NCBI GenBank assembly: GCA_030549795.1
Contig: JAUQQO010000020.1
Location: 1-64,000 of the forward strand
Source of the DNA: Pseudomonadota bacterium
Lineage (GTDB): Bacteria; Pseudomonadota; Alphaproteobacteria; Geminicoccales; Geminicoccaceae
Length of the DNA: 64,000 nt
Reading direction: 5' to 3'
Shown piece after piece: positions 1 to 64,000 of this stretch (position 1 is the stretch's first letter; each line of letters starts with the position of its first letter). Position numbers and translations under genes: made by a program. The notes under the pieces are model-generated. The model was given only the letters and a program-made list of their open reading frames with translations. It was not told the DNA's origin and did no database searches.

Positions 1-68
1 CCCACGGAGGGGGTGGACCCCTCGCTGGTTTTCAAGACCAGTCCGTTAAACCGCTCCGGCACCCCTCC
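1..68 (-). tRNA. tRNA-Ser(TGA), 3' end cut by window start
   Basis: Read on the minus strand, the 5' acceptor strand is GGAGGGG, followed by a D-arm with GCGGTTTAACGG, an anticodon arm CTGGT-CTTGAAA-ACCAG with anticodon TGA, and a long class II variable arm (GAGGGGT/ACCCCCTC). The sequence ends at the first half of the T-stem (GTGGG), so the T-loop, 3' acceptor strand and CCA lie outside the window. The long variable arm and TGA anticodon identify a serine tRNA reading UCA/UCG codons. Confidence 0.93.
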
Positions 69-222
69 CCGCAACCGGCGAGCTAGCCCCTCCGCACGAG
101 CGCGGTCAACCGCCCTCGTGCATCGCGGCGCCTTGCGCGCGCGCCCCACATCCCTGACATCGAAATGAGAAGTCGGGGCAGCACCACCAAGGGCCCCGAA
201 CACGACCAACGGGGAGGACACC

Positions 223-1122
223 ATGGCCGAGGGATATGCATGGACCTACCAGCTCGTCGGCGTTCGGGAAGGCGAGCTCGATCCGATTGCGGTGTTGCGT
301 CCCGAACTCGACCGCCTTGCCGAACGGTTGCGCGGCTTTGCCGAGGAGGCCGTCGCCCTCGAGGTGGAGCTCGAGAAAGACGGCGCGAGTGGCCGCTGGT
401 ACACCCGCCTCGGACTCGACCTGCCCGATGATGTGTTGCGCGCCGAAGGCGAAGCGCTCGACCCGGGCCCGGCCGCGCATCGCGCGTTCGCGCGCCTCGC
501 GCACCAGCTGGAGGCGGTCAAAGCCCGCATCCGTGCCGAGCCCGAGTGGAAGCAGCGCTGGCGGGGCCTTTCGGTCACCGGCGCACCTGAGAGCTTCGGT
601 GCCGGCGCGCAGCTCCGCGAAGCACAGCGCGATGCCGATCTCGAGCGCTTTTTCACCCGGGCGCGCGGTGAACTCGAGAGCTATGCGCGGCGCTGGTTCG
701 GCACGAGCGCAAGCGAGCGGCAGGCCGTGATCGCCCGCATCCTCGAGGAGGTGCGCGGCGAATTGCCGACGCGTTTCGCCGCCACACCCTTCACGGTCGG
801 CACGCGCGTGCTGCTCTACCGCATCCTGCGCGGTCGGCTACACGCGGCGGAACCGGAGCTGACACCCTTTGCCGGCATCCCGCCGCTCGATCCGCGCACC
901 GGCATCGAGCTCGGCGAACTCGATTGCGAAGAACGGGAAGTCTTCGAGCTCTATTTCCGCGAGGGCTTCTCGGAGAACGAGATCGCCTGGATCCTCGAAC
1001 GCGAGCCCGAGGCCGTGGGGCGGACCGTGCGGGGGCTCTTCGAGCGGTTGCGGGCTGCACTCGTTATGGGCCAAGCCGCCGAACAACCGCGTGCCGAGCG
1101 AGCGCACGCCCGCGCGGCGTAG
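223..1122 (+). CDS. HPF/RaiA-like domain fused to sigma-70-like regions
   Basis: A 299-residue protein of two recognisable parts. Residues about 22-105 follow the hibernation-promoting-factor pattern: an amphipathic helix (LRPELDRLAERLRGF), beta strands with alternating hydrophobics (VALEVELEKD, RWYTRLGLDLP), then a helix where family members carry AidxAxdkLexQLxkxK (here AHRAFARLAHQLEAVKARI). Residues about 138-207 resemble sigma-70 region 2 (FFTRARGELESYARRWFG, then VLLYRILRGRL), and 232-281 resemble region 4 (LDCEEREVFELYF, then the helix-turn-helix FSENEIAWILEREPEAVGRTVR). The ATG start follows GGGGAGGACACC. The gene stands alone, with a terminator after it. A role linking ribosome hibernation to transcription or ribosome binding is inference. 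The sigma-like part may be degenerate, since no clear promoter-melting motif is seen. Confidence 0.75.
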   Translation: MAEGYAWTYQLVGVREGELDPIAVLRPELDRLAERLRGFAEEAVALEVELEKDGASGRWYTRLGLDLPDDVLRAEGEALDPGPAAHRAFARLAHQLEAVKARIRAEPEWKQRWRGLSVTGAPESFGAGAQLREAQRDADLERFFTRARGELESYARRWFGTSASERQAVIARILEEVRGELPTRFAATPFTVGTRVLLYRILRGRLHAAEPELTPFAGIPPLDPRTGIELGELDCEEREVFELYFREGFSENEIAWILEREPEAVGRTVRGLFERLRAALVMGQAAEQPRAERAHARAA

Positions 1123-1147
1123 ACCAAAAGGTGCAGTGTGCGATCGG

Positions 1148-1177
1148 GCGAGCGGGCCAGCTGGCCCGCTCGCTTTC
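1148..1177 (+). terminator. Intrinsic terminator after the HPF/sigma-like gene
   Basis: A perfect 13-base-pair inverted repeat GCGAGCGGGCCAG/CTGGCCCGCTCGC at 1148-1173 is followed by TTTCT. It lies 25 bases after the stop codon of the gene at 223-1122. Confidence 0.75.
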
Positions 1178-1864
1178 TATCGCGCCGGGTTCGCGCATGA
1201 AAACCTTCAAGTGGGGTGCGAATGCCGGGGGAACGAGCGCGCAATACAGCGGAATGTGAGGAGCGCGCTCACGCTATCTGCGTTCATACACGACAGGGAA
1301 GGCTCCGACGCTCGACGAGCCCCGCCTCGTCCATCGGATCGTCGGAGATTTTTTTACTTATACTCTTTAAACACTTCCGCGAGCTGGAGTGCTGAGTAAA
1401 GAAGTTCGTTGGTAGGAAACGAGCGCGCGCATCTGCGCAGCCGTTACCCGGCCCGGCGCAGCGAGCCGACGCCGCTTGGACAGCGCATCGCTCGGTGTTC
1501 CGAGCTGGCCGTAACATGATGCAAAAAGGCGATGCGAGCGCCCGTGATCTCGGCCGGCCTCGTCAAACTGGTGCACACGCGTGCTCTCGAGCGCCCTCGA
1601 AGGGGAAAGACCGCGGCCGGCAGCAGCGCGCAACGCCTCTGCGCGCGGGCTGAGCGGGCTTCGCTGCGCAGCGAAGCGACCGCTGCCCTGACGAGGGCAG
1701 ACAGCAGTGTGCGAAGCCCACCCTGGATCGAGGCCGCCTCGGGTGGGACAGAGCGCAACGCGAAGGCCTCGGTGATCGTCCAACTGCCAAGGGGGCGCGC
1801 GTTGCCTCGGTGAAAAGCCCGCGGAGCATTGGGCAAGGCGCGATAGGGCGGGTGAGCCCGTAGT
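1178..1864. other. Gene-free interval of about 690 bases
   Basis: No reading frame here has a convincing start, length and conservation pattern. The interval holds an AT-rich island (about 1349-1376, with TTTTTTTACTTATACTC), unusual in this GC-rich sequence, and a 20-base perfect palindrome at 1658-1677. I looked for RNase P, tmRNA and tRNA signatures on both strands and found none. Confidence 0.5.
1658..1677. repeat. 20-base perfect palindrome
   Basis: GCTTCGCTGCGCAGCGAAGC is fully self-complementary. It lies in a gene-free interval and has no T-run after it, so it could be a protein-binding site or an RNA hairpin. Its function is unknown. Confidence 0.5.
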
Positions 1865-2404
1865 TCAGCTCACCCCGAAGCAGCCACCGCCGCGAGCGCG
1901 GGCTTCGGCGAGCCCGGCGCGGGCGCGCGCGAGCAAGGTAGCGAGGCCCTCCTCCGCGCCGAGCCATGTCGCAACTCCAATACTTAAGCTCGGCTTACGC
2001 GCCGCTTCGTTCTCGGCTGTGGTCGCGGCAGTGAGGAGGATGCGGCGGGCGAGGCGCACAGCCCCGGCGAGCCCGGTGTTCGGCAATAAAACGAGCAGTT
2101 CTTCCTTCTCCCAGCGACCGACGAGATCGGTCGAGCGCACCCGGGCGAGGAGCAGCCGCGCGAGCTCAGCGAGCTGTTTTTTCGCCTCCTCTTCGGTGCT
2201 CGCGGGCGGCTCGGGAGCGACGAGCAACAGCGACAGCCGCCCGCCATAGCGCTTGCGGCGGGCGATTTCTTCCGCCGCCCGTTCCGCGAAGTAGCAATCC
2301 TTAAGACATCCGGTCTCGAGATCGCGGGTGGCACTGCGCAGGAGAAGCGATTGGATGATCGGCCGACTCGCGGCGGCGAAGGGATCGAGCGGGCTCTCGG
2401 CCAT
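1865..2404 (-). CDS. Degenerate GGDEF-domain protein
   Basis: A 179-residue protein. It has the GGDEF-family entry motif around residue 28 (RDLETGCLKDCYFAERAAEEIARRKRYG), a strand LSLLLVAPE, the active-site position at 97-103, and the C-terminal signature SLSIGVATW at about 139-147. Where active diguanylate cyclases have R-Y-G-G-D-E-F, this protein has RWEKEEL: both glycines and the aspartate are lost, so catalysis is unlikely. It may instead bind a partner or nucleotide. ATG at 2404 is preferred because GGAG lies 6 bases upstream; an ATG at 2410 and a GTG at 2422 are in frame. No membrane segment or other sensor domain is present. Confidence 0.72.
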   Translation of the reverse strand: MAESPLDPFAAASRPIIQSLLLRSATRDLETGCLKDCYFAERAAEEIARRKRYGGRLSLLLVAPEPPASTEEEAKKQLAELARLLLARVRSTDLVGRWEKEELLVLLPNTGLAGAVRLARRILLTAATTAENEAARKPSLSIGVATWLGAEEGLATLLARARAGLAEARARGGGCFGVS

Positions 2405-2422
2405 GCTCATCTCCGACGTCAC

Positions 2423-2858
2423 ACGCCGCGATGCTAGGGAGAAACAATAAACAGAATATTAACGAGCAGCACGCAAGACATACGCCAATACATATAATTT
2501 GCGGCTCGCCATCTCCGAAGGGTCGGAGCCGGCAAGCGGGATCGAGCGCAACCGCCCCGCAGCCGGCTCGACTGATCGGGGTTCGTCCATTCGCTCGGCC
2601 GGGCAGCACGCAGCGCAACGCATGCGCCGCCCACGCACGCCACGGGCATTTCCCCAAGCGCCCGGCTTCGGACGGTCCGCTCGCGGTCGCTTAGGGGTGG
2701 ATCGCGGGGGCGAGCGCAAGAGCGCAGAGCCGATCACGCCGGCCGGCGCGCAAAAGCGCCCCCCAGCTCCGAAACGATTGGTGTTCCCTCCGCTCAGCGG
2801 GGGGAGCGCGGGCGTTGAGGCTATTGTGCGCCGATCGCGTGCCTTGAGGCGGTGCGCG
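2423..2858. other. Intergenic region with AT-rich island upstream of the GGDEF-like gene
   Basis: No supported gene. Bases about 2440-2512 are strikingly AT-rich (AACAATAAACAGAATATTAA and ATACATATAATTTG) in a GC-rich genome and lie directly upstream of the minus-strand GGDEF-like gene, so this is the likely promoter region for it. No clear -35/-10 pair could be fixed. Confidence 0.4.
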
Positions 2859-4652
2859 TTAGCCGCGCAACGGCGCACAGGCCCGCTCGAGCCAAGCGCG
2901 GTCGGCTGGATCGTTAAGAAGCGGCGCGAGCTCGTTAAAGACGCGGGCGTGATAGGCATCCAGCCACAGGCGCTCTTCGGGGGTAAGCAGGGCCGAGACG
3001 ACCAGTTTTCGATCGATCGGACAGAGGGTGAGGGTGCGGAAGCCCAAGAGCGCGCGCTCGCCTCCTTCGGGCGTGCCGCGCGCCTCGACGAGAAGGAGGT
3101 TCTCGATGCGGATGCCGTAGGCTTCGGGTCGGTAATAGCCGGGTTCGTTGGAGAGGATCATGCCGGGCTCGAGTTCGGCTCCCAAGCTCGCCCTGGCGAT
3201 CCGCTGCGGGCCCTCGTGGACGCACAAGAAGCTTCCCACACCATGACCAGTGCCGTGGTCGTAATCGAGACCGTGACGCCATAAGCAGAGGCGGGCCAGG
3301 CAATCGATCTGCCCGCCGCGCGTGCCCTTGGGAAAGAGCGCTTCGGCGATCGCGATATGGCCTTTGAGCACGAGCGTGAAACGTTCCTTGATCTCGCGCG
3401 GTACCTCACCGAGGGCAATCGTGCGGGTGATATCAGTGGTGCCGTCGCGATAGTGCGCGCCCGAATCGACGAGATAGACGGTGCCGGGCTCAAGCCGGCG
3501 GTTGGTCTGCGCCGAGGTCCGGTAGTGCGGCAAAGCGGCGTTGGGACCGTGCGCTGAGATGGTGGGAAAAGCGAGACCTTCGAAGAGCGGATCCTTAGCG
3601 CGCTCGAGCTCGAGACGATCACAAGCGCGCAGCTCGTCGACTCCACCTTCCAGGCCCTCTCGCTCGAGCCAAGCGAGAAAGCGCACCATGGCAGCACCAT
3701 CCCGACGGTGCGCGGCGATCGCGCCTTCGATCTCGGTGCGGTTCTTGATCGCTTTCGCGCGGCGGATCGGGTCCTCGGCCTCGATCAGCCGCGCGCCAGC
3801 ACGCTCAAGACGATCAAGAAAGCCGAAGTGAACCTCGGCGGGATCGGCGAGCACGGCGCAGCGGGCGAGCCCCAACTGGTCCAGGGCAAGGAGCAATGTC
3901 TCGGGCGGTTCGACCGTAATCCCGTCTTCGAGCGCGAGTTCGCCCTCGAGCTTGCGCGGATCGACGAACCAGCGGCACCGCCCGTCCGCGTCGAGGAGCG
4001 CGAAGGAGAGGCACAAGGGATTGTAGGGGATGTCGCGGCCGCGGATGTTGAGAAGCCAGGCGATGCAGTCAGCGGCGGTGATGAACAGCACGTCTGCCCC
4101 CTTGGCGCGCAGCTCTTCGGCGATCCGCCGCCGCTTGGAGGTGGAGCTTTCGCCAGCGAAGCGCTCGGGATGGGAAAAAACCCGGGTCAAGGGCGCCGGC
4201 GGGCGGTCAATCCAGATGCGATCGATCGGGTTGGCGTCGAGCGGCACGAGCTCGGCGCCCTTAGCGCGCGCGAGCTTGGCCAGCCGCTCGTACTCTTCGT
4301 GCTTGAGGAGGAAGGGATCGACGCCCAGCCGGGCACCCGGCTGCAGCTCCCGCTCGAGCCAGCGCAACGGTGAAAGGGTGCTCACCTCGTGCCGTTCGAA
4401 GAGCGCGGGGTCGAGCTCGCGCGCGAGCTGCACCGCGTAGCGCCCGTCGCTGAAGACGGCGGCCTTTTCGGGCAGCACGACGAGGACGGCGAAGGAGCCG
4501 GTGAAGCCGGAAAGCCAAGCCACCCGCTCAGCGGCGGCCGGCAGATATTCGCTGCCGTGTTCGTCGGTGCGCGGCAAATAAAGGCCGTGCACTCCCGCAT
4601 CGGCGAGGGCACGGCGCAGGGCATCGAGACGGGCGGCAAAAGGCGAGGACAT
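2859..4652 (-). CDS. pepP: Xaa-Pro aminopeptidase (aminopeptidase P, M24B)
   Basis: A 597-residue metallopeptidase of the long (about 600 residue) aminopeptidase P type, with two creatinase-like N-terminal domains followed by a pita-bread catalytic domain. The five metal ligands can be placed: the aspartates of VDSGAHYRDGTTDIT (about 395 and 406), the histidine of GTGHGVGSFL (about 469), the glutamate of SNEPGYY (about 501) and the glutamate of RIENLLLV (about 515). It would remove an N-terminal residue preceding proline from peptides in the cytoplasm. It has no signal peptide. It lies downstream of infC on the same strand but 400 bases away, so it is probably transcribed separately. Confidence 0.93.
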   Translation of the reverse strand: MSSPFAARLDALRRALADAGVHGLYLPRTDEHGSEYLPAAAERVAWLSGFTGSFAVLVVLPEKAAVFSDGRYAVQLARELDPALFERHEVSTLSPLRWLERELQPGARLGVDPFLLKHEEYERLAKLARAKGAELVPLDANPIDRIWIDRPPAPLTRVFSHPERFAGESSTSKRRRIAEELRAKGADVLFITAADCIAWLLNIRGRDIPYNPLCLSFALLDADGRCRWFVDPRKLEGELALEDGITVEPPETLLLALDQLGLARCAVLADPAEVHFGFLDRLERAGARLIEAEDPIRRAKAIKNRTEIEGAIAAHRRDGAAMVRFLAWLEREGLEGGVDELRACDRLELERAKDPLFEGLAFPTISAHGPNAALPHYRTSAQTNRRLEPGTVYLVDSGAHYRDGTTDITRTIALGEVPREIKERFTLVLKGHIAIAEALFPKGTRGGQIDCLARLCLWRHGLDYDHGTGHGVGSFLCVHEGPQRIARASLGAELEPGMILSNEPGYYRPEAYGIRIENLLLVEARGTPEGGERALLGFRTLTLCPIDRKLVVSALLTPEERLWLDAYHARVFNELAPLLNDPADRAWLERACAPLRG

Positions 4653-5055
4653 GATCGGGCTCCCGACAAGCCTAGGACAGGCTTAGCCGAGCCGAACGCA
4701 CGCGCAAACAGGGCGCTCGCGAAGTGCTCGAGCGCGATCGAAGCACGCGCAGCTAAAAGGCGGTGAGGTGCGCGCAGGCAAGCGAAGAGGGGGCGGTCGC
4801 GTGGCAACCGCCCGCCTTCGTCTCTTCACGGCCACAAGAAGGCCCCCGCGGGGATTTTTGACCGGTCGGTGCGCGTTCGCGCACCCGGGCTCGCGAATCC
4901 CGGAGCCGCACGCTCGACCCGCTCGGGCTCGTCACGTACCAGCGGTCGGCTCAAAAGCGTGTTGCAGCGATTGGGATGATCGCGCGGGGGTGGAAGTCGA
5001 GGGCTCTTAGAGCGCGCGATCGGGTGTGACGGCTCGTGCAAGCCCCAAGCCATCT
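4653..5055. other. Intergenic region between infC and the peptidase gene
   Basis: About 400 bases without a supported gene. In many bacteria rpmI and rplT follow infC; neither is present here. The only structure seen is a minus-strand hairpin at 4791-4813 (GGGCGGT/ACCGCCC, 9-base loop) followed on that strand by CCTCTT, a weak candidate terminator for infC or a leader for the peptidase gene. Confidence 0.4.
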
Positions 5056-5580
5056 CTAGCGCAAAGGCGCCATCACCATGACCATTTGTTTGCCTTCGAG
5101 CTTGGGCATCTGCTCGACTTTGGCGCGGTCGGCGACGTCGTTCTTGATGCGCTCGAACAGACTCGTGGCGAGATGGGTATGCACCATCTCGCGGCCCCGG
5201 AAGCGCAGCGTTACCTTAACCTTGTCGCCTTCTTCCAAGAACTCGCGAATCTTGCGCATTTTGATTTCGTAGTCGTTTTCGTCGATGGTCGGCCGCATTT
5301 TGATTTCTTTAACTTCGATGATCTTTTGTTTCTTGCGGGCGGCCGCCGCCTTTTTCTGTGCCTCGTATTTGAACTTGCCGTAATCGAGGATCTTGCAGAC
5401 CGGAGGACGGGCGGTGGGGGCGATCTCGACCAAATCCAAACCGGCCTCTTCGGCTCTCGCGAGGGCTTCCCGCAACGGGACGATCCCCACCATGTTGCCG
5501 TTTTCGTCGATCAACCGCACCTCCGGCGCGTCGATCATCCGGTTGACGCGGTACTCCTCCTCGCGGGTCGATGTCGCCAT
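5056..5580 (-). CDS. infC: Translation initiation factor IF-3
   Basis: A 174-residue protein of normal IF-3 length. The N-terminal domain shows [18 protein letters not shown] and the linker region [12 protein letters not shown]; the C-terminal domain shows [17 protein letters not shown] and [15 protein letters not shown]-3 binds the 30S subunit, blocks subunit joining and checks the start codon. The start is an ATG, with AGGAGGAAGA about 9 bases upstream, unlike the rare AUU start that permits autoregulation in enterobacteria. The gene lies 94 bases after thrS on the same strand and is probably cotranscribed with it. Confidence 0.97.
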
Positions 5581-5674
5581 GAAGTCTGATCTTCCTCCTG
5601 TTCAGCCCAAACCGACTGGCGGCGCCGGTCGACGGCCGACGCCATCCCGCATATGTGCCCGCTTCGGCGCGCGC

Positions 5675-7642
5675 TCAACGGGCACGCGCGAGATCGGGCG
5701 GGGTTGATTCGCGAAGACACAGCGCAAGCGCCGCGTCAAGCGTGAGCACTTCCTGTTCGCGGCTGCCGAGCCGGCGCAGCGCCACCGTGCCCTCGGTTTT
5801 TTCCCGCGCGCCCACCGCCAAGATGAAGGGCACTTTGGCCAAGCTGTGCTCGCGAACCTTATAGCTGATCTTATCGGGGCGCAGATCGAGTTCGGCGCGG
5901 ATGCCGGCAGCGCGCAGGCGCGCGAAGACGGTGCGCGCCCAATCGTCGGCTTCGTTGGTGATGGTGGCGACCACCACTTGCACCGGCGCCAGCCACACGG
6001 GCAGGCGGCCGGCATAGTGCTCGATCAGGATGCCGATAAAGCGCTCAAGCGAGCCCAAGATCGCCCGGTGCAGCATCACCGGACGATGCTTGGCGCCATC
6101 GGGGCCGATGTAGCTGGCATCCAACCGCTCGGGCAGGACGAAGTCGACCTGCAGCGTGCCGCACTGCCAGGCGCGTCCGATGGCATCTTCGAGCACGAAC
6201 TCGAGCTTGGGGCCGTAGAACGCGCCCTCGCCGGGATTGAGCTCGTATTCCACCCCAGCAGCCGCACAGGCTTCTTTGAGCGCCCGCTCGGCCTGGTCCC
6301 ACACGTCATCGGAGCCGGCGCGCACCGGCGGCCGATCGGCAAAGCGCACTTTAAACGAGGGAAAGCCGAAATCGGCGTACACCGAGCGCAACAGCTCGAC
6401 GAAGGCGACGCTCTCGCTCGTGATCTGCTCGGGCGTGCAGAAGATGTGGGCATCGTCTTGGGTAAAGGCGCGCACCCGCATGATGCCGTGCAACGCCCCG
6501 GACGGTTCGTTCCTGTGGCAGGAGCCGAACTCGGCCATGCGCAGCGGCAAATCGCGGTAGCTTTTGATACCCTGGTTGAAGATCTGCACATGGCAGGGGC
6601 AGTTCATGGGCTTGAGCGCGAAGGCGCGCTCTTCCGCTTCGAGCGTGAACATATGGTCGCGGAACTTGTCCCAGTGCCCGGAGCGCTCCCACAAGGAGCG
6701 GTCGACGAGCTGAGGGGTGCGCACTTCAACATAGCCGGCGGCGACGAGGCGGCGGCGCACATATTCTTCGACCTGCCGCCACAGCGTCCAGCCCTTGGGA
6801 TGCCAGAAGACCGAGCCCGGGGCCTCTTCTTGCACGTGGAAGAGGTCCATCTCGCGCCCCAAGCGGCGATGGTCGCGTTTTTCCGCCTCTTCGAGCTGGT
6901 GCAGATAGGCCTCGAGTTCGGCCTTGGTGGCAAAGGCGGTGCCGTAGATGCGCTGCAGCTGCGGCCGCTTGGGATCGCCGCGCCAATAGGCGCCGGCGAC
7001 TTTGAGCAATTTAAACGCGCCGATTTTGCCGGTCGAGGGACCGTGCGGGCCGCGGCAGAGGTCGAACCAGCCGTTTTGGTGGTAGAGGGTTATGGGCTCG
7101 CCCTCGGGGATCGAATCGAGGATCTCGAGCTTGAAGCGCTCGCCTAGGGCTTCAAAACGACGCCGCGCTTCCTCGCGGCTCACCTCCTCGCGCCGAAACG
7201 GCACATCAGCCGCAATGATCTCGGCCATGCGGGCCTCGATCTTGGCGAGATCCTCGCTCGAGAAGGGTTCTTCGCGATAAAAATCGTAATAAAAGCCGGT
7301 TTCGATCGGCGGGCCGATCGTTACCTGGGTTCCGGGAAAGAGTTCCTGCACCGCTTGCGCCATCACATGCGCGCAGTCATGGCGAATGAGCTCGCGCGCC
7401 TCCGGATCGCCGACGCGCAGGATGCGCACCTTAGCGTCCTTTTCGATCGGGCGATCGAGATCGCGGATCTCGCCGTCCACCACCACCGCCACCGCCTCGC
7501 GCGCGAGACCGGGGCCGAGGGCACGCGCGATCTCCGTGCCGGTCGGCGGGTGGTCGAAGGTCAACGTCGCACCGTCGGGCAGCGTGATCACCACCCGGCC
7601 CGGGCGCGCGGGAGGTTCGCAAAGCTCGACGGCGGTCTGCAT
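5675..7642 (-). CDS. thrS: Threonyl-tRNA synthetase
   Basis: A 655-residue class II synthetase charging tRNA-Thr. In order it has a TGS domain (about 15-80, [13 protein letters not shown]), the second additional editing domain with [11 protein letters not shown], a catalytic core with the zinc ligands Cys in [10 protein letters not shown] and His in [10 protein letters not shown], and a C-terminal anticodon-binding domain ([13 protein letters not shown]). Motif 2 is seen as [11 protein letters not shown]. The ATG at 7642 is chosen; a TTG 21 bases further upstream is in frame but has no better ribosome-binding site. It is upstream of infC on the same strand. Confidence 0.96.
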
Positions 7643-7742
7643 GAGCGATGAATCCGTTCTCAACGGGTCAGAGAAAAAGGCTCTTTTGTCCCCCTTGGGA
7701 GCCGAGCACTACCCGCAAGGTGGATCTTGGGGTGGCCGCCTG

Positions 7743-8915
7743 TCAACCGCGGACCGAAGTTCCGGCCGCAGCGTCCTGGACCATCTCGGCGTAGCTGTCG
7801 AGGAGCCGGCGGCCGACCCGCTCGAGGGCGAAGCTCTCGGCGATGAAGGCGCGGGCGCGAAGAGCGAGGCGGGCGCGCACCTCCTCGTTGAGCGCGAGCG
7901 CCCGCTCGATCGCCCAGGCGAGCTCGGATGCGTCGCCGGCTGCGACCACCCAGCCGGTCGAGGCAGGCTGCACGCATTCGGGCAGCGCACCGAGGTTGGA
8001 GACGATCACCGGCCGTCCCATGGCCTGAGCGGCGAGCACGGCGCGCGCCGACGGTAAGGGAGCTACCGCCGGCAAGACGACGAGTTCGGCAAATTGCAGG
8101 GCCGCCGGCTCGTCCTCCGGCGGCGCTGCGAAGCACACGCGTCCGCTCAACCCGCTGTCGCGGATCGCGTGCTCGAGCTCGCGAACATAAGCGCGATCGG
8201 CGTCCTCAGCAGCGATCAAGACAGCAGCAAGATCCTCGCGCGCGAGCTTGGCCAAGGCTTGGATGAGCACGCGATGCCCATAGGCCGGAACGAGGGGTCC
8301 GGGAACCAGCAGCACGCGGCGACCGAGATCGAGACCCCAGCGCGCGGCCACCGCCGCGACGCGCGCGCCGTTCACCCGCTCCGGCGACAGCTCGCTAAGA
8401 TCGATGGCAGGCGGCAGCACGCGGATGCGCGCAGACGGCACGCCGAACCGTTCGCTCAGCACTTCCGCCACATGTTCGGAGACCGCGAACAAGCGCGGAG
8501 CGGCGAGCAGCGCGCGGGCGGAAGCGTGGGCGAGCTCGTCGACATCGTGGACGGTAGCGAGCCACGGCAGGGCGAGCTTTTTGGCCGCGGCGCGGCCGAA
8601 GGATGCGGCCGTGGCACGCAGGACGTGGAGGATCTGCACCGCCTCGCTGCGGGTGAGGGCGGCAAGGGCGCGCATGCTGCGCAACCGCGCGAAAAAGCCG
8701 CTGCCATCGAGCGGCAGGGCGACGAGCCGGCCGCCGGCGCGGCGGATTTCGGCTGTAAGCGGCCCCTCGCGCGCCACAACAAGCGGCCGCCAGCCGTTGG
8801 TTTCGAGCATGCGGCAACACTCGAGCGTGCGCCGGCTCACGCTGTCGGGGGGAAGCCGGGCCGCCAACAGGAGCGCGGCGGGGCCGCGCGACCCGACCTC
8901 TTCGCCGTCTCTCAC
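7743..8915 (-). CDS. Family 4 glycosyltransferase (GT-B)
   Basis: A 390-residue protein with the two-domain GT-B pattern. The N-terminal acceptor half includes RRTLECCRMLETNGWRPLVV and TVHDVDELAH. The C-terminal donor half has VLLVPGPLVPAYG, AVLAAQAMGRPVIVSNLGAL and ECVQPASTGWVV, matching the E-x7-E region and the G-x-P-V-I nucleotide-sugar motif of GT4 enzymes. The sugar donor and acceptor cannot be told. The start is a GTG at 8915. The gene is divergent from the hydrolase at 9013 and lies 100 bases upstream of thrS on the same strand. Confidence 0.85.
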   Translation of the reverse strand: MRDGEEVGSRGPAALLLAARLPPDSVSRRTLECCRMLETNGWRPLVVAREGPLTAEIRRAGGRLVALPLDGSGFFARLRSMRALAALTRSEAVQILHVLRATAASFGRAAAKKLALPWLATVHDVDELAHASARALLAAPRLFAVSEHVAEVLSERFGVPSARIRVLPPAIDLSELSPERVNGARVAAVAARWGLDLGRRVLLVPGPLVPAYGHRVLIQALAKLAREDLAAVLIAAEDADRAYVRELEHAIRDSGLSGRVCFAAPPEDEPAALQFAELVVLPAVAPLPSARAVLAAQAMGRPVIVSNLGALPECVQPASTGWVVAAGDASELAWAIERALALNEEVRARLALRARAFIAESFALERVGRRLLDSYAEMVQDAAAGTSVRG

Positions 8916-9012
8916 AGCGATCGGATCCCGTCCCGGGGAAAAGAACGGCGGGGCACTCCCGCCTTCGGTCGCGCCCTGCTAGCAGATCGGGCGGCGAGCA
9001 CAAAGCGGGCCC

Positions 9013-9792
9013 ATGATGGACGAAGAGATCCGCTATCTCGAATTGCCGGGCGTGGGGGCCATCGCCTACGCGCGCCAGCGCGGGGCGGGACCGGAGATCG
9101 TCTTCCTAAGCGGGCTGCGCTCGGACATGACGGGGACCAAGGCGACGCGCCTTGCGGCCCTCGCTGCCGAACGCGGCTGGGCCTTTACGCGCTTCGATTA
9201 CCGCGGCCACGGCCGCTCCTTTGGCCGCTTCGAGGACTGCACGATCAGCGACTGGCTGGCCGATACGCTTGCCGTCATTGACCAGCTCGTCGCGGGAAAG
9301 TTCTTGCTCGTCGGCTCTTCCTTGGGCGGCTGGCTCGCACTGTTGGCTGGACAAGCGCGCATCGACCGCTTGGCCGGGCTCGTCTTGATCGCCCCGGCGC
9401 CCGATTTCCCGCGCCGGCTCGTGCTGCCCGCGCTGAGCTTCGAGCGACGCGAGGAACTCGAACGCACGGGCGTTGTCCTTTTGCCTTCCGATCACTGCGA
9501 GCCGATCCCGTTTACCCGCCGCTTCCTCGAGGACTCGATCCGCCACGAGGTCTTGGGCCGCGATCTGCCCTTTACCTGTCCCGTGCACATTCTGCACGGT
9601 CGCCGCGATGCGGATGTGCCGCTTTCGATTTCCCTCGAGCTGGTGGGGCGATTGGTTTCGGCTAAGGTGACGCTCGAGGTGATCGAGGACGGCGACCACA
9701 GGCTCTCGCGCGAATCGGATCTCGTCCGGCTCGAGGCGGCGGTTACCCGGGTGCGGGCGCTCGCAAGGGGCGAGCCACCACCTGTCGTCTAG
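9013..9792 (+). CDS. Alpha/beta hydrolase, ABHD10-like
   Basis: A 259-residue cytoplasmic hydrolase. The nucleophile elbow is VGSSLGGW (Ser103); the acid is most likely Asp199 in HGRRDADVP and the base His229 in EDGDHRLS. The segment FDYRGHGRS is typical of the oxyanion-side loop. The sequence resembles the group that includes mitochondrial ABHD10 thioesterase/esterase, so ester or thioester cleavage is likely, but the substrate is unknown. A second ATG lies one codon downstream. The stop codon overlaps that of cbbR on the other strand within the palindrome CTAG at 9789-9792. Confidence 0.85.
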   Translation: MMDEEIRYLELPGVGAIAYARQRGAGPEIVFLSGLRSDMTGTKATRLAALAAERGWAFTRFDYRGHGRSFGRFEDCTISDWLADTLAVIDQLVAGKFLLVGSSLGGWLALLAGQARIDRLAGLVLIAPAPDFPRRLVLPALSFERREELERTGVVLLPSDHCEPIPFTRRFLEDSIRHEVLGRDLPFTCPVHILHGRRDADVPLSISLELVGRLVSAKVTLEVIEDGDHRLSRESDLVRLEAAVTRVRALARGEPPPVV

Positions 9793-10784
9793 GCGGAAGG
9801 GGAACGCTCGGGCCCGGTGGGACAGCAGGGCAGACGCGGCAAGAAACGCCGGCCCTCGCGCAACAGATGGTCCCAAAGCGCCTGCGCGGCGGGTAGGATG
9901 CGACGGTCGCGGCGGCGCACGAGGTACCAGGTGCGCACGATCGGCAGGCCTTGCACGTCGAGCACGACGAGCCGACCGTCGGCGACCTCGGCCTCGATCG
10001 TGTGGGCGGAGAGAAGCGCGATTCCCATCCCCGCCATCACCGCCTGTTTGATGGTCTCATTGGATCCGATCTCGACTGCCCCGGGCAAGAGAAGCTCTTC
10101 ACGGGGTGGGCGGATGCCCGCTTCCTCGAGCAGACGGCGCAGCAACGCACGGGTACCCGAGCCGGGCTCGCGCAACAAAAAGCGCTCTTGAGCGAGGGCG
10201 GCGACCGGGATGTCGCGCTCGCCGGCGCGCGGATGGTCGGGAGCGGCGACGATCACATGCGGGTGCTCACCGAGGGCCACTTTTTCGAGGGGCTGATCGT
10301 CGGGCGGATAGCCCATAATCGCGAGGTCGAGGTCGAGAGCGGAGAGGGCGGTGACGATCTGGGCGCGATTGCCAACCCGGATGGTGAGCTCGATCCCCGG
10401 ACGCGCGCGCTGGAAGGCGGCGAGCGCGAACGGCGCCCAATATTTGGCGGTACTTACAACACCCACGGCCACCCGCCCGCGCTCGAGACCGCGCAGGGCG
10501 GCGATCGCCGCTGCGCAGTCGGAAAGTGCCGCCTCGATGCGGTCGAGTGCCAACAAGACCTCTTCTCCCGCCTCGCTCGGGCGGACGCCATCGCGGTCGC
10601 GCACGGTGAGCGGCACGCCTCCCAGCGCGTGTTCGAGCAAGCGGAGCTGTTGGCTGACGGCAGGAGGGGTAAGGCCGAGCTCCTGGGCGGCACCGCTGAT
10701 CGAGCCGGCGCGCACATAGGCCCCGAACGCCCGCAGCTGGCGCAGGGAGGTCCGGCGGGCAAAGGACGAAAGTTTTTCTTTCAT
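9789..10784 (-). CDS. cbbR: LysR-type transcriptional regulator CbbR
   Basis: A 331-residue LysR-family regulator. A winged helix-turn-helix occupies about residues 8-67 (LRQLRAFGAYVRAGSISGAAQELGLTPPAVSQQLRLLE, read in two parts), and the effector domain starts near 88 (RVAVGVVSTAKYWAPFAL). CbbR proteins activate the divergent Calvin-cycle operon and sense metabolites such as ribulose bisphosphate, NADPH or phosphoenolpyruvate; position next to cbbF supports that role here. The start is the ATG at 10784; a TTG three codons upstream is in frame. Its end overlaps the convergent hydrolase gene by three bases, so readthrough of that gene would be antisense to cbbR. Confidence 0.93.
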   Translation of the reverse strand: MKEKLSSFARRTSLRQLRAFGAYVRAGSISGAAQELGLTPPAVSQQLRLLEHALGGVPLTVRDRDGVRPSEAGEEVLLALDRIEAALSDCAAAIAALRGLERGRVAVGVVSTAKYWAPFALAAFQRARPGIELTIRVGNRAQIVTALSALDLDLAIMGYPPDDQPLEKVALGEHPHVIVAAPDHPRAGERDIPVAALAQERFLLREPGSGTRALLRRLLEEAGIRPPREELLLPGAVEIGSNETIKQAVMAGMGIALLSAHTIEAEVADGRLVVLDVQGLPIVRTWYLVRRRDRRILPAAQALWDHLLREGRRFLPRLPCCPTGPERSPSA

Positions 10785-10918
10785 CGCGAGCAAAAATAAA
10801 AGATTTGTCTGCAGTCGGCCAGCATGGCATTGCGCCCCCGCAACCAGTGGCCAAGGGCCCCATCAGACCGCAAAGGGAGACGGCGAACGCCGTTTGGGCA
10901 AGGGGGAGGCGAGGGACC
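10785..10918. promoter_or_regulatory. cbbR-cbbF intergenic control region
   Basis: This 134-base divergent interval must hold the promoters of cbbR and the cbb operon and the CbbR operator. Its cbbR-proximal end is AT-rich (CAAAAATAAAAGATTTG). LysR sites follow a loose T-N11-A pattern and several fits exist, so no single operator is assigned. The cbbF ribosome-binding site GGGGGAGGCGAGG closes the interval. Confidence 0.6.
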
Positions 10919-11950
10919 ATGACCACGCTCGCCGAACATCTTCAAGCTTGGGTCGCCGCGCGCCCCGAGCGGGCGCCGATCGCCGAGACGATCACCGCGC
11001 TCGCGCGCGCCGCTGCCGAGCTCGCGGAACTCGTGCGCTTGGGTCCGCTTGCGGGCGAAATGGCGGAGGTGATCGCCGAAAGCCGCGACGGCGTCGGCCA
11101 GAAAGCGTTGGACGTGCGCGCCGAAGAACTGTTCGAAGCCGAGCTCGAGCGGGCACCGGTCGCCTATCTCGCTTCGGAAGAGCGCGACGATGTGCTGGAG
11201 CTCAATCCCAAAGCGCCGCTCGCGGTAGCACTCGACCCGCTCGACGGTTCGGCCAACATCGCCCAGGCCTCGCTTATGGGGGCGCTGTTTTCGATCTTCC
11301 CTGCTGCTGGGTCTGGGCCGCAAAGTTTCTTCGTGCCGGGCGAGCGCCAGCTCGCCGCCGGCATCGTGCTCTACGGTTCCTTTACCCCGCTCGTCCTCGC
11401 CCTCGACGAAGGCGTCTACAGCTTCGCGCTCGATCCGCGCACCAAGCGCTTCATCCTGCACCGCAAGGAGCTCAAGGTGCCGACTTGGCGCGCAGAATAC
11501 GCCATCAACGCCAGCAACGCGCGCTTTTGGCCGCTTCCCATCAAGGCTTATATCGAGGAGTGTGTCGCGGGAGCGGCCGGGCCACGCGGCGTCGACTTCA
11601 ACATGCGCTGGGTCGCCTGTGTGGTCGCCGATGTCTATCGAATCCTTATCAACGGCGGCATCTTCCTCTATCCGGGTGACACGCGCAAAGGTTACGAGCA
11701 CGGGCGCTTGCGCCTGCTCTACGAGGCGTTTCCGATCGCTTGGATCATGGAGAAGGCGGGTGGACTGGCCACTGATGGGTTCCACCGCATCCTCGATCTC
11801 GTCCCCAAAGATCTGCACGAGCGCACGCCCTTGATCTTCGGTTCCCGCGACAAGGTCGCGCGGGTGATGGAGCTCCATCACGCGAGCGTTCCTCCTGCCG
11901 GCCAGCGGCCTCTTTTTGGCACCCGTGGGTTGTTCAAAGCCGGCAGCTGA
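10919..11950 (+). CDS. cbbF: Fructose-1,6-bisphosphatase class I
   Basis: A 343-residue enzyme that dephosphorylates fructose 1,6-bisphosphate, and in Calvin-cycle organisms often sedoheptulose 1,7-bisphosphate, to regenerate ribulose bisphosphate. The metal-binding signature is ALDPLDGSANI (around residue 105), after the acidic segment SEERDD; the substrate-binding region contains FLYPGDTRKGYEHGRLRLLYEAFP and KAGG. The ATG at 10919 is chosen because GGAGG lies about 10 bases upstream and because the protein then begins as in relatives; an upstream in-frame ATG at 10805 would add 38 unrelated residues. It is the first gene of the operon, 20 bases before cbbP. Confidence 0.96.
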   Translation: MTTLAEHLQAWVAARPERAPIAETITALARAAAELAELVRLGPLAGEMAEVIAESRDGVGQKALDVRAEELFEAELERAPVAYLASEERDDVLELNPKAPLAVALDPLDGSANIAQASLMGALFSIFPAAGSGPQSFFVPGERQLAAGIVLYGSFTPLVLALDEGVYSFALDPRTKRFILHRKELKVPTWRAEYAINASNARFWPLPIKAYIEECVAGAAGPRGVDFNMRWVACVVADVYRILINGGIFLYPGDTRKGYEHGRLRLLYEAFPIAWIMEKAGGLATDGFHRILDLVPKDLHERTPLIFGSRDKVARVMELHHASVPPAGQRPLFGTRGLFKAGS

Positions 11951-11970
11951 CCCCCAAAGGAGAGCAAGCC

Positions 11971-12846
11971 ATGTCGGTGCGCCATCCGATCATTTCGGTG
12001 ACCGGCTCCTCGGGGGCAGGTACCACCACCGTCAAACATACCTTCGAGCAGATCTTCCGTCGCGAGGGAATCAAGGCCGCCTGGATCGAAGGCGACGCCT
12101 TCCATCGCTGGAACCGTGAAGAGATGCGGCAAGCGATGGCAGAAGCGGCCAAGCGCGGCAACTTCCACTTGAGCCACTTCGGGCTCGAGGCCAATCTCTT
12201 AGAAGAGCTCGAAGCCGTCTTCGAAGAATACGGTCGACAGGGAACCGGGCGTACTCGCCATTACGTCCACGACGAGCGCGAGGCCGAACTCTACGGTGTT
12301 CCTCCCGGTCATTTCACCGAATGGGAGGAGTTCCCACCTGACACCGACATTCTCTTGTACGAGGGTCTGCACGGTGCACTCGTCACCGATAAGATCAACA
12401 TCGCGCGTCACGCTGATCTCAAGATCGGTGTGGTGCCGGTGATCAATCTCGAATGGATCCAAAAGATCCATCGTGACCGCGCCGCCCGCGGCTACACCAC
12501 CGAGGCCGTGACCGACACCATCCTGCGGCGGATGCCGGATTACGTTCGCTACATCTGCCCGCAGTTCACCCAGACCGACATCAACTTCCAGCGGGTGCCG
12601 GTCGTCGACACCTCCAATCCGTTCATCGCCCGCTGGATTCCCACGCCCGACGAATCGCTCGTGGTCATCCGCTTCCGCAACCCGCGCGGCATCGACTTTC
12701 CCTATCTGCTCTCGATGATCCAGGGCAGCTGGATGTCGCGCGCCAATTCGATCGTCATCCCTGGGCCCAAGCAGGATCTCGCCATGCAGCTCATCTTGAC
12801 CCCTTTGATTTTGCAGCTCGTCGATCGCGCGCGACGGGCCCGCTAA
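11971..12846 (+). CDS. cbbP: Phosphoribulokinase
   Basis: A 291-residue proteobacterial-type phosphoribulokinase, which phosphorylates ribulose 5-phosphate to the Rubisco substrate. The P-loop is GSSGAGTTTVKHTF near residue 12, followed by the substrate segment IEGDAFHRWNREEM. The downstream core has LLYEGLHGALVTD, with the catalytic-loop acidic residues, and NLEWIQKIHRDRAARGY. Its length matches the short octameric bacterial form rather than the plant form. The start has AAAGGAGAGCAAGCC immediately upstream. It is the second gene of the cbb operon. Confidence 0.97.
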   Translation: MSVRHPIISVTGSSGAGTTTVKHTFEQIFRREGIKAAWIEGDAFHRWNREEMRQAMAEAAKRGNFHLSHFGLEANLLEELEAVFEEYGRQGTGRTRHYVHDEREAELYGVPPGHFTEWEEFPPDTDILLYEGLHGALVTDKINIARHADLKIGVVPVINLEWIQKIHRDRAARGYTTEAVTDTILRRMPDYVRYICPQFTQTDINFQRVPVVDTSNPFIARWIPTPDESLVVIRFRNPRGIDFPYLLSMIQGSWMSRANSIVIPGPKQDLAMQLILTPLILQLVDRARRAR

Positions 12847-12882
12847 AGGCGCGCGGCAAGGGGTTAACGGGAGCACGAGCCG

Positions 12883-14880
12883 ATGAGCGATTGGGCGGAT
12901 CTGCGCAAGGCGGCGAACGCCATTCGCGCGCTCGCCATGGACGCGGTGGAAAAGGCCAAAAGTGGTCATCCCGGCATGCCCATGGGCATGGCGGATGTGG
13001 CAACCGTGCTTTGGACCCGCTTTTTGACCTTCGATCCCGCCGATCCCGATTGGCCTGATCGCGACCGTTTCGTGCTCTCAGCCGGGCACGGCTCGATGCT
13101 GTTGTACGCGCTTCTCCACCTCGCCGGCTATCCCGGCATGGAGATGGCCGAGCTCGAGCGCTTTCGCCAATTGGGCTCGCGCACGCCCGGTCATCCCGAA
13201 TATGGCCACACGCCGGGTGTGGAGACCACCACTGGGCCTTTGGGCCAAGGCCTCGCCAATGCGGTGGGCATGGCCTTGGCCGAGCGCATGCTCGCCGCCC
13301 GCTTCGGCAAGGAGCTGGTCGATCACTGGACCTATGTGATCGCCGGCGACGGCTGCTTGATGGAAGGCATCAGCCACGAAGCGGCCGCGCTCGCCGGGCA
13401 CTTGGGGCTCGGCCGGCTGATCGTGCTCTTCGACGACAACGGGATTTCCATCGATGGGCCGACTCGTCTTGCCACGAGCGAGGACGTGCGCGCCCGCTTT
13501 GCCGCCTATGGCTGGCACACGCTTGCCGTCGACGGCCATGATGTCGAGGCTGTGGCGCGGGCGATCGCCGAGGCCAAGGCCGACCCGCGGCCGTCCTTGA
13601 TCGCCTGCAAGACCATCATCGGCTTCGGTGCGCCCAACAAACAGGGAAGCGAAGCCACCCACGGCGCCCCACTTGGGGCTGCCGAGGTGGCGGCGGCGCG
13701 GGCGCATCTGGGCTGGCACCATCCGCCCTTTGTGGTGCCGGATGAGGTCTATGCGCTCTTCCGCAGCGGTGCTGCACGCGGTGCGAAAGAACGCGCGGCC
13801 TGGAAGGCGCGTCTGGAAGCGGCACCACCGGCGCTGCGCGCGGCCTTTAAGCGCGCCATCGAGGGTGCGATCGAACGCGAGGTCGAGGCCGCCATCGCCG
13901 CACACAAAGCCAAGCTCTTCGCGAGCCCGCCCACGGTGGCCACCCGCAAGGCCTCAGAAATGGCGCTCGAGGCGCTCACCGAAGCGGTTCCCGAACTCGT
14001 CGGCGGCTCAGCCGACCTCACCCATTCCAACAACACCATCACCAAGCACACCCCACCCATCCGGCCCGGCGATTTCTCTGGTCGCTACATCCACTATGGC
14101 GTGCGCGAGCACGCGATGGCGGCGATCATGAACGGGATCGCCCTGCACAAGGGCTTCGTCCCCTACGGCGGCACGTTCCTCGTGTTCTCCGACTATGCGC
14201 GCAACGCCCTTCGTCTTTCGGCGATGATGGGGCTGCGGGTGATCTACGTGCTCACCCACGACAGCATCGGCTTGGGCGAGGACGGGCCCACCCATCAGCC
14301 GATCGAGCATCTCGCCTCCTTGCGCGCCATTCCCAATCTCCTCGTCTTCCGCCCCGCCGATGCGGTGGAGACGGCGGAGTGCTGGGAGGTGGCGCTGCGC
14401 GAGCGCAGGCGACCCTCGGTGCTCGCGCTCACCCGGCAGAACGTGCCGCCCGTGCGCAGCGAGCCTTGTACGGAGAATCTCTGTGCGCGCGGCGGCTATG
14501 TGCTGGCCGAAGCGAGCGGGCCGCGGGCGCTCACCATCCTCGCAACGGGCTCGGAAGTGCACCTCGCCTTGGAAGCGCGCGCGCGGCTCGAGGCGCGCGG
14601 TGTACCCACAGCTGTAGTCTCGCTTCCCTGTTTCGAACTCTTCGACGCCCAGGACCCGACGTACCGGAGCGCCGTGCTCGGCAGCGCACCCCGGATCGCG
14701 ATCGAAGCGGCGGTTCCCTTTGGTTGGACCCGTTATGTGGCGAGCGAAGAGGATGTCATTGGCATGCGCGACTTCGGCGCTTCGGCGCCCGGCGCAGTGC
14801 TCTTCCGCCACTTCGGCATCACCGCCGATGCGCTCATCGCCTTAGCCGAACGCAAACTCGGCCTTCCGCCCAACGCCTGA
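12883..14880 (+). CDS. cbbT: Transketolase
   Basis: A 665-residue thiamine-diphosphate enzyme that moves two-carbon units in the regenerative phase of the Calvin cycle. Visible signatures are the N-terminal [12 protein letters not shown], the [13 protein letters not shown] thiamine-diphosphate motif (about residue 155, with the N of FDDNGIS), the pyrimidine-binding region [15 protein letters not shown] (catalytic Glu) and the [19 protein letters not shown] segment. It sits 36 bases after cbbP and 16 before cbbA, so it is the operon copy; another transketolase elsewhere in the genome cannot be excluded. Confidence 0.97.
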
Positions 14881-14896
14881 TCTCAAGGAGACCGCA

Positions 14897-15982
14897 ATGG
14901 CCTTGATTACCCTGCGCCAGCTCCTCGACCACGCGGCCGAACACGGCTACGGGGTCCCGGCCTTCAACATTAACAACATGGAGCAGCTCAAGGCGATCAT
15001 GGAAGCGGCGGCGAAGACCGCCTCGCCCGTGATCTTGCAGGCCTCGCGCGGAGCGCGCGCGTATGCCGGCGATCTCATGCTCAAGGCGATGGTCGAAGCG
15101 GCGGTGCAGATGTGGCCCGAGATTCCGGTCTGCTTGCACCTCGACCATGGCGATAAGCCCGCCACCTGTCTTTCCGCCATCCAGTGCGGCTTCACGAGCG
15201 TGATGATGGACGGCAGTCTCGAAGAGGACGGCAAGACACCCGCTTCTTACGAATACAACGTGGCCGTCACCAAGAAGGTGGTCGAAATGGCGCACTGGGT
15301 GGGTGTCTCGGTAGAAGGCGAGCTCGGCTGCTTGGGCTCGCTCGAGACCGGTGAGGGCGAAGCCGAAGACGGCCACGGCGCGGTGGGCAAACTCAAGCGC
15401 GAGCAGCTTCTCACCGATCCCGACCAAGCGCGCGAATTCGTGGCGGCGACGGGGGTCGACGCGCTCGCGGTGGCGATCGGCACGAGCCACGGCGCTTATA
15501 AGTTCAAGCGCAAGCCCACGGGCGACATCCTCGCCATGGATGTGATCAAGGCGATCCACGAGCGGCTGCCCAACACCCATCTCGTCATGCACGGCTCGAG
15601 CTCGGTGCCGCAGGAACTGCAGGATCTCTTCAACAAATACGGTGGCGAGATGCCGCAGACCTGGGGTGTGCCGGTCGAAGAGATTCAGCTCGGCATCAAG
15701 TACGGTGTGCGCAAAGTCAACATCGACACCGACTGCCGCATCGCCATGACCGCCGAGTTCAGGCGCGTGGCGATGGAAAAAAAGGGCGAATTCGATCCCC
15801 GCAACTTTTTGAAGCCGGCGATGGCAGCGCTAACCAAGCTGTGCGCTGAGCGTTTCGAACAGTTCGGCAGCGCTGGTCAAGCACCCAAGATCAAGCCCTT
15901 GCCGCTTGCGGCTATGGCCAAGCGCTACGCCACAGGCGAGCTCGATCCCAAGATCGTCCACGCACAGGCGCGCGCCGCCTAA
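14897..15982 (+). CDS. cbbA: Fructose-bisphosphate aldolase class II
   Basis: A 361-residue zinc aldolase catalysing reversible condensation of dihydroxyacetone phosphate with glyceraldehyde 3-phosphate or erythrose 4-phosphate. The zinc site begins with [11 protein letters not shown] (HLDHG, near residue 83); the second ligand region is [18 protein letters not shown], and HGAYKF and VMHGSSSVP carry the phosphate and later histidine ligands. The C-terminal [14 protein letters not shown] matches the long subtype found in cbb operons. It is followed by a 66-base gap with a stem-loop before cbbL. Confidence 0.97.
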
Positions 15983-17503
<1,521 letters not shown>

Positions 17504-17527
17504 GGCGGCTAGGAAAGGAGAAGGGCT

Positions 17528-17953
17528 ATGCACATCACCCAAGGTACGTTCAGCTTCCTGCCGCCGCTCACGGATGAGCAGATCAAAAAGCAAATCGAGT
17601 ACTGCATTGCCAAAGGCTGGGCGGTCAACATCGAGTTCACCGACGACCCCCATCCCCGCAACACCTATTGGGAGATGTGGGGGCTGCCGATGTTCGATCT
17701 CACCGATGCGGCAGCCGTGATGTACGAGCTCAACGAATGCCGCAAAGTGTACAAGGGCCGCGCCTACATCCGCATCTCGGCGTTCGACAGCTCGCCGGGG
17801 TGGGAGAGCCTGCGCCTTTCCTTCATCACCGATCGGCCGGATGACGAGCCCGGCTTCGATCTGCGGCGCGAGGAATCGCGCGGCCGCATGCAGCGCTATT
17901 CCATCCGCGCCTACGCCACCGAGCGACCGATGGGCGCGCGCTACGGGCGCTGA
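17528..17953 (+). CDS. cbbS: Rubisco small subunit, red-type
   Basis: A 141-residue small subunit that caps the L8 core. The N-terminal region TQGTFSFLPPLTDEQIKKQI and the conserved WAVNIEFTDDPHPRNTYWEMWGLPMFDL are typical. The C-terminal extension (about residues 113-141, PGFDLRREESRGRMQRYS onward) is the beta-hairpin tail characteristic of red-type enzymes, which inserts into the central channel and is needed for assembly without dedicated chaperones. It starts 24 bases after cbbL with AGGAAAGGAG upstream. Confidence 0.97.
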   Translation: MHITQGTFSFLPPLTDEQIKKQIEYCIAKGWAVNIEFTDDPHPRNTYWEMWGLPMFDLTDAAAVMYELNECRKVYKGRAYIRISAFDSSPGWESLRLSFITDRPDDEPGFDLRREESRGRMQRYSIRAYATERPMGARYGR

Positions 17954-17971
17954 AGCCGAAGGGGTGCAGGG

Positions 17972-18883
17972 ATGAGCGAGCCGCAGCGGGCCAACGCCGC
18001 GACCATCGATCTCGAGGCCGAGTTCCGTGCCTCAGGCGTCGGCGAGGTGCTCGATGAGCTGGATCGCCAGCTCGTCGGGCTGGCGCCGGTCAAGCGGCGC
18101 ATCCGCGAGATCGCAGCGCTTTTGCTCGTCGACAAGGTGCGCCGCGAGCGGGGTCTGGCCAGCCGGCCGCCGACCCTGCACATGTGCTTTACCGGCAATC
18201 CCGGCACCGGCAAGACGACGGTGGCGCAGCGGATGGCGGACATCCTCCACAGGCTCGGCTACATCCGCACCAACAAACTGGTCTCCGTCACCCGCGACGA
18301 TCTCGTCGGTCAATATATCGGACATACGGCCCCCAAGACGAAGGAAGTACTCAAAAAAGCAATGGGTGGCGTTCTTTTTATCGATGAAGCGTATTATTTG
18401 TACCGTCCCGAAAACGAGCGCGACTATGGGCAGGAAGCAATCGAGATCCTACTGCAGGTGATGGAGAACCAGCGGGACGACCTCGTGGTCATCCTCGCCG
18501 GGTACGGCGACCGCATGGAGCGCTTTTTCCAAGCCAATCCCGGCATGCGCTCGCGCATCGCCCACCACATCGAGTTTCCCGACTACAGCAAAGAGGAACT
18601 GCTCGCCATCGCCGAGCTCATGTTGAGCGAACAGAACTACCGCTTCAGCCCCGAAGGCCGTGCCGCCTTCGCGCGCTATCTCGAGGCACGCATGCGGCAG
18701 CCGCACTTCGCCAACGCCCGGTCGGTCCGCAACGCGCTCGACCGTGCCCGCCTACGCCATGCGGTGCGCCTCTTCGAGAGCCGGGGGCGCGCATTGACGC
18801 TCGATGATCTGCAGACCATCGGTCCGGAGGAGATCCTCGCGAGCCGTGTGTTGGCGAGGCCGGAAGAGGAGAGAGCGGCGTGA
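17972..18883 (+). CDS. cbbX: Red-type Rubisco activase CbbX
   Basis: A 303-residue AAA+ ATPase that restores inhibited red-type Rubisco by pulling on the large-subunit C-terminus. Walker A is GNPGTGKT (75-82), Walker B is GVLFIDEA (133-140), and the pore loop is YIG (115-117 in GQYIGHTAP). The arginine-finger region PGMRSRI follows the [14 protein letters not shown] segment. ATP and ribulose bisphosphate are the known cofactors of the family. It follows cbbS by 18 bases, the standard red-type arrangement, and its stop codon overlaps the start of rpe by 4 bases. Confidence 0.97.
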
Positions 18884-19530
18884 GCGGGGAGGTCTTGATC
18901 GCGCCCTCCATCCTCTCCGCCGATTTCGCGCGGCTGGGCGAGGAAGTGCGGGCGGTCGATGAAGCAGGGGCGGATTGGATCCATCTCGATGTGATGGATG
19001 GGCATTTCGTGCCCAACATCACCTTCGGGCCGGACGTGGTACGGGCGATCCGCCCCTATTCCCGCAAGTGCTTCGATACCCACCTGATGATCGAGCCGGC
19101 CGATCCCTTCCTCGAGGCGTTCGCCTCCGCCGGGGCGGATCGCATCATCGTGCATGTCGAGGCTTGCCGGCACCTCGATCGCACCCTGCGGGCGATCCGC
19201 GCGCTCGGCAAGAAAGCCGGGGTGTCGCTGAACCCGGCCACGCCCGAGAGCAGTGTCGCCTATATCCTCGATCAGATCGATCTCGTGCTCGTCATGACCG
19301 TCAACCCCGGCTTCGGGGGGCAGAAGTTCATCCCCGCCCAACTCGAAAAGATCCGCCGGATCAAGGCGATGATCGGCGCGCGACCGATCTGGATCGAAGT
19401 CGATGGCGGGATCACGCCCGAGACCGCACCGCTTGTGATCGAAGCCGGGGCGAACGTGCTCGTCGCCGGCTCGGCGGTCTTCAACCGCCCCCCTTACGCC
19501 GAAGCGATTGCCGCCTTGCGTCCGCGCTGA
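18880..19530 (+). CDS. rpe: Ribulose-phosphate 3-epimerase
   Basis: A 216-residue TIM-barrel epimerase that converts xylulose 5-phosphate to ribulose 5-phosphate, the substrate of CbbP. It shows [33 protein letters not shown] (metal histidine and catalytic aspartate), [19 protein letters not shown] and the C-terminal EVDGGITPE with the second catalytic aspartate. Translation begins at the GTG of GTGA that overlaps the cbbX stop, indicating translational coupling. It is the last gene of the operon (also called cbbE). A hairpin follows at 19535. Confidence 0.96.
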
Positions 19531-19534
19531 AGTC

Positions 19535-19552
19535 GAGCGCCGAGAGGTGCTC
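19535..19552. terminator. Hairpin between convergent rpe and the coiled-coil gene
   Basis: GAGCGCC-GAGA-GGTGCTC forms a 7-pair stem with one G-U pair directly after rpe. It overlaps the stop codon of the minus-strand gene. No T-run follows on either strand, so terminator function is uncertain. Confidence 0.3.
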
Positions 19553-19877
19553 AAGAGCTCCGTTTGGAGGGTGGTCGCAAGCGCTCGAGGCGGTGGAGCT
19601 CCACCACCAAGCGATCGTCGATCTCGCGGATGCGGCGGGTGATCTCCTCGATGCCGGCGAGTAGCGAATCCTCGCCCGCGCCGCGGCGCAGGCGCGCGAG
19701 CCGGCCCACCCAGCGGTGACCCAGCACGCGCTGGATGATCTCGACCGCGCGCGCCCGGCTCGCTGGATCCGAACCGGGCGCGCGTAAGCGCTCGGCCTCC
19801 GCCTCGAGCTCGAACAGCATCTCGCGCAGCTGTTCGATCTCCCGCTCGATCTGCTGTCGTCGCCTCGCTTCGCCCAT
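19551..19877 (-). CDS. Small coiled-coil protein of unknown function
   Basis: A 108-residue reading frame from the ATG at 19877. It is rich in charged residues with heptad-like spacing in two blocks: about 6-35 (QQIEREIEQLREMLFELEAE) and about 75-102 (LAGIEEITRRIREIDDRLVV). This predicts an all-helical, coiled-coil protein without membrane segments. I recognise no family. The ribosome-binding site is weak and the frame stays open upstream, so the start is uncertain. It converges on rpe and is divergent from the indolepyruvate oxidoreductase gene. Confidence 0.5.
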   Translation of the reverse strand: MGEARRRQQIEREIEQLREMLFELEAEAERLRAPGSDPASRARAVEIIQRVLGHRWVGRLARLRRGAGEDSLLAGIEEITRRIREIDDRLVVELHRLERLRPPSKRSS

Positions 19878-20073
19878 AGCCCGGGAAACTAGCAGAGCCG
19901 CGCGCCGGCGAAAGAGGGTGACGGTCGCATATAGGGGCATTCGCCACCCGACCCCCGGCCGCATGGGGCTCGTGCGCGCAAAGCGCTCCGGCCGCCACCG
20001 CGACCCCTCGTCGCGGCACGGCAGCCGTGCCATCTCCTGCGCGGGTGCGCCTGGACGAACGACGAGGCCGGCC

Positions 20074-23000
20074 GTGACCGAACTCCTCTCCGTTTCGCTC
20101 GACGACAAGTACCGGCTCGAAGAAGGCCGAATCTATCTTACCGGGGTGCAGGCGCTCGTTCGCCTGCCCATCGACCAGATCCGCCGCGATCGCCGGGCGG
20201 GTCTGCGCACCGCCGGATACATCACCGGCTACCGCGGCTCGCCTTTAGGCGGCTACGACCAGCAGCTATCGGCTGCCAGGACTTGGCTCGCCGCCCACGA
20301 CATCCGCCACGAGCCGGCGGTCAACGAGGATCTCGCCGCCACCGCCTGCCAGGGCACCCAGCAAGTGAACCTGCGCGGCGAGGGCCGCTACGACGGCGTG
20401 TTCGCCATCTGGTACGGCAAAGGGCCGGGCGTCGATCGCTCGGGCGATGCCATCCGCCACGGCAATCTCTTCGGCACCGATCCCAAAGGTGGCGTGCTGT
20501 TGCTCTTAGGCGACGATCACATCTGCGAGTCCTCGACCACCGCGCACCAGTCCGAATACGCCATGGTCGATGCCATGGTGCCGGTCCTCAACCCTTCGGG
20601 CGTGCAGGAGATCCTCGAATACGGGCTCTTCGGGATCGCGCTCTCGCGCTTCTCGGGAGCCTGGGTGGCGCTCAAGTGCATCCACGACACGGTCGAGAGC
20701 ACCGCATCCATCCACATCGCCCCCGACCAGCCGCGCATCCTCATCCCCGATGAGCGTGGCCTTCCGCCCATCCGCCGGCACATCGAGATCCCACCCGAAC
20801 TACCCTGGCCGCCGATGGCGCTCGAGGTCGAGCGGCGGCTGCACACGGTGCGCATGCAGGCGGCCAAACTCTTCGCGCGCACCAACCGCCTCGACCGCAT
20901 CGTCCTCGGGCGGCCGGGGGCGCGGCTCGTGGTGGTCACCACCGGCAAGTCCTACCAAGACGTCCAAGTCGCCTTACACGAGCTCGGGATCGACGAAGCG
21001 CGCGCCCGCGCGCTCGATCTCGCGGTCTTCAAGGTGGCGATGACCTTCCCGCTCGAGCCCGAAGCCTTGCGCGAAGCGGTCTTGGGCAGCGAGCTCGCCA
21101 TGGTGGTCGAGGAAAAGCGGGGCCTCATCGAGAGCCAAGCGAAAGAGATCCTCTACCACGAGCCCGACCGGCCGCGCGTGATCGGTAAAGAGGACGAAGA
21201 GGGCCGCACGCTCTTTCCCTCGTGGGGACATCTCGAGCCGCTCTCGATCGCCATCGCCCTCGGCCGACGGCTGCTCGCCCGCACCGGCGACGCTGCGCTC
21301 GCCGAGCGGCTGCGCGAGCTCGAGGCGCGGCAGGCACAACTGCCGCGCGCCACCGCCGAGCTCATCCGCCTGCCCTGGTTCTGCCCCGGATGCCCGCACA
21401 ACACGAGCACCAAGGTACCGGAAGGCTCGCGCGCTCTAGGCGGCATCGGCTGCCACTTCATGGCCACCTGGATGGGACGCGAGACCTACGGCTGGACGCA
21501 GATGGGCGGCGAGGGGGCGTCCTGGATCGGCCAGGCGCCCTTTTCGACGCGCCGGCATGTTTTCCAGAACATCGGCGATGGCACGTTCTACCATTCGGGC
21601 TCGCTCGCGGTGCGCGCCGCCGTCGCTTCGGGTGCCAACATCACCTTCAAGATCCTCTACAACGATGCGGTGGCGATGACCGGCGGTCAGAAAATGGAGA
21701 CCGCCAATCTCACCGTGCCGCAGATCACCCGCCTGCTGGAAGCCGAAGGGGTCAAGGCGATCGCGGTGGTCACGGACGATCCGCGCAAATATCCGATCCC
21801 CTCCGGCTTCGCGCCCGGGGTGACGGTGCATCCGCGCGAAGAACTCGAGCGCGTGCAAAGACAGATGCGCGAGATCCCGGGCGTTACTGCGATCATCTTC
21901 GATCAGACTTGTGCCGCCGAGAAGCGACGGCGCCGCAAACGCGGCAGCTATCCCGATCCTGATGAGCGGGTGGTGATCAACGAGCTGGTGTGCGAGGGGT
22001 GCGGCGACTGTGGCGTGCAGTCCAACTGTGTCGCCATTCAGCCGGTGGAAACCGAATACGGCCGCAAGCGCCGCATCGATCAATCGGCCTGCAACAAGGA
22101 CTTTTCTTGTATACGAGGCTTCTGCCCGTCCTTCGTGACGGTCAAAGGCGCGCGGCTCAAGCGGAACGCCGTGAGATTGGACGAAGTTCCGTTGCCCGCG
22201 CCGCCCGAACCGCAGCTGCCGGCGCTCGATGGCGCCTACGGCATCGTCGTCGCCGGCATCGGCGGGACCGGCGTGGTGACCGTCGCCGCCCTGCTCGGCA
22301 TGGCGGCGCACCTCGAAGGCAAGGGCTTCGTTGCGCTCGACATGATCGGCCTCGCGCAGAAGGGCGGGGCGGTCGTAAGCCATATCAAGATCGCGCCTAC
22401 GCCCGAGGCCGTGGGCGCTCCGCGGGTTGCCCCCGGGGGAGCGCGATTGCTCTTGGGCTGCGATCTTTTGGTTGCGGCGGGGCGGACAGCGCTTCCCACC
22501 GTGCGGCGCGGGGTCACCCGCATCGTGGCCAACAGCGAAGAGGTTTTAACCGGCGCGTTCACCCGCGATCCCGACCTCGTCTTTCCGGCCGCACAGCTCG
22601 TGCGCAGCCTGCAGGCGGCGGCCGGCGCGGAGAACGTCGAGCTCGTCGATGCCGGTCGGCTCGCCCGTGCGCTTTTGGGCGATACGATCGGAGCCAATCT
22701 CTTCCTCGTCGGCTACGCCTGGCAGAAGGGGCTCTTGCCGCTCTCCGAAGCGGCGATCCTGCGCGCGATCGAGATCAACGGTGTGGCGGTGGACTTCAAC
22801 AAGCGCGCATTTCAGTGGGGGCGGCAGGCGGCGGTCGACCTTGCGCGAGTGCACGCGCTTGCCGGTATCACCGACCATCGTCCGCTTGACCTCGAGGCGA
22901 CGATCGCCGATCGGACGCGCTTTTTGACCGACTATCAAGATGCTGCCTGGGCCGCGCGCTACCGGCGCACGGTCGAGAAAGTGCGCGCTGCAGAACAGCG

Positions 23001-23547
23001 CGTCGCCCCGGCGAGCCAAGAGCTCACCCTCGCGGTGGCGCGCAACCTCTTCAAGCTCATGGCCTATAAAGACGAGTACGAAGTGGCCCGGCTCATGTCG
23101 GGCGAAGCCTTCCGCGCGCAGCTCGCGCGCGAGTTCGAGAGCTTCGACCGCCTCGAGTTCCACCTCGCGCCACCGCTTCTCGCCGAGCGCGATCCGCAGA
23201 CGGGACAGTTGCAAAAGCGCCGCTTCGGGCCCTGGATGATGACCGTGTTCCGGTGGCTCGCGCGGCTACGGTTTTTGCGCGGCACGGTCTTCGATCCCTT
23301 CGGCTGGACGGCCGAGCGGCGCAGCGAGCGTGCCCTCATTGCCGACTACGAGGCGCTCGTGGACGAGATCGCGGCTGGCCTTTCTCCCGCCCGGTTGCCC
23401 CTTGCGCTCGAGCTCGCGCGCCTGCCCGAGGACATTCGCGGCTTCGGCCATATCAAAGAAGCCAATCTCGCGCGCGTGCGGGCCCGCTGGCGCGAGCTCT
23501 TGGCGCGCTGGCGCACGCCCGAGACCTTGCCACTGGCAGCCGAGTAG
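20074..23547 (+). CDS. Indolepyruvate ferredoxin oxidoreductase, fused alpha-beta chain
   Basis: A 1157-residue thiamine-diphosphate and iron-sulfur enzyme that oxidatively decarboxylates aryl pyruvates from aromatic amino acid transamination to aryl-CoA. In order it has the pyrimidine-binding alpha domain (ITGYRGSPLGGYDQQL near residue 50), a thiamine diphosphate domain (QNIGDGTFYHSGSL near 500, with NDAVAMTGGQ), ferredoxin-type cysteines (CEGCGDCGVQSNC near 640, then CNKDFSCIRGFC) and a gamma-type domain (VVAGIGGTGVVTVAALLG near 730). The one-chain form is common in aerobic proteobacteria. The GTG at 20074 is chosen because the conserved protein begins there; the frame is open for 113 further codons upstream. 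Confidence 0.93.
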   Translation: MTELLSVSLDDKYRLEEGRIYLTGVQALVRLPIDQIRRDRRAGLRTAGYITGYRGSPLGGYDQQLSAARTWLAAHDIRHEPAVNEDLAATACQGTQQVNLRGEGRYDGVFAIWYGKGPGVDRSGDAIRHGNLFGTDPKGGVLLLLGDDHICESSTTAHQSEYAMVDAMVPVLNPSGVQEILEYGLFGIALSRFSGAWVALKCIHDTVESTASIHIAPDQPRILIPDERGLPPIRRHIEIPPELPWPPMALEVERRLHTVRMQAAKLFARTNRLDRIVLGRPGARLVVVTTGKSYQDVQVALHELGIDEARARALDLAVFKVAMTFPLEPEALREAVLGSELAMVVEEKRGLIESQAKEILYHEPDRPRVIGKEDEEGRTLFPSWGHLEPLSIAIALGRRLLARTGDAALAERLRELEARQAQLPRATAELIRLPWFCPGCPHNTSTKVPEGSRALGGIGCHFMATWMGRETYGWTQMGGEGASWIGQAPFSTRRHVFQNIGDGTFYHSGSLAVRAAVASGANITFKILYNDAVAMTGGQKMETANLTVPQITRLLEAEGVKAIAVVTDDPRKYPIPSGFAPGVTVHPREELERVQRQMREIPGVTAIIFDQTCAAEKRRRRKRGSYPDPDERVVINELVCEGCGDCGVQSNCVAIQPVETEYGRKRRIDQSACNKDFSCIRGFCPSFVTVKGARLKRNAVRLDEVPLPAPPEPQLPALDGAYGIVVAGIGGTGVVTVAALLGMAAHLEGKGFVALDMIGLAQKGGAVVSHIKIAPTPEAVGAPRVAPGGARLLLGCDLLVAAGRTALPTVRRGVTRIVANSEEVLTGAFTRDPDLVFPAAQLVRSLQAAAGAENVELVDAGRLARALLGDTIGANLFLVGYAWQKGLLPLSEAAILRAIEINGVAVDFNKRAFQWGRQAAVDLARVHALAGITDHRPLDLEATIADRTRFLTDYQDAAWAARYRRTVEKVRAAEQRVAPASQELTLAVARNLFKLMAYKDEYEVARLMSGEAFRAQLAREFESFDRLEFHLAPPLLAERDPQTGQLQKRRFGPWMMTVFRWLARLRFLRGTVFDPFGWTAERRSERALIADYEALVDEIAAGLSPARLPLALELARLPEDIRGFGHIKEANLARVRARWRELLARWRTPETLPLAAE

Positions 23548-23715
23548 CGTTTTACGCGCAGCAGCCGAGCGAGAGCTGTCGTTGCGCGCTCGCGCTCGGG
23601 GATTAAGATCGTGCCGCTGCAAAGAGAGGTCGCAGGGAATGCGCCTGTGCGGCGCTTCGCGCATTGCTTTCTCTGCGAACGTTCTCTGCGAACGAAGATC
23701 AGGGAGGACATCTCG

Positions 23716-24846
<1,131 letters not shown>

Positions 24847-24873
24847 GCGCTCAAAACCTCGATCCGAAGCGAG

Positions 24874-24899
24874 AAACGGCGGCCGCAAGGCCGCCGTTT
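24874..24899. terminator. Bidirectional intrinsic terminator
   Basis: A perfect 11-pair stem AAACGGCGGCC/GGCCGCCGTTT with a GCAA loop lies between the convergent propeller and methyltransferase genes. The stem ends in TTT on either strand, so it can act in both directions. Confidence 0.75.
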
Positions 24900-24916
24900 G
24901 CCATCGAGATGCGGGC

Positions 24917-25591
24917 TCAGCGCGGCGTGAGCACGAGCAAGCTCACCGCATCGCCCATGTAGCTTCGGTGCAGAAGCGGCATGAGCCCGGCTTTGGCGAT
25001 GTGCTGTTCGGTGGTGGGATCGAAGCGCCCGGCAAAGGCCCAGCGCAGCCAGCTCGAAAGCAAGCGCATCCACCAACGCACGAGTGTGCGCGAAGAGCGG
25101 TGGTAGTCGAGCAGTAAGATCCGCCCGCCCGGTCGGGTAACGCGGGCGAGCTCGCGCAGAGCCGGCAGCTGCAGCGCATCCGGCAGGCACAGGAGCACGA
25201 AGGTCGCAACTACGGTGTCGAAATGGCCATCGGGGAAGCCGAGTTCGAGCAGGTTCATCTCGAAAAGCTCGACCTCGCGACCGAGACGGCGTGCGCGGGC
25301 GCGGGCGCGCGCGAGCATGGCCGGGCTCGCGTCGATGCCAATGACCGGGGCGGAGGTCGGATAAAAAGGCATGTTACGGCCGGTTCCCACCCCGACGTCC
25401 AAGAGCCGTCCGGGTAGGGCATGACGGAAAAGCTCGGCGCGCAAACGCCGCTTCCAGCTCCATTCGTAAAATCCGTCCAGAAGATCGTAGACCGGTGCGA
25501 TGCGCTCGTAGGCGCGGCGTACCGCGCGCGTGTGCGCTTCGATAAGAGACGCGTCCGCAAACGCTGTCTCGGAGGCGGTCTTAGGGTTCAC
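24917..25591 (-). CDS. Class I SAM-dependent methyltransferase, UbiE/PmtA-like
   Basis: A 224-residue protein with the Rossmann methyltransferase motifs: motif I LLDVGVGTGRNMPFY, the acidic residue of VIGIDASPAML, the FDTVVATFVLLCLPDA strand and RVTRPGGRILLLDYHRS. The N-terminal helix AYERIAPVYDLLDGFY is typical of UbiE and phosphatidylethanolamine N-methyltransferase relatives. The GTG at 25591 is chosen because GAGG lies about 8 bases upstream; the frame extends to an ATG at 25684, which would add 31 residues without a ribosome-binding site. It follows a lipid-type glycosyltransferase gene on the same strand, so a lipid substrate is plausible. Confidence 0.8.
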   Translation of the reverse strand: MNPKTASETAFADASLIEAHTRAVRRAYERIAPVYDLLDGFYEWSWKRRLRAELFRHALPGRLLDVGVGTGRNMPFYPTSAPVIGIDASPAMLARARARARRLGREVELFEMNLLELGFPDGHFDTVVATFVLLCLPDALQLPALRELARVTRPGGRILLLDYHRSSRTLVRWWMRLLSSWLRWAFAGRFDPTTEQHIAKAGLMPLLHRSYMGDAVSLLVLTPR

Positions 25592-25731
25592 GGTCGGACC
25601 TCGGTCGTCGATGGCAGCGGGTCGATCGGCCTTGGCTCGCAACAACGGCGCCCAAGGAAACGCTCTCAGGAACGCGCTCCCCATGGCGAAGAGCGCGCGT
25701 GGACGCGAACCAGCGGCACCTCCCGGTTCCC

Positions 25732-26862
25732 TCAGCCGTTGGAAGCCGGCTCGGCCAACCGCATGGCATTGCCGCGCCAGACGAATTGGTTACCCACCCA
25801 GCCCTGGACGTAGAGGATGGGCAGCGCGAGATCGCGCAGGATCATGGCGGGTATCGTCCAGCGGGTGAGGTGCCAACCGGCGCTGCGCGCGAGCGCCGCC
25901 TCCGCCGCGTACCAGAACAAGAGCAGCACGAAGAGCGCCGGCAAGACCGGCATCTCGGCCAGCCAGGCCCACAGCCCGCAGGCAAGCGCAGGCATCACAC
26001 TGCCCGAGGCGATTTCGGCAGCATAGAGCAGGGGAAAGGTCTCGCGCCGCAGGCGCGCCCAGCGCAGCTGGCGATTCCACACTTCCCTGAAGGTCCGCCG
26101 TCCGAGCGCCTGCTCGAAGGGACGCGGCACGACGCGGATGCGGTAGCCGGCGGCACGCAAGAGTTTGGTGGTGGCGGCGTCTTCTGCCGGCTCGGCGGCG
26201 AGCGCCTCGATCCCGCCCAAGGGCTCGAGGATCGAGCGGCGGTAGAGCATGACCTTGCCCTGGGCGAAGCCGCAGCCCAGGGCATCGGCGAACAGCTGCC
26301 AGCGGGTCTGGTAGGTGTTGAGGAAGGCGCACTCCAGTTCCGCCCAAAAGCCCTCCACGCGCGCCGCGATGGGCGGTGCGCAGACGAGGCCGGTATCCTC
26401 TCGCCACTCACTCAACAGACGGGCAAAGAAGTCGGAAGGCAACAGCACATTGCTGTCCACCATGGCGATCAGATCGAAGCGCGCCGCCCGCCAGCCTTTG
26501 ACCGTATTGTTGAGTTTGGGGTTGATGCTGATCGGATCGTCGCCCACGAGCAAGCGTGCCGGAATGTGCGGGTTGGCGGCGATCAACCGCTGGATCAACG
26601 GGACCACCGGATCATCGGCATCTTTGACGCAGAAAATCACTTCATAGTGCGGCCAGTCGAGCCGAAAGCTCGAAGCAAGAGCCTCTTCGAGGTGGTTTTC
26701 CAGCCCGCGCACGGGGCGCAAAAGCGTGATCGGCGGGCGTTCGACCGGTGCCGCGGGGCGCTGGCGGTCGCGCGCGGCGCGCCAGGCGACGAGGCTCGTG
26801 CTCGCAAGATGGGCGAGCGCCGCGATCGTACAGGTACCCGACGCTGCAGCTTCGATCGGCAT
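25732..26862 (-). CDS. GT21-like glycosyltransferase (ceramide glucosyltransferase / HpnI type)
   Basis: A 376-residue membrane glycosyltransferase. The GT-A core has ITLLRPVRGLENHLEEAL, the nucleotide-binding VIFCVKDADDP, PKLNNTVKGW and MVDSNVLLPSDF (metal-binding DxN/DxD position). The acceptor side carries AAEPAEDAAT and the RQLRWARLRR motif corresponding to (R/Q)xxRW. C-terminal hydrophobic stretches (MPVLPALFVLLLFWY, TIPAMILRDLALPI) and an N-terminal one suggest membrane anchoring. Relatives make glucosylceramide or act in hopanoid synthesis (HpnI); no hopanoid genes are in the window, so the acceptor is open. The ribosome-binding site is GGGAGG. Confidence 0.8.
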   Translation of the reverse strand: MPIEAAASGTCTIAALAHLASTSLVAWRAARDRQRPAAPVERPPITLLRPVRGLENHLEEALASSFRLDWPHYEVIFCVKDADDPVVPLIQRLIAANPHIPARLLVGDDPISINPKLNNTVKGWRAARFDLIAMVDSNVLLPSDFFARLLSEWREDTGLVCAPPIAARVEGFWAELECAFLNTYQTRWQLFADALGCGFAQGKVMLYRRSILEPLGGIEALAAEPAEDAATTKLLRAAGYRIRVVPRPFEQALGRRTFREVWNRQLRWARLRRETFPLLYAAEIASGSVMPALACGLWAWLAEMPVLPALFVLLLFWYAAEAALARSAGWHLTRWTIPAMILRDLALPILYVQGWVGNQFVWRGNAMRLAEPASNG

Positions 26863-26984
26863 CGAACCTCCCGACGGGTCGAATTCCTCTTTGGCACGCT
26901 CCCGAAGATGGGAATGCTGCTAAGGGCGCCTGTCGACAAGAGGATGACGGTCAGGACCGCGGGCACTGCACCGTTATTGTGCTA

Positions 26985-28157
26985 TCAGCGTCGCTGCTCG
27001 ATCCAGGTACGGATGCGCGCGCAGGCCTCGCGGATCGCGTCGATCGAGGCGGCGTAAGAGAAGCGCAAGTAACCCTCGCCGAAGATGCCGAAGGAGGTCC
27101 CGGCGATCACCGCCACACCGGCTTCCTCGAGCAGGCGATCCTGCAGTTCGCGCGCCGAGAAGCCGGTATCACGGATGTTGGGGAAAGCGTAGAAGGCGCC
27201 TCCCGGCATCGGACAGCGAAAGCCGGGGATGCGGTTGAGCTCCTCGACGATCACCCGCCGGCGCTCGGAAAAGGCGCGCACCATCGCCTCGACCGCGTCC
27301 TGCGGGCCTTTGAGCGCTTCGATCCCGGCCCACTGAGTGGCGGCGTTGACACAGGAATGGACGTTGACGGCAAGGCGCACCGCATGATCGACAAGGCTCT
27401 TGGGCCAAACACCCCATCCCAAGCGCCAGCCGGTCATGGCATAGGTCTTCGACCAGCCGTCCAAGAGGATGAGGCGGTCCTCGAGCTCGCGATAGGCGAG
27501 AAGCGACGCGTGCGGCACCCCGTCGTAGACGATGCGCGCGTAGATCTCATCGGAGAGGACGGCGACCTGCGGATGGCGGGCAAGCCCGGCAACGAGACGG
27601 TCGAGTTCGGCCTTGGGTACCACCCCGCCCGTGGGATTGGCCGGACTGTTGACGATGAGAAGGCGCGTGCGCGGGGTGATCTGGGCGAGCACCTCCTCTG
27701 CCGAAAAAGCATAGCCCTTGTTCTCGTGCAGGGCGATCGGCACCGGCGTCGCACCGGTCCACTCGATGAGCGAGCGGTAAATGGGAAAGCCGGGGTCGGG
27801 GTAGAGGATCTCCGCCCCCGGCTCGCCGAACATGGCGATCGCCATGAACATCGTGACCTTGCCGCCGGGGACGATGACGATGCGGTCGGGATCGACGTCC
27901 ACACCGCGCCGCTTCCACATGTCCTCGGCTACCGCTTCGCGCAGCGGTCGAATGCCGTTGGCGGGCGTGTAGCCGTGATGCCCGTCGCGCAGAGCCTTCA
28001 CCGCGGCTTCGACGATGTTGGGCGGCGTGGGGAAGTCGGGCTGTCCGATCCCGAGGTTGATGATGTCACGGCCGGCTTCCCGAAGCCGCGTGGCGCGGGC
28101 GAGGACATCAAACGCGGTCTCGGTACCAAGACGAGCCATGCCGGCAGCGAGCTGCAT
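26985..28157 (-). CDS. Class I pyridoxal-phosphate aminotransferase
   Basis: A 390-residue fold-type I enzyme of the aspartate/aromatic aminotransferase group. It has INLGIGQPDFPTPP (N-terminal substrate loop), VNSPANPTGG, SDEIYARIVYDG (Asp203 and Tyr206 contacting the cofactor) and GWSKTYAMTGWRLGW with the Schiff-base Lys237. The C-terminal FSYAAS contains the carboxylate-binding region, in which F-R-F/L-S-Y is usual. Substrate choice (aspartate, alanine or aromatic) cannot be read. The start at 28157 has GGGGGAGG six bases upstream. It is divergent from the unknown gene at 28299. Confidence 0.9.
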   Translation of the reverse strand: MQLAAGMARLGTETAFDVLARATRLREAGRDIINLGIGQPDFPTPPNIVEAAVKALRDGHHGYTPANGIRPLREAVAEDMWKRRGVDVDPDRIVIVPGGKVTMFMAIAMFGEPGAEILYPDPGFPIYRSLIEWTGATPVPIALHENKGYAFSAEEVLAQITPRTRLLIVNSPANPTGGVVPKAELDRLVAGLARHPQVAVLSDEIYARIVYDGVPHASLLAYRELEDRLILLDGWSKTYAMTGWRLGWGVWPKSLVDHAVRLAVNVHSCVNAATQWAGIEALKGPQDAVEAMVRAFSERRRVIVEELNRIPGFRCPMPGGAFYAFPNIRDTGFSARELQDRLLEEAGVAVIAGTSFGIFGEGYLRFSYAASIDAIREACARIRTWIEQRR

Positions 28158-28298
28158 CGGATCCTCCCCCCTCTCTCGCGGCGGCGGACCTTAGGCAGCT
28201 GAGGGCAGCCCTGACAACCCGGCAACGGTCCGAGCCGCCCATCGCCAAAGCGCGCCGAACGGTGCTAAACTTGCAAAATCTAAAAAGGGGAGAAGACG

Positions 28299-28706
28299 AT
28301 GAGCGATCGCGACCCCTCGAGGGAGCGAACCGAGCTCGATGCCGGAGCGAAACTGTTCTTCGCGAGCTGCCCCGACCCCGAATACGAGCGCTGCCTTGCG
28401 CGAGAGGTAGTCGACGGTGTGCACTATCTCTATTTCGAGGATGTTCAGACGATCGGCGCGCTGCGCTTGGGCATTCCCTCGCCGATGAGCTATCCGCAGC
28501 TCGTGCTCGTCGTGGGCGCGGATGGTATGCCGGAGCGCATGATCCGCCTCGAGTGTTCGCTTTTCGGGACGCAGATGCTGGGCGTGCTCGAGCGCGACGG
28601 CCGACACCTGAACTTCGGACCCCGCTCCCGATCGGCAGCGACCGCATTTATGAAAGAAGCGATCGCACTCGATCAGCGGTTGCGCGCGCAACAGCCAAAT
28701 TCTTGA
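28299..28706 (+). CDS. Unknown protein, first of a tandem paralogous pair
   Basis: A 135-residue protein with no family I recognise. The core FFASCPDPEYERCL, then LYFEDVQTIGALRLG, then YPQLVLVV and MPERMIRLE, is repeated with many identities in the next gene at 28957. A central hydrophobic strand and alternating polar strands suggest a small mixed alpha/beta fold; no signal peptide or membrane segment is seen. Both copies keep one conserved cysteine (SCPD/QCPD). The ATG is preceded by GGGGAGA. The sequence just upstream is AT-rich (CTAAACTTGCAAAATCTAAAA), a likely promoter. Confidence 0.75.
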   Translation: MSDRDPSRERTELDAGAKLFFASCPDPEYERCLAREVVDGVHYLYFEDVQTIGALRLGIPSPMSYPQLVLVVGADGMPERMIRLECSLFGTQMLGVLERDGRHLNFGPRSRSAATAFMKEAIALDQRLRAQQPNS

Positions 28707-28956
28707 CCTTTAGGCCACGGCCGCGTGCAGGCGAAGACGCCGCGGACTTTGTCTTTCGGGTGAGCGTGCCGCGCATGCTTCAAGATGCGCGCGAGATTTT
28801 CGGGTTGGCGCTTGCCGTCCGAGGCGCGCGCGCTCAAAGCAGGCATCGGCCGGATCGGAACGCCCGGCACCGGCGGCGGGCAACGGCCTGCGACCCCCTT
28901 GGGCGAAGCATCCGAGCATGATAAGGTGCGTCATTCGCTTTGCTGGGAGACGCTCT

Positions 28957-29349
28957 GTGAACCCAAACGCCGACGCCGACGCTGCCGCCCAAGCTGAAGA
29001 CTATTTCTTCGCCCAATGTCCCGATCCGCGCGCCGAGCGGGTCCTTGCGAGCGGCGAAGTGGACGGAATCGTGCTGCTCTACTTCGAAGACGTGCAGACC
29101 ATCGCCACCCTGCGCGCCGGCTATGCCTGGCCCGTGCGCTTCCCGCAGGTCGTGGTGGTACTCGATGCCGAAGGCGTACCCGAGCGGATGGTGCGCATCG
29201 AGGAAGACGAAAGCGGTGCGCAACGGCTGTGTCTGGTGACCCGAGATGGCACGCATGTGAGCTTCGGGCCGATCGAGCGCACGGATGCGGCGGCCTTCCT
29301 TGCCACCGCTGCCGAGGTTCTGCGCGCGGAGGCGGGGGCGGAAGCCTAA
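28957..29349 (+). CDS. Unknown protein, second of a tandem paralogous pair
   Basis: A 130-residue paralogue of the gene at 28299: it shares FFAxCPDPxxER, LYFEDVQTIxxLRxG, FPQVVVVLDAEG/YPQLVLVVGADG and VPERMVRIE, and both end with a FGP segment (HVSFGP here, HLNFGP in the first copy). The GTG at 28957 is preferred because GGGAGA lies 6-7 bases upstream and because the N-terminus then aligns with the paralogue; an ATG at 28918 is in frame. The pair is separated by 250 bases. The amidase gene converges from the other side. The function is unknown. Confidence 0.75.
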   Translation: MNPNADADAAAQAEDYFFAQCPDPRAERVLASGEVDGIVLLYFEDVQTIATLRAGYAWPVRFPQVVVVLDAEGVPERMVRIEEDESGAQRLCLVTRDGTHVSFGPIERTDAAAFLATAAEVLRAEAGAEA

Positions 29350-29430
29350 GCCAGCCCGCTCAGCGGGATTGCGAGGAAGCGATCGCCGGCCGCGCGCGGG
29401 CGAAGACGGCGTGGATCTGCGCCTTGGGCG

Positions 29431-30870
29431 TCAGTGCTGCGGCCGAGCGAGCGCAAGCGGCGGTCGATGCTGCGCCCAGGGGCGTGCCCGCTCGAACGCG
29501 CGCGCTGCCTGCAGCACCAAGAGATCGCGGTGGCGCCCGCCCACGATCTGCAACCCCACCGGCAGCCCTTCCTTCGTGAAGCCGCACGGACAAGTGGCAG
29601 CCGGCACCCACGTCAAGTTGAAAGGATAGCAGAAACCGGCCCAATGGTGCCATTCCCATCCGCGCTCTTCCCAGTGCGGCGGAAAGAGCCGCCCGGCTTC
29701 GAAGGCGGCGACCGATAGCGTGGGCGTGAGCAAGAGATCGAAGCGCGCGAAGAGCGCCCGCACGGCATCGTAGAGCTCGCTGCGCACCTGTTTGGCACGG
29801 ACCCAATCAGCGGCGCTGTAGCGCATGCCGTCGCAGGTGCAGGCCACAAGACCGGGATCCATCTTCTCGGCCCAGCGGTCGAGGAGCTGGCCCAAATTGC
29901 CGGCATAGTTGGAAGCATAAAAACAACGCTCGGCCTCCCACGGATCGGGCCACAACTGAGCGACAGGCTCAACGATCGCCCCCATCTCTTCGAAGGCGCG
30001 CACCGCATCCGCGACGATTGCTTTGATTTCGGGATCGACGCGCAAATAGCCGAGGTCGGCAGAGAAGGCGATGCGCTTGCCGGTCATGTCGGCTTCGAGC
30101 CGGGCGAGATAGGGCTCGGGTGAAGAGGCGAGGCTGGTCAGGTCACGGTCGTCGGGGCCAGCCATGACCTCGAGCATGAGCGCCGCATCGGCCACGCTGC
30201 GGGTGATGGGGCCGATGTGGGAGATCATGTCGTTGTTGGGGCCGGGCCAATAGGGGACGCGGCCGAAACTCGGCTTAAAGCCGAACACGCCGCAAAAGGC
30301 CGCGGGCATGCGGATGGAACCGGCACCGTCCGATCCTTGGTGAAGCCAGCCGATGCCGGCGGCGGCACAGATCGCCGCGCCGGTGGAAGACCCACCGGCA
30401 TTGTAGCCGAGCTTCCAAGGGTTGTGCGAAACGCCGGTAAGCGGGCTGTCGCCACAGCCCTTCCAGCCGAGCTCCGGGGTGGTGGTCTTGCCGAGAAAGA
30501 CGGCGCCCGCATCGCGTAGCCGCTCGACCACCACCGCATCCACATCGGGCACGCGCTCGGCGAAGATCCACGAGCCGGCTTTGGTCGGGATGCCTTTGGT
30601 GAAGAGAAGGTCTTTGAGGGTGATGGGCAGCCCATGCAGCCGCCGCATGGGCGCGCCGCGCCGGAGTTCGGCTTCAAGTGCCCGGGCTTGCTCGCGGGCG
30701 AGCGCGAAGGTGGTGGTGGCGAAGGGGTTGAGAATGGGTTGCAGCGCCTCGGCACGGGCGATGGCGAGCTCGGTGAGCTCGACCGGCGAGACTTCGCGTC
30801 GGCGCAAAAGCGCCAACACGTCGAGGGCCGAGAGCCAGGTGAGCTCTTCGCCTGGAAGCTGAGCGGGCAC
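29431..30870 (-). CDS. Amidase signature family hydrolase
   Basis: A 479-residue amidase with the Ser-cisSer-Lys triad: Lys86 in LPITLKDLLF, the cis-Ser in AGGSSTGAAI (161/162) and the nucleophile Ser185 in GSDGAGSIRMPA. It would hydrolyse a carboxamide or aryl-acyl amide. Gat-type tRNA amidotransferase is less likely because the C-terminal part (WEWHHWAGFCYPFNLTWVPA) resembles catabolic amidases and no gatB/gatC is nearby. It starts at a GTG only 3 bases after the enolase-superfamily gene stop, so the two are almost certainly one operon. Confidence 0.9.
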   Translation of the reverse strand: MPAQLPGEELTWLSALDVLALLRRREVSPVELTELAIARAEALQPILNPFATTTFALAREQARALEAELRRGAPMRRLHGLPITLKDLLFTKGIPTKAGSWIFAERVPDVDAVVVERLRDAGAVFLGKTTTPELGWKGCGDSPLTGVSHNPWKLGYNAGGSSTGAAICAAAGIGWLHQGSDGAGSIRMPAAFCGVFGFKPSFGRVPYWPGPNNDMISHIGPITRSVADAALMLEVMAGPDDRDLTSLASSPEPYLARLEADMTGKRIAFSADLGYLRVDPEIKAIVADAVRAFEEMGAIVEPVAQLWPDPWEAERCFYASNYAGNLGQLLDRWAEKMDPGLVACTCDGMRYSAADWVRAKQVRSELYDAVRALFARFDLLLTPTLSVAAFEAGRLFPPHWEERGWEWHHWAGFCYPFNLTWVPAATCPCGFTKEGLPVGLQIVGGRHRDLLVLQAARAFERARPWAQHRPPLALARPQH

Positions 30871-30873
30871 GGT

Positions 30874-31995
30874 TCAAAGGCTCCGCACGAGATATTTGTC
30901 GATCAACGCAGGATCGGGTTCGACCCCGAGGCCGGGTTCGTCGGGGACGCGGAAATGACCGTCTTCGAGCCGGAAGGGGTTCTTGGCGAGCGCGCGACTG
31001 ATCTCGGAGGGCTCGACGCAGTATTCGAGGATGAGCGCATTCGGGACGGCAGCGAGGAAGTGAAGTGACGCTGCGGTGTTGATGTCGGTGGTAAAGTTGT
31101 GATTGGCGACCGGGATGCCCCGCTCGGCGGCGTGGGCTGCGATCTGCATCGCCTGGGTGAGGCCGCAGCGGGTGACGTCGATTTGTGCGAGCCCGATCTC
31201 ACCCTCGTCGATCAGTCGCTTGAAGCCGCCCACCGTACATTCTTCTTCCCCGGCGGCGAGACGCTGGGTGATCGCCCGCGCGACCCGGGCGTAGCCCGTG
31301 AGATCATCAGGATGCAACGGCTCCTCGATCCAGAAGAGATTGAAGGGCTCAAAGGCGCGCGCCCGTTGGATGGTCGTTGTGGCGTCCCACACCAGCCCGA
31401 CATCCAACATGAGATCGAAATCGGTCCCGGCGGCATTGCGCATCGCCTCCAGCATGCGCAGATCGAAGTCGAGACCGAAACGACCGAACGGTTCCCAGCC
31501 GAACTTGGCGGCAGTGAAACCCTGGTCCTTGCACCATTTGACGCGATCGGCCGTTTCTTGAGGGGTGAAGCGGAACATGTTGGAGGCATAGACGCGAATC
31601 TTGTCGCGGAACTTGCCGCCCAAGAGCGCCCAGACCGGTTTGCCCAACGCCTTGCCGGCGATGTCCCAAAGTGCGAGGTCGATGCCGGCCATGGCGTGGA
31701 TGAAAAGACCTGCGCGGCCGCAATAGAGCGTCCGCTCGTACATTTTCTTCCAGAGCCGTTTGATCTCGAGTGGGTCCTCGCCGATCAGCAAGGCGCGCAA
31801 GCCACCTGCGATGGTGTGCGAGATCGGCGCTTCGATCGCCGCTTTGACCGCCCAGGGGCAGGAATCGACTTCCCCCCAGCCCGTGATCCCCGCATCGGTG
31901 GTGATGCGCACGATCAACGCGTCTTGGCTCGAATCGGTGCGCTCTTGGATCTGCGGCAAGCGCAGATAGAGCGCGTCGATGCCGGTGATGCGCAC
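30874..31995 (-). CDS. Mandelate racemase/muconate lactonizing family protein (enolase superfamily)
   Basis: A 373-residue enolase-superfamily enzyme: a capping domain (GITGWGEVDSCPWAVKA) and a barrel with metal ligands in LMLDVGLVWD, NLFWIEEPLHPDD and AAGEEECT, and a catalytic-type histidine in VANHNFTTDIN. Where muconate-type enzymes have KxK, this protein has AAKFGWEP, more like sugar-acid dehydratases. The substrate is not readable. GTG at 31995 is chosen because GGGGGCGGA precedes it and the protein begins VRITGIDALYLRL as in relatives; the frame runs open to 32175. It is the promoter-proximal gene of an operon with the amidase. Confidence 0.85.
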   Translation of the reverse strand: MRITGIDALYLRLPQIQERTDSSQDALIVRITTDAGITGWGEVDSCPWAVKAAIEAPISHTIAGGLRALLIGEDPLEIKRLWKKMYERTLYCGRAGLFIHAMAGIDLALWDIAGKALGKPVWALLGGKFRDKIRVYASNMFRFTPQETADRVKWCKDQGFTAAKFGWEPFGRFGLDFDLRMLEAMRNAAGTDFDLMLDVGLVWDATTTIQRARAFEPFNLFWIEEPLHPDDLTGYARVARAITQRLAAGEEECTVGGFKRLIDEGEIGLAQIDVTRCGLTQAMQIAAHAAERGIPVANHNFTTDINTAASLHFLAAVPNALILEYCVEPSEISRALAKNPFRLEDGHFRVPDEPGLGVEPDPALIDKYLVRSL

Positions 31996-32134
31996 GGTAT
32001 CCGCCCCCACGCGACCCGCAAGTGCAGCGAGGCTAAAGCGGCGGCTTGCCCGCGCAAGCGATCGGCTGAAGGCGCGGCCATGCGTTGGACGGGGGAGGGC
32101 GTGCTGTTGCCGCCACGGAACCCCCTCCGCGTGA

Positions 32135-32150
32135 CCCTGCACGTGCAGGG
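32135..32150. promoter_or_regulatory. 16-base perfect palindrome, candidate operator
   Basis: CCCTGCACGTGCAGGG is fully self-complementary. It lies in the divergent interval between the enolase-superfamily/amidase operon (minus strand, start 31995) and the small membrane reading frame (plus strand, start 32244), where a dimeric regulator could bind. No regulator gene is adjacent. Confidence 0.4.
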
Positions 32151-32243
32151 ATTCCTTTACGTCTGTGTGCCACAAGTTGTACGAGGAAGAAAAATCGGTT
32201 GCGCGACCCTTGCCCCGCGCGACCGCCGGGAGCCTGCGTGGCG

Positions 32244-32399
32244 ATGTCGACCAGTCAGCAGTCGTCTACCGTTGAACGCGCTCGTGAAGGACGGGAAACG
32301 AGCTCGGAACCGGAGGTGTTCGGTGTCCTCGGCCCCGTGCTCGTGTTGACCTTCCTTTTGTGGCTGCTCGTGGTGGCTGCGGTCGGCAGCTCGGTTTGA
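32244..32399 (+). CDS. Possible small single-pass membrane protein
   Basis: A 51-codon frame. The first half is polar and charged (STVERAREGRETSSEPE); residues about 25-51 form a hydrophobic helix (VFGVLGPVLVLTFLLWLL, continuing VVAAVGSSV) ending at the C-terminus. This looks like a small tail-anchored protein. GGGAG lies about 9 bases before the ATG. There is no homologue I recognise, and short frames in GC-rich DNA can be fortuitous, so support is limited to the start context and the clean membrane segment. Confidence 0.4.
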   Translation: MSTSQQSSTVERAREGRETSSEPEVFGVLGPVLVLTFLLWLLVVAAVGSSV

Positions 32400-32412
32400 G
32401 GGCGAGCGACCC

Positions 32413-33564
32413 TCACGCGACCGCCCCGCGTCCCTCGATCGCCCAGATCGCTTCCACCGTTTCGCCACGGCGACAGACCATGTGGTCCCACAAATTGATG
32501 GTGGGATCGCAGTGGGGAACCAGGCAGCGCACGATCGAACCGAGCGGCGGCGCCGAGGCGCGTTCGGGAAGGATCAAGCGTCCGAACTGGTCACCGAACA
32601 TCCGGTAGGTCGAAGCTTCGGGCGCACCCGCCACGACCCGCGGCAAGGGGCCGTCCGTGGCGAAGCACTTGATGCCGGCATCGGTGGTCGCAAAGCCCTT
32701 GTGATGGCGGCTCAGCACTCGCGTCCACACTTCCAGGGCGGGGCGAAAGCGGGCCGAGCCGTCGGCGGTGAGCGTGCAGTCCAAATAGTCCACGTCCATA
32801 AAGGCGTATGAGCCCACCTGCAGGTCGGTGAACACGCCAGCTCGGGCGTCGATCTCGTGCGTGCCGGTGCCAGCACCGGTGATCACCGGGCAGGGCAGAC
32901 CCTCGGCGCGCAGGGCATCGCGAAGCTCAGCGAGAAGCGCCGCCACGGGCGCCGCGGCGGCAGCGCGCGCGTGGTAGTCGGGGATGTGCTGGATGGAGCC
33001 GGCATAGCCCTGGATGCCGCCGAACTCGAGCGCCGGCTCGGCGGCGATCCGGCGGGCGAGCGCGAGCCCCTCGCCGACGCTTGTAACACCGAAGCGGTGC
33101 GATCCGACATCAACATCGAGGAGCACGGTAAGCCGCCGCCCGGCGGCAGCGAAGGTCGCGGAAAGGGCTTCCACCTGCAGCGGGTCGTCGACCACCACCG
33201 CAAGCTCTCGCACCCGGGCGTGCAAGGCTACGAGGCGCTCGAGCTTGCTCGCAACAAACACCGGTGCAGTGAGCAAGAGGGAATCGATGCCACCGGCGGC
33301 AAGCGCCTCCGCTTCGCCCAATTTGGCACAGCAGAAGCCGATTACTTCCCCGGCTTGCAGCTGTGCTTTGGCGACCGCGACCGATTTGTGGGTCTTGGCG
33401 TGGGGTCTGAGCTTGACCCCGTGCGCCCGGGCGATCGCCACCATGGCGCGCAAATTGTGCTCGAAAGCGTCGAGATCGAGCACGAGTGCCGGGGTATCCA
33501 GGCGGCCGATGCCGCCCTCAACTCCGATGAGCCGCTCGTTCCAAGCGAGACTTTCCGGGTTCAC
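32413..33564 (-). CDS. D-threonine aldolase / D-threo-3-hydroxyaspartate dehydratase-like enzyme
   Basis: A 383-residue fold-type III pyridoxal-phosphate enzyme. The N-terminal barrel carries the cofactor lysine in RPHAKTHKS (Lys57 most likely), followed by GFCCAKLGEAEALAAGG, VVVDDPLQVEAL and LLDVDVGSHRFGV. The C-terminal metal site is PHCDPTINLWD (His351-Cys352-Asp353). The family uses His-x-Asp for manganese in D-threonine aldolase or His-x-Cys for zinc in D-serine and hydroxyaspartate dehydratases; His-x-Asp here favours the aldolase type. The start is a GTG at 33564 chosen by similarity of the N-terminus (RLDTPALVLDLDAFE); the frame remains open upstream. Confidence 0.85.
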   Translation of the reverse strand: MNPESLAWNERLIGVEGGIGRLDTPALVLDLDAFEHNLRAMVAIARAHGVKLRPHAKTHKSVAVAKAQLQAGEVIGFCCAKLGEAEALAAGGIDSLLLTAPVFVASKLERLVALHARVRELAVVVDDPLQVEALSATFAAAGRRLTVLLDVDVGSHRFGVTSVGEGLALARRIAAEPALEFGGIQGYAGSIQHIPDYHARAAAAAPVAALLAELRDALRAEGLPCPVITGAGTGTHEIDARAGVFTDLQVGSYAFMDVDYLDCTLTADGSARFRPALEVWTRVLSRHHKGFATTDAGIKCFATDGPLPRVVAGAPEASTYRMFGDQFGRLILPERASAPPLGSIVRCLVPHCDPTINLWDHMVCRRGETVEAIWAIEGRGAVA

Positions 33565-34158
33565 AGCGCACCATCTCGCACCCGCCTGGGCTTTTACGCA
33601 AATACAGCGCGCATCGAAACGCCAGAGGCAAAAAGCGCACAGCATCGATGCGCGCGCCCGATCAGCGCGGCTGTTCGTTCGGCCGTAGGCACATGTGCTC
33701 GGCTCGGTTGGGCGCCAAAGGCGGAGGCTCGAGCCGGCGCGCTCCGCCCTCAAGCCGCGCGAGAGCGCGAAGGCGAGAGCGGCGGGGATCGGCTGCACGC
33801 CGGGTGGCGGAGCCCACCGACGCATCGGTTGGGGGCGCAGCGCGGCAGACCACAAGCACGGAGCGATAAGAGCCGCGATCGGCTCCCGCGTGCTCGGTGT
33901 AGCGGGGCGCAGCCCCGACCTGTTTACCCTTCATTTACGAAGTTTTGGCACAAGCGGAGGGCGCAATGCGAGTGTACCGTGGTGCCTGAGGCTCAAGGTC
34001 GGGTAGAGCTTCCCCTGACACTGGCGGCGGCGATCGTCGTGCTGGTTCGCTTGCTTGGCGCGCTCACGCGCTCACTTGACGCTGTGGGTGCGCATATCCG
34101 CTCGATCGCCGCGCGCGCAGCGGCGATGCGCCGGTTAGCCTCATCCAAAGGGGCAACC
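33565..34158. other. Gene-free interval with clustered hairpins
   Basis: No supported gene in about 590 bases. Three small inverted repeats lie close together: CCGA-CGCA-TCGG near 33817-33828, GAGCCG-CGAT-CGGCTC at 33870-33885 and CGGGGC-GCA-GCCCCG at 33903-33917. The short AT-rich stretch after the last (TGTTTACCCTTCATTTACGA) could hold a promoter for the minus-strand gene that ends at 32413. Confidence 0.4.
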
Positions 34159-36444
34159 TCAACGCGCGAGGCCGCCGGCTTCGCGGATCGCGCGCCAGAT
34201 CTTCTCCGAGGTGTAGGGGAGCGTCAGAGCGCGGACACCCAGCGGGCGCAAGGCATCGAAGACGGCATTGGCGATCGCCGCCAAAGCGCCGTTGGTGGGA
34301 AGCTCGCCCAACCCTTTGATGCCGAGCGGATTGCGGCGCGAGGGCGTGTGGTGCCAGTCGATTGCCAGCGGAGCGAGGTCGCGCGTGCGCGGGATCGCAT
34401 AGTCGAGGAAGGAGCCGGTGAGCAGTTGGCCGCTGTCCGGATCGTAGAGGATCCGCTCGAGCAGCGCCTGACCGAGGGCAGCGGCGATGCCGCCGCACAC
34501 CTGACCTTCGGCACCGGCGGGATCGACCACCCTCCCGACATCGATGGTGGTGGCGAGTTTGACGACCGCAATCGCGCCAGTATCGGGATCGATTGCGACC
34601 TCTGCCGCGGTCACCCCGGCGGGCCAGGTCTCGGCCGGGTCTTCTTGGTGCTGCTCGACGCTCAAAAGGAGGCCGCGCTCGCGAGCACGGCGGCAGAGCT
34701 CGGCCAGTGTGAGCACTCGATCAGTCCCCCGGACCCGAACCGCTTGCGGCATGAGCTCGAGATCCGCGGCGGCGACCTCGAGCTCGTTTGCTGCGGCTTC
34801 CAAGATCAGGGCGCGCAAGCGCTGGGCCGCGCGCACGAGGCTGTTGCCGCTCACCACGAGCGAGGACGAGCCGCCGGTGCCCGGACCGTCGGGCAGGTCC
34901 TCGGTGTCTCCTTGGGCTATCCGGATCGAGTGCGGCTCTTGGTCAAGGGCACGGGCGATCAGCCCTGCGAGGGCATTAGCGTGGCCTTGGCCGGTGTCCT
35001 GGGTTCCGGTCCAGGCCGCGAAGCTCCCGTCTTCGCGCAAGGCAAGCCGCGCGCGCTCGCCGCCGAGCGAGCTCGTGGCATGGAGATGACAGGCGACGCC
35101 GAAGCCCAAAAGGTGGCGCGGGCGGGCACAAGAGCGGCGGCGCGGAAAACCCGCGTAGTCGGCAAGCGCCAGGGTTCGCTCGAGGAGGGCTGGGGCATCG
35201 AACGGCTCGTACGTATACCCCAGCGCCGTCGTCCAAGGGAAATCCTCGCGGCGCAGGAGGTTGCGAAAGCGCAGGGCGATCGGGTCGCAGCCGAGCGCAG
35301 CGGCCGCCTCGTCGACTGCGCGCTCGAGCAAGAAGAGCGCTTCCGGCTTGCCGGCGCCGCGGAACGCGTCGACGGGAGCAGTGTTGGTGTAGGCGAGGCG
35401 AACGCGCACGGCGATCGCGGGAATACGGTAGAGGCCACCGATCACCCGAGCGGTCCCGGTGGTGGCGACGATCGGGGCGAAGGTCGAGAGATACGCCCCG
35501 AGCCCGGCTACTGCATCGACCTCGAGGGCGAGGAATCGCCCCTCGCGATCCACAGCGAGCGCAAGTTCGGCATCGAAGTCGCGCGCGTGGGCATCTGCGA
35601 GGAAATGCTCGGTGCGGCTCGCCGTCCAGCGGATCGGGCGGGCGAGCCGGCGCGCCGCCCAGGCTATGAGCGCCGTTTCGGGGTAAGAGGCATATTTGGG
35701 ACCGAAGCCCCCACCGACGTCTTGGGTGCGCACGCGCAGTTGCTCGGGCGGCCAGCCGAGCACCGCGCACAAAAGCCGATGTTGGAGGTGGGCGCCTTGG
35801 CTCGCGAGGGTGACCGTCGTCACTCCCGACTCAGCATCGTGTACCGCCCAGACCGCGCGTGGCTCGAGATAGGCGGCGGCGATGCGGGCGAAGCGCTCGG
35901 AAACCCGCACGATACGATCGGCGCGGGCGAACGCGGCCGCCACCGCTTGCGGATCGCCCTTGCTCCAGCTGCAGGCGAGATTGTCGGGGACGAAGTCGTG
36001 GATCGAAGGAGCGCCCGGGGCCAGAGCGGCGCGGGGTTCGACCACCGCCGGCAGTGGTTCGAGGTCGACGGAGATGGCCTCGAGCGCATCGAGGGCGCGG
36101 TTGGGGTCGTCTGCCACCACCATGGCGAGGATCTCGCCGGCGTAGCGGACGCGCTCGCGCGCCATCAGGGGCCGCGGCGGTTCCCGCAGCATCCCATCGG
36201 GGAGGCGGGCGAAAGCGGGAAGCGGGCCAAGGGCGGCGATCTCGGGATCCTCGCCAGTCCAAATCGCGACGACGCCGGGAAGACGGCGCGCATTCCCGGC
36301 GTCGAACGCTTTTATTCGGGCATGGGCGAGGGGGGCGCGCAAGAAGGCCACATGAAGGGCGTTAAAGGGGGCGGTGTCGTCGGTGAACCGACCGGCACCG
36401 ACCACCATCCGCAGCTCTTTAGGGCCGTGCGCAGGAGGTGTCAT
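34159..36444 (-). CDS. Molybdenum hydroxylase large subunit (xanthine dehydrogenase/CoxL family)
   Basis: A 761-residue molybdopterin-binding subunit. Domain 1 contains GAGRFTDD and AHARIKAFD; the cofactor region has QDVGGGFGPKYASYPE, APVDAFRGAGKPEALFLLER, GTQDTGQGHANALAG and GTGGSSSLVVSG, and near the C-terminus GIKGLGELPTNGALAAI, whose glutamate is the catalytic base position. The AFRGAGKPE loop resembles form II relatives rather than the VAYRCSFR of true CO dehydrogenase. The FAD (medium) and [2Fe-2S] (small) partner subunits are not in the window next to it, which is unusual. The substrate is unknown. Confidence 0.88.
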   Translation of the reverse strand: MTPPAHGPKELRMVVGAGRFTDDTAPFNALHVAFLRAPLAHARIKAFDAGNARRLPGVVAIWTGEDPEIAALGPLPAFARLPDGMLREPPRPLMARERVRYAGEILAMVVADDPNRALDALEAISVDLEPLPAVVEPRAALAPGAPSIHDFVPDNLACSWSKGDPQAVAAAFARADRIVRVSERFARIAAAYLEPRAVWAVHDAESGVTTVTLASQGAHLQHRLLCAVLGWPPEQLRVRTQDVGGGFGPKYASYPETALIAWAARRLARPIRWTASRTEHFLADAHARDFDAELALAVDREGRFLALEVDAVAGLGAYLSTFAPIVATTGTARVIGGLYRIPAIAVRVRLAYTNTAPVDAFRGAGKPEALFLLERAVDEAAAALGCDPIALRFRNLLRREDFPWTTALGYTYEPFDAPALLERTLALADYAGFPRRRSCARPRHLLGFGVACHLHATSSLGGERARLALREDGSFAAWTGTQDTGQGHANALAGLIARALDQEPHSIRIAQGDTEDLPDGPGTGGSSSLVVSGNSLVRAAQRLRALILEAAANELEVAAADLELMPQAVRVRGTDRVLTLAELCRRARERGLLLSVEQHQEDPAETWPAGVTAAEVAIDPDTGAIAVVKLATTIDVGRVVDPAGAEGQVCGGIAAALGQALLERILYDPDSGQLLTGSFLDYAIPRTRDLAPLAIDWHHTPSRRNPLGIKGLGELPTNGALAAIANAVFDALRPLGVRALTLPYTSEKIWRAIREAGGLAR

Positions 36445-36484
36445 GGCGATGCGCAGCCGGCTGTTCGAGACCGCGTCGTCTCGG

Positions 36485-36559
36485 TGGTGCCGGCGGAGGG
36501 GATCGAACCCCCGACCTCCCGCTTACAAGGCGGATGCTCTACCGCTGAGCTACGCCGGC
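36485..36559 (-). tRNA. tRNA-Thr(TGT)
   Basis: On the minus strand: acceptor stem GCCGGCG/CGCCGGC, D-arm GCTCAGCGGTAGAGC, anticodon loop CTTGTAA with anticodon TGT, T-arm GGGGGTTCGATCCCC, discriminator A and encoded CCA (36485-36487). It would read ACA and related threonine codons. It lies between the molybdenum hydroxylase gene and rlmB. Confidence 0.96.
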
Positions 36560-36570
36560 CGGGAAAGAGG

Positions 36571-37344
36571 CTAGGGTCGCGGCAGCACCCTCGCAAGCAG
36601 ATAAAGGGCGATCCCGGCGGCGACCGAGACGTTGAGGCTCTCGATGCGCGAGGAGATCGCGAGCTTGACCAACTGGTCGCAGCGCTCGGCGGTCAGCCGG
36701 CGCAGTCCCCTGCCCTCGGAGCCGAGCACGAGCGCCCGCCGCGGCCGCGGCGGAAGCGCCTCGAGCGGCAGTTCGGCGCCGGCGTCCAACCCGACCACCC
36801 AAAAGTCGGCCTGCTTGAGGGCCGAAATCGTCTGCGCGAGGTTGGCGACCGAGACGATCGGCACCATGTCGAGGGCTCCCGAGGCTGCCTTGGCGCACGC
36901 GGCCCCGAGCGGTGCCGAGCCGCGCTCGGGCAGGATGACCCCAGCGACGTCCATCGCCGCCGCCGAGCGCAAGATGGCACCCAGGTTGCGCGGATCCTGA
37001 ATGCGGTCGAGGAGCAGCACGATGGCCTCGCGACCGAGCCCGGCGAGCAGCGAATCGAGGGTGCGGCGGGGAAGCGGGCCGACCAGCATGGCGACGCCCT
37101 GGTGGACGGCGTCTTCCGGCAACAGGCGCGCGAGTTCGCGCGGCGTCGTCTCCTCCACAAGCAGGCCGGGGCGGTGGATCAGCTTGCCGAGGCGCGCGAG
37201 GGCCGGGCGGGTCGCGAGCAGCCGCTTGCAGGGGCGCAAGGGGTTGTCGAGCGCGGCAGCGACGGCGTGGTGCCCATAGAGCCACTCCTCGCCGGAGCTC
37301 TCGGATGCACGCGCCGGGCGAGCGGTGGGAGGCTGGAACGGCAA
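36571..37344 (-). CDS. rlmB: 23S rRNA (guanosine-2'-O-)-methyltransferase RlmB
   Basis: A 257-residue TrmH-type SPOUT methyltransferase that modifies G2251 in the peptidyl-transferase P-loop of 23S rRNA. The N-terminal substrate-binding domain contains LYGHHAVAAAL; the knotted domain has LDRIQDPRNLGAILRSAA, RRALVLGSEGRGLRRLT and SRIESLNVSVAAGIAL, the three conserved SPOUT motifs. Translation begins at a TTG, strongly supported by GGAGG six bases upstream. It is divergent from the tRNA-Tyr/secE cluster, a common alphaproteobacterial neighbour of these tRNAs. Confidence 0.94.
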   Translation of the reverse strand: MPFQPPTARPARASESSGEEWLYGHHAVAAALDNPLRPCKRLLATRPALARLGKLIHRPGLLVEETTPRELARLLPEDAVHQGVAMLVGPLPRRTLDSLLAGLGREAIVLLLDRIQDPRNLGAILRSAAAMDVAGVILPERGSAPLGAACAKAASGALDMVPIVSVANLAQTISALKQADFWVVGLDAGAELPLEALPPRPRRALVLGSEGRGLRRLTAERCDQLVKLAISSRIESLNVSVAAGIALYLLARVLPRP

Positions 37345-37397
37345 CGCGGTCCTCCGGGGCGCGGAGCGCGGATTTGCCCGACAGCTTCGGCGGTTGG

Positions 37398-37434
37398 TTG
37401 ACGATTGACAAGCGCGCGCGCGAGCACATATGTC
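37398..37434 (+). promoter_or_regulatory. Promoter for the tRNA-Tyr/Gly/Trp-secE-nusG unit
   Basis: A perfect -35 hexamer TTGACA at 37405-37410 (with a second TTGACG at 37398) is followed after an 18-base alternating GC spacer by TATGTC at 37429-37434. The start site would fall near 37441, about 20 bases before tRNA-Tyr. Confidence 0.65.
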
Positions 37435-37459
37435 GCGCGATGCCGCAGGTGAAGGCGTT

Positions 37460-37545
37460 GGAGGGGTGGCCGAGCGGTCAAAGGCAGCAGACTGTAAATC
37501 TGCCGACGAATGTCTACGTAGGTTCGAATCCTACCCCCTCCACCA
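37460..37545 (+). tRNA. tRNA-Tyr(GTA)
   Basis: Class II tRNA of 86 bases with CCA: acceptor GGAGGGG/CCCCTCC, D-arm with GGCCGAGCGGTCAAAGGC, anticodon loop CTGTAAA (GTA), long variable arm CGACGAATGTCTACG, T-loop TTCGAATC and encoded CCA. First gene of the tRNA-secE-nusG group. Confidence 0.97.
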
Positions 37546-37552
37546 CACCCGA

Positions 37553-37626
<74 letters not shown>

Positions 37627-37737
37627 GTTATGCCCCTTGCGTTTGCAGCAGGGCTGTCCTAAGGAGTTCGGCCGGGCGGCGAGGAGGAGTGCGCGGCCCG
37701 GGGTAGGGTCGCAGCCGGCGCCGACTGGTGGGCGTAA

Positions 37738-37813
37738 AGGAGTGTAGCTCAACTGGCAGAGCACCGGTCTCCAAAACCGGGGGTTGGGGGTTCGAGCCCC
37801 TCCACTCCTGCCA
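37738..37813 (+). tRNA. tRNA-Trp(CCA)
   Basis: Acceptor AGGAGTG/CACTCCT, D-arm GCTCAACTGGCAGAGC, anticodon loop CTCCAAA with anticodon CCA, T-arm GGGGGTTCGAGCCCC, discriminator G and encoded CCA. It immediately precedes secE, the usual bacterial order. The 111-base gap to tRNA-Gly lacks the tuf copy often found there. Confidence 0.97.
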
Positions 37814-37878
37814 TTCGAGTCAGCCGCGCGCACAAGCGTCTTTGAGCACAAGGTCGCCCGAGCCCGGATCGAGGAACG

Positions 37879-38076
37879 ATGGCGAAGATGTCGCCGGCGC
37901 AGTTCGTCCGCGAAGTGCGCCAGGAACTGCAAAAAGTCACCTGGCCGTCGCGTAAAGAGCTGGTGGCGACCACGCTCAGCGTGGTGGCGATGTCGGCGCT
38001 TGCGGCATTGTTCTTCTTCCTGGTCGATCAGGTGCTGGCCTGGCTCGTGCAGCTCGCTCTCGGGATCGGTCGCTAA
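37879..38076 (+). CDS. secE: Preprotein translocase subunit SecE
   Basis: A 65-residue single-span subunit of the SecYEG inner-membrane channel. The cytoplasmic amphipathic part contains the conserved VRQELQKVTWPSRKEL, followed by one membrane segment (about residues 32-58, VVAMSALAALFFFLVDQVLA). It is of the short type, without the two extra N-terminal helices of enterobacterial SecE. Its stop codon TAA shares one base with the nusG start (TAATG), so translation is probably coupled. SecY, its partner, begins at 63280. Confidence 0.97.
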   Translation: MAKMSPAQFVREVRQELQKVTWPSRKELVATTLSVVAMSALAALFFFLVDQVLAWLVQLALGIGR

Positions 38077-38606
38077 TGGCCAAGCGCTGGTACATCATTC
38101 ACGTCTATTCGGGCTTCGAGAAAAAGGTGCGCGACGCGATCCGCGAGCAGGCGGCGCAAAAAGGTCTGTCGCATCTGTTCGATGAGATTCTCGTGCCGAC
38201 CGAGGAAGTGGTGGAGGTTCGCCACGGCCGCAAAGTGCCGACCGAGCGCAAGTTCTTCCCCGGTTACGTGCTCGTGAAGATGGAGCTCAACGACGAGACC
38301 TGGTCGCTTGTGCGCAACATCGGCAAAGTGACCGGTTTTTTGGGCCCGGGCGGGCGGCCGGCGCCGATCTCGGATGCCGAGGCCGAGCGCATCATCCGTC
38401 AGGTCAAGGAGGTCAAGGAGCATCCCAAGCCCACCATCAGCTTCGTTCCCGGCGATCAGGTGCGCGTTGCCGAAGGCCCGTTCGCCTCGTTCACCGGCAC
38501 GGTCGAAGAGGTCGACGAAGCCAAGGGGCGGCTTAAGGTGTTGGTTTCGATCTTCGGCCGCGCCACGCCGGTCGAACTCGAATATTCGCAGGTCGAGCGA
38601 GCTTGA
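38076..38606 (+). CDS. nusG: Transcription termination/antitermination factor NusG
   Basis: A 176-residue two-domain factor. The NGN domain carries KRWYIIHVYSGFEKKV and the conserved FFPGYVLVKMEL; the C-terminal KOW domain has FVPGDQVRVAEGPFASFTG. NusG binds the beta' clamp to increase processivity and links RNA polymerase to Rho or to S10 on the ribosome. All three partners except Rho are encoded downstream in this window. It overlaps secE by one base. Confidence 0.98.
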   Translation: MAKRWYIIHVYSGFEKKVRDAIREQAAQKGLSHLFDEILVPTEEVVEVRHGRKVPTERKFFPGYVLVKMELNDETWSLVRNIGKVTGFLGPGGRPAPISDAEAERIIRQVKEVKEHPKPTISFVPGDQVRVAEGPFASFTGTVEEVDEAKGRLKVLVSIFGRATPVELEYSQVERA

Positions 38607-38672
38607 GAATCGGGAGAGAGCGGGAGCGCCGGCTTGAGCGGGCGCGCTTGAACCGCATGTGGGGCACAGCGT

Positions 38673-39104
38673 ATGGCAAAGAAAATCGTTGGCTACATCA
38701 AACTGCAAGTTCCGGCCGGCAAGGCTAATCCGTCGCCGCCGATCGGGCCGGCGCTGGGTCAGCGCGGCCTCAACATCATGCAGTTCGTCAAGGAGTTCAA
38801 CGCGGCGACCCAGGGGTTCGAGCCGGGAACCCCCATCCCGGTGATCATCACCGCCTATGCGGATCGCACTTTCACCTTCGTCACCAAGACGCCTCCGGTG
38901 AGCTATTATCTCAAGAAGGCGGCGGGGATCGAGAAAGGCAGTCAGGCACCGGGGCGCAATGCGCCGGTGGGCAAGGTGACGATGGCCCAGATCCGCGAGA
39001 TCGCGCAGGCCAAGATGAAGGATCTCAACGCCGTCGATCTCGAGGGGGCGATCGCGATGGTCAAAGGCTCGGCCCGCTCGATGGGCCTGCAGGTGGTGGA
39101 GTGA
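38673..39104 (+). CDS. rplK: Ribosomal protein uL11
   Basis: A 143-residue protein of the GTPase-associated centre, binding helices 43/44 of 23S rRNA and needed for RelA activation. The N-terminal domain shows [20 protein letters not shown] and the C-terminal RNA-binding domain [20 protein letters not shown]. It lies 66 bases after nusG and 4 before rplA; in many bacteria L1 represses this pair by binding the rplK leader, and the 38607-38672 interval is the place to look for that site. Confidence 0.98.
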
Positions 39105-39108
39105 GGTC

Positions 39109-39804
39109 ATGGCGCGCCTGAGCAAGCGCATGCGCGCGGCGCGCGCGCTCGTCGATCGCAGCAAGCCGCTGCCGCTCGCCGAGGCGGTGCGGCTGGTCAA
39201 GCAGACGGCAACCGCCAAGTTCGACGAGACGATCGAGGTGGCAATCGGGCTCGGCGTCGATCCTCGGCACGCCGATCAAATGGTCCGCGGTACGGTGACG
39301 TTGCCCTACGGCACCGGCAAGACGGTGCGGGTGGCGGTGTTTGCGCGCGGCGAGAAGGCGGACGAAGCGCGTGCCGCAGGCGCCGATCTGGTCGGAGCGG
39401 AAGATTTGGCCGAGCGCATTCAGGCCGGCGAGATCGACTTCGACCGCTGCATCGCGACCCCGGACATGATGCCGCTCGTAGGGCGGCTGGGGCGGATCTT
39501 GGGGCCGCGCGGGCTCATGCCCAACCCGAAGCTCGGCACCGTGACGCCGAATATCAAGGAGGCGGTGGAGGCCGCAAAGGGCGGGCAGATCGCCTTTCGG
39601 GTGGAGAAAGCGGGGATCGTCCACGCCGGGGTGGGCAAGGCGAGTTTCTCAGAAGAGAAGCTTATCGCCAACATCAAGGCGCTGGTCGAGGCGATCAACC
39701 GGGCCAAGCCCAGTGGCGCCAAGGGGGCCTATCTCAAGCGCGCGCACATCAGCTCGACCATGGGGCCGGGGATCCGAGTCGATATCGGAAGCCTGGTGTC
39801 GTGA
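39109..39804 (+). CDS. rplA: Ribosomal protein uL1
   Basis: A 231-residue protein forming the L1 stalk that guides deacylated tRNA from the E site. The interdomain hinge and RNA-binding face include [19 protein letters not shown] and [15 protein letters not shown]. Its length is typical. It is probably also the translational repressor of rplK-rplA. A 201-base leader separates it from rplJ. Confidence 0.98.
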
Positions 39805-39819
39805 GGCGAGTTTTGGGGC

Positions 39820-39847
39820 TTGCGCGCGGCAAAAGAGGCTCTATCTT
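39820..39847 (+). promoter_or_regulatory. Candidate promoter for rplJL-rpoBC
   Basis: TTGCGC at 39820-39825 and TATCTT at 39842-39847 are separated by 16 bases, just after rplA. This corresponds to the position of the rplJ promoter in other bacteria. Match to consensus is fair, not strong. Confidence 0.45.
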
Positions 39848-40005
39848 TGCGGGCCTCGGCTGCGGAATACCGAAGACGGTGCCGCGCGCGCTCTAGCGCG
39901 TTCGCGGATGATGCTGTTGTGCCCTGCGAGGCGTACGATCGGCGTGTGCCCGCTGGGTATCGGTGATGCCGGGAATCAATCAGGCGGGTAGGGCGGAGGC
40001 GTGGA
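39848..40005 (+). promoter_or_regulatory. rplJ (L10) leader region
   Basis: About 160 bases of untranslated sequence precede rplJ in an otherwise tightly packed cluster. In many bacteria the L10(L12)4 complex binds this leader to repress rplJL translation. GC-rich inverted segments are present (GCGCGCGCTCTAGCGCG near 39883), but the kink-turn consensus was not fixed by eye. Confidence 0.45.
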
Positions 40006-40530
40006 GTGCTGCGCGCCGAGAAAACGCAAGTCATCGAGAAGCTGCACGCGACGCTTGCCGAAGCCGAGGTCGTGTTGGTGAGCCATTACAAGGGCCTCAC
40101 CGTGGCCGAGTTGAGTGAACTGCGTGGGCAAGTGCGCAAGCTCGGCGGGATCGTGCGGGTAACCAAGAATCGCCTCATCAAGCGGGCGCTCGAGGGGACC
40201 GGGTTCGAGCCGATCGCGCCGCTCTTTAAGGGTCCGACGGCGATCGCGGTGGCGCGCGAGCCGGTTGGCGTGGCCAAGGCATTGGTCGAGTATGCGCGCA
40301 AGAACGAGAAGCTCGTGATCTTGGGCGGCGGGCTGAAAGGCACGGTGCTCGATGCCGCCCAGGTCAAGGCCTTAGCCGAGCTGCCGTCGCTTGATGTGCT
40401 GCGGGCGCAGCTCATCGGCCTGTTGCAGGCGCCGGCGATCCGCCTCGTGGGGCTTCTGCGCGCCCCGGCCGAGCGGGTGGCGCGGGTGCTGAAAGCGCGG
40501 GCCGAGGCCGAAGGGGGCGGCGCGGGCTAA
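40006..40530 (+). CDS. rplJ: Ribosomal protein uL10
   Basis: A 174-residue stalk base protein that binds 23S rRNA beside L11 and carries the L7/L12 dimers through its C-terminal helix (APAERVARVLKARAEAEG). The N-terminal globular part shows VVLVSHYKGLTVAELSELR and VTKNRLIKRALEG. The start is a GTG with GGAGG about 8 bases upstream. Unlike E. coli L10 its C-terminal helix looks long enough for three dimers, as in many alphaproteobacteria, but that count is inference. Confidence 0.97.
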   Translation: MLRAEKTQVIEKLHATLAEAEVVLVSHYKGLTVAELSELRGQVRKLGGIVRVTKNRLIKRALEGTGFEPIAPLFKGPTAIAVAREPVGVAKALVEYARKNEKLVILGGGLKGTVLDAAQVKALAELPSLDVLRAQLIGLLQAPAIRLVGLLRAPAERVARVLKARAEAEGGGAG

Positions 40531-40620
40531 GCGCGGAGTTGAGCCGGCCCAGCGGGGTCGGAAGGTGGAGCGGCCGGGACAAGGTGCGGCCGCGGCGGAG
40601 TTCGCGGAAGAGAGGGTGTG

Positions 40621-41004
40621 ATGGCCAATCTGGAGCAGCTGGTCGAGGATCTCTCGAAGCTCACCGTGCTTGAGGCGGCGCAGCTGTCGAAGATGCTCGA
40701 GGAGAAGTGGGGAGTGAGCGCCGCCGCCCCGGTGGCGGTGGCGGCGGTGGCGGGTGCTGCGGCGCCGGCGCCGGCGGCCCCGGTCGAGGAGAAGACCGAG
40801 TTCGACGTCATCTTGACCTCGGCGGGGGCGAACAAGATCAACGTGATCAAGGAAGTCCGCGCGATCACCGGGCTCGGCCTTAAGGAAGCCAAAGATCTCG
40901 TCGAGGGCGCGCCCAAGCCCGTGAAGGAGGGCGTCTCGAAAGAGGAGGCGGCCAAGATCAAGGCGCAGCTCGAAGCAGCGGGTGCCACCGTGGAGATCAA
41001 GTAA
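40621..41004 (+). CDS. rplL: Ribosomal protein bL12 (L7/L12)
   Basis: A 127-residue stalk protein that recruits translational GTPases. Three parts are clear: the N-terminal dimerisation helices ([18 protein letters not shown]), an Ala/Pro/Val hinge at about 38-60 and the factor-binding C-terminal domain ([20 protein letters not shown]). The ATG at 40621 is taken; a GTG one codon before it is in frame. It ends the ribosomal part of the rplJL-rpoBC unit and is followed by a 208-base gap containing two hairpins. Confidence 0.97.
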
Positions 41005-41116
41005 GGCGCCGCTTGCGTTGCGCCAACCGGCGTCGGGGTGGCTGCGCGATCGCGGTTGATCGCGCGGCTGGCCCGATCGCAATCCCCCTGCAATGGAAAC
41101 ATCGGGCGGCGATGGG

Positions 41117-41180
41117 GCCGTGGGACCGTCGTTCCACGGCCGATCGGCGTTGAACGGGAAGGCTGGCGCGCGAGCCAGCC
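41117..41180 (+). other. Paired hairpins between rplL and rpoB
   Basis: Two stem-loops: GCCGTGG/CCACGGC at 41117-41140 and GGCTGGC/GCCAGCC (loop GCGCGA) at 41161-41180. Neither has a T-run. The position matches the attenuator and RNase III processing region known between rplL and rpoB in enterobacteria, so reduced or processed transcription into rpoB is plausible. Confidence 0.5.
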
Positions 41181-41212
41181 GGCTTTAGGACAGAGACGAG
41201 GGCGAGGAATCG

Positions 41213-45337
<4,125 letters not shown>

Positions 45338-45383
45338 CGGTCGGACGGCACCAGCTGGACAGCGAGCGAGCAGGCGAACCGCG

Positions 45384-49559
<4,176 letters not shown>

Positions 49560-49566
49560 GGGGTTT

Positions 49567-49597
49567 GGGGGCCGGCGGTTGGCCGGCCCCCTTTTGT
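49567..49597 (+). terminator. Intrinsic terminator after rpoC
   Basis: Stem GGGGGCCGG (49567-49575) and CCGGCCCCC (49583-49591), seven-base loop, then CTTTTGTG-type tail (TTTT at 49592-49595). Confidence 0.85.
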
Positions 49598-49724
49598 GTC
49601 GGGGGCTTGACGGGGCAGACGCCCCCGCCTAAGTACTGCGCGCCATTGTCTTGGGTGCAGGCGGTGACCCTCGCGGATCAGACGCTGCACCGAACACAGG
49701 CGGCAGGGTAGGAGTGTCGAAAGC

Positions 49725-49760
49725 GACCGAGGCCGTTTAAGCGGCTCTGGGTCGTTTTTG
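49725..49760 (+). terminator. Hairpin with T-run upstream of rpsL (terminator or attenuator)
   Basis: GACCGAGGCCG (49725-49735) pairs imperfectly with CGGCTCTGGGTC (49742-49753) and is followed by GTTTTTG. It lies 57 bases before the rpsL start, so it may attenuate the str operon rather than end rpoC transcription, which already has a terminator. Confidence 0.45.
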
Positions 49761-49816
49761 TATCAAACGCGGCCGCTTGAGCGAGCGGCGCGAGGCGGGA
49801 TCGAGGACGGGCAAGC

Positions 49817-50669
<853 letters not shown>

Positions 50670-50693
50670 CAGCTCGCGGCCGAGGCATCCGTC

Positions 50694-52769
<2,076 letters not shown>

Positions 52770-52805
52770 GGAACGGGCAGAAGGCGTTCGAGCGGAGGAC
52801 CTGAA

Positions 52806-53996
52806 ATGGCCAAGCAGAAATTCGAGCGGACCAAGCCGCACTGCAACGTCGGCACCATCGGTCACGTCGACCATGGCAAGACCACGCTGACGGCGGCGAT
52901 CACCAAGGTCCTCTCGGAACAGGGCAAGGCCCAGTTCACCGCCTACGATCAGATCGACAAGGCGCCGGAGGAAAAGGCGCGCGGCATTACCATCAACACC
53001 GCACATGTCGAGTACGAGACCGACAAGCGGCACTACGCGCACGTCGACTGCCCGGGCCACGCCGACTACATCAAGAACATGATCACCGGCGCGGCGCAGA
53101 TGGACGGCGCCATTTTGGTGGTCTCCGCTGCCGACGGGCCGATGCCGCAGACGCGCGAGCATATCCTTTTGGCGCGCCAGGTCGGTGTGCCGGCGATCGT
53201 GGTGTACCTCAACAAGATCGACATGGTCGACGATCCGGAGTTGCTGGAGCTGGTCGAGCTCGAGGTGCGCGAGCTCCTCTCCAAATACGGCTTCCCCGGG
53301 GATCAGATCCCGGTGGTGAAGGGCTCGGCGCTCGCCGCGCTCGAGGGTCGCGACGATGCGATCGGCAAGAACAGCATCCTCGAGCTCATGAAGGCGATCG
53401 ATGAGTACATCCCGCAGCCGGTGCGGGATAAGGACAAGCCGTTCTTGATGCCGATCGAGGACGTGTTCTCGATTTCGGGCCGCGGCACGGTGGTCACCGG
53501 GCGCATCGAGCGCGGGGTGATCAAGGTCGGTGATGAGGTCGAAATCGTGGGCTTGCGGCCGACGCAGAAGACGGTGTGCACCGGCGTGGAGATGTTCCGC
53601 AAGCTCTTGGACCAGGGCGAGCCCGGCGACAACGTCGGGATCTTGCTGCGCGGCACGAAGCGCGACGAGGTCGAGCGCGGGCAGGTGGTGTGCAAGCCCG
53701 GTTCGATCACGCCGCACCGCAAGTTCCGGGCAGAGACCTACATCCTCACCAAGGAGGAGGGCGGGCGGCATACGCCGTTCTTCTCGAACTATCGTCCGCA
53801 GTTCTATTTCCGCACCACCGACGTGACCGGGGCGATCAAGCTGCCGGAAGGTGTCGAGATGGTGATGCCGGGCGACAATGTGACGTTGGAAGTCGAGCTG
53901 ATCGCGCCGGTGGCGATGGAGCAGGGCCTGCGCTTTGCCATTCGCGAGGGTGGCAAGACGGTAGGCGCGGGCGTGGTCTCGGCTATCCTGGACTGA
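52806..53996 (+). CDS. tuf: Translation elongation factor EF-Tu
   Basis: A 396-residue GTPase delivering aminoacyl-tRNA. G1 is [14 protein letters not shown], the effector loop is [15 protein letters not shown]3 [12 protein letters not shown] with His-type catalytic position, and G4 NKIDMVDD. Domain II has [13 protein letters not shown] and domain [18 protein letters not shown]. It is the only tuf in the window; the second copy often found between tRNA-Gly and tRNA-Trp is absent there. rpsJ begins 25 bases later, so tuf connects the str and S10 groups. Confidence 0.98.
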
Positions 53997-54021
53997 TCGG
54001 GCAGGGATCGGATCGCGAACC

Positions 54022-54330
54022 ATGGAAACGCAGAACATTCGCATTCGCCTTAAGGCCTTCGATCACCGCGTGCTCGATCAGTCGGTGCGCGAGATCGTCG
54101 GTACGGCGAAGCGGACCGGGGCTCGGGTGCGCGGTCCGATCCCCTTGCCGACTCGGATCGAGCGGTTCACGGTCAACCGCTCGCCGCACATCGACAAGAA
54201 GAGCCGCGAACAGTTCGAGATTCGGACCCACAAGCGGCTTTTGGACATCGTCGATCCGACCCCGCAGACGGTGGACGCGCTCATGAAGCTCGACCTCGCC
54301 GCCGGGGTTGACGTCGAGATCAAGCTCTAA
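54022..54330 (+). CDS. rpsJ: Ribosomal protein uS10 (NusE)
   Basis: A 102-residue 30S head protein that also contacts the NusG C-terminal domain and NusB. Signature segments are [38 protein letters not shown] and the ribosome-embedded loop [19 protein letters not shown]. It opens the S10 operon; no long leader precedes it, so the enterobacterial L4-dependent S10 leader is absent here. rplC starts 10 bases later. Confidence 0.98.
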
Positions 54331-54340
54331 GGGGGCGGTG

Positions 54341-55060
54341 ATGCGCACCGGGCTTCTTGCGCGCAAGCTCGGCATGACGCGGCTGTTCGGGGTGGACGGC
54401 AGCCACATCCCGGTAACAGTGCTGCATGTCGACAAGGCCGAGGTGGTCGCCGTGCGCACTCCCGAGAAGGACGGATACTGTGCCGTTCAGATCGGGGTCG
54501 GGCGGGCCAAGACCAAGAACGTGACCAAGCCGATGCGGGGCCACTTCGCTAAGGCGAAGGTGGAACCCAAAGAGAAGCTCGCCGAGTTCCGGGTGTCGCC
54601 GGATGCGCTGCTCGAGGTGGGCAGCGAGATCCACGCCGGACACTTCGTCGCCGGTCAGTTCGTCGATGTGTCGGCGATCACGATCGGCAAGGGGTTCGCG
54701 GGTGCCATGAAGCGGCACAATTTCGGCGGGCTTCGCGCCAGTCACGGCGTGTCGATCTCGCACCGCTCGCACGGTGCCACCGGCAACCGACAAGATCCCG
54801 GCAAGGTGTTCAAGGGTAAGCGGATGGCCGGGCATATGGGGGCGCGGCGGGCGACGGTGCAAAATCTCGAGGTGTTCGGCGTCGACCCGCAGCGCGGGTT
54901 GATCTTGGTCAAAGGAGGTGTGCCCGGTCCGCGGGGCGGCTGGGTCGAGATCCGCGACGCGGTCAAAAAGCGACTGCCCAAGGAGGCGCCCTATCCGGCG
55001 GCGATCGTGCGCGCCGGAGAGGAGGCCGAGGCGATCGTGCACGAGGAGCCGGAGGCGTGA
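54341..55060 (+). CDS. rplC: Ribosomal protein uL3
   Basis: A 239-residue protein that reaches the peptidyl-transferase centre through a long loop. It begins [16 protein letters not shown]; the loop contains [20 protein letters not shown] with the glutamine methylated by PrmB in other bacteria. The C-terminus is longer than in E. coli, as in alphaproteobacteria. The ATG at 54341 is chosen over an in-frame start inside rpsJ because GGGGGCGGTG lies directly before it. Confidence 0.97.
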
Positions 55061-55062
55061 GC

Positions 55063-55683
55063 ATGCTCGTGCCGGTGCGCAATTTGATGGCGGAAGAAGT
55101 GGGGACCCTCGAGCTCGACGATTCGATCTTCGGTGTCGAGGTGCGGCCCGACATCCTCCACCAGGTAGTGGTGTGGCAATTGGCGAAGCGGCGGGCCGGG
55201 ACCCACAAAGTGAAGACGCGCGGCGAGGTCAACCGCAGCGGCGCCAAGATCTGGAGGCAGAAGGGCACCGGGCGGGCACGGCACGGCTCGCGGCGGGTCA
55301 ATCTGTTCCGCGGCGGTGGCGTGGCGCACGGGCCGCGGCCGCGCAGCCATGCCATCGACCTGCCGCGCAAGGTGCGGGCGCTTGGGCTCAAATGCGCGCT
55401 CTCGGCTAAGGCTAAGGAAGGCAAGTTGATCGTTCTCGACAAGCTCGAGCTGCCGGAAGCGAAGACGAAGCGCGTGGTTGAGGCGATGCAGCGGCTCGGG
55501 TTGTCTTCTGCTCTGATCGTGGGCGGGAAGGAGATCGACCGCAACTTCGCCCTCGGAGCTCGGAACATTCCGAACCTCGATGTGCTGCCGGTGCAGGGTG
55601 CCAACGTCTACGACATTCTGCGGCGCGATACGCTCGTGCTGACCACCGAGGCGGTACAGGGGCTTGTGGAGCGGCTGTCATGA
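55063..55683 (+). CDS. rplD: Ribosomal protein uL4
   Basis: A 206-residue protein whose extended loop lines the peptide exit tunnel: [32 protein letters not shown] and [22 protein letters not shown] at 55063 has GGAGG seven bases upstream; a GTG at 55057, overlapping the rplC stop, is in frame and would add two residues. Its stop overlaps the rplW start by 4 bases. Confidence 0.97.
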
Positions 55684-55973
55684 TCAAGCCCTCGACCTAC
55701 GATGTCATCATCGCGCCGGTGATCACCGAAAAGGCGACCATGCTCGCCGAGAAGAACCAGGTCGTCTTCAAGGTGCGCAAGGATGCGACCAAGCCCGAGA
55801 TCAAGGCGGCGGTGGAGGCCTTGTTCAACGTCAAGGTCAAAGCCGTCAACACCTTGAACGTGAAGGGCAAGGTGAAACGGTTCCGGGGCCGGTTGGGACG
55901 GCGGCCGGATGTGAAAAAGGCGATCGTGACCCTCGCCGAGGGCTCGCGCATCGACGTGACCACAGGGATCTGA
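55680..55973 (+). CDS. rplW: Ribosomal protein uL23
   Basis: A 97-residue exit-tunnel protein that serves as the docking site for trigger factor and signal recognition particle. It shows [40 protein letters not shown] and [20 protein letters not shown]. It starts within the rplD stop (ATGA), indicating coupled translation, and is followed by rplB after 4 bases. Confidence 0.98.
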
Positions 55974-55977
55974 GGCG

Positions 55978-56820
55978 ATGGCGCTTAAGAGCTACAAGCC
56001 CACCAGTCCGGCGCGTCGCCAGCTCGTGCTTGTGGACCGATCGGAGCTCCACAAGGGCAAGCCGGTTAAGGCGCTCACGCGCGGCAAGCCGTCGACCGGG
56101 GGGCGCAACCATCACGGGCACATCACGGTTCGCTTTCGTGGCGGTGGGCACAAGCGCGCGTACCGGATCATCGACTTCAAGCGGCGCAAGTGGGGCGTGC
56201 CGGCGACGGTGGAGCGGCTCGAGTACGATCCCAACCGGACGGCCTTCATCGCGCTGTTGCGCTATGCCGATGGCGAGCAATCGTACATTTTGGCGCCGCA
56301 GCGGCTGGCACCGGGCGATACGGTGATCGCGGGGGAAAAGGTCGACATCAAGCCGGGCAATGCGCTGCCGCTCAAAAATATTCCGATCGGCACGATCATC
56401 CACAATGTCGAGCTCAAGATCGGCAAGGGTGGTCAGCTCGCGCGCGCGGCTGGGACTTTCGCGCAGCTCATTGGGCGCGATGGCGACTATGCGCAGGTGC
56501 GGCTGATGTCGGGCGAGATCCGTCTCGTCCACCAGGAGTGCATGGCGACCATCGGCGCCGTCTCCAACCCCGACCATCAGAACGTCAACTGGGGCAAGGC
56601 GGGGCGGATGCGGTGGAAGGGGCGGCGGCCGCACAACCGTGGCGTGAGCATGAACCCGATCGACCATCCGCACGGCGGCGGTGAGGGCAAGACCTCGGGT
56701 GGGCGGCATCCGGTGAGCCCGTGGGGCCAGCCGACCAAGGGGCACAAGACGCGGAGGAACAAGCGGACGAGCAACATGATCGTGCGCAGCCGCCATCTCG
56801 CCAAGACGCGGGGAGGCTGA
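55978..56820 (+). CDS. rplB: Ribosomal protein uL2
   Basis: A 280-residue protein needed for subunit joining and peptidyl-transferase activity. The conserved C-terminal loop is [20 protein letters not shown] followed by [14 protein letters not shown] and contains the essential histidine. N-terminal segments include [19 protein letters not shown] and [13 protein letters not shown]. Three bases separate it from rpsS. Confidence 0.98.
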
Positions 56821-56823
56821 GCC

Positions 56824-57102
56824 ATGCCGCGCTCGGTGTGGAAGGGGCCGTTCGTTGACGGCTATCTGTTCGACAAGGTGGAGAAGGTGCGGGCCTCGGG
56901 GCGGTCGGAGATCATCAAGACCTGGTCGCGGCGGTCGACGATCGTGCCCGAGTTCGTGGGCATCACCTTTGCCGTCTACAACGGCAAGAAGTTCATCCCC
57001 GTCTATGTGACGGAGAACATGGTCGGCCACAAGCTCGGCGAATTCGCGCCGACGCGGACCTTCTACGGTCATGGGGCCGACAAGAAGGCGAAGAGGAAGT
57101 GA
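56824..57102 (+). CDS. rpsS: Ribosomal protein uS19
   Basis: A 92-residue 30S head protein that contacts the A-site tRNA and the 50S A-site finger. It begins [20 protein letters not shown] and contains [20 protein letters not shown] and [19 protein letters not shown]. The order rplB-rpsS-rplV is the canonical S10 operon order. One base separates its stop from the rplV start. Confidence 0.98.
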
Positions 57103-57103
57103 G

Positions 57104-57484
57104 ATGGGCAAGCCGAAGCAGGAGCGGAGGCTCGCCGCCAACGAGGCGCTCGCCCAAGGGCTCATGTTGCGGGTCAGCCCGCGCAAACTCAACCTCGTGG
57201 CCGCTCTCATTCGCGGCATGCCGGTGGGCAAAGCGGTGACCGCCTTGAGCTTCACCCGCAAGCGGGCGGCGGGAATGGTCAAGAAGGTGCTCGAGAGTGC
57301 CATCGCCAACGCCGAGAACAACCACGGGTTGGACGTCGACCGTTTGGTGGTGGCGGAAGCGAGCGTCGGCAAGCATTTGGTCATGAAGCGGCTGCACGCG
57401 CGGGCGCGCGGCCGGGCGGCACGCATCCTCAAACCCTTCAGCCGCTTGCGGATCGTAGTCCGGCAGGTCGAGGAGAAGGCCTGA
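57104..57484 (+). CDS. rplV: Ribosomal protein uL22
   Basis: A 126-residue protein whose beta hairpin lines the exit tunnel near the macrolide site. Characteristic segments are [40 protein letters not shown] and [19 protein letters not shown]. The ATG at 57104 is chosen because AGAGGAAGTGAG precedes it; an in-frame start inside rpsS would add 11 unrelated residues. Its stop shares one base with rpsC (TGATG). Confidence 0.97.
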
Positions 57485-58188
57485 TGGGTCAAAAAGTTAA
57501 TCCGATCGGCCTCAGGCTGGGGATCAACCGGACCTGGGATTCGCGCTGGTACGCGGATCAGGACTATGCGCGGCTGTTGGCGGAGGACCTCAAGATCCGG
57601 GCCTTCCTCGAGAGGCGTCTGGCACAGGCGGGGGTGAGCCGGATCATCATCGAGCGGCCGGCGAAGAAGGCGCGGGTGACCATTTACACGGCGCGGCCGG
57701 GAGTGGTGATCGGCAAGAAAGGCGCCGAGATCGAGACGCTGCGCAAGGAGTTGAGTGCGATTACGGGAAGCGAGGTCGCGCTCAACATCGTGGAGGTGCG
57801 CAAGCCGGAGCTCGACGCCAAGCTGGTGGCCGAGAACATCGCCCAGCAGCTCGAGAAGCGGGTGACGTTCCGGCGCGCCATGAAGCGCGCGGTGCAGGCG
57901 GCGATGCGGCTCGGAGCGCAGGGGATCAAGGTGACCTGCGGTGGGCGGCTGGGTGGTGCGGAGATCGCCCGCTCGGAGTGGTACCGGGAAGGGCGGGTGC
58001 CGCTGCATACCCTGCGCGCCAACATCGATTTCGCGCGGGCGACGGCGAAGACGCCTTATGGCACCTGCGGGGTCAAGGTTTGGGTCTATCGCGGCGACAT
58101 CTTCGAGCACGATCCGATGGCCTATGACCGTCGGTTGGCGGAGGTCGGCGCGCCGCGTCCTGAAGCTCGACGCGGGAGCGAAGCTTGA
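57484..58188 (+). CDS. rpsC: Ribosomal protein uS3
   Basis: A 234-residue mRNA-entry protein with a type II KH domain. It starts [20 protein letters not shown]; the KH GxxG loop is [19 protein letters not shown]. The C-terminal domain shows [20 protein letters not shown] and the helicase-like basic segment [16 protein letters not shown]. It overlaps rplV by one base and rplP by one base. Confidence 0.98.
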
Positions 58189-58607
58189 TGTTGCAGCCCA
58201 GTCGAACCAAGTACCGGAAGGCGCACAAGGGGCGCATCCACGGCCTCGCCAAGGCTGGCTACACCTTGGCGTTTGGCGCTTACGGGATGAAGGCGCTCGA
58301 GCCCGAGCGGGTGACCGCGCGCCAGATCGAGGCGGCGCGGCGGGCGATCACGCGTCATCTCAAGCGTGCGGGGCGGGTGTGGATCCGCGTCTTCCCGGAT
58401 GTGCCGGTGACGAAGAAGCCGGCCGAAGTGCGCATGGGCAAGGGCAAGGGTTCGGTTGAATATTGGATCTGCCGGGTCAAGCCGGGGCGGATCCTGTTCG
58501 AGATCGACGGTGTGCCGGCCGAGCTCGCGCGTGAGGCGATCGAGCGCGGTGCGGCGAAGTTGCCGATCAAGACCAAATTCGTCGCGCGCGTGCAGGAAGG
58601 GATGTGA
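58188..58607 (+). CDS. rplP: Ribosomal protein uL16
   Basis: A 139-residue protein close to the A-site tRNA elbow. It begins [19 protein letters not shown] and has [19 protein letters not shown] and [17 protein letters not shown]; the arginine hydroxylated by YcfD in enterobacteria lies in the last segment's neighbourhood. The ATG at 58188 overlaps the rpsC stop (TGATG); a TTG one codon upstream is in frame but less likely. Confidence 0.97.
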
Positions 58608-58611
58608 GGCG

Positions 58612-58827
58612 ATGACCGCACAGGAACTGCGGGCGCAGACGGACGAGCAGCTCAAGAGCAAGCTCTTGGAGCTTAAGAGGGAACAGTTCAACTTGCGCTT
58701 TCAAAAGGCCACCGGCCAGCTCGAGAACACGCGCCGCATCCGCGAGGTGCGGCGCGACATCGCCCGCGTGCTCACGGTGCTCAACGAGCGTCGGCGGGCG
58801 CGAGCGGCGGCGCGCGCTAAGGGGTAA
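58612..58827 (+). CDS. rpmC: Ribosomal protein uL29
   Basis: A 71-residue helical hairpin protein beside L23 at the tunnel exit. It has [20 protein letters not shown] and [20 protein letters not shown], the two-helix signature of the family. The ATG at 58612 follows GAGGCG; a longer in-frame start lies inside rplP and was rejected. The C-terminal tail is arginine- and alanine-rich. Confidence 0.96.
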
Positions 58828-58833
58828 GGGGCG

Positions 58834-59088
58834 ATGCCGCGGCGGATCCTGCAAGGGGTGGTGGTGAGCGACAAGATGGACAAGACGGTCGTGGTGCGCG
58901 TCGACCGTCGCTTCGCTCATCCGCTCTATGGTAAGACGGTGACTCGGTCGAAGAAGTACATGGCGCACGACCCCGAGAACCGGTGCAAGGTGGGGGATAT
59001 CGTCAAGATTCGCGAGTGCCGTCCGCTCTCGGCGCGCAAGCGCTGGGAGGTGTTGTTCGAGCCGGCGGAGCCGGCGAGCCAGGAGTGA
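58834..59088 (+). CDS. rpsQ: Ribosomal protein uS17
   Basis: An 84-residue primary 16S rRNA-binding OB-fold protein. It shows [40 protein letters not shown] and [20 protein letters not shown], all family hallmarks. It is six bases after rpmC and ten before rplN. Confidence 0.98.
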
Positions 59089-59098
59089 GGACTGCGCC

Positions 59099-59467
59099 AT
59101 GATCATGCCGGAAACCGATCTCGAGGTGGCCGACAATTCGGGGGCGCGGCGGGTGGAGTGCATCCGCGTGCTGGGCGGCTCGCACCGCAAGTGGGGCACG
59201 GTGGGCGACGTCATCGTGGTGGCGATCAAAGAGGCGATCCCGCGCGGGAAGGTGAAGAAGGGCGAGGTCGCCAAGGCGGTGATCGTGCGTACCGCCAAGG
59301 AGATCCGTCGGCCGGATGGAACCGCGATCCGCTTCGATAAAAATGCGGCGGTGCTGATCAACAATCAGGGCGAGCCGATCGGGACGCGTATCTTCGGTCC
59401 GGTGACGCGCGAGCTCAGGGCCAAGAAGTTCATGAAGATCATCTCGCTCGCGCCCGAGGTGCTCTAA
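59099..59467 (+). CDS. rplN: Ribosomal protein uL14
   Basis: A 122-residue protein forming intersubunit bridges B5 and B8 and the docking site of the silencing factor RsfS. It begins [20 protein letters not shown] (usually [17 protein letters not shown]) and contains [20 protein letters not shown] and [20 protein letters not shown]. Its stop codon shares a base with the rplX start. Confidence 0.98.
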
Positions 59468-59787
59468 TGGCCGCCAAGATCAAGAAAGGCGACAAGGTCA
59501 TCGTCACGACCGGTCGCGACAAGGGCAAACAGGGCGAAGTGCTGAAGGTGTTCCCGGACGAGGGGCGGGCCATCGTGCAGGGGGTGCGGCTGGTCAAGCG
59601 GCACGTCAAGCCGTCGCCGCGCAACCCGCAAGGTGGCATCGTGACCAAGGAGGCGCCGATCAGCATCGCCAATCTCGCCCACATCGATCCCAAGGATGGC
59701 AAGCCGACGCGGGTCGGGTTCAAGATCCTCGAGGACGGTCGCAAGGTGCGCTATGCGAAGCGCTCCGGTGAGCTCATCGATCGCTGA
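59467..59787 (+). CDS. rplX: Ribosomal protein uL24
   Basis: A 106-residue assembly-initiator protein at the tunnel exit. The KOW motif is [20 protein letters not shown], followed by [20 protein letters not shown]. It overlaps rplN by one base and is followed after nine bases by rplE, the classical spc-operon order. Confidence 0.98.
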
Positions 59788-59796
59788 GGACGGACC

Positions 59797-60336
59797 ATGG
59801 CGAGGCTCAAAGAATACTACGAAAAGACGATCCGGCCGCAGCTGATCGAGCGCTTCGGCTACAAGAACCCGATGGAAGTGCCGCGGCTCGAGAAGATCGT
59901 GCTCAATATGGGGGTGGGCGAGGCGGTCGCCGACCGCAAGAAGCTCGAGCATGCGATGCGCGACATGGCGCTGATCGCGGGGCAAAAGCCGGTACCCTGT
60001 CGGGCGCGCAAGTCGATCGCGAATTTCAAGATCCGCAAGGGCATGCCGATCGGCTGCAAGGTGACCTTGCGGCGCGAGCGGATGTACGAGTTTCTCGATC
60101 GGCTGATCAACATCGCTCTGCCGCGGGTGCGCGACTTTCGCGGGCTGTCGGATAAGGCGTTCGACGGGCGGGGCAACTACGCGCTCGGCATCAAAGAGCA
60201 GATCGTGTTCCCCGAGATCAACTACGACGAGATCGACGAGGTGCGGGGGATGGACGTCATCATCTGCACCACAGCGAAGACGGACGAAGAAGCGAAGGCG
60301 CTTCTTGCCGGGTTCAACATGCCGTTCCGGAAGTGA
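59797..60336 (+). CDS. rplE: Ribosomal protein uL5
   Basis: A 179-residue 5S rRNA-binding protein of the central protuberance. Family segments are [40 protein letters not shown] and [20 protein letters not shown]. It contains [20 protein letters not shown] near the C-terminus, as usual. Three bases separate it from rpsN. Confidence 0.98.
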
Positions 60337-60339
60337 GCG

Positions 60340-60645
60340 ATGGCCAAGAAGAGTGCGATCGAGAAAAACGAGCGTCGACGTCGTCTGGTCGCCAAATTCG
60401 AGGCCAAACGGGCGGCGCTGAAGAAGATCATCATGGACCGCAACCGCGACCCCGAGGAGCGGTTCGAGGCAACGTTGGCGCTCGCCAAGCTGCCGCGCAA
60501 CAGCTCACCGGTGCGCGTGCGCAATCGCTGTATGCTCACGGGGCGTCCGCGCGGCTATTATCGCAAGTTCGGGCTGTCGCGCATTGCGTTGCGGGAACTC
60601 GCAAGCCAAGGGTTAATCCCGGGCTGCGTGAAGGCGAGCTGGTGA
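60340..60645 (+). CDS. rpsN: Ribosomal protein uS14, zinc-independent type
   Basis: A 101-residue 30S head protein. It begins [20 protein letters not shown] and ends [20 protein letters not shown], with [20 protein letters not shown] between. Only one cysteine of the CxxC...CxxC zinc ribbon remains, so this is the long zinc-independent form rather than the 61-residue zinc form. Confidence 0.98.
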
Positions 60646-60657
60646 GGACGAAAAGCG

Positions 60658-61056
60658 ATGGTCGGGTCTGATCCGCTCGGCGATATGCTCACGCGCATCC
60701 GCAACGCCCAGCGGGCGCAGAAGGCGGTGGTGCGCACGCCGGCATCCAAGTTGCGCGAGCGTGTTCTCGATGTGCTCAAGCGCGAGGGCTACATCCGCAA
60801 TTACCAGACGATCGACGTTCGTCCCGGGGTCAAGGAGCTCGCGATCGAGCTCAAATATCACAACGGGGAGCCGGTGATCCGCGAGATCCGGCGTGTCTCG
60901 CGGCCCGGTCGGCGGATCTATGCCGGGGTGAGAGAGCTGCCCAAGGTCTACAACGGGCTCGGCATCGCCATCCTGTCGACGCCGCGCGGCGTGTTGTCGG
61001 ATGCCGAAGCCCGCGAGCTGCGGGTGGGCGGCGAAGTACTCTGTACGGTGTTCTGA
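60658..61056 (+). CDS. rpsH: Ribosomal protein uS8
   Basis: A 132-residue central-domain assembly protein and, in E. coli, the repressor of the spc operon. It shows [20 protein letters not shown] and the C-terminal [20 protein letters not shown], typical of the family. It lies 12 bases after rpsN and two before rplF. Confidence 0.98.
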
Positions 61057-61058
61057 CC

Positions 61059-61592
61059 ATGTCGCGCATTGGCAAACATCCCGTGCCCGTTCCCGCCGGC
61101 GTGGCCGTGACGGTGGAGGGCAACGCCGTGCGGGCCAAGGGCCGGCTCGGCGAACTCGTGCAGCCGCTGCCGCCCGAGGTGTCGGTTGCGCTCGAGGACG
61201 GCAAGCTGGTCGTGCGGCCGCGCAGCGACACGCAGCGGGCGCGGGCGATGTGGGGGCTGTCGCGCAGCCTGCTCGCCAATCTCGTCAAGGGGGTCTCGGA
61301 GGGGTTCACCAAGCGCCTGGAGATCAACGGGGTCGGCTACCGCGCTGCCTCGGACGGCAAGATCCTGACGTTGCAGCTCGGCTACAGCCACGATATCAAA
61401 TATGCGATCCCACCCGACATTAAGATCACTTGTGAGAACCCGAACCAGATCACCATAAGCGGCGCCGACAAACAGAAAGTCGGGCAAATCGCCGCCGAGA
61501 TCCGCAATTTCCGGAAACCCGAGCCTTATAAGGGCAAGGGCATCAAATATGCGGACGAGGTGATCTTGCGCAAAGAAGGCAAGAAGAAGTAG
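61059..61592 (+). CDS. rplF: Ribosomal protein uL6
   Basis: A 177-residue protein at the base of the stalk next to the sarcin-ricin loop. It begins [20 protein letters not shown]; the second repeat contains [20 protein letters not shown] and the C-terminal signature [20 protein letters not shown]. Two bases separate it from each neighbour. Confidence 0.98.
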
Positions 61593-61594
61593 CC

Positions 61595-61957
61595 ATGGTG
61601 GACGCACAAGAGCGGTTCGAGCGGCGGGCGCGGCGCGTTCGCTATCGCATCCGAACCCAAAGTGGTGGGCGGCCGCGGCTGAGCGTCTTTCGCTCCAGTC
61701 GGCACATCTACGCGCAGATCATCGACGACAGCCAGGGCCGGACGCTCGTTGCCGCCTCTTCGCTCGATCGCGAGCTCAAAGGGAAGCTCGAGAAAGGGTC
61801 GACGGTGGCGGCGGCGCGCGTGGTGGGGCAGTTGCTCGCCCAACGCGCGCGCGCGGCCGGGATCGAGGCGGTGGTGTTCGACCGCGGCGGCTACAAGTAC
61901 CATGGTCGGGTGAAGGCTCTGGCCGAGGGTGCCCGCGAAGGCGGGCTTCAGTTCTGA
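61595..61957 (+). CDS. rplR: Ribosomal protein uL18
   Basis: A 120-residue 5S rRNA-binding protein. It has an arginine-rich N-terminus ([20 protein letters not shown]), [19 protein letters not shown] and the C-terminal [20 protein letters not shown]. It follows rplF by two bases and precedes rpsE by 14. Confidence 0.98.
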
Positions 61958-61971
61958 GTTCGGGGACGAAG

Positions 61972-62526
61972 ATGGCACGAGCACGCGAGCGGTCGGCGGG
62001 CGAGGAGCGCAGCGAGGGCGAGCTGATCGATCGGCTCGTGAGCGTCAACCGCGTCGCCAAGGTGGTCAAGGGCGGCCGGCGGTTCGGCTTCTCGGCGCTC
62101 GTCGTGGTCGGCGACGGCAAGGGGCGGGTAGGTTACGGCGCCGGCAAGGCGCGCGAGGTGCCGGAGGCGGTGCGCAAGGCGACCGAACAGGCCAAGCGGT
62201 CGATGATCCGGGTGCCGCTGCGGCAGGGGCGGACCCTGCACCACGACGTCAAGGGGAAGTTCGGGGCGGGCAGCGTGATCCTGCGGGCAGCGCCGCCGGG
62301 CACGGGGATCATCGCCGGGGGGCCGATGCGGGCGGTGTTCGAGGCGCTCGGGGTCAAGGACGTGGTCGCCAAGTCCTTGGGCTCGAACAACCCGCACAAC
62401 ATGGTCAAGGCCACCTTCGCCGCACTGCAACAGGTGTGCTCGCCGCGGTACATCGCCGCCAAGCGGGGCAAGAAGGTGAGCGATCTGATCGGACGCCGCG
62501 AGGGTGTCGAGGCCCGGCCGGAGTGA
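61972..62526 (+). CDS. rpsE: Ribosomal protein uS5
   Basis: A 184-residue protein with a double-stranded RNA-binding-type N-terminal domain and an S5-fold C-terminal domain, important for decoding accuracy and mRNA unwinding. Visible segments are [40 protein letters not shown] and [20 protein letters not shown]. The spectinomycin-binding loop ([13 protein letters not shown]) looks wild type. Confidence 0.98.
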
Positions 62527-62539
62527 CGGAGCGCAGGCA

Positions 62540-62761
62540 ATGACCGAAGACCGAGCGCGAACGGGCGGTATGCTCAAGGTCACCCAGATCCGAAGCCCGA
62601 TCGGCCGCCATCGCGACCAGCGGGCGACGCTCATCTGCCTCGGGCTCAACAAGCTGCATCGCTCGCGGGTGATCGCGGACACGCCGGCCAACCGCGGGCG
62701 CATCGAGAAGGTCAAGCATCTTCTGCGGGTCGAGCCGGTGCCGCCCGGGCAGGAGGGATGA
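62540..62761 (+). CDS. rpmD: Ribosomal protein uL30
   Basis: A 73-residue protein, slightly longer than the usual 60 because of an N-terminal tail ([11 protein letters not shown]). The core [20 protein letters not shown] and [20 protein letters not shown] identifies it. The ATG at 62540 is supported by GGAGCGCAGGCA upstream; an in-frame upstream start at 62504 lies inside rpsE. A Met at residue 11 is an alternative start closer to family length. Confidence 0.95.
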
Positions 62762-62788
62762 GGACACCGGCGTCGACGGGGAACGAGG

Positions 62789-63268
62789 ATGAAGCTCAAC
62801 GAGCTTAAGGGTGTTCCGGGGTCGCGTCCGGCCCGCAAGCGGGTTGGGCGCGGAATCGGCTCTGGCCTCGGCAAGACCTGCGGTCGAGGGCACAAGGGAG
62901 CGAAGGCGCGTAAGAGCAATCCGAAGCCGCCTTGGTTCGAGGGCGGTCAGATGCCGCTCTATCGCCGGCTGCCGAAGCGCGGCTTCAACAATCGCTTTAG
63001 GCGCGAGTTCGCGATCGTCAATCTCGACCAGCTGCAAGCGGCGGTGGATGCCGGTGCCATCGCGGCTGGTGCTACCCTCGATGCCGAGAAGCTGGTCGAG
63101 GCCGGTGTGATCCGTCGGGCGCGAGACGGTGTCCGCCTGCTCGGTCGCGGCGAACTCACCGTGCCGCTCGTGCTCGAGGTCGCGCACGCGTCACAGAAGG
63201 CGATCGAGGCGGTCGAGAGGGTGGGCGGCAAGGTGATCGTGCCCGGTGGCGCGGCAGCTGCCGGCTGA
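62789..63268 (+). CDS. rplO: Ribosomal protein uL15
   Basis: A 159-residue late assembly protein. The glycine-rich basic N-terminus contains RVGRGIGSGLGKTCGRGHKG and the region PPWFEGGQMPLYRRLPKRGF, followed by a globular C-terminal part with VIVPGGAAAAG at its end. It is 27 bases after rpmD and 11 before secY. Confidence 0.98.
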   Translation: MKLNELKGVPGSRPARKRVGRGIGSGLGKTCGRGHKGAKARKSNPKPPWFEGGQMPLYRRLPKRGFNNRFRREFAIVNLDQLQAAVDAGAIAAGATLDAEKLVEAGVIRRARDGVRLLGRGELTVPLVLEVAHASQKAIEAVERVGGKVIVPGGAAAAG

Positions 63269-63279
63269 AGGTCGTCGCC

Positions 63280-64000
63280 ATGGCCTCCGCCGCCGAGCAG
63301 CTCGCGAGCGCCATCAACTTCGGCGCCTTCGCCAAAGCGACCGAGCTCAAAAAGCGCATCTGGTTCACCCTCGGCTGCCTAATCGTCTACCGACTTGGGA
63401 CCTATGTGCCGCTGCCGGGCATCGACCCGGCGGTGATGGCGCAGATCTTCGCTCAGCAGCGCGGCGGCATCCTCGGCATGTTCAACATGTTCGCGGGCGG
63501 CGCGCTCGAGCGGATGTCGATCTTCGCGCTCGGCATCCTGCCCTATATTTCGGCCTCGATCATCCTCCAGCTGATGACGGCAGTTTCGCCGACGCTCGAA
63601 CAGCTCAAGAAGGAGGGTGAGGTCGGGCGCAAGAAGATCAACCAGTACACTCGTTATCTCACCGTGGTCCTAGCCGCGTTCCAGGCCTGGGGCCTTGCGA
63701 TCGGGCTCGAGGCGACGAGCGGGCCGAACGGCTCGGCGGTGATCGATCCGGGCTGGTTCTTCCGCATCACCACCGTCATCACGATCGTAGGCGGTACGGT
63801 GTTCTTGATGTGGCTGGGCGAGCAGATCACGGCGCGGGGCATCGGCAACGGGACTTCGCTCATCATCTTCGTCGGGATCATCGCCGGATTGCCCTCGGCG
63901 CTTGCGGCTCTGCTCGAGCTCGGCCGCACCGGGGCGATGTCGACGCTGTTCATCCTCTTTCTACTCGTGATGGCGGCCGCGGTGGTGACCTTCATCGTCT
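63280..64000 (+). CDS. secY: Preprotein translocase subunit SecY, cut by window end
   Basis: The first 240 codons of the SecYEG channel subunit; the remaining part lies beyond the window. The protein begins MASAAEQLASAINFGAFAKA, then KRIWFTLGCLIVYRLGTYVP (first membrane helix), the plug and TM2 region GGILGMFNMFAGGALERMSI and FALGILPYISASIILQLM, and EQLKKEGEVGRKKINQYTRY in the first cytoplasmic loop. Later helices include VITIVGGTVFLMWLGEQITA with RGIGNGTSLIIFVGI. Its partner SecE is at 37879. Confidence 0.97.
   Translation, partial: MASAAEQLASAINFGAFAKATELKKRIWFTLGCLIVYRLGTYVPLPGIDPAVMAQIFAQQRGGILGMFNMFAGGALERMSIFALGILPYISASIILQLMTAVSPTLEQLKKEGEVGRKKINQYTRYLTVVLAAFQAWGLAIGLEATSGPNGSAVIDPGWFFRITTVITIVGGTVFLMWLGEQITARGIGNGTSLIIFVGIIAGLPSALAALLELGRTGAMSTLFILFLLVMAAAVVTFIV

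Follow-up and report, generated by a model that had tools for sequence, protein, structure and literature searches.

A divergent protein joining an HPF-like domain to a sigma-70-like domain, compared with an HPF–sigma family of stress-tolerance islands

Stressed bacteria reduce transcription and translation together. Among the closest described systems, the HPF/RaiA hibernation factors resemble the protein analysed here in the fold and element order of its N-terminal half but have no sigma-like part, in place of which long HPF carries a dimerisation domain. ECF sigma factors share its arrangement of region 2, whose stretch 2.2 binds the polymerase core, and region 4, whose part 4.2 holds the minus-35 recognition residues, but our protein has not kept the region 2.2 stretch, and its recognition-helix pattern departs from the ECF one. 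PhyR, which acts in the general stress response of alphaproteobacteria, has a comparably degenerate sigma-2/sigma-4 domain, but it carries a receiver and no HPF domain. HibA, as described in PMC13324472, likewise joins an HPF domain to a regulatory module, but that module is CBS rather than sigma, the HPF domain is C-terminal and the protein is from Archaea. The same paper also presents a survey of domains fused to HPF in bacteria, which may include an HPF–sigma fusion; we found no report of one in open-access PubMed Central. The nearest comparison is the orf11-type family of the tLST/LHR islands, annotated as hypothetical protein, sigma-70 family sigma factor, sigma-28 or FliA. The presence of an HPF–sigma family in mobile heat-tolerance islands appears to be largely unrecognised. 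The orf11-type members share with our protein a homologous HPF half (E 3.8e-11) and the same domain order, but are about 340–396 aa when full length, have an acidic QPD linker and lie mostly in stress islands, whereas our protein has 299 aa, no QPD linker, a gene that stands alone and a sigma lineage not clearly shared with them.

The window, which is the whole 64,000-nucleotide stretch of DNA analysed, starts at the first base of its contig, and only one side of the fusion gene is therefore visible. ORF translation, codon pattern and predicted structure place the gene at 223..1122 on the forward strand, with an ATG start preceded by a ribosome-binding-site-like GGGGAGGA (211..218, +; read from the sequence). 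The gene's own frame has a codon score of 0.34; its reverse complement scores 0.23, and the two remaining forward frames score −0.02 and −0.44. GC3 is 0.80 compared with 0.78–0.81 in four neighbouring genes. Because this composition is native, we claim no recent foreign origin. After the stop codon lies a strong hairpin with a 13-bp stem (1146..1175, +); the stretch 1123–1190 has a folding z of −3.9, and none of 200 shuffles was as stable. A preliminary description had credited the gene with its own terminator, for which this very stable hairpin is a possible candidate, but the T-run is weak and the hairpin does not appear in the consensus terminator scan. That description had also noted no partner anti-sigma gene nearby, and indeed a scan of five window genes, reaching to 8915, found no anti-sigma domain, the other side lying beyond the contig end. 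At that end a cut-off tRNA-Ser (TGA) gene (1..69, −), divergent from the fusion gene, was recognised by 93% identity to a same-genus stretch in which ARAGORN made the call; ARAGORN gives none in the window itself. On the visible side, the fusion gene adjoins a gene for a short GGDEF protein (1868–2422, −; Pfam GGDEF 51.4 bits), whose signature looks degenerate by eye (GRWEKEEL).

The best reading of the fusion, judged from the sequence, appears to be a link between ribosome and transcription. In the form that we tentatively propose, to which we assign a little under an even chance, the protein would be a ribosome-tethered, two-headed stress regulator whose HPF half reads idle ribosomes and whose sigma half binds a transcription partner. 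On the strength of fold and homology, the N-terminal HPF-like domain would behave like HPF/RaiA and occupy the mRNA/tRNA channel when ribosomes are idle, and the C-terminal sigma-like domain would bind either an anti-sigma factor or core RNA polymerase. Such docking would then change the amount of free sigma-like domain, with a direction of effect that we infer, and the amount of unused ribosomes would set transcription of a stress programme.

The fold of the HPF half is firmly predicted. Residues about 5–108 (235..546, +) match the HPF/RaiA (S30AE) fold, which agrees with the hibernation-factor pattern earlier placed at about 22–105. Pfam S30AE by itself gave residues 34–104 at E 0.039 and 15.1 bits, below the cut-off of 23.7. 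In contrast to this sub-threshold match, hhalign against a profile of 17 relatives, built without the window protein, aligned residues 21–114 with probability 97, 34% identity and an E of 3.8e-11 for that single comparison, and the HPF part of the profile gave the window protein 59.7 bits, whereas none of 5000 shuffles exceeded 12.6. The protein was also modelled as one chain with an 18-row alignment in which the family served as guide (mean pLDDT 76.6, pTM 0.42). The top PDB matches in VIA-align were tied at Z 12.5, namely V. cholerae HPF (1.8 Å over 92 residues) and P. urativorans RaiA (2.2 Å over 98), and the predicted half has the fold and element order of HPF/RaiA. Structure prediction, proposed earlier as a check on both halves, thus recovered the HPF fold well but the sigma half less firmly; the two are separated by a low-confidence linker at residues 115–128 (565..606, +). 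In a tree of HPF domains, the window protein groups with alphaproteobacterial island members (fork 88/98), but its place is unsure because its branch length is 3.

The net charge of this half is unlike that of its relatives: it is −5, where 74 family members average +9 and span 5 to 16. Since it is less basic than theirs, ribosome binding by the window protein's HPF half is best treated as putative. The acidic charge would fit a plain stress sigma factor, in which the HPF-like domain has given up ribosome binding to act as a protein–protein or folding module, and several relatives are indeed named sigma factors in databases. The basic HPF half of the relatives speaks against that explanation, as does the finding, from the selection analysis given below, that the HPF half is the more constrained of the two, and we hold it to be quite improbable.

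The sigma half needs more careful wording. There is moderate support for reading residues about 126–286 as degenerate, sigma-70-like regions 2 and 4, in keeping with the sigma regions first placed at about 138–281. The structure model, alignment and hhalign delimit a region-2-like helical part at residues about 126–213 (598..861, +), and profiles, the structure model and hhalign a region-4-like helix-turn-helix at residues about 230–286 (910..1080, +). Single profiles gave E 8.7e-5 for NCBIfam TIGR02937 (22.2 bits, far under the cut-off of 42.9), E 0.0017 for Pfam Sigma70_r4_2 (below its curated cut-off) and E 3.6e-4 for the NCBIfam PhyR model (far under its cut-off). Because these three and S30AE all stay below their cut-offs, the window protein would be assigned to neither family on its own; profile searches, another of the earlier checks, thus missed the curated cut-offs in both halves, but profile comparisons placed both above shuffled controls. 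Aligned by hhalign with 26 ECF sigma factors, the sigma half gave probability 94.4, E 8.6e-8 and a score of 51.5 over 141 columns, against at most 22.4 for 60 shuffles, which supports homology across regions 2 and 4. The ECF set, used here and with hmmsearch, was drawn from loci found with alignment A2, which included the window protein, and its sequences were then chosen by a model that lacked it; the alignment from which sequence features were read took 26 of 36 ECF sequences, of 140–230 residues after trimming. With hmmsearch, 1 of 5000 shuffles equalled the whole protein's ECF score of 20.9 bits, and the relatives' sigma-half and region-4 models did not place it above shuffles. Structural matches to the PDB were middling at a Z of about 8 (1rp3, Z 8.1, rmsd 6.8 over 148). 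Taken by itself, the helix-turn-helix matches response-regulator ones equally well.

A different partner for this half is suggested by PhyR. Against 14 PhyR sequences, hhalign scored 50.3 (at most 20.5 for 60 shuffles), on a par with the ECF score, whereas the island family's sigma half gave 25.6 (at most 20.2 for 60 shuffles). The window protein and PhyR both have a short linker, an L-x-YAR stretch, an RVLLYRIL-like one and EGF-x-ENE-A, and the alignment shows that the window protein lacks the region 2.2 stretch (DLVDAT-like in relatives), the acidic QPD linker and a tryptophan kept by 17 sampled relatives. With region 2.2 and the tryptophan missing, and with the sigma half equally close to PhyR and ECF, this half may bind an anti-sigma factor or other partner instead of driving transcription; sigma activity of the window protein is doubtful, and an anti-sigma factor or a modified polymerase contact is the more likely target than a standard promoter. 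A strong rival for the window protein is a sigma mimic, whose C-terminal half would be a PhyR-type decoy that titrates an anti-sigma factor and whose HPF domain would replace the PhyR receiver as the input, so that idle ribosomes switch the anti-anti-sigma on or off. A PhyR-like protein (L045) also occurs among the class-genome matches. However, PhyR was above cut-off in none of the six genomes of the genus, compared with 11 of 40 genomes overall, and the window protein has no receiver (no match in Pfam or NCBIfam, the chain ending soon after the helix-turn-helix). We consider the mimic unlikely, though a serious contender. In view of the weak match to the family's sigma half, the missing QPD linker and DLVDAT-like stretch and the PhyR-like features, we place the protein outside the island family and would describe it as a divergent, solitary HPF plus sigma-like fusion.

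The ribosome-tethered regulator that we favour presupposes that HPF and sigma domains do occur in one protein, as the preliminary description had claimed for the 299-residue chain. That claim is confirmed, and the layout recurs in an Acidobacteriota bin (locus L178), where one chain of 340 residues scores 45.5 bits for S30AE (cut-off 23.7), 31.4 for Sigma70_r4_2 (cut-off 25.7) and 64.3 for TIGR02937 (cut-off 42.9). Because this chain exceeds the curated thresholds of S30AE as well as of sigma-70 region 4, the HPF plus sigma architecture is real. In a second member, L143, S30AE (25.4) and TIGR02937 (43.8) pass but Sigma70_r4_2 (20.2) does not. The L143 model (mean pLDDT 74.0, pTM 0.49) matched HPF structures at Z 14.0 in one half (1.5 Å over 92 residues) and, in the sigma half, Bartonella quintana RpoE bound to NepR at Z 15.2 (3.5 Å over 156). 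At E up to 0.01, 15 of 17 sampled members matched S30AE, 13 Sigma70_r4_2 and all 17 TIGR02937. Compared with PDB sequence profiles, the 17-member profile reached sigma factors at 3.2e-11 and its best HPF structure at 0.0099, and an HPF-only profile, in which the window protein and the HPF of its genome were also included, reached HPF structures at 7.4e-13.

These results bear on a further explanation, that the protein is purely a hibernation factor whose sigma-like half is a dimerisation or ribosome-docking module, comparable to the C-terminal domain of long HPF, with no role in transcription. Consistent with it, region 2.2 and, apparently, the recognition helix of the window protein lack ECF-like residues, and the region 4.2 recognition-helix pattern departs from the ECF consensus in the relatives too. 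Yet P0005 (TIGR02937 54.7), P0002, P0003, L178 and L143 pass a curated sigma cut-off, unlike E. coli P0007 and Burkholderia P0009, neither of which reaches the S30AE or TIGR02937 cut-off. Selection on the sigma half also argues against a pure hibernation factor. Among members of 370–395 aa, with pairs of dS outside 0.2–1.5 excluded and the remaining pairs not independent of one another, the 1477 pairs compared for the HPF half had a median pairwise dN/dS of 0.23, the 1921 for the sigma half one of 0.32, and the 1103 for the tail one of 0.55. Both halves of the family are thus under purifying selection, the HPF half being the more constrained, and we give a role confined to hibernation only a small chance.

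The wider family was reached in steps. As a direct query, the window protein found no confirmed relative in genome contigs or viral contigs; it matched 2 of 385 class genomes (residues 17–229, E 3.4e-8; residues 18–244, E 1.3e-6) and, by tblastn, plasmids at E 0.03 to 9, several within proteins annotated as sigma factors. The relatives reached from these class and plasmid matches are 371–393 aa long. In genome contigs, a profile of eight relatives gave 290 pattern matches, 124 of which were relatives; it also found one viral contig, and tblastn with P0005 found 108 plasmid records, 80 of which cover at least 80% of the query. With the profile of alignment A2 and a limit of E 0.001, matches came from 206 of the 385 class genomes; most of these were short region-4 matches resembling ordinary ECF sigmas and were set aside, only full-length matches being used. 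The family gene of one same-class genome is about 82–84% identical to genes of named alphaproteobacteria, which makes Alphaproteobacteria the most likely class of the host, though only weakly so because the island is mobile. A divergent HPF–sigma protein was seen in another genome (L233 6051–7304, −; G720; HPF part 19.4, sigma part 113.6 bits), ahead of a gene that resembles KefB by eye.

Gene context was taken from 78 loci, comprising 77 contig loci (from the best 80 of the 124 genome-contig relatives) and the viral one, by tblastn at E up to 1e-8 with no identity limit and flanks of up to 6 kb, several loci being shorter. Neighbours included NDUFS4-like (71 loci), ClpK-like (69), FtsH (65), sHsp20 (59), HdeD (55), rhomboid (47), KefB (41), SDH/ClpP-like protease (41), thioredoxin (40) and YfdX1 (15) genes. 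The larger family thus lies mostly beside ClpK, FtsH and HdeD in transmissible stress-tolerance islands. In 3 of 5 plasmid loci checked, the fusion gene overlaps hdeD by 4 bases. In E. coli, the gene flanked by hdeD-GI and trx-GI matched the family at 1.9e-11 in the HPF part (best of 3000 shuffles 0.1) and at 1e-35 in the sigma part (best shuffle 0.01), and a Klebsiella gene in the same hdeD/trx position matched P0005 over 89% at E 6e-16. Judged by these profile and sequence matches, the uncharacterised hdeD–trx gene of E. coli and Klebsiella, orf11 by position, belongs to the HPF–sigma family; that position follows the gene order in PMC8290217. In the gammaproteobacterial islands at L055, L056 and L057 (8001–9146), the hypothetical gene after hdeD-GI is a member, and in L055 and L056 it also precedes trx-GI. 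Burkholderia and Paraburkholderia members (L058 6001–7128, L059 6001–7152) are annotated as sigma-28 and lie near three Hsp20 genes, followed in L058 by GroES, GroEL and DnaK.

Genetic data exist for E. coli MG1655 lacZ::LHR, whose orf11 we equate by position with the family, the member compared being the E. coli plasmid gene in the same position. In that strain, the accessible part of PMC8407380 reports that 7 of 13 tLST genes were needed for heat or chlorine resistance, and orf11 is not among the resistance genes named there. Deletion of orf11 in this strain is reported to leave membrane-lipid oxidation unchanged. A broader form of the ribosome–transcription link would make the ribosome the anti-sigma factor family-wide, the E. 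coli and Klebsiella orf11-type proteins included, with the window protein as a separate lineage with a PhyR-like sigma half; through the HPF half, the sigma half would be captured by idle ribosomes or set free from them. We regard this generalisation as rather unlikely, but if it were true, unused ribosomes would directly report translational arrest to RNA polymerase.

At the L178 locus, in a Blastocatellia bin (5440–7969), FtsH is followed by the fusion gene and a baeRF_family10 gene, with sHsp20 nearby; Balon is related to this baeRF-type release-factor-like group. PMC10901736 reports that Balon genes most often adjoin raiA, with Hsp20, HdeD and alternative sigma-70 factors as other operon neighbours. 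The link between translational dormancy and transcription raised in the preliminary description is partly supported and stays a proposal. It gains from the occurrence of this layout in the relatives' heat and stress islands, and also at L178 with its FtsH, baeRF-type and sHsp20 neighbours; the window protein itself has the altered sigma half and the acidic HPF half described above.

The window gene also differs from the island family in its distribution. None of 12 island query proteins matched the window by tblastn, and the best ClpK-like proteins in the window's genome, 42–49% identical, are most likely ClpB and ClpA. In a survey of related genomes, proposed earlier as a check, no copy was found at E up to 0.001 in 30 other genomes of the taxonomic family, five of them of the same genus (1 of 31 being its own), but the same layout was present in the wider protein family. 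Relaxing the limit to E up to 10 gave weak matches only, of which the one with the highest identity (G020), a small protein that is HesB/IscA-like by eye, was rejected as a relative; a single phage, present in two phage records, was matched at E 4. Only 273 bases separate tRNA-Ser from the GGDEF gene in G023, and the wider gap in G021 holds no similar gene. Because the first gap is too small to fit the fusion gene and the second lacks one, the gene was either gained here or lost elsewhere, and gain beside a tRNA gene is possible.

Two further kinds of protein were seen in the genomes of the taxonomic family. Sigma-like proteins with a WFQP-x-D motif and no HPF part are encoded at L062, L063 and L065 (G010, G018 and G009), in each case followed by rhomboid and ClpP-like protease genes, with related matches in G017 and G006; because they have no HPF part, these sigma-only QPD-type proteins were set aside. 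One S30AE match per genome exceeds the cut-off in all six genomes of the genus (L214 and L215–L219), and that of the window's own genome (L214, G000:C31:45823–46128) is an HPF fused to a cold-shock domain.
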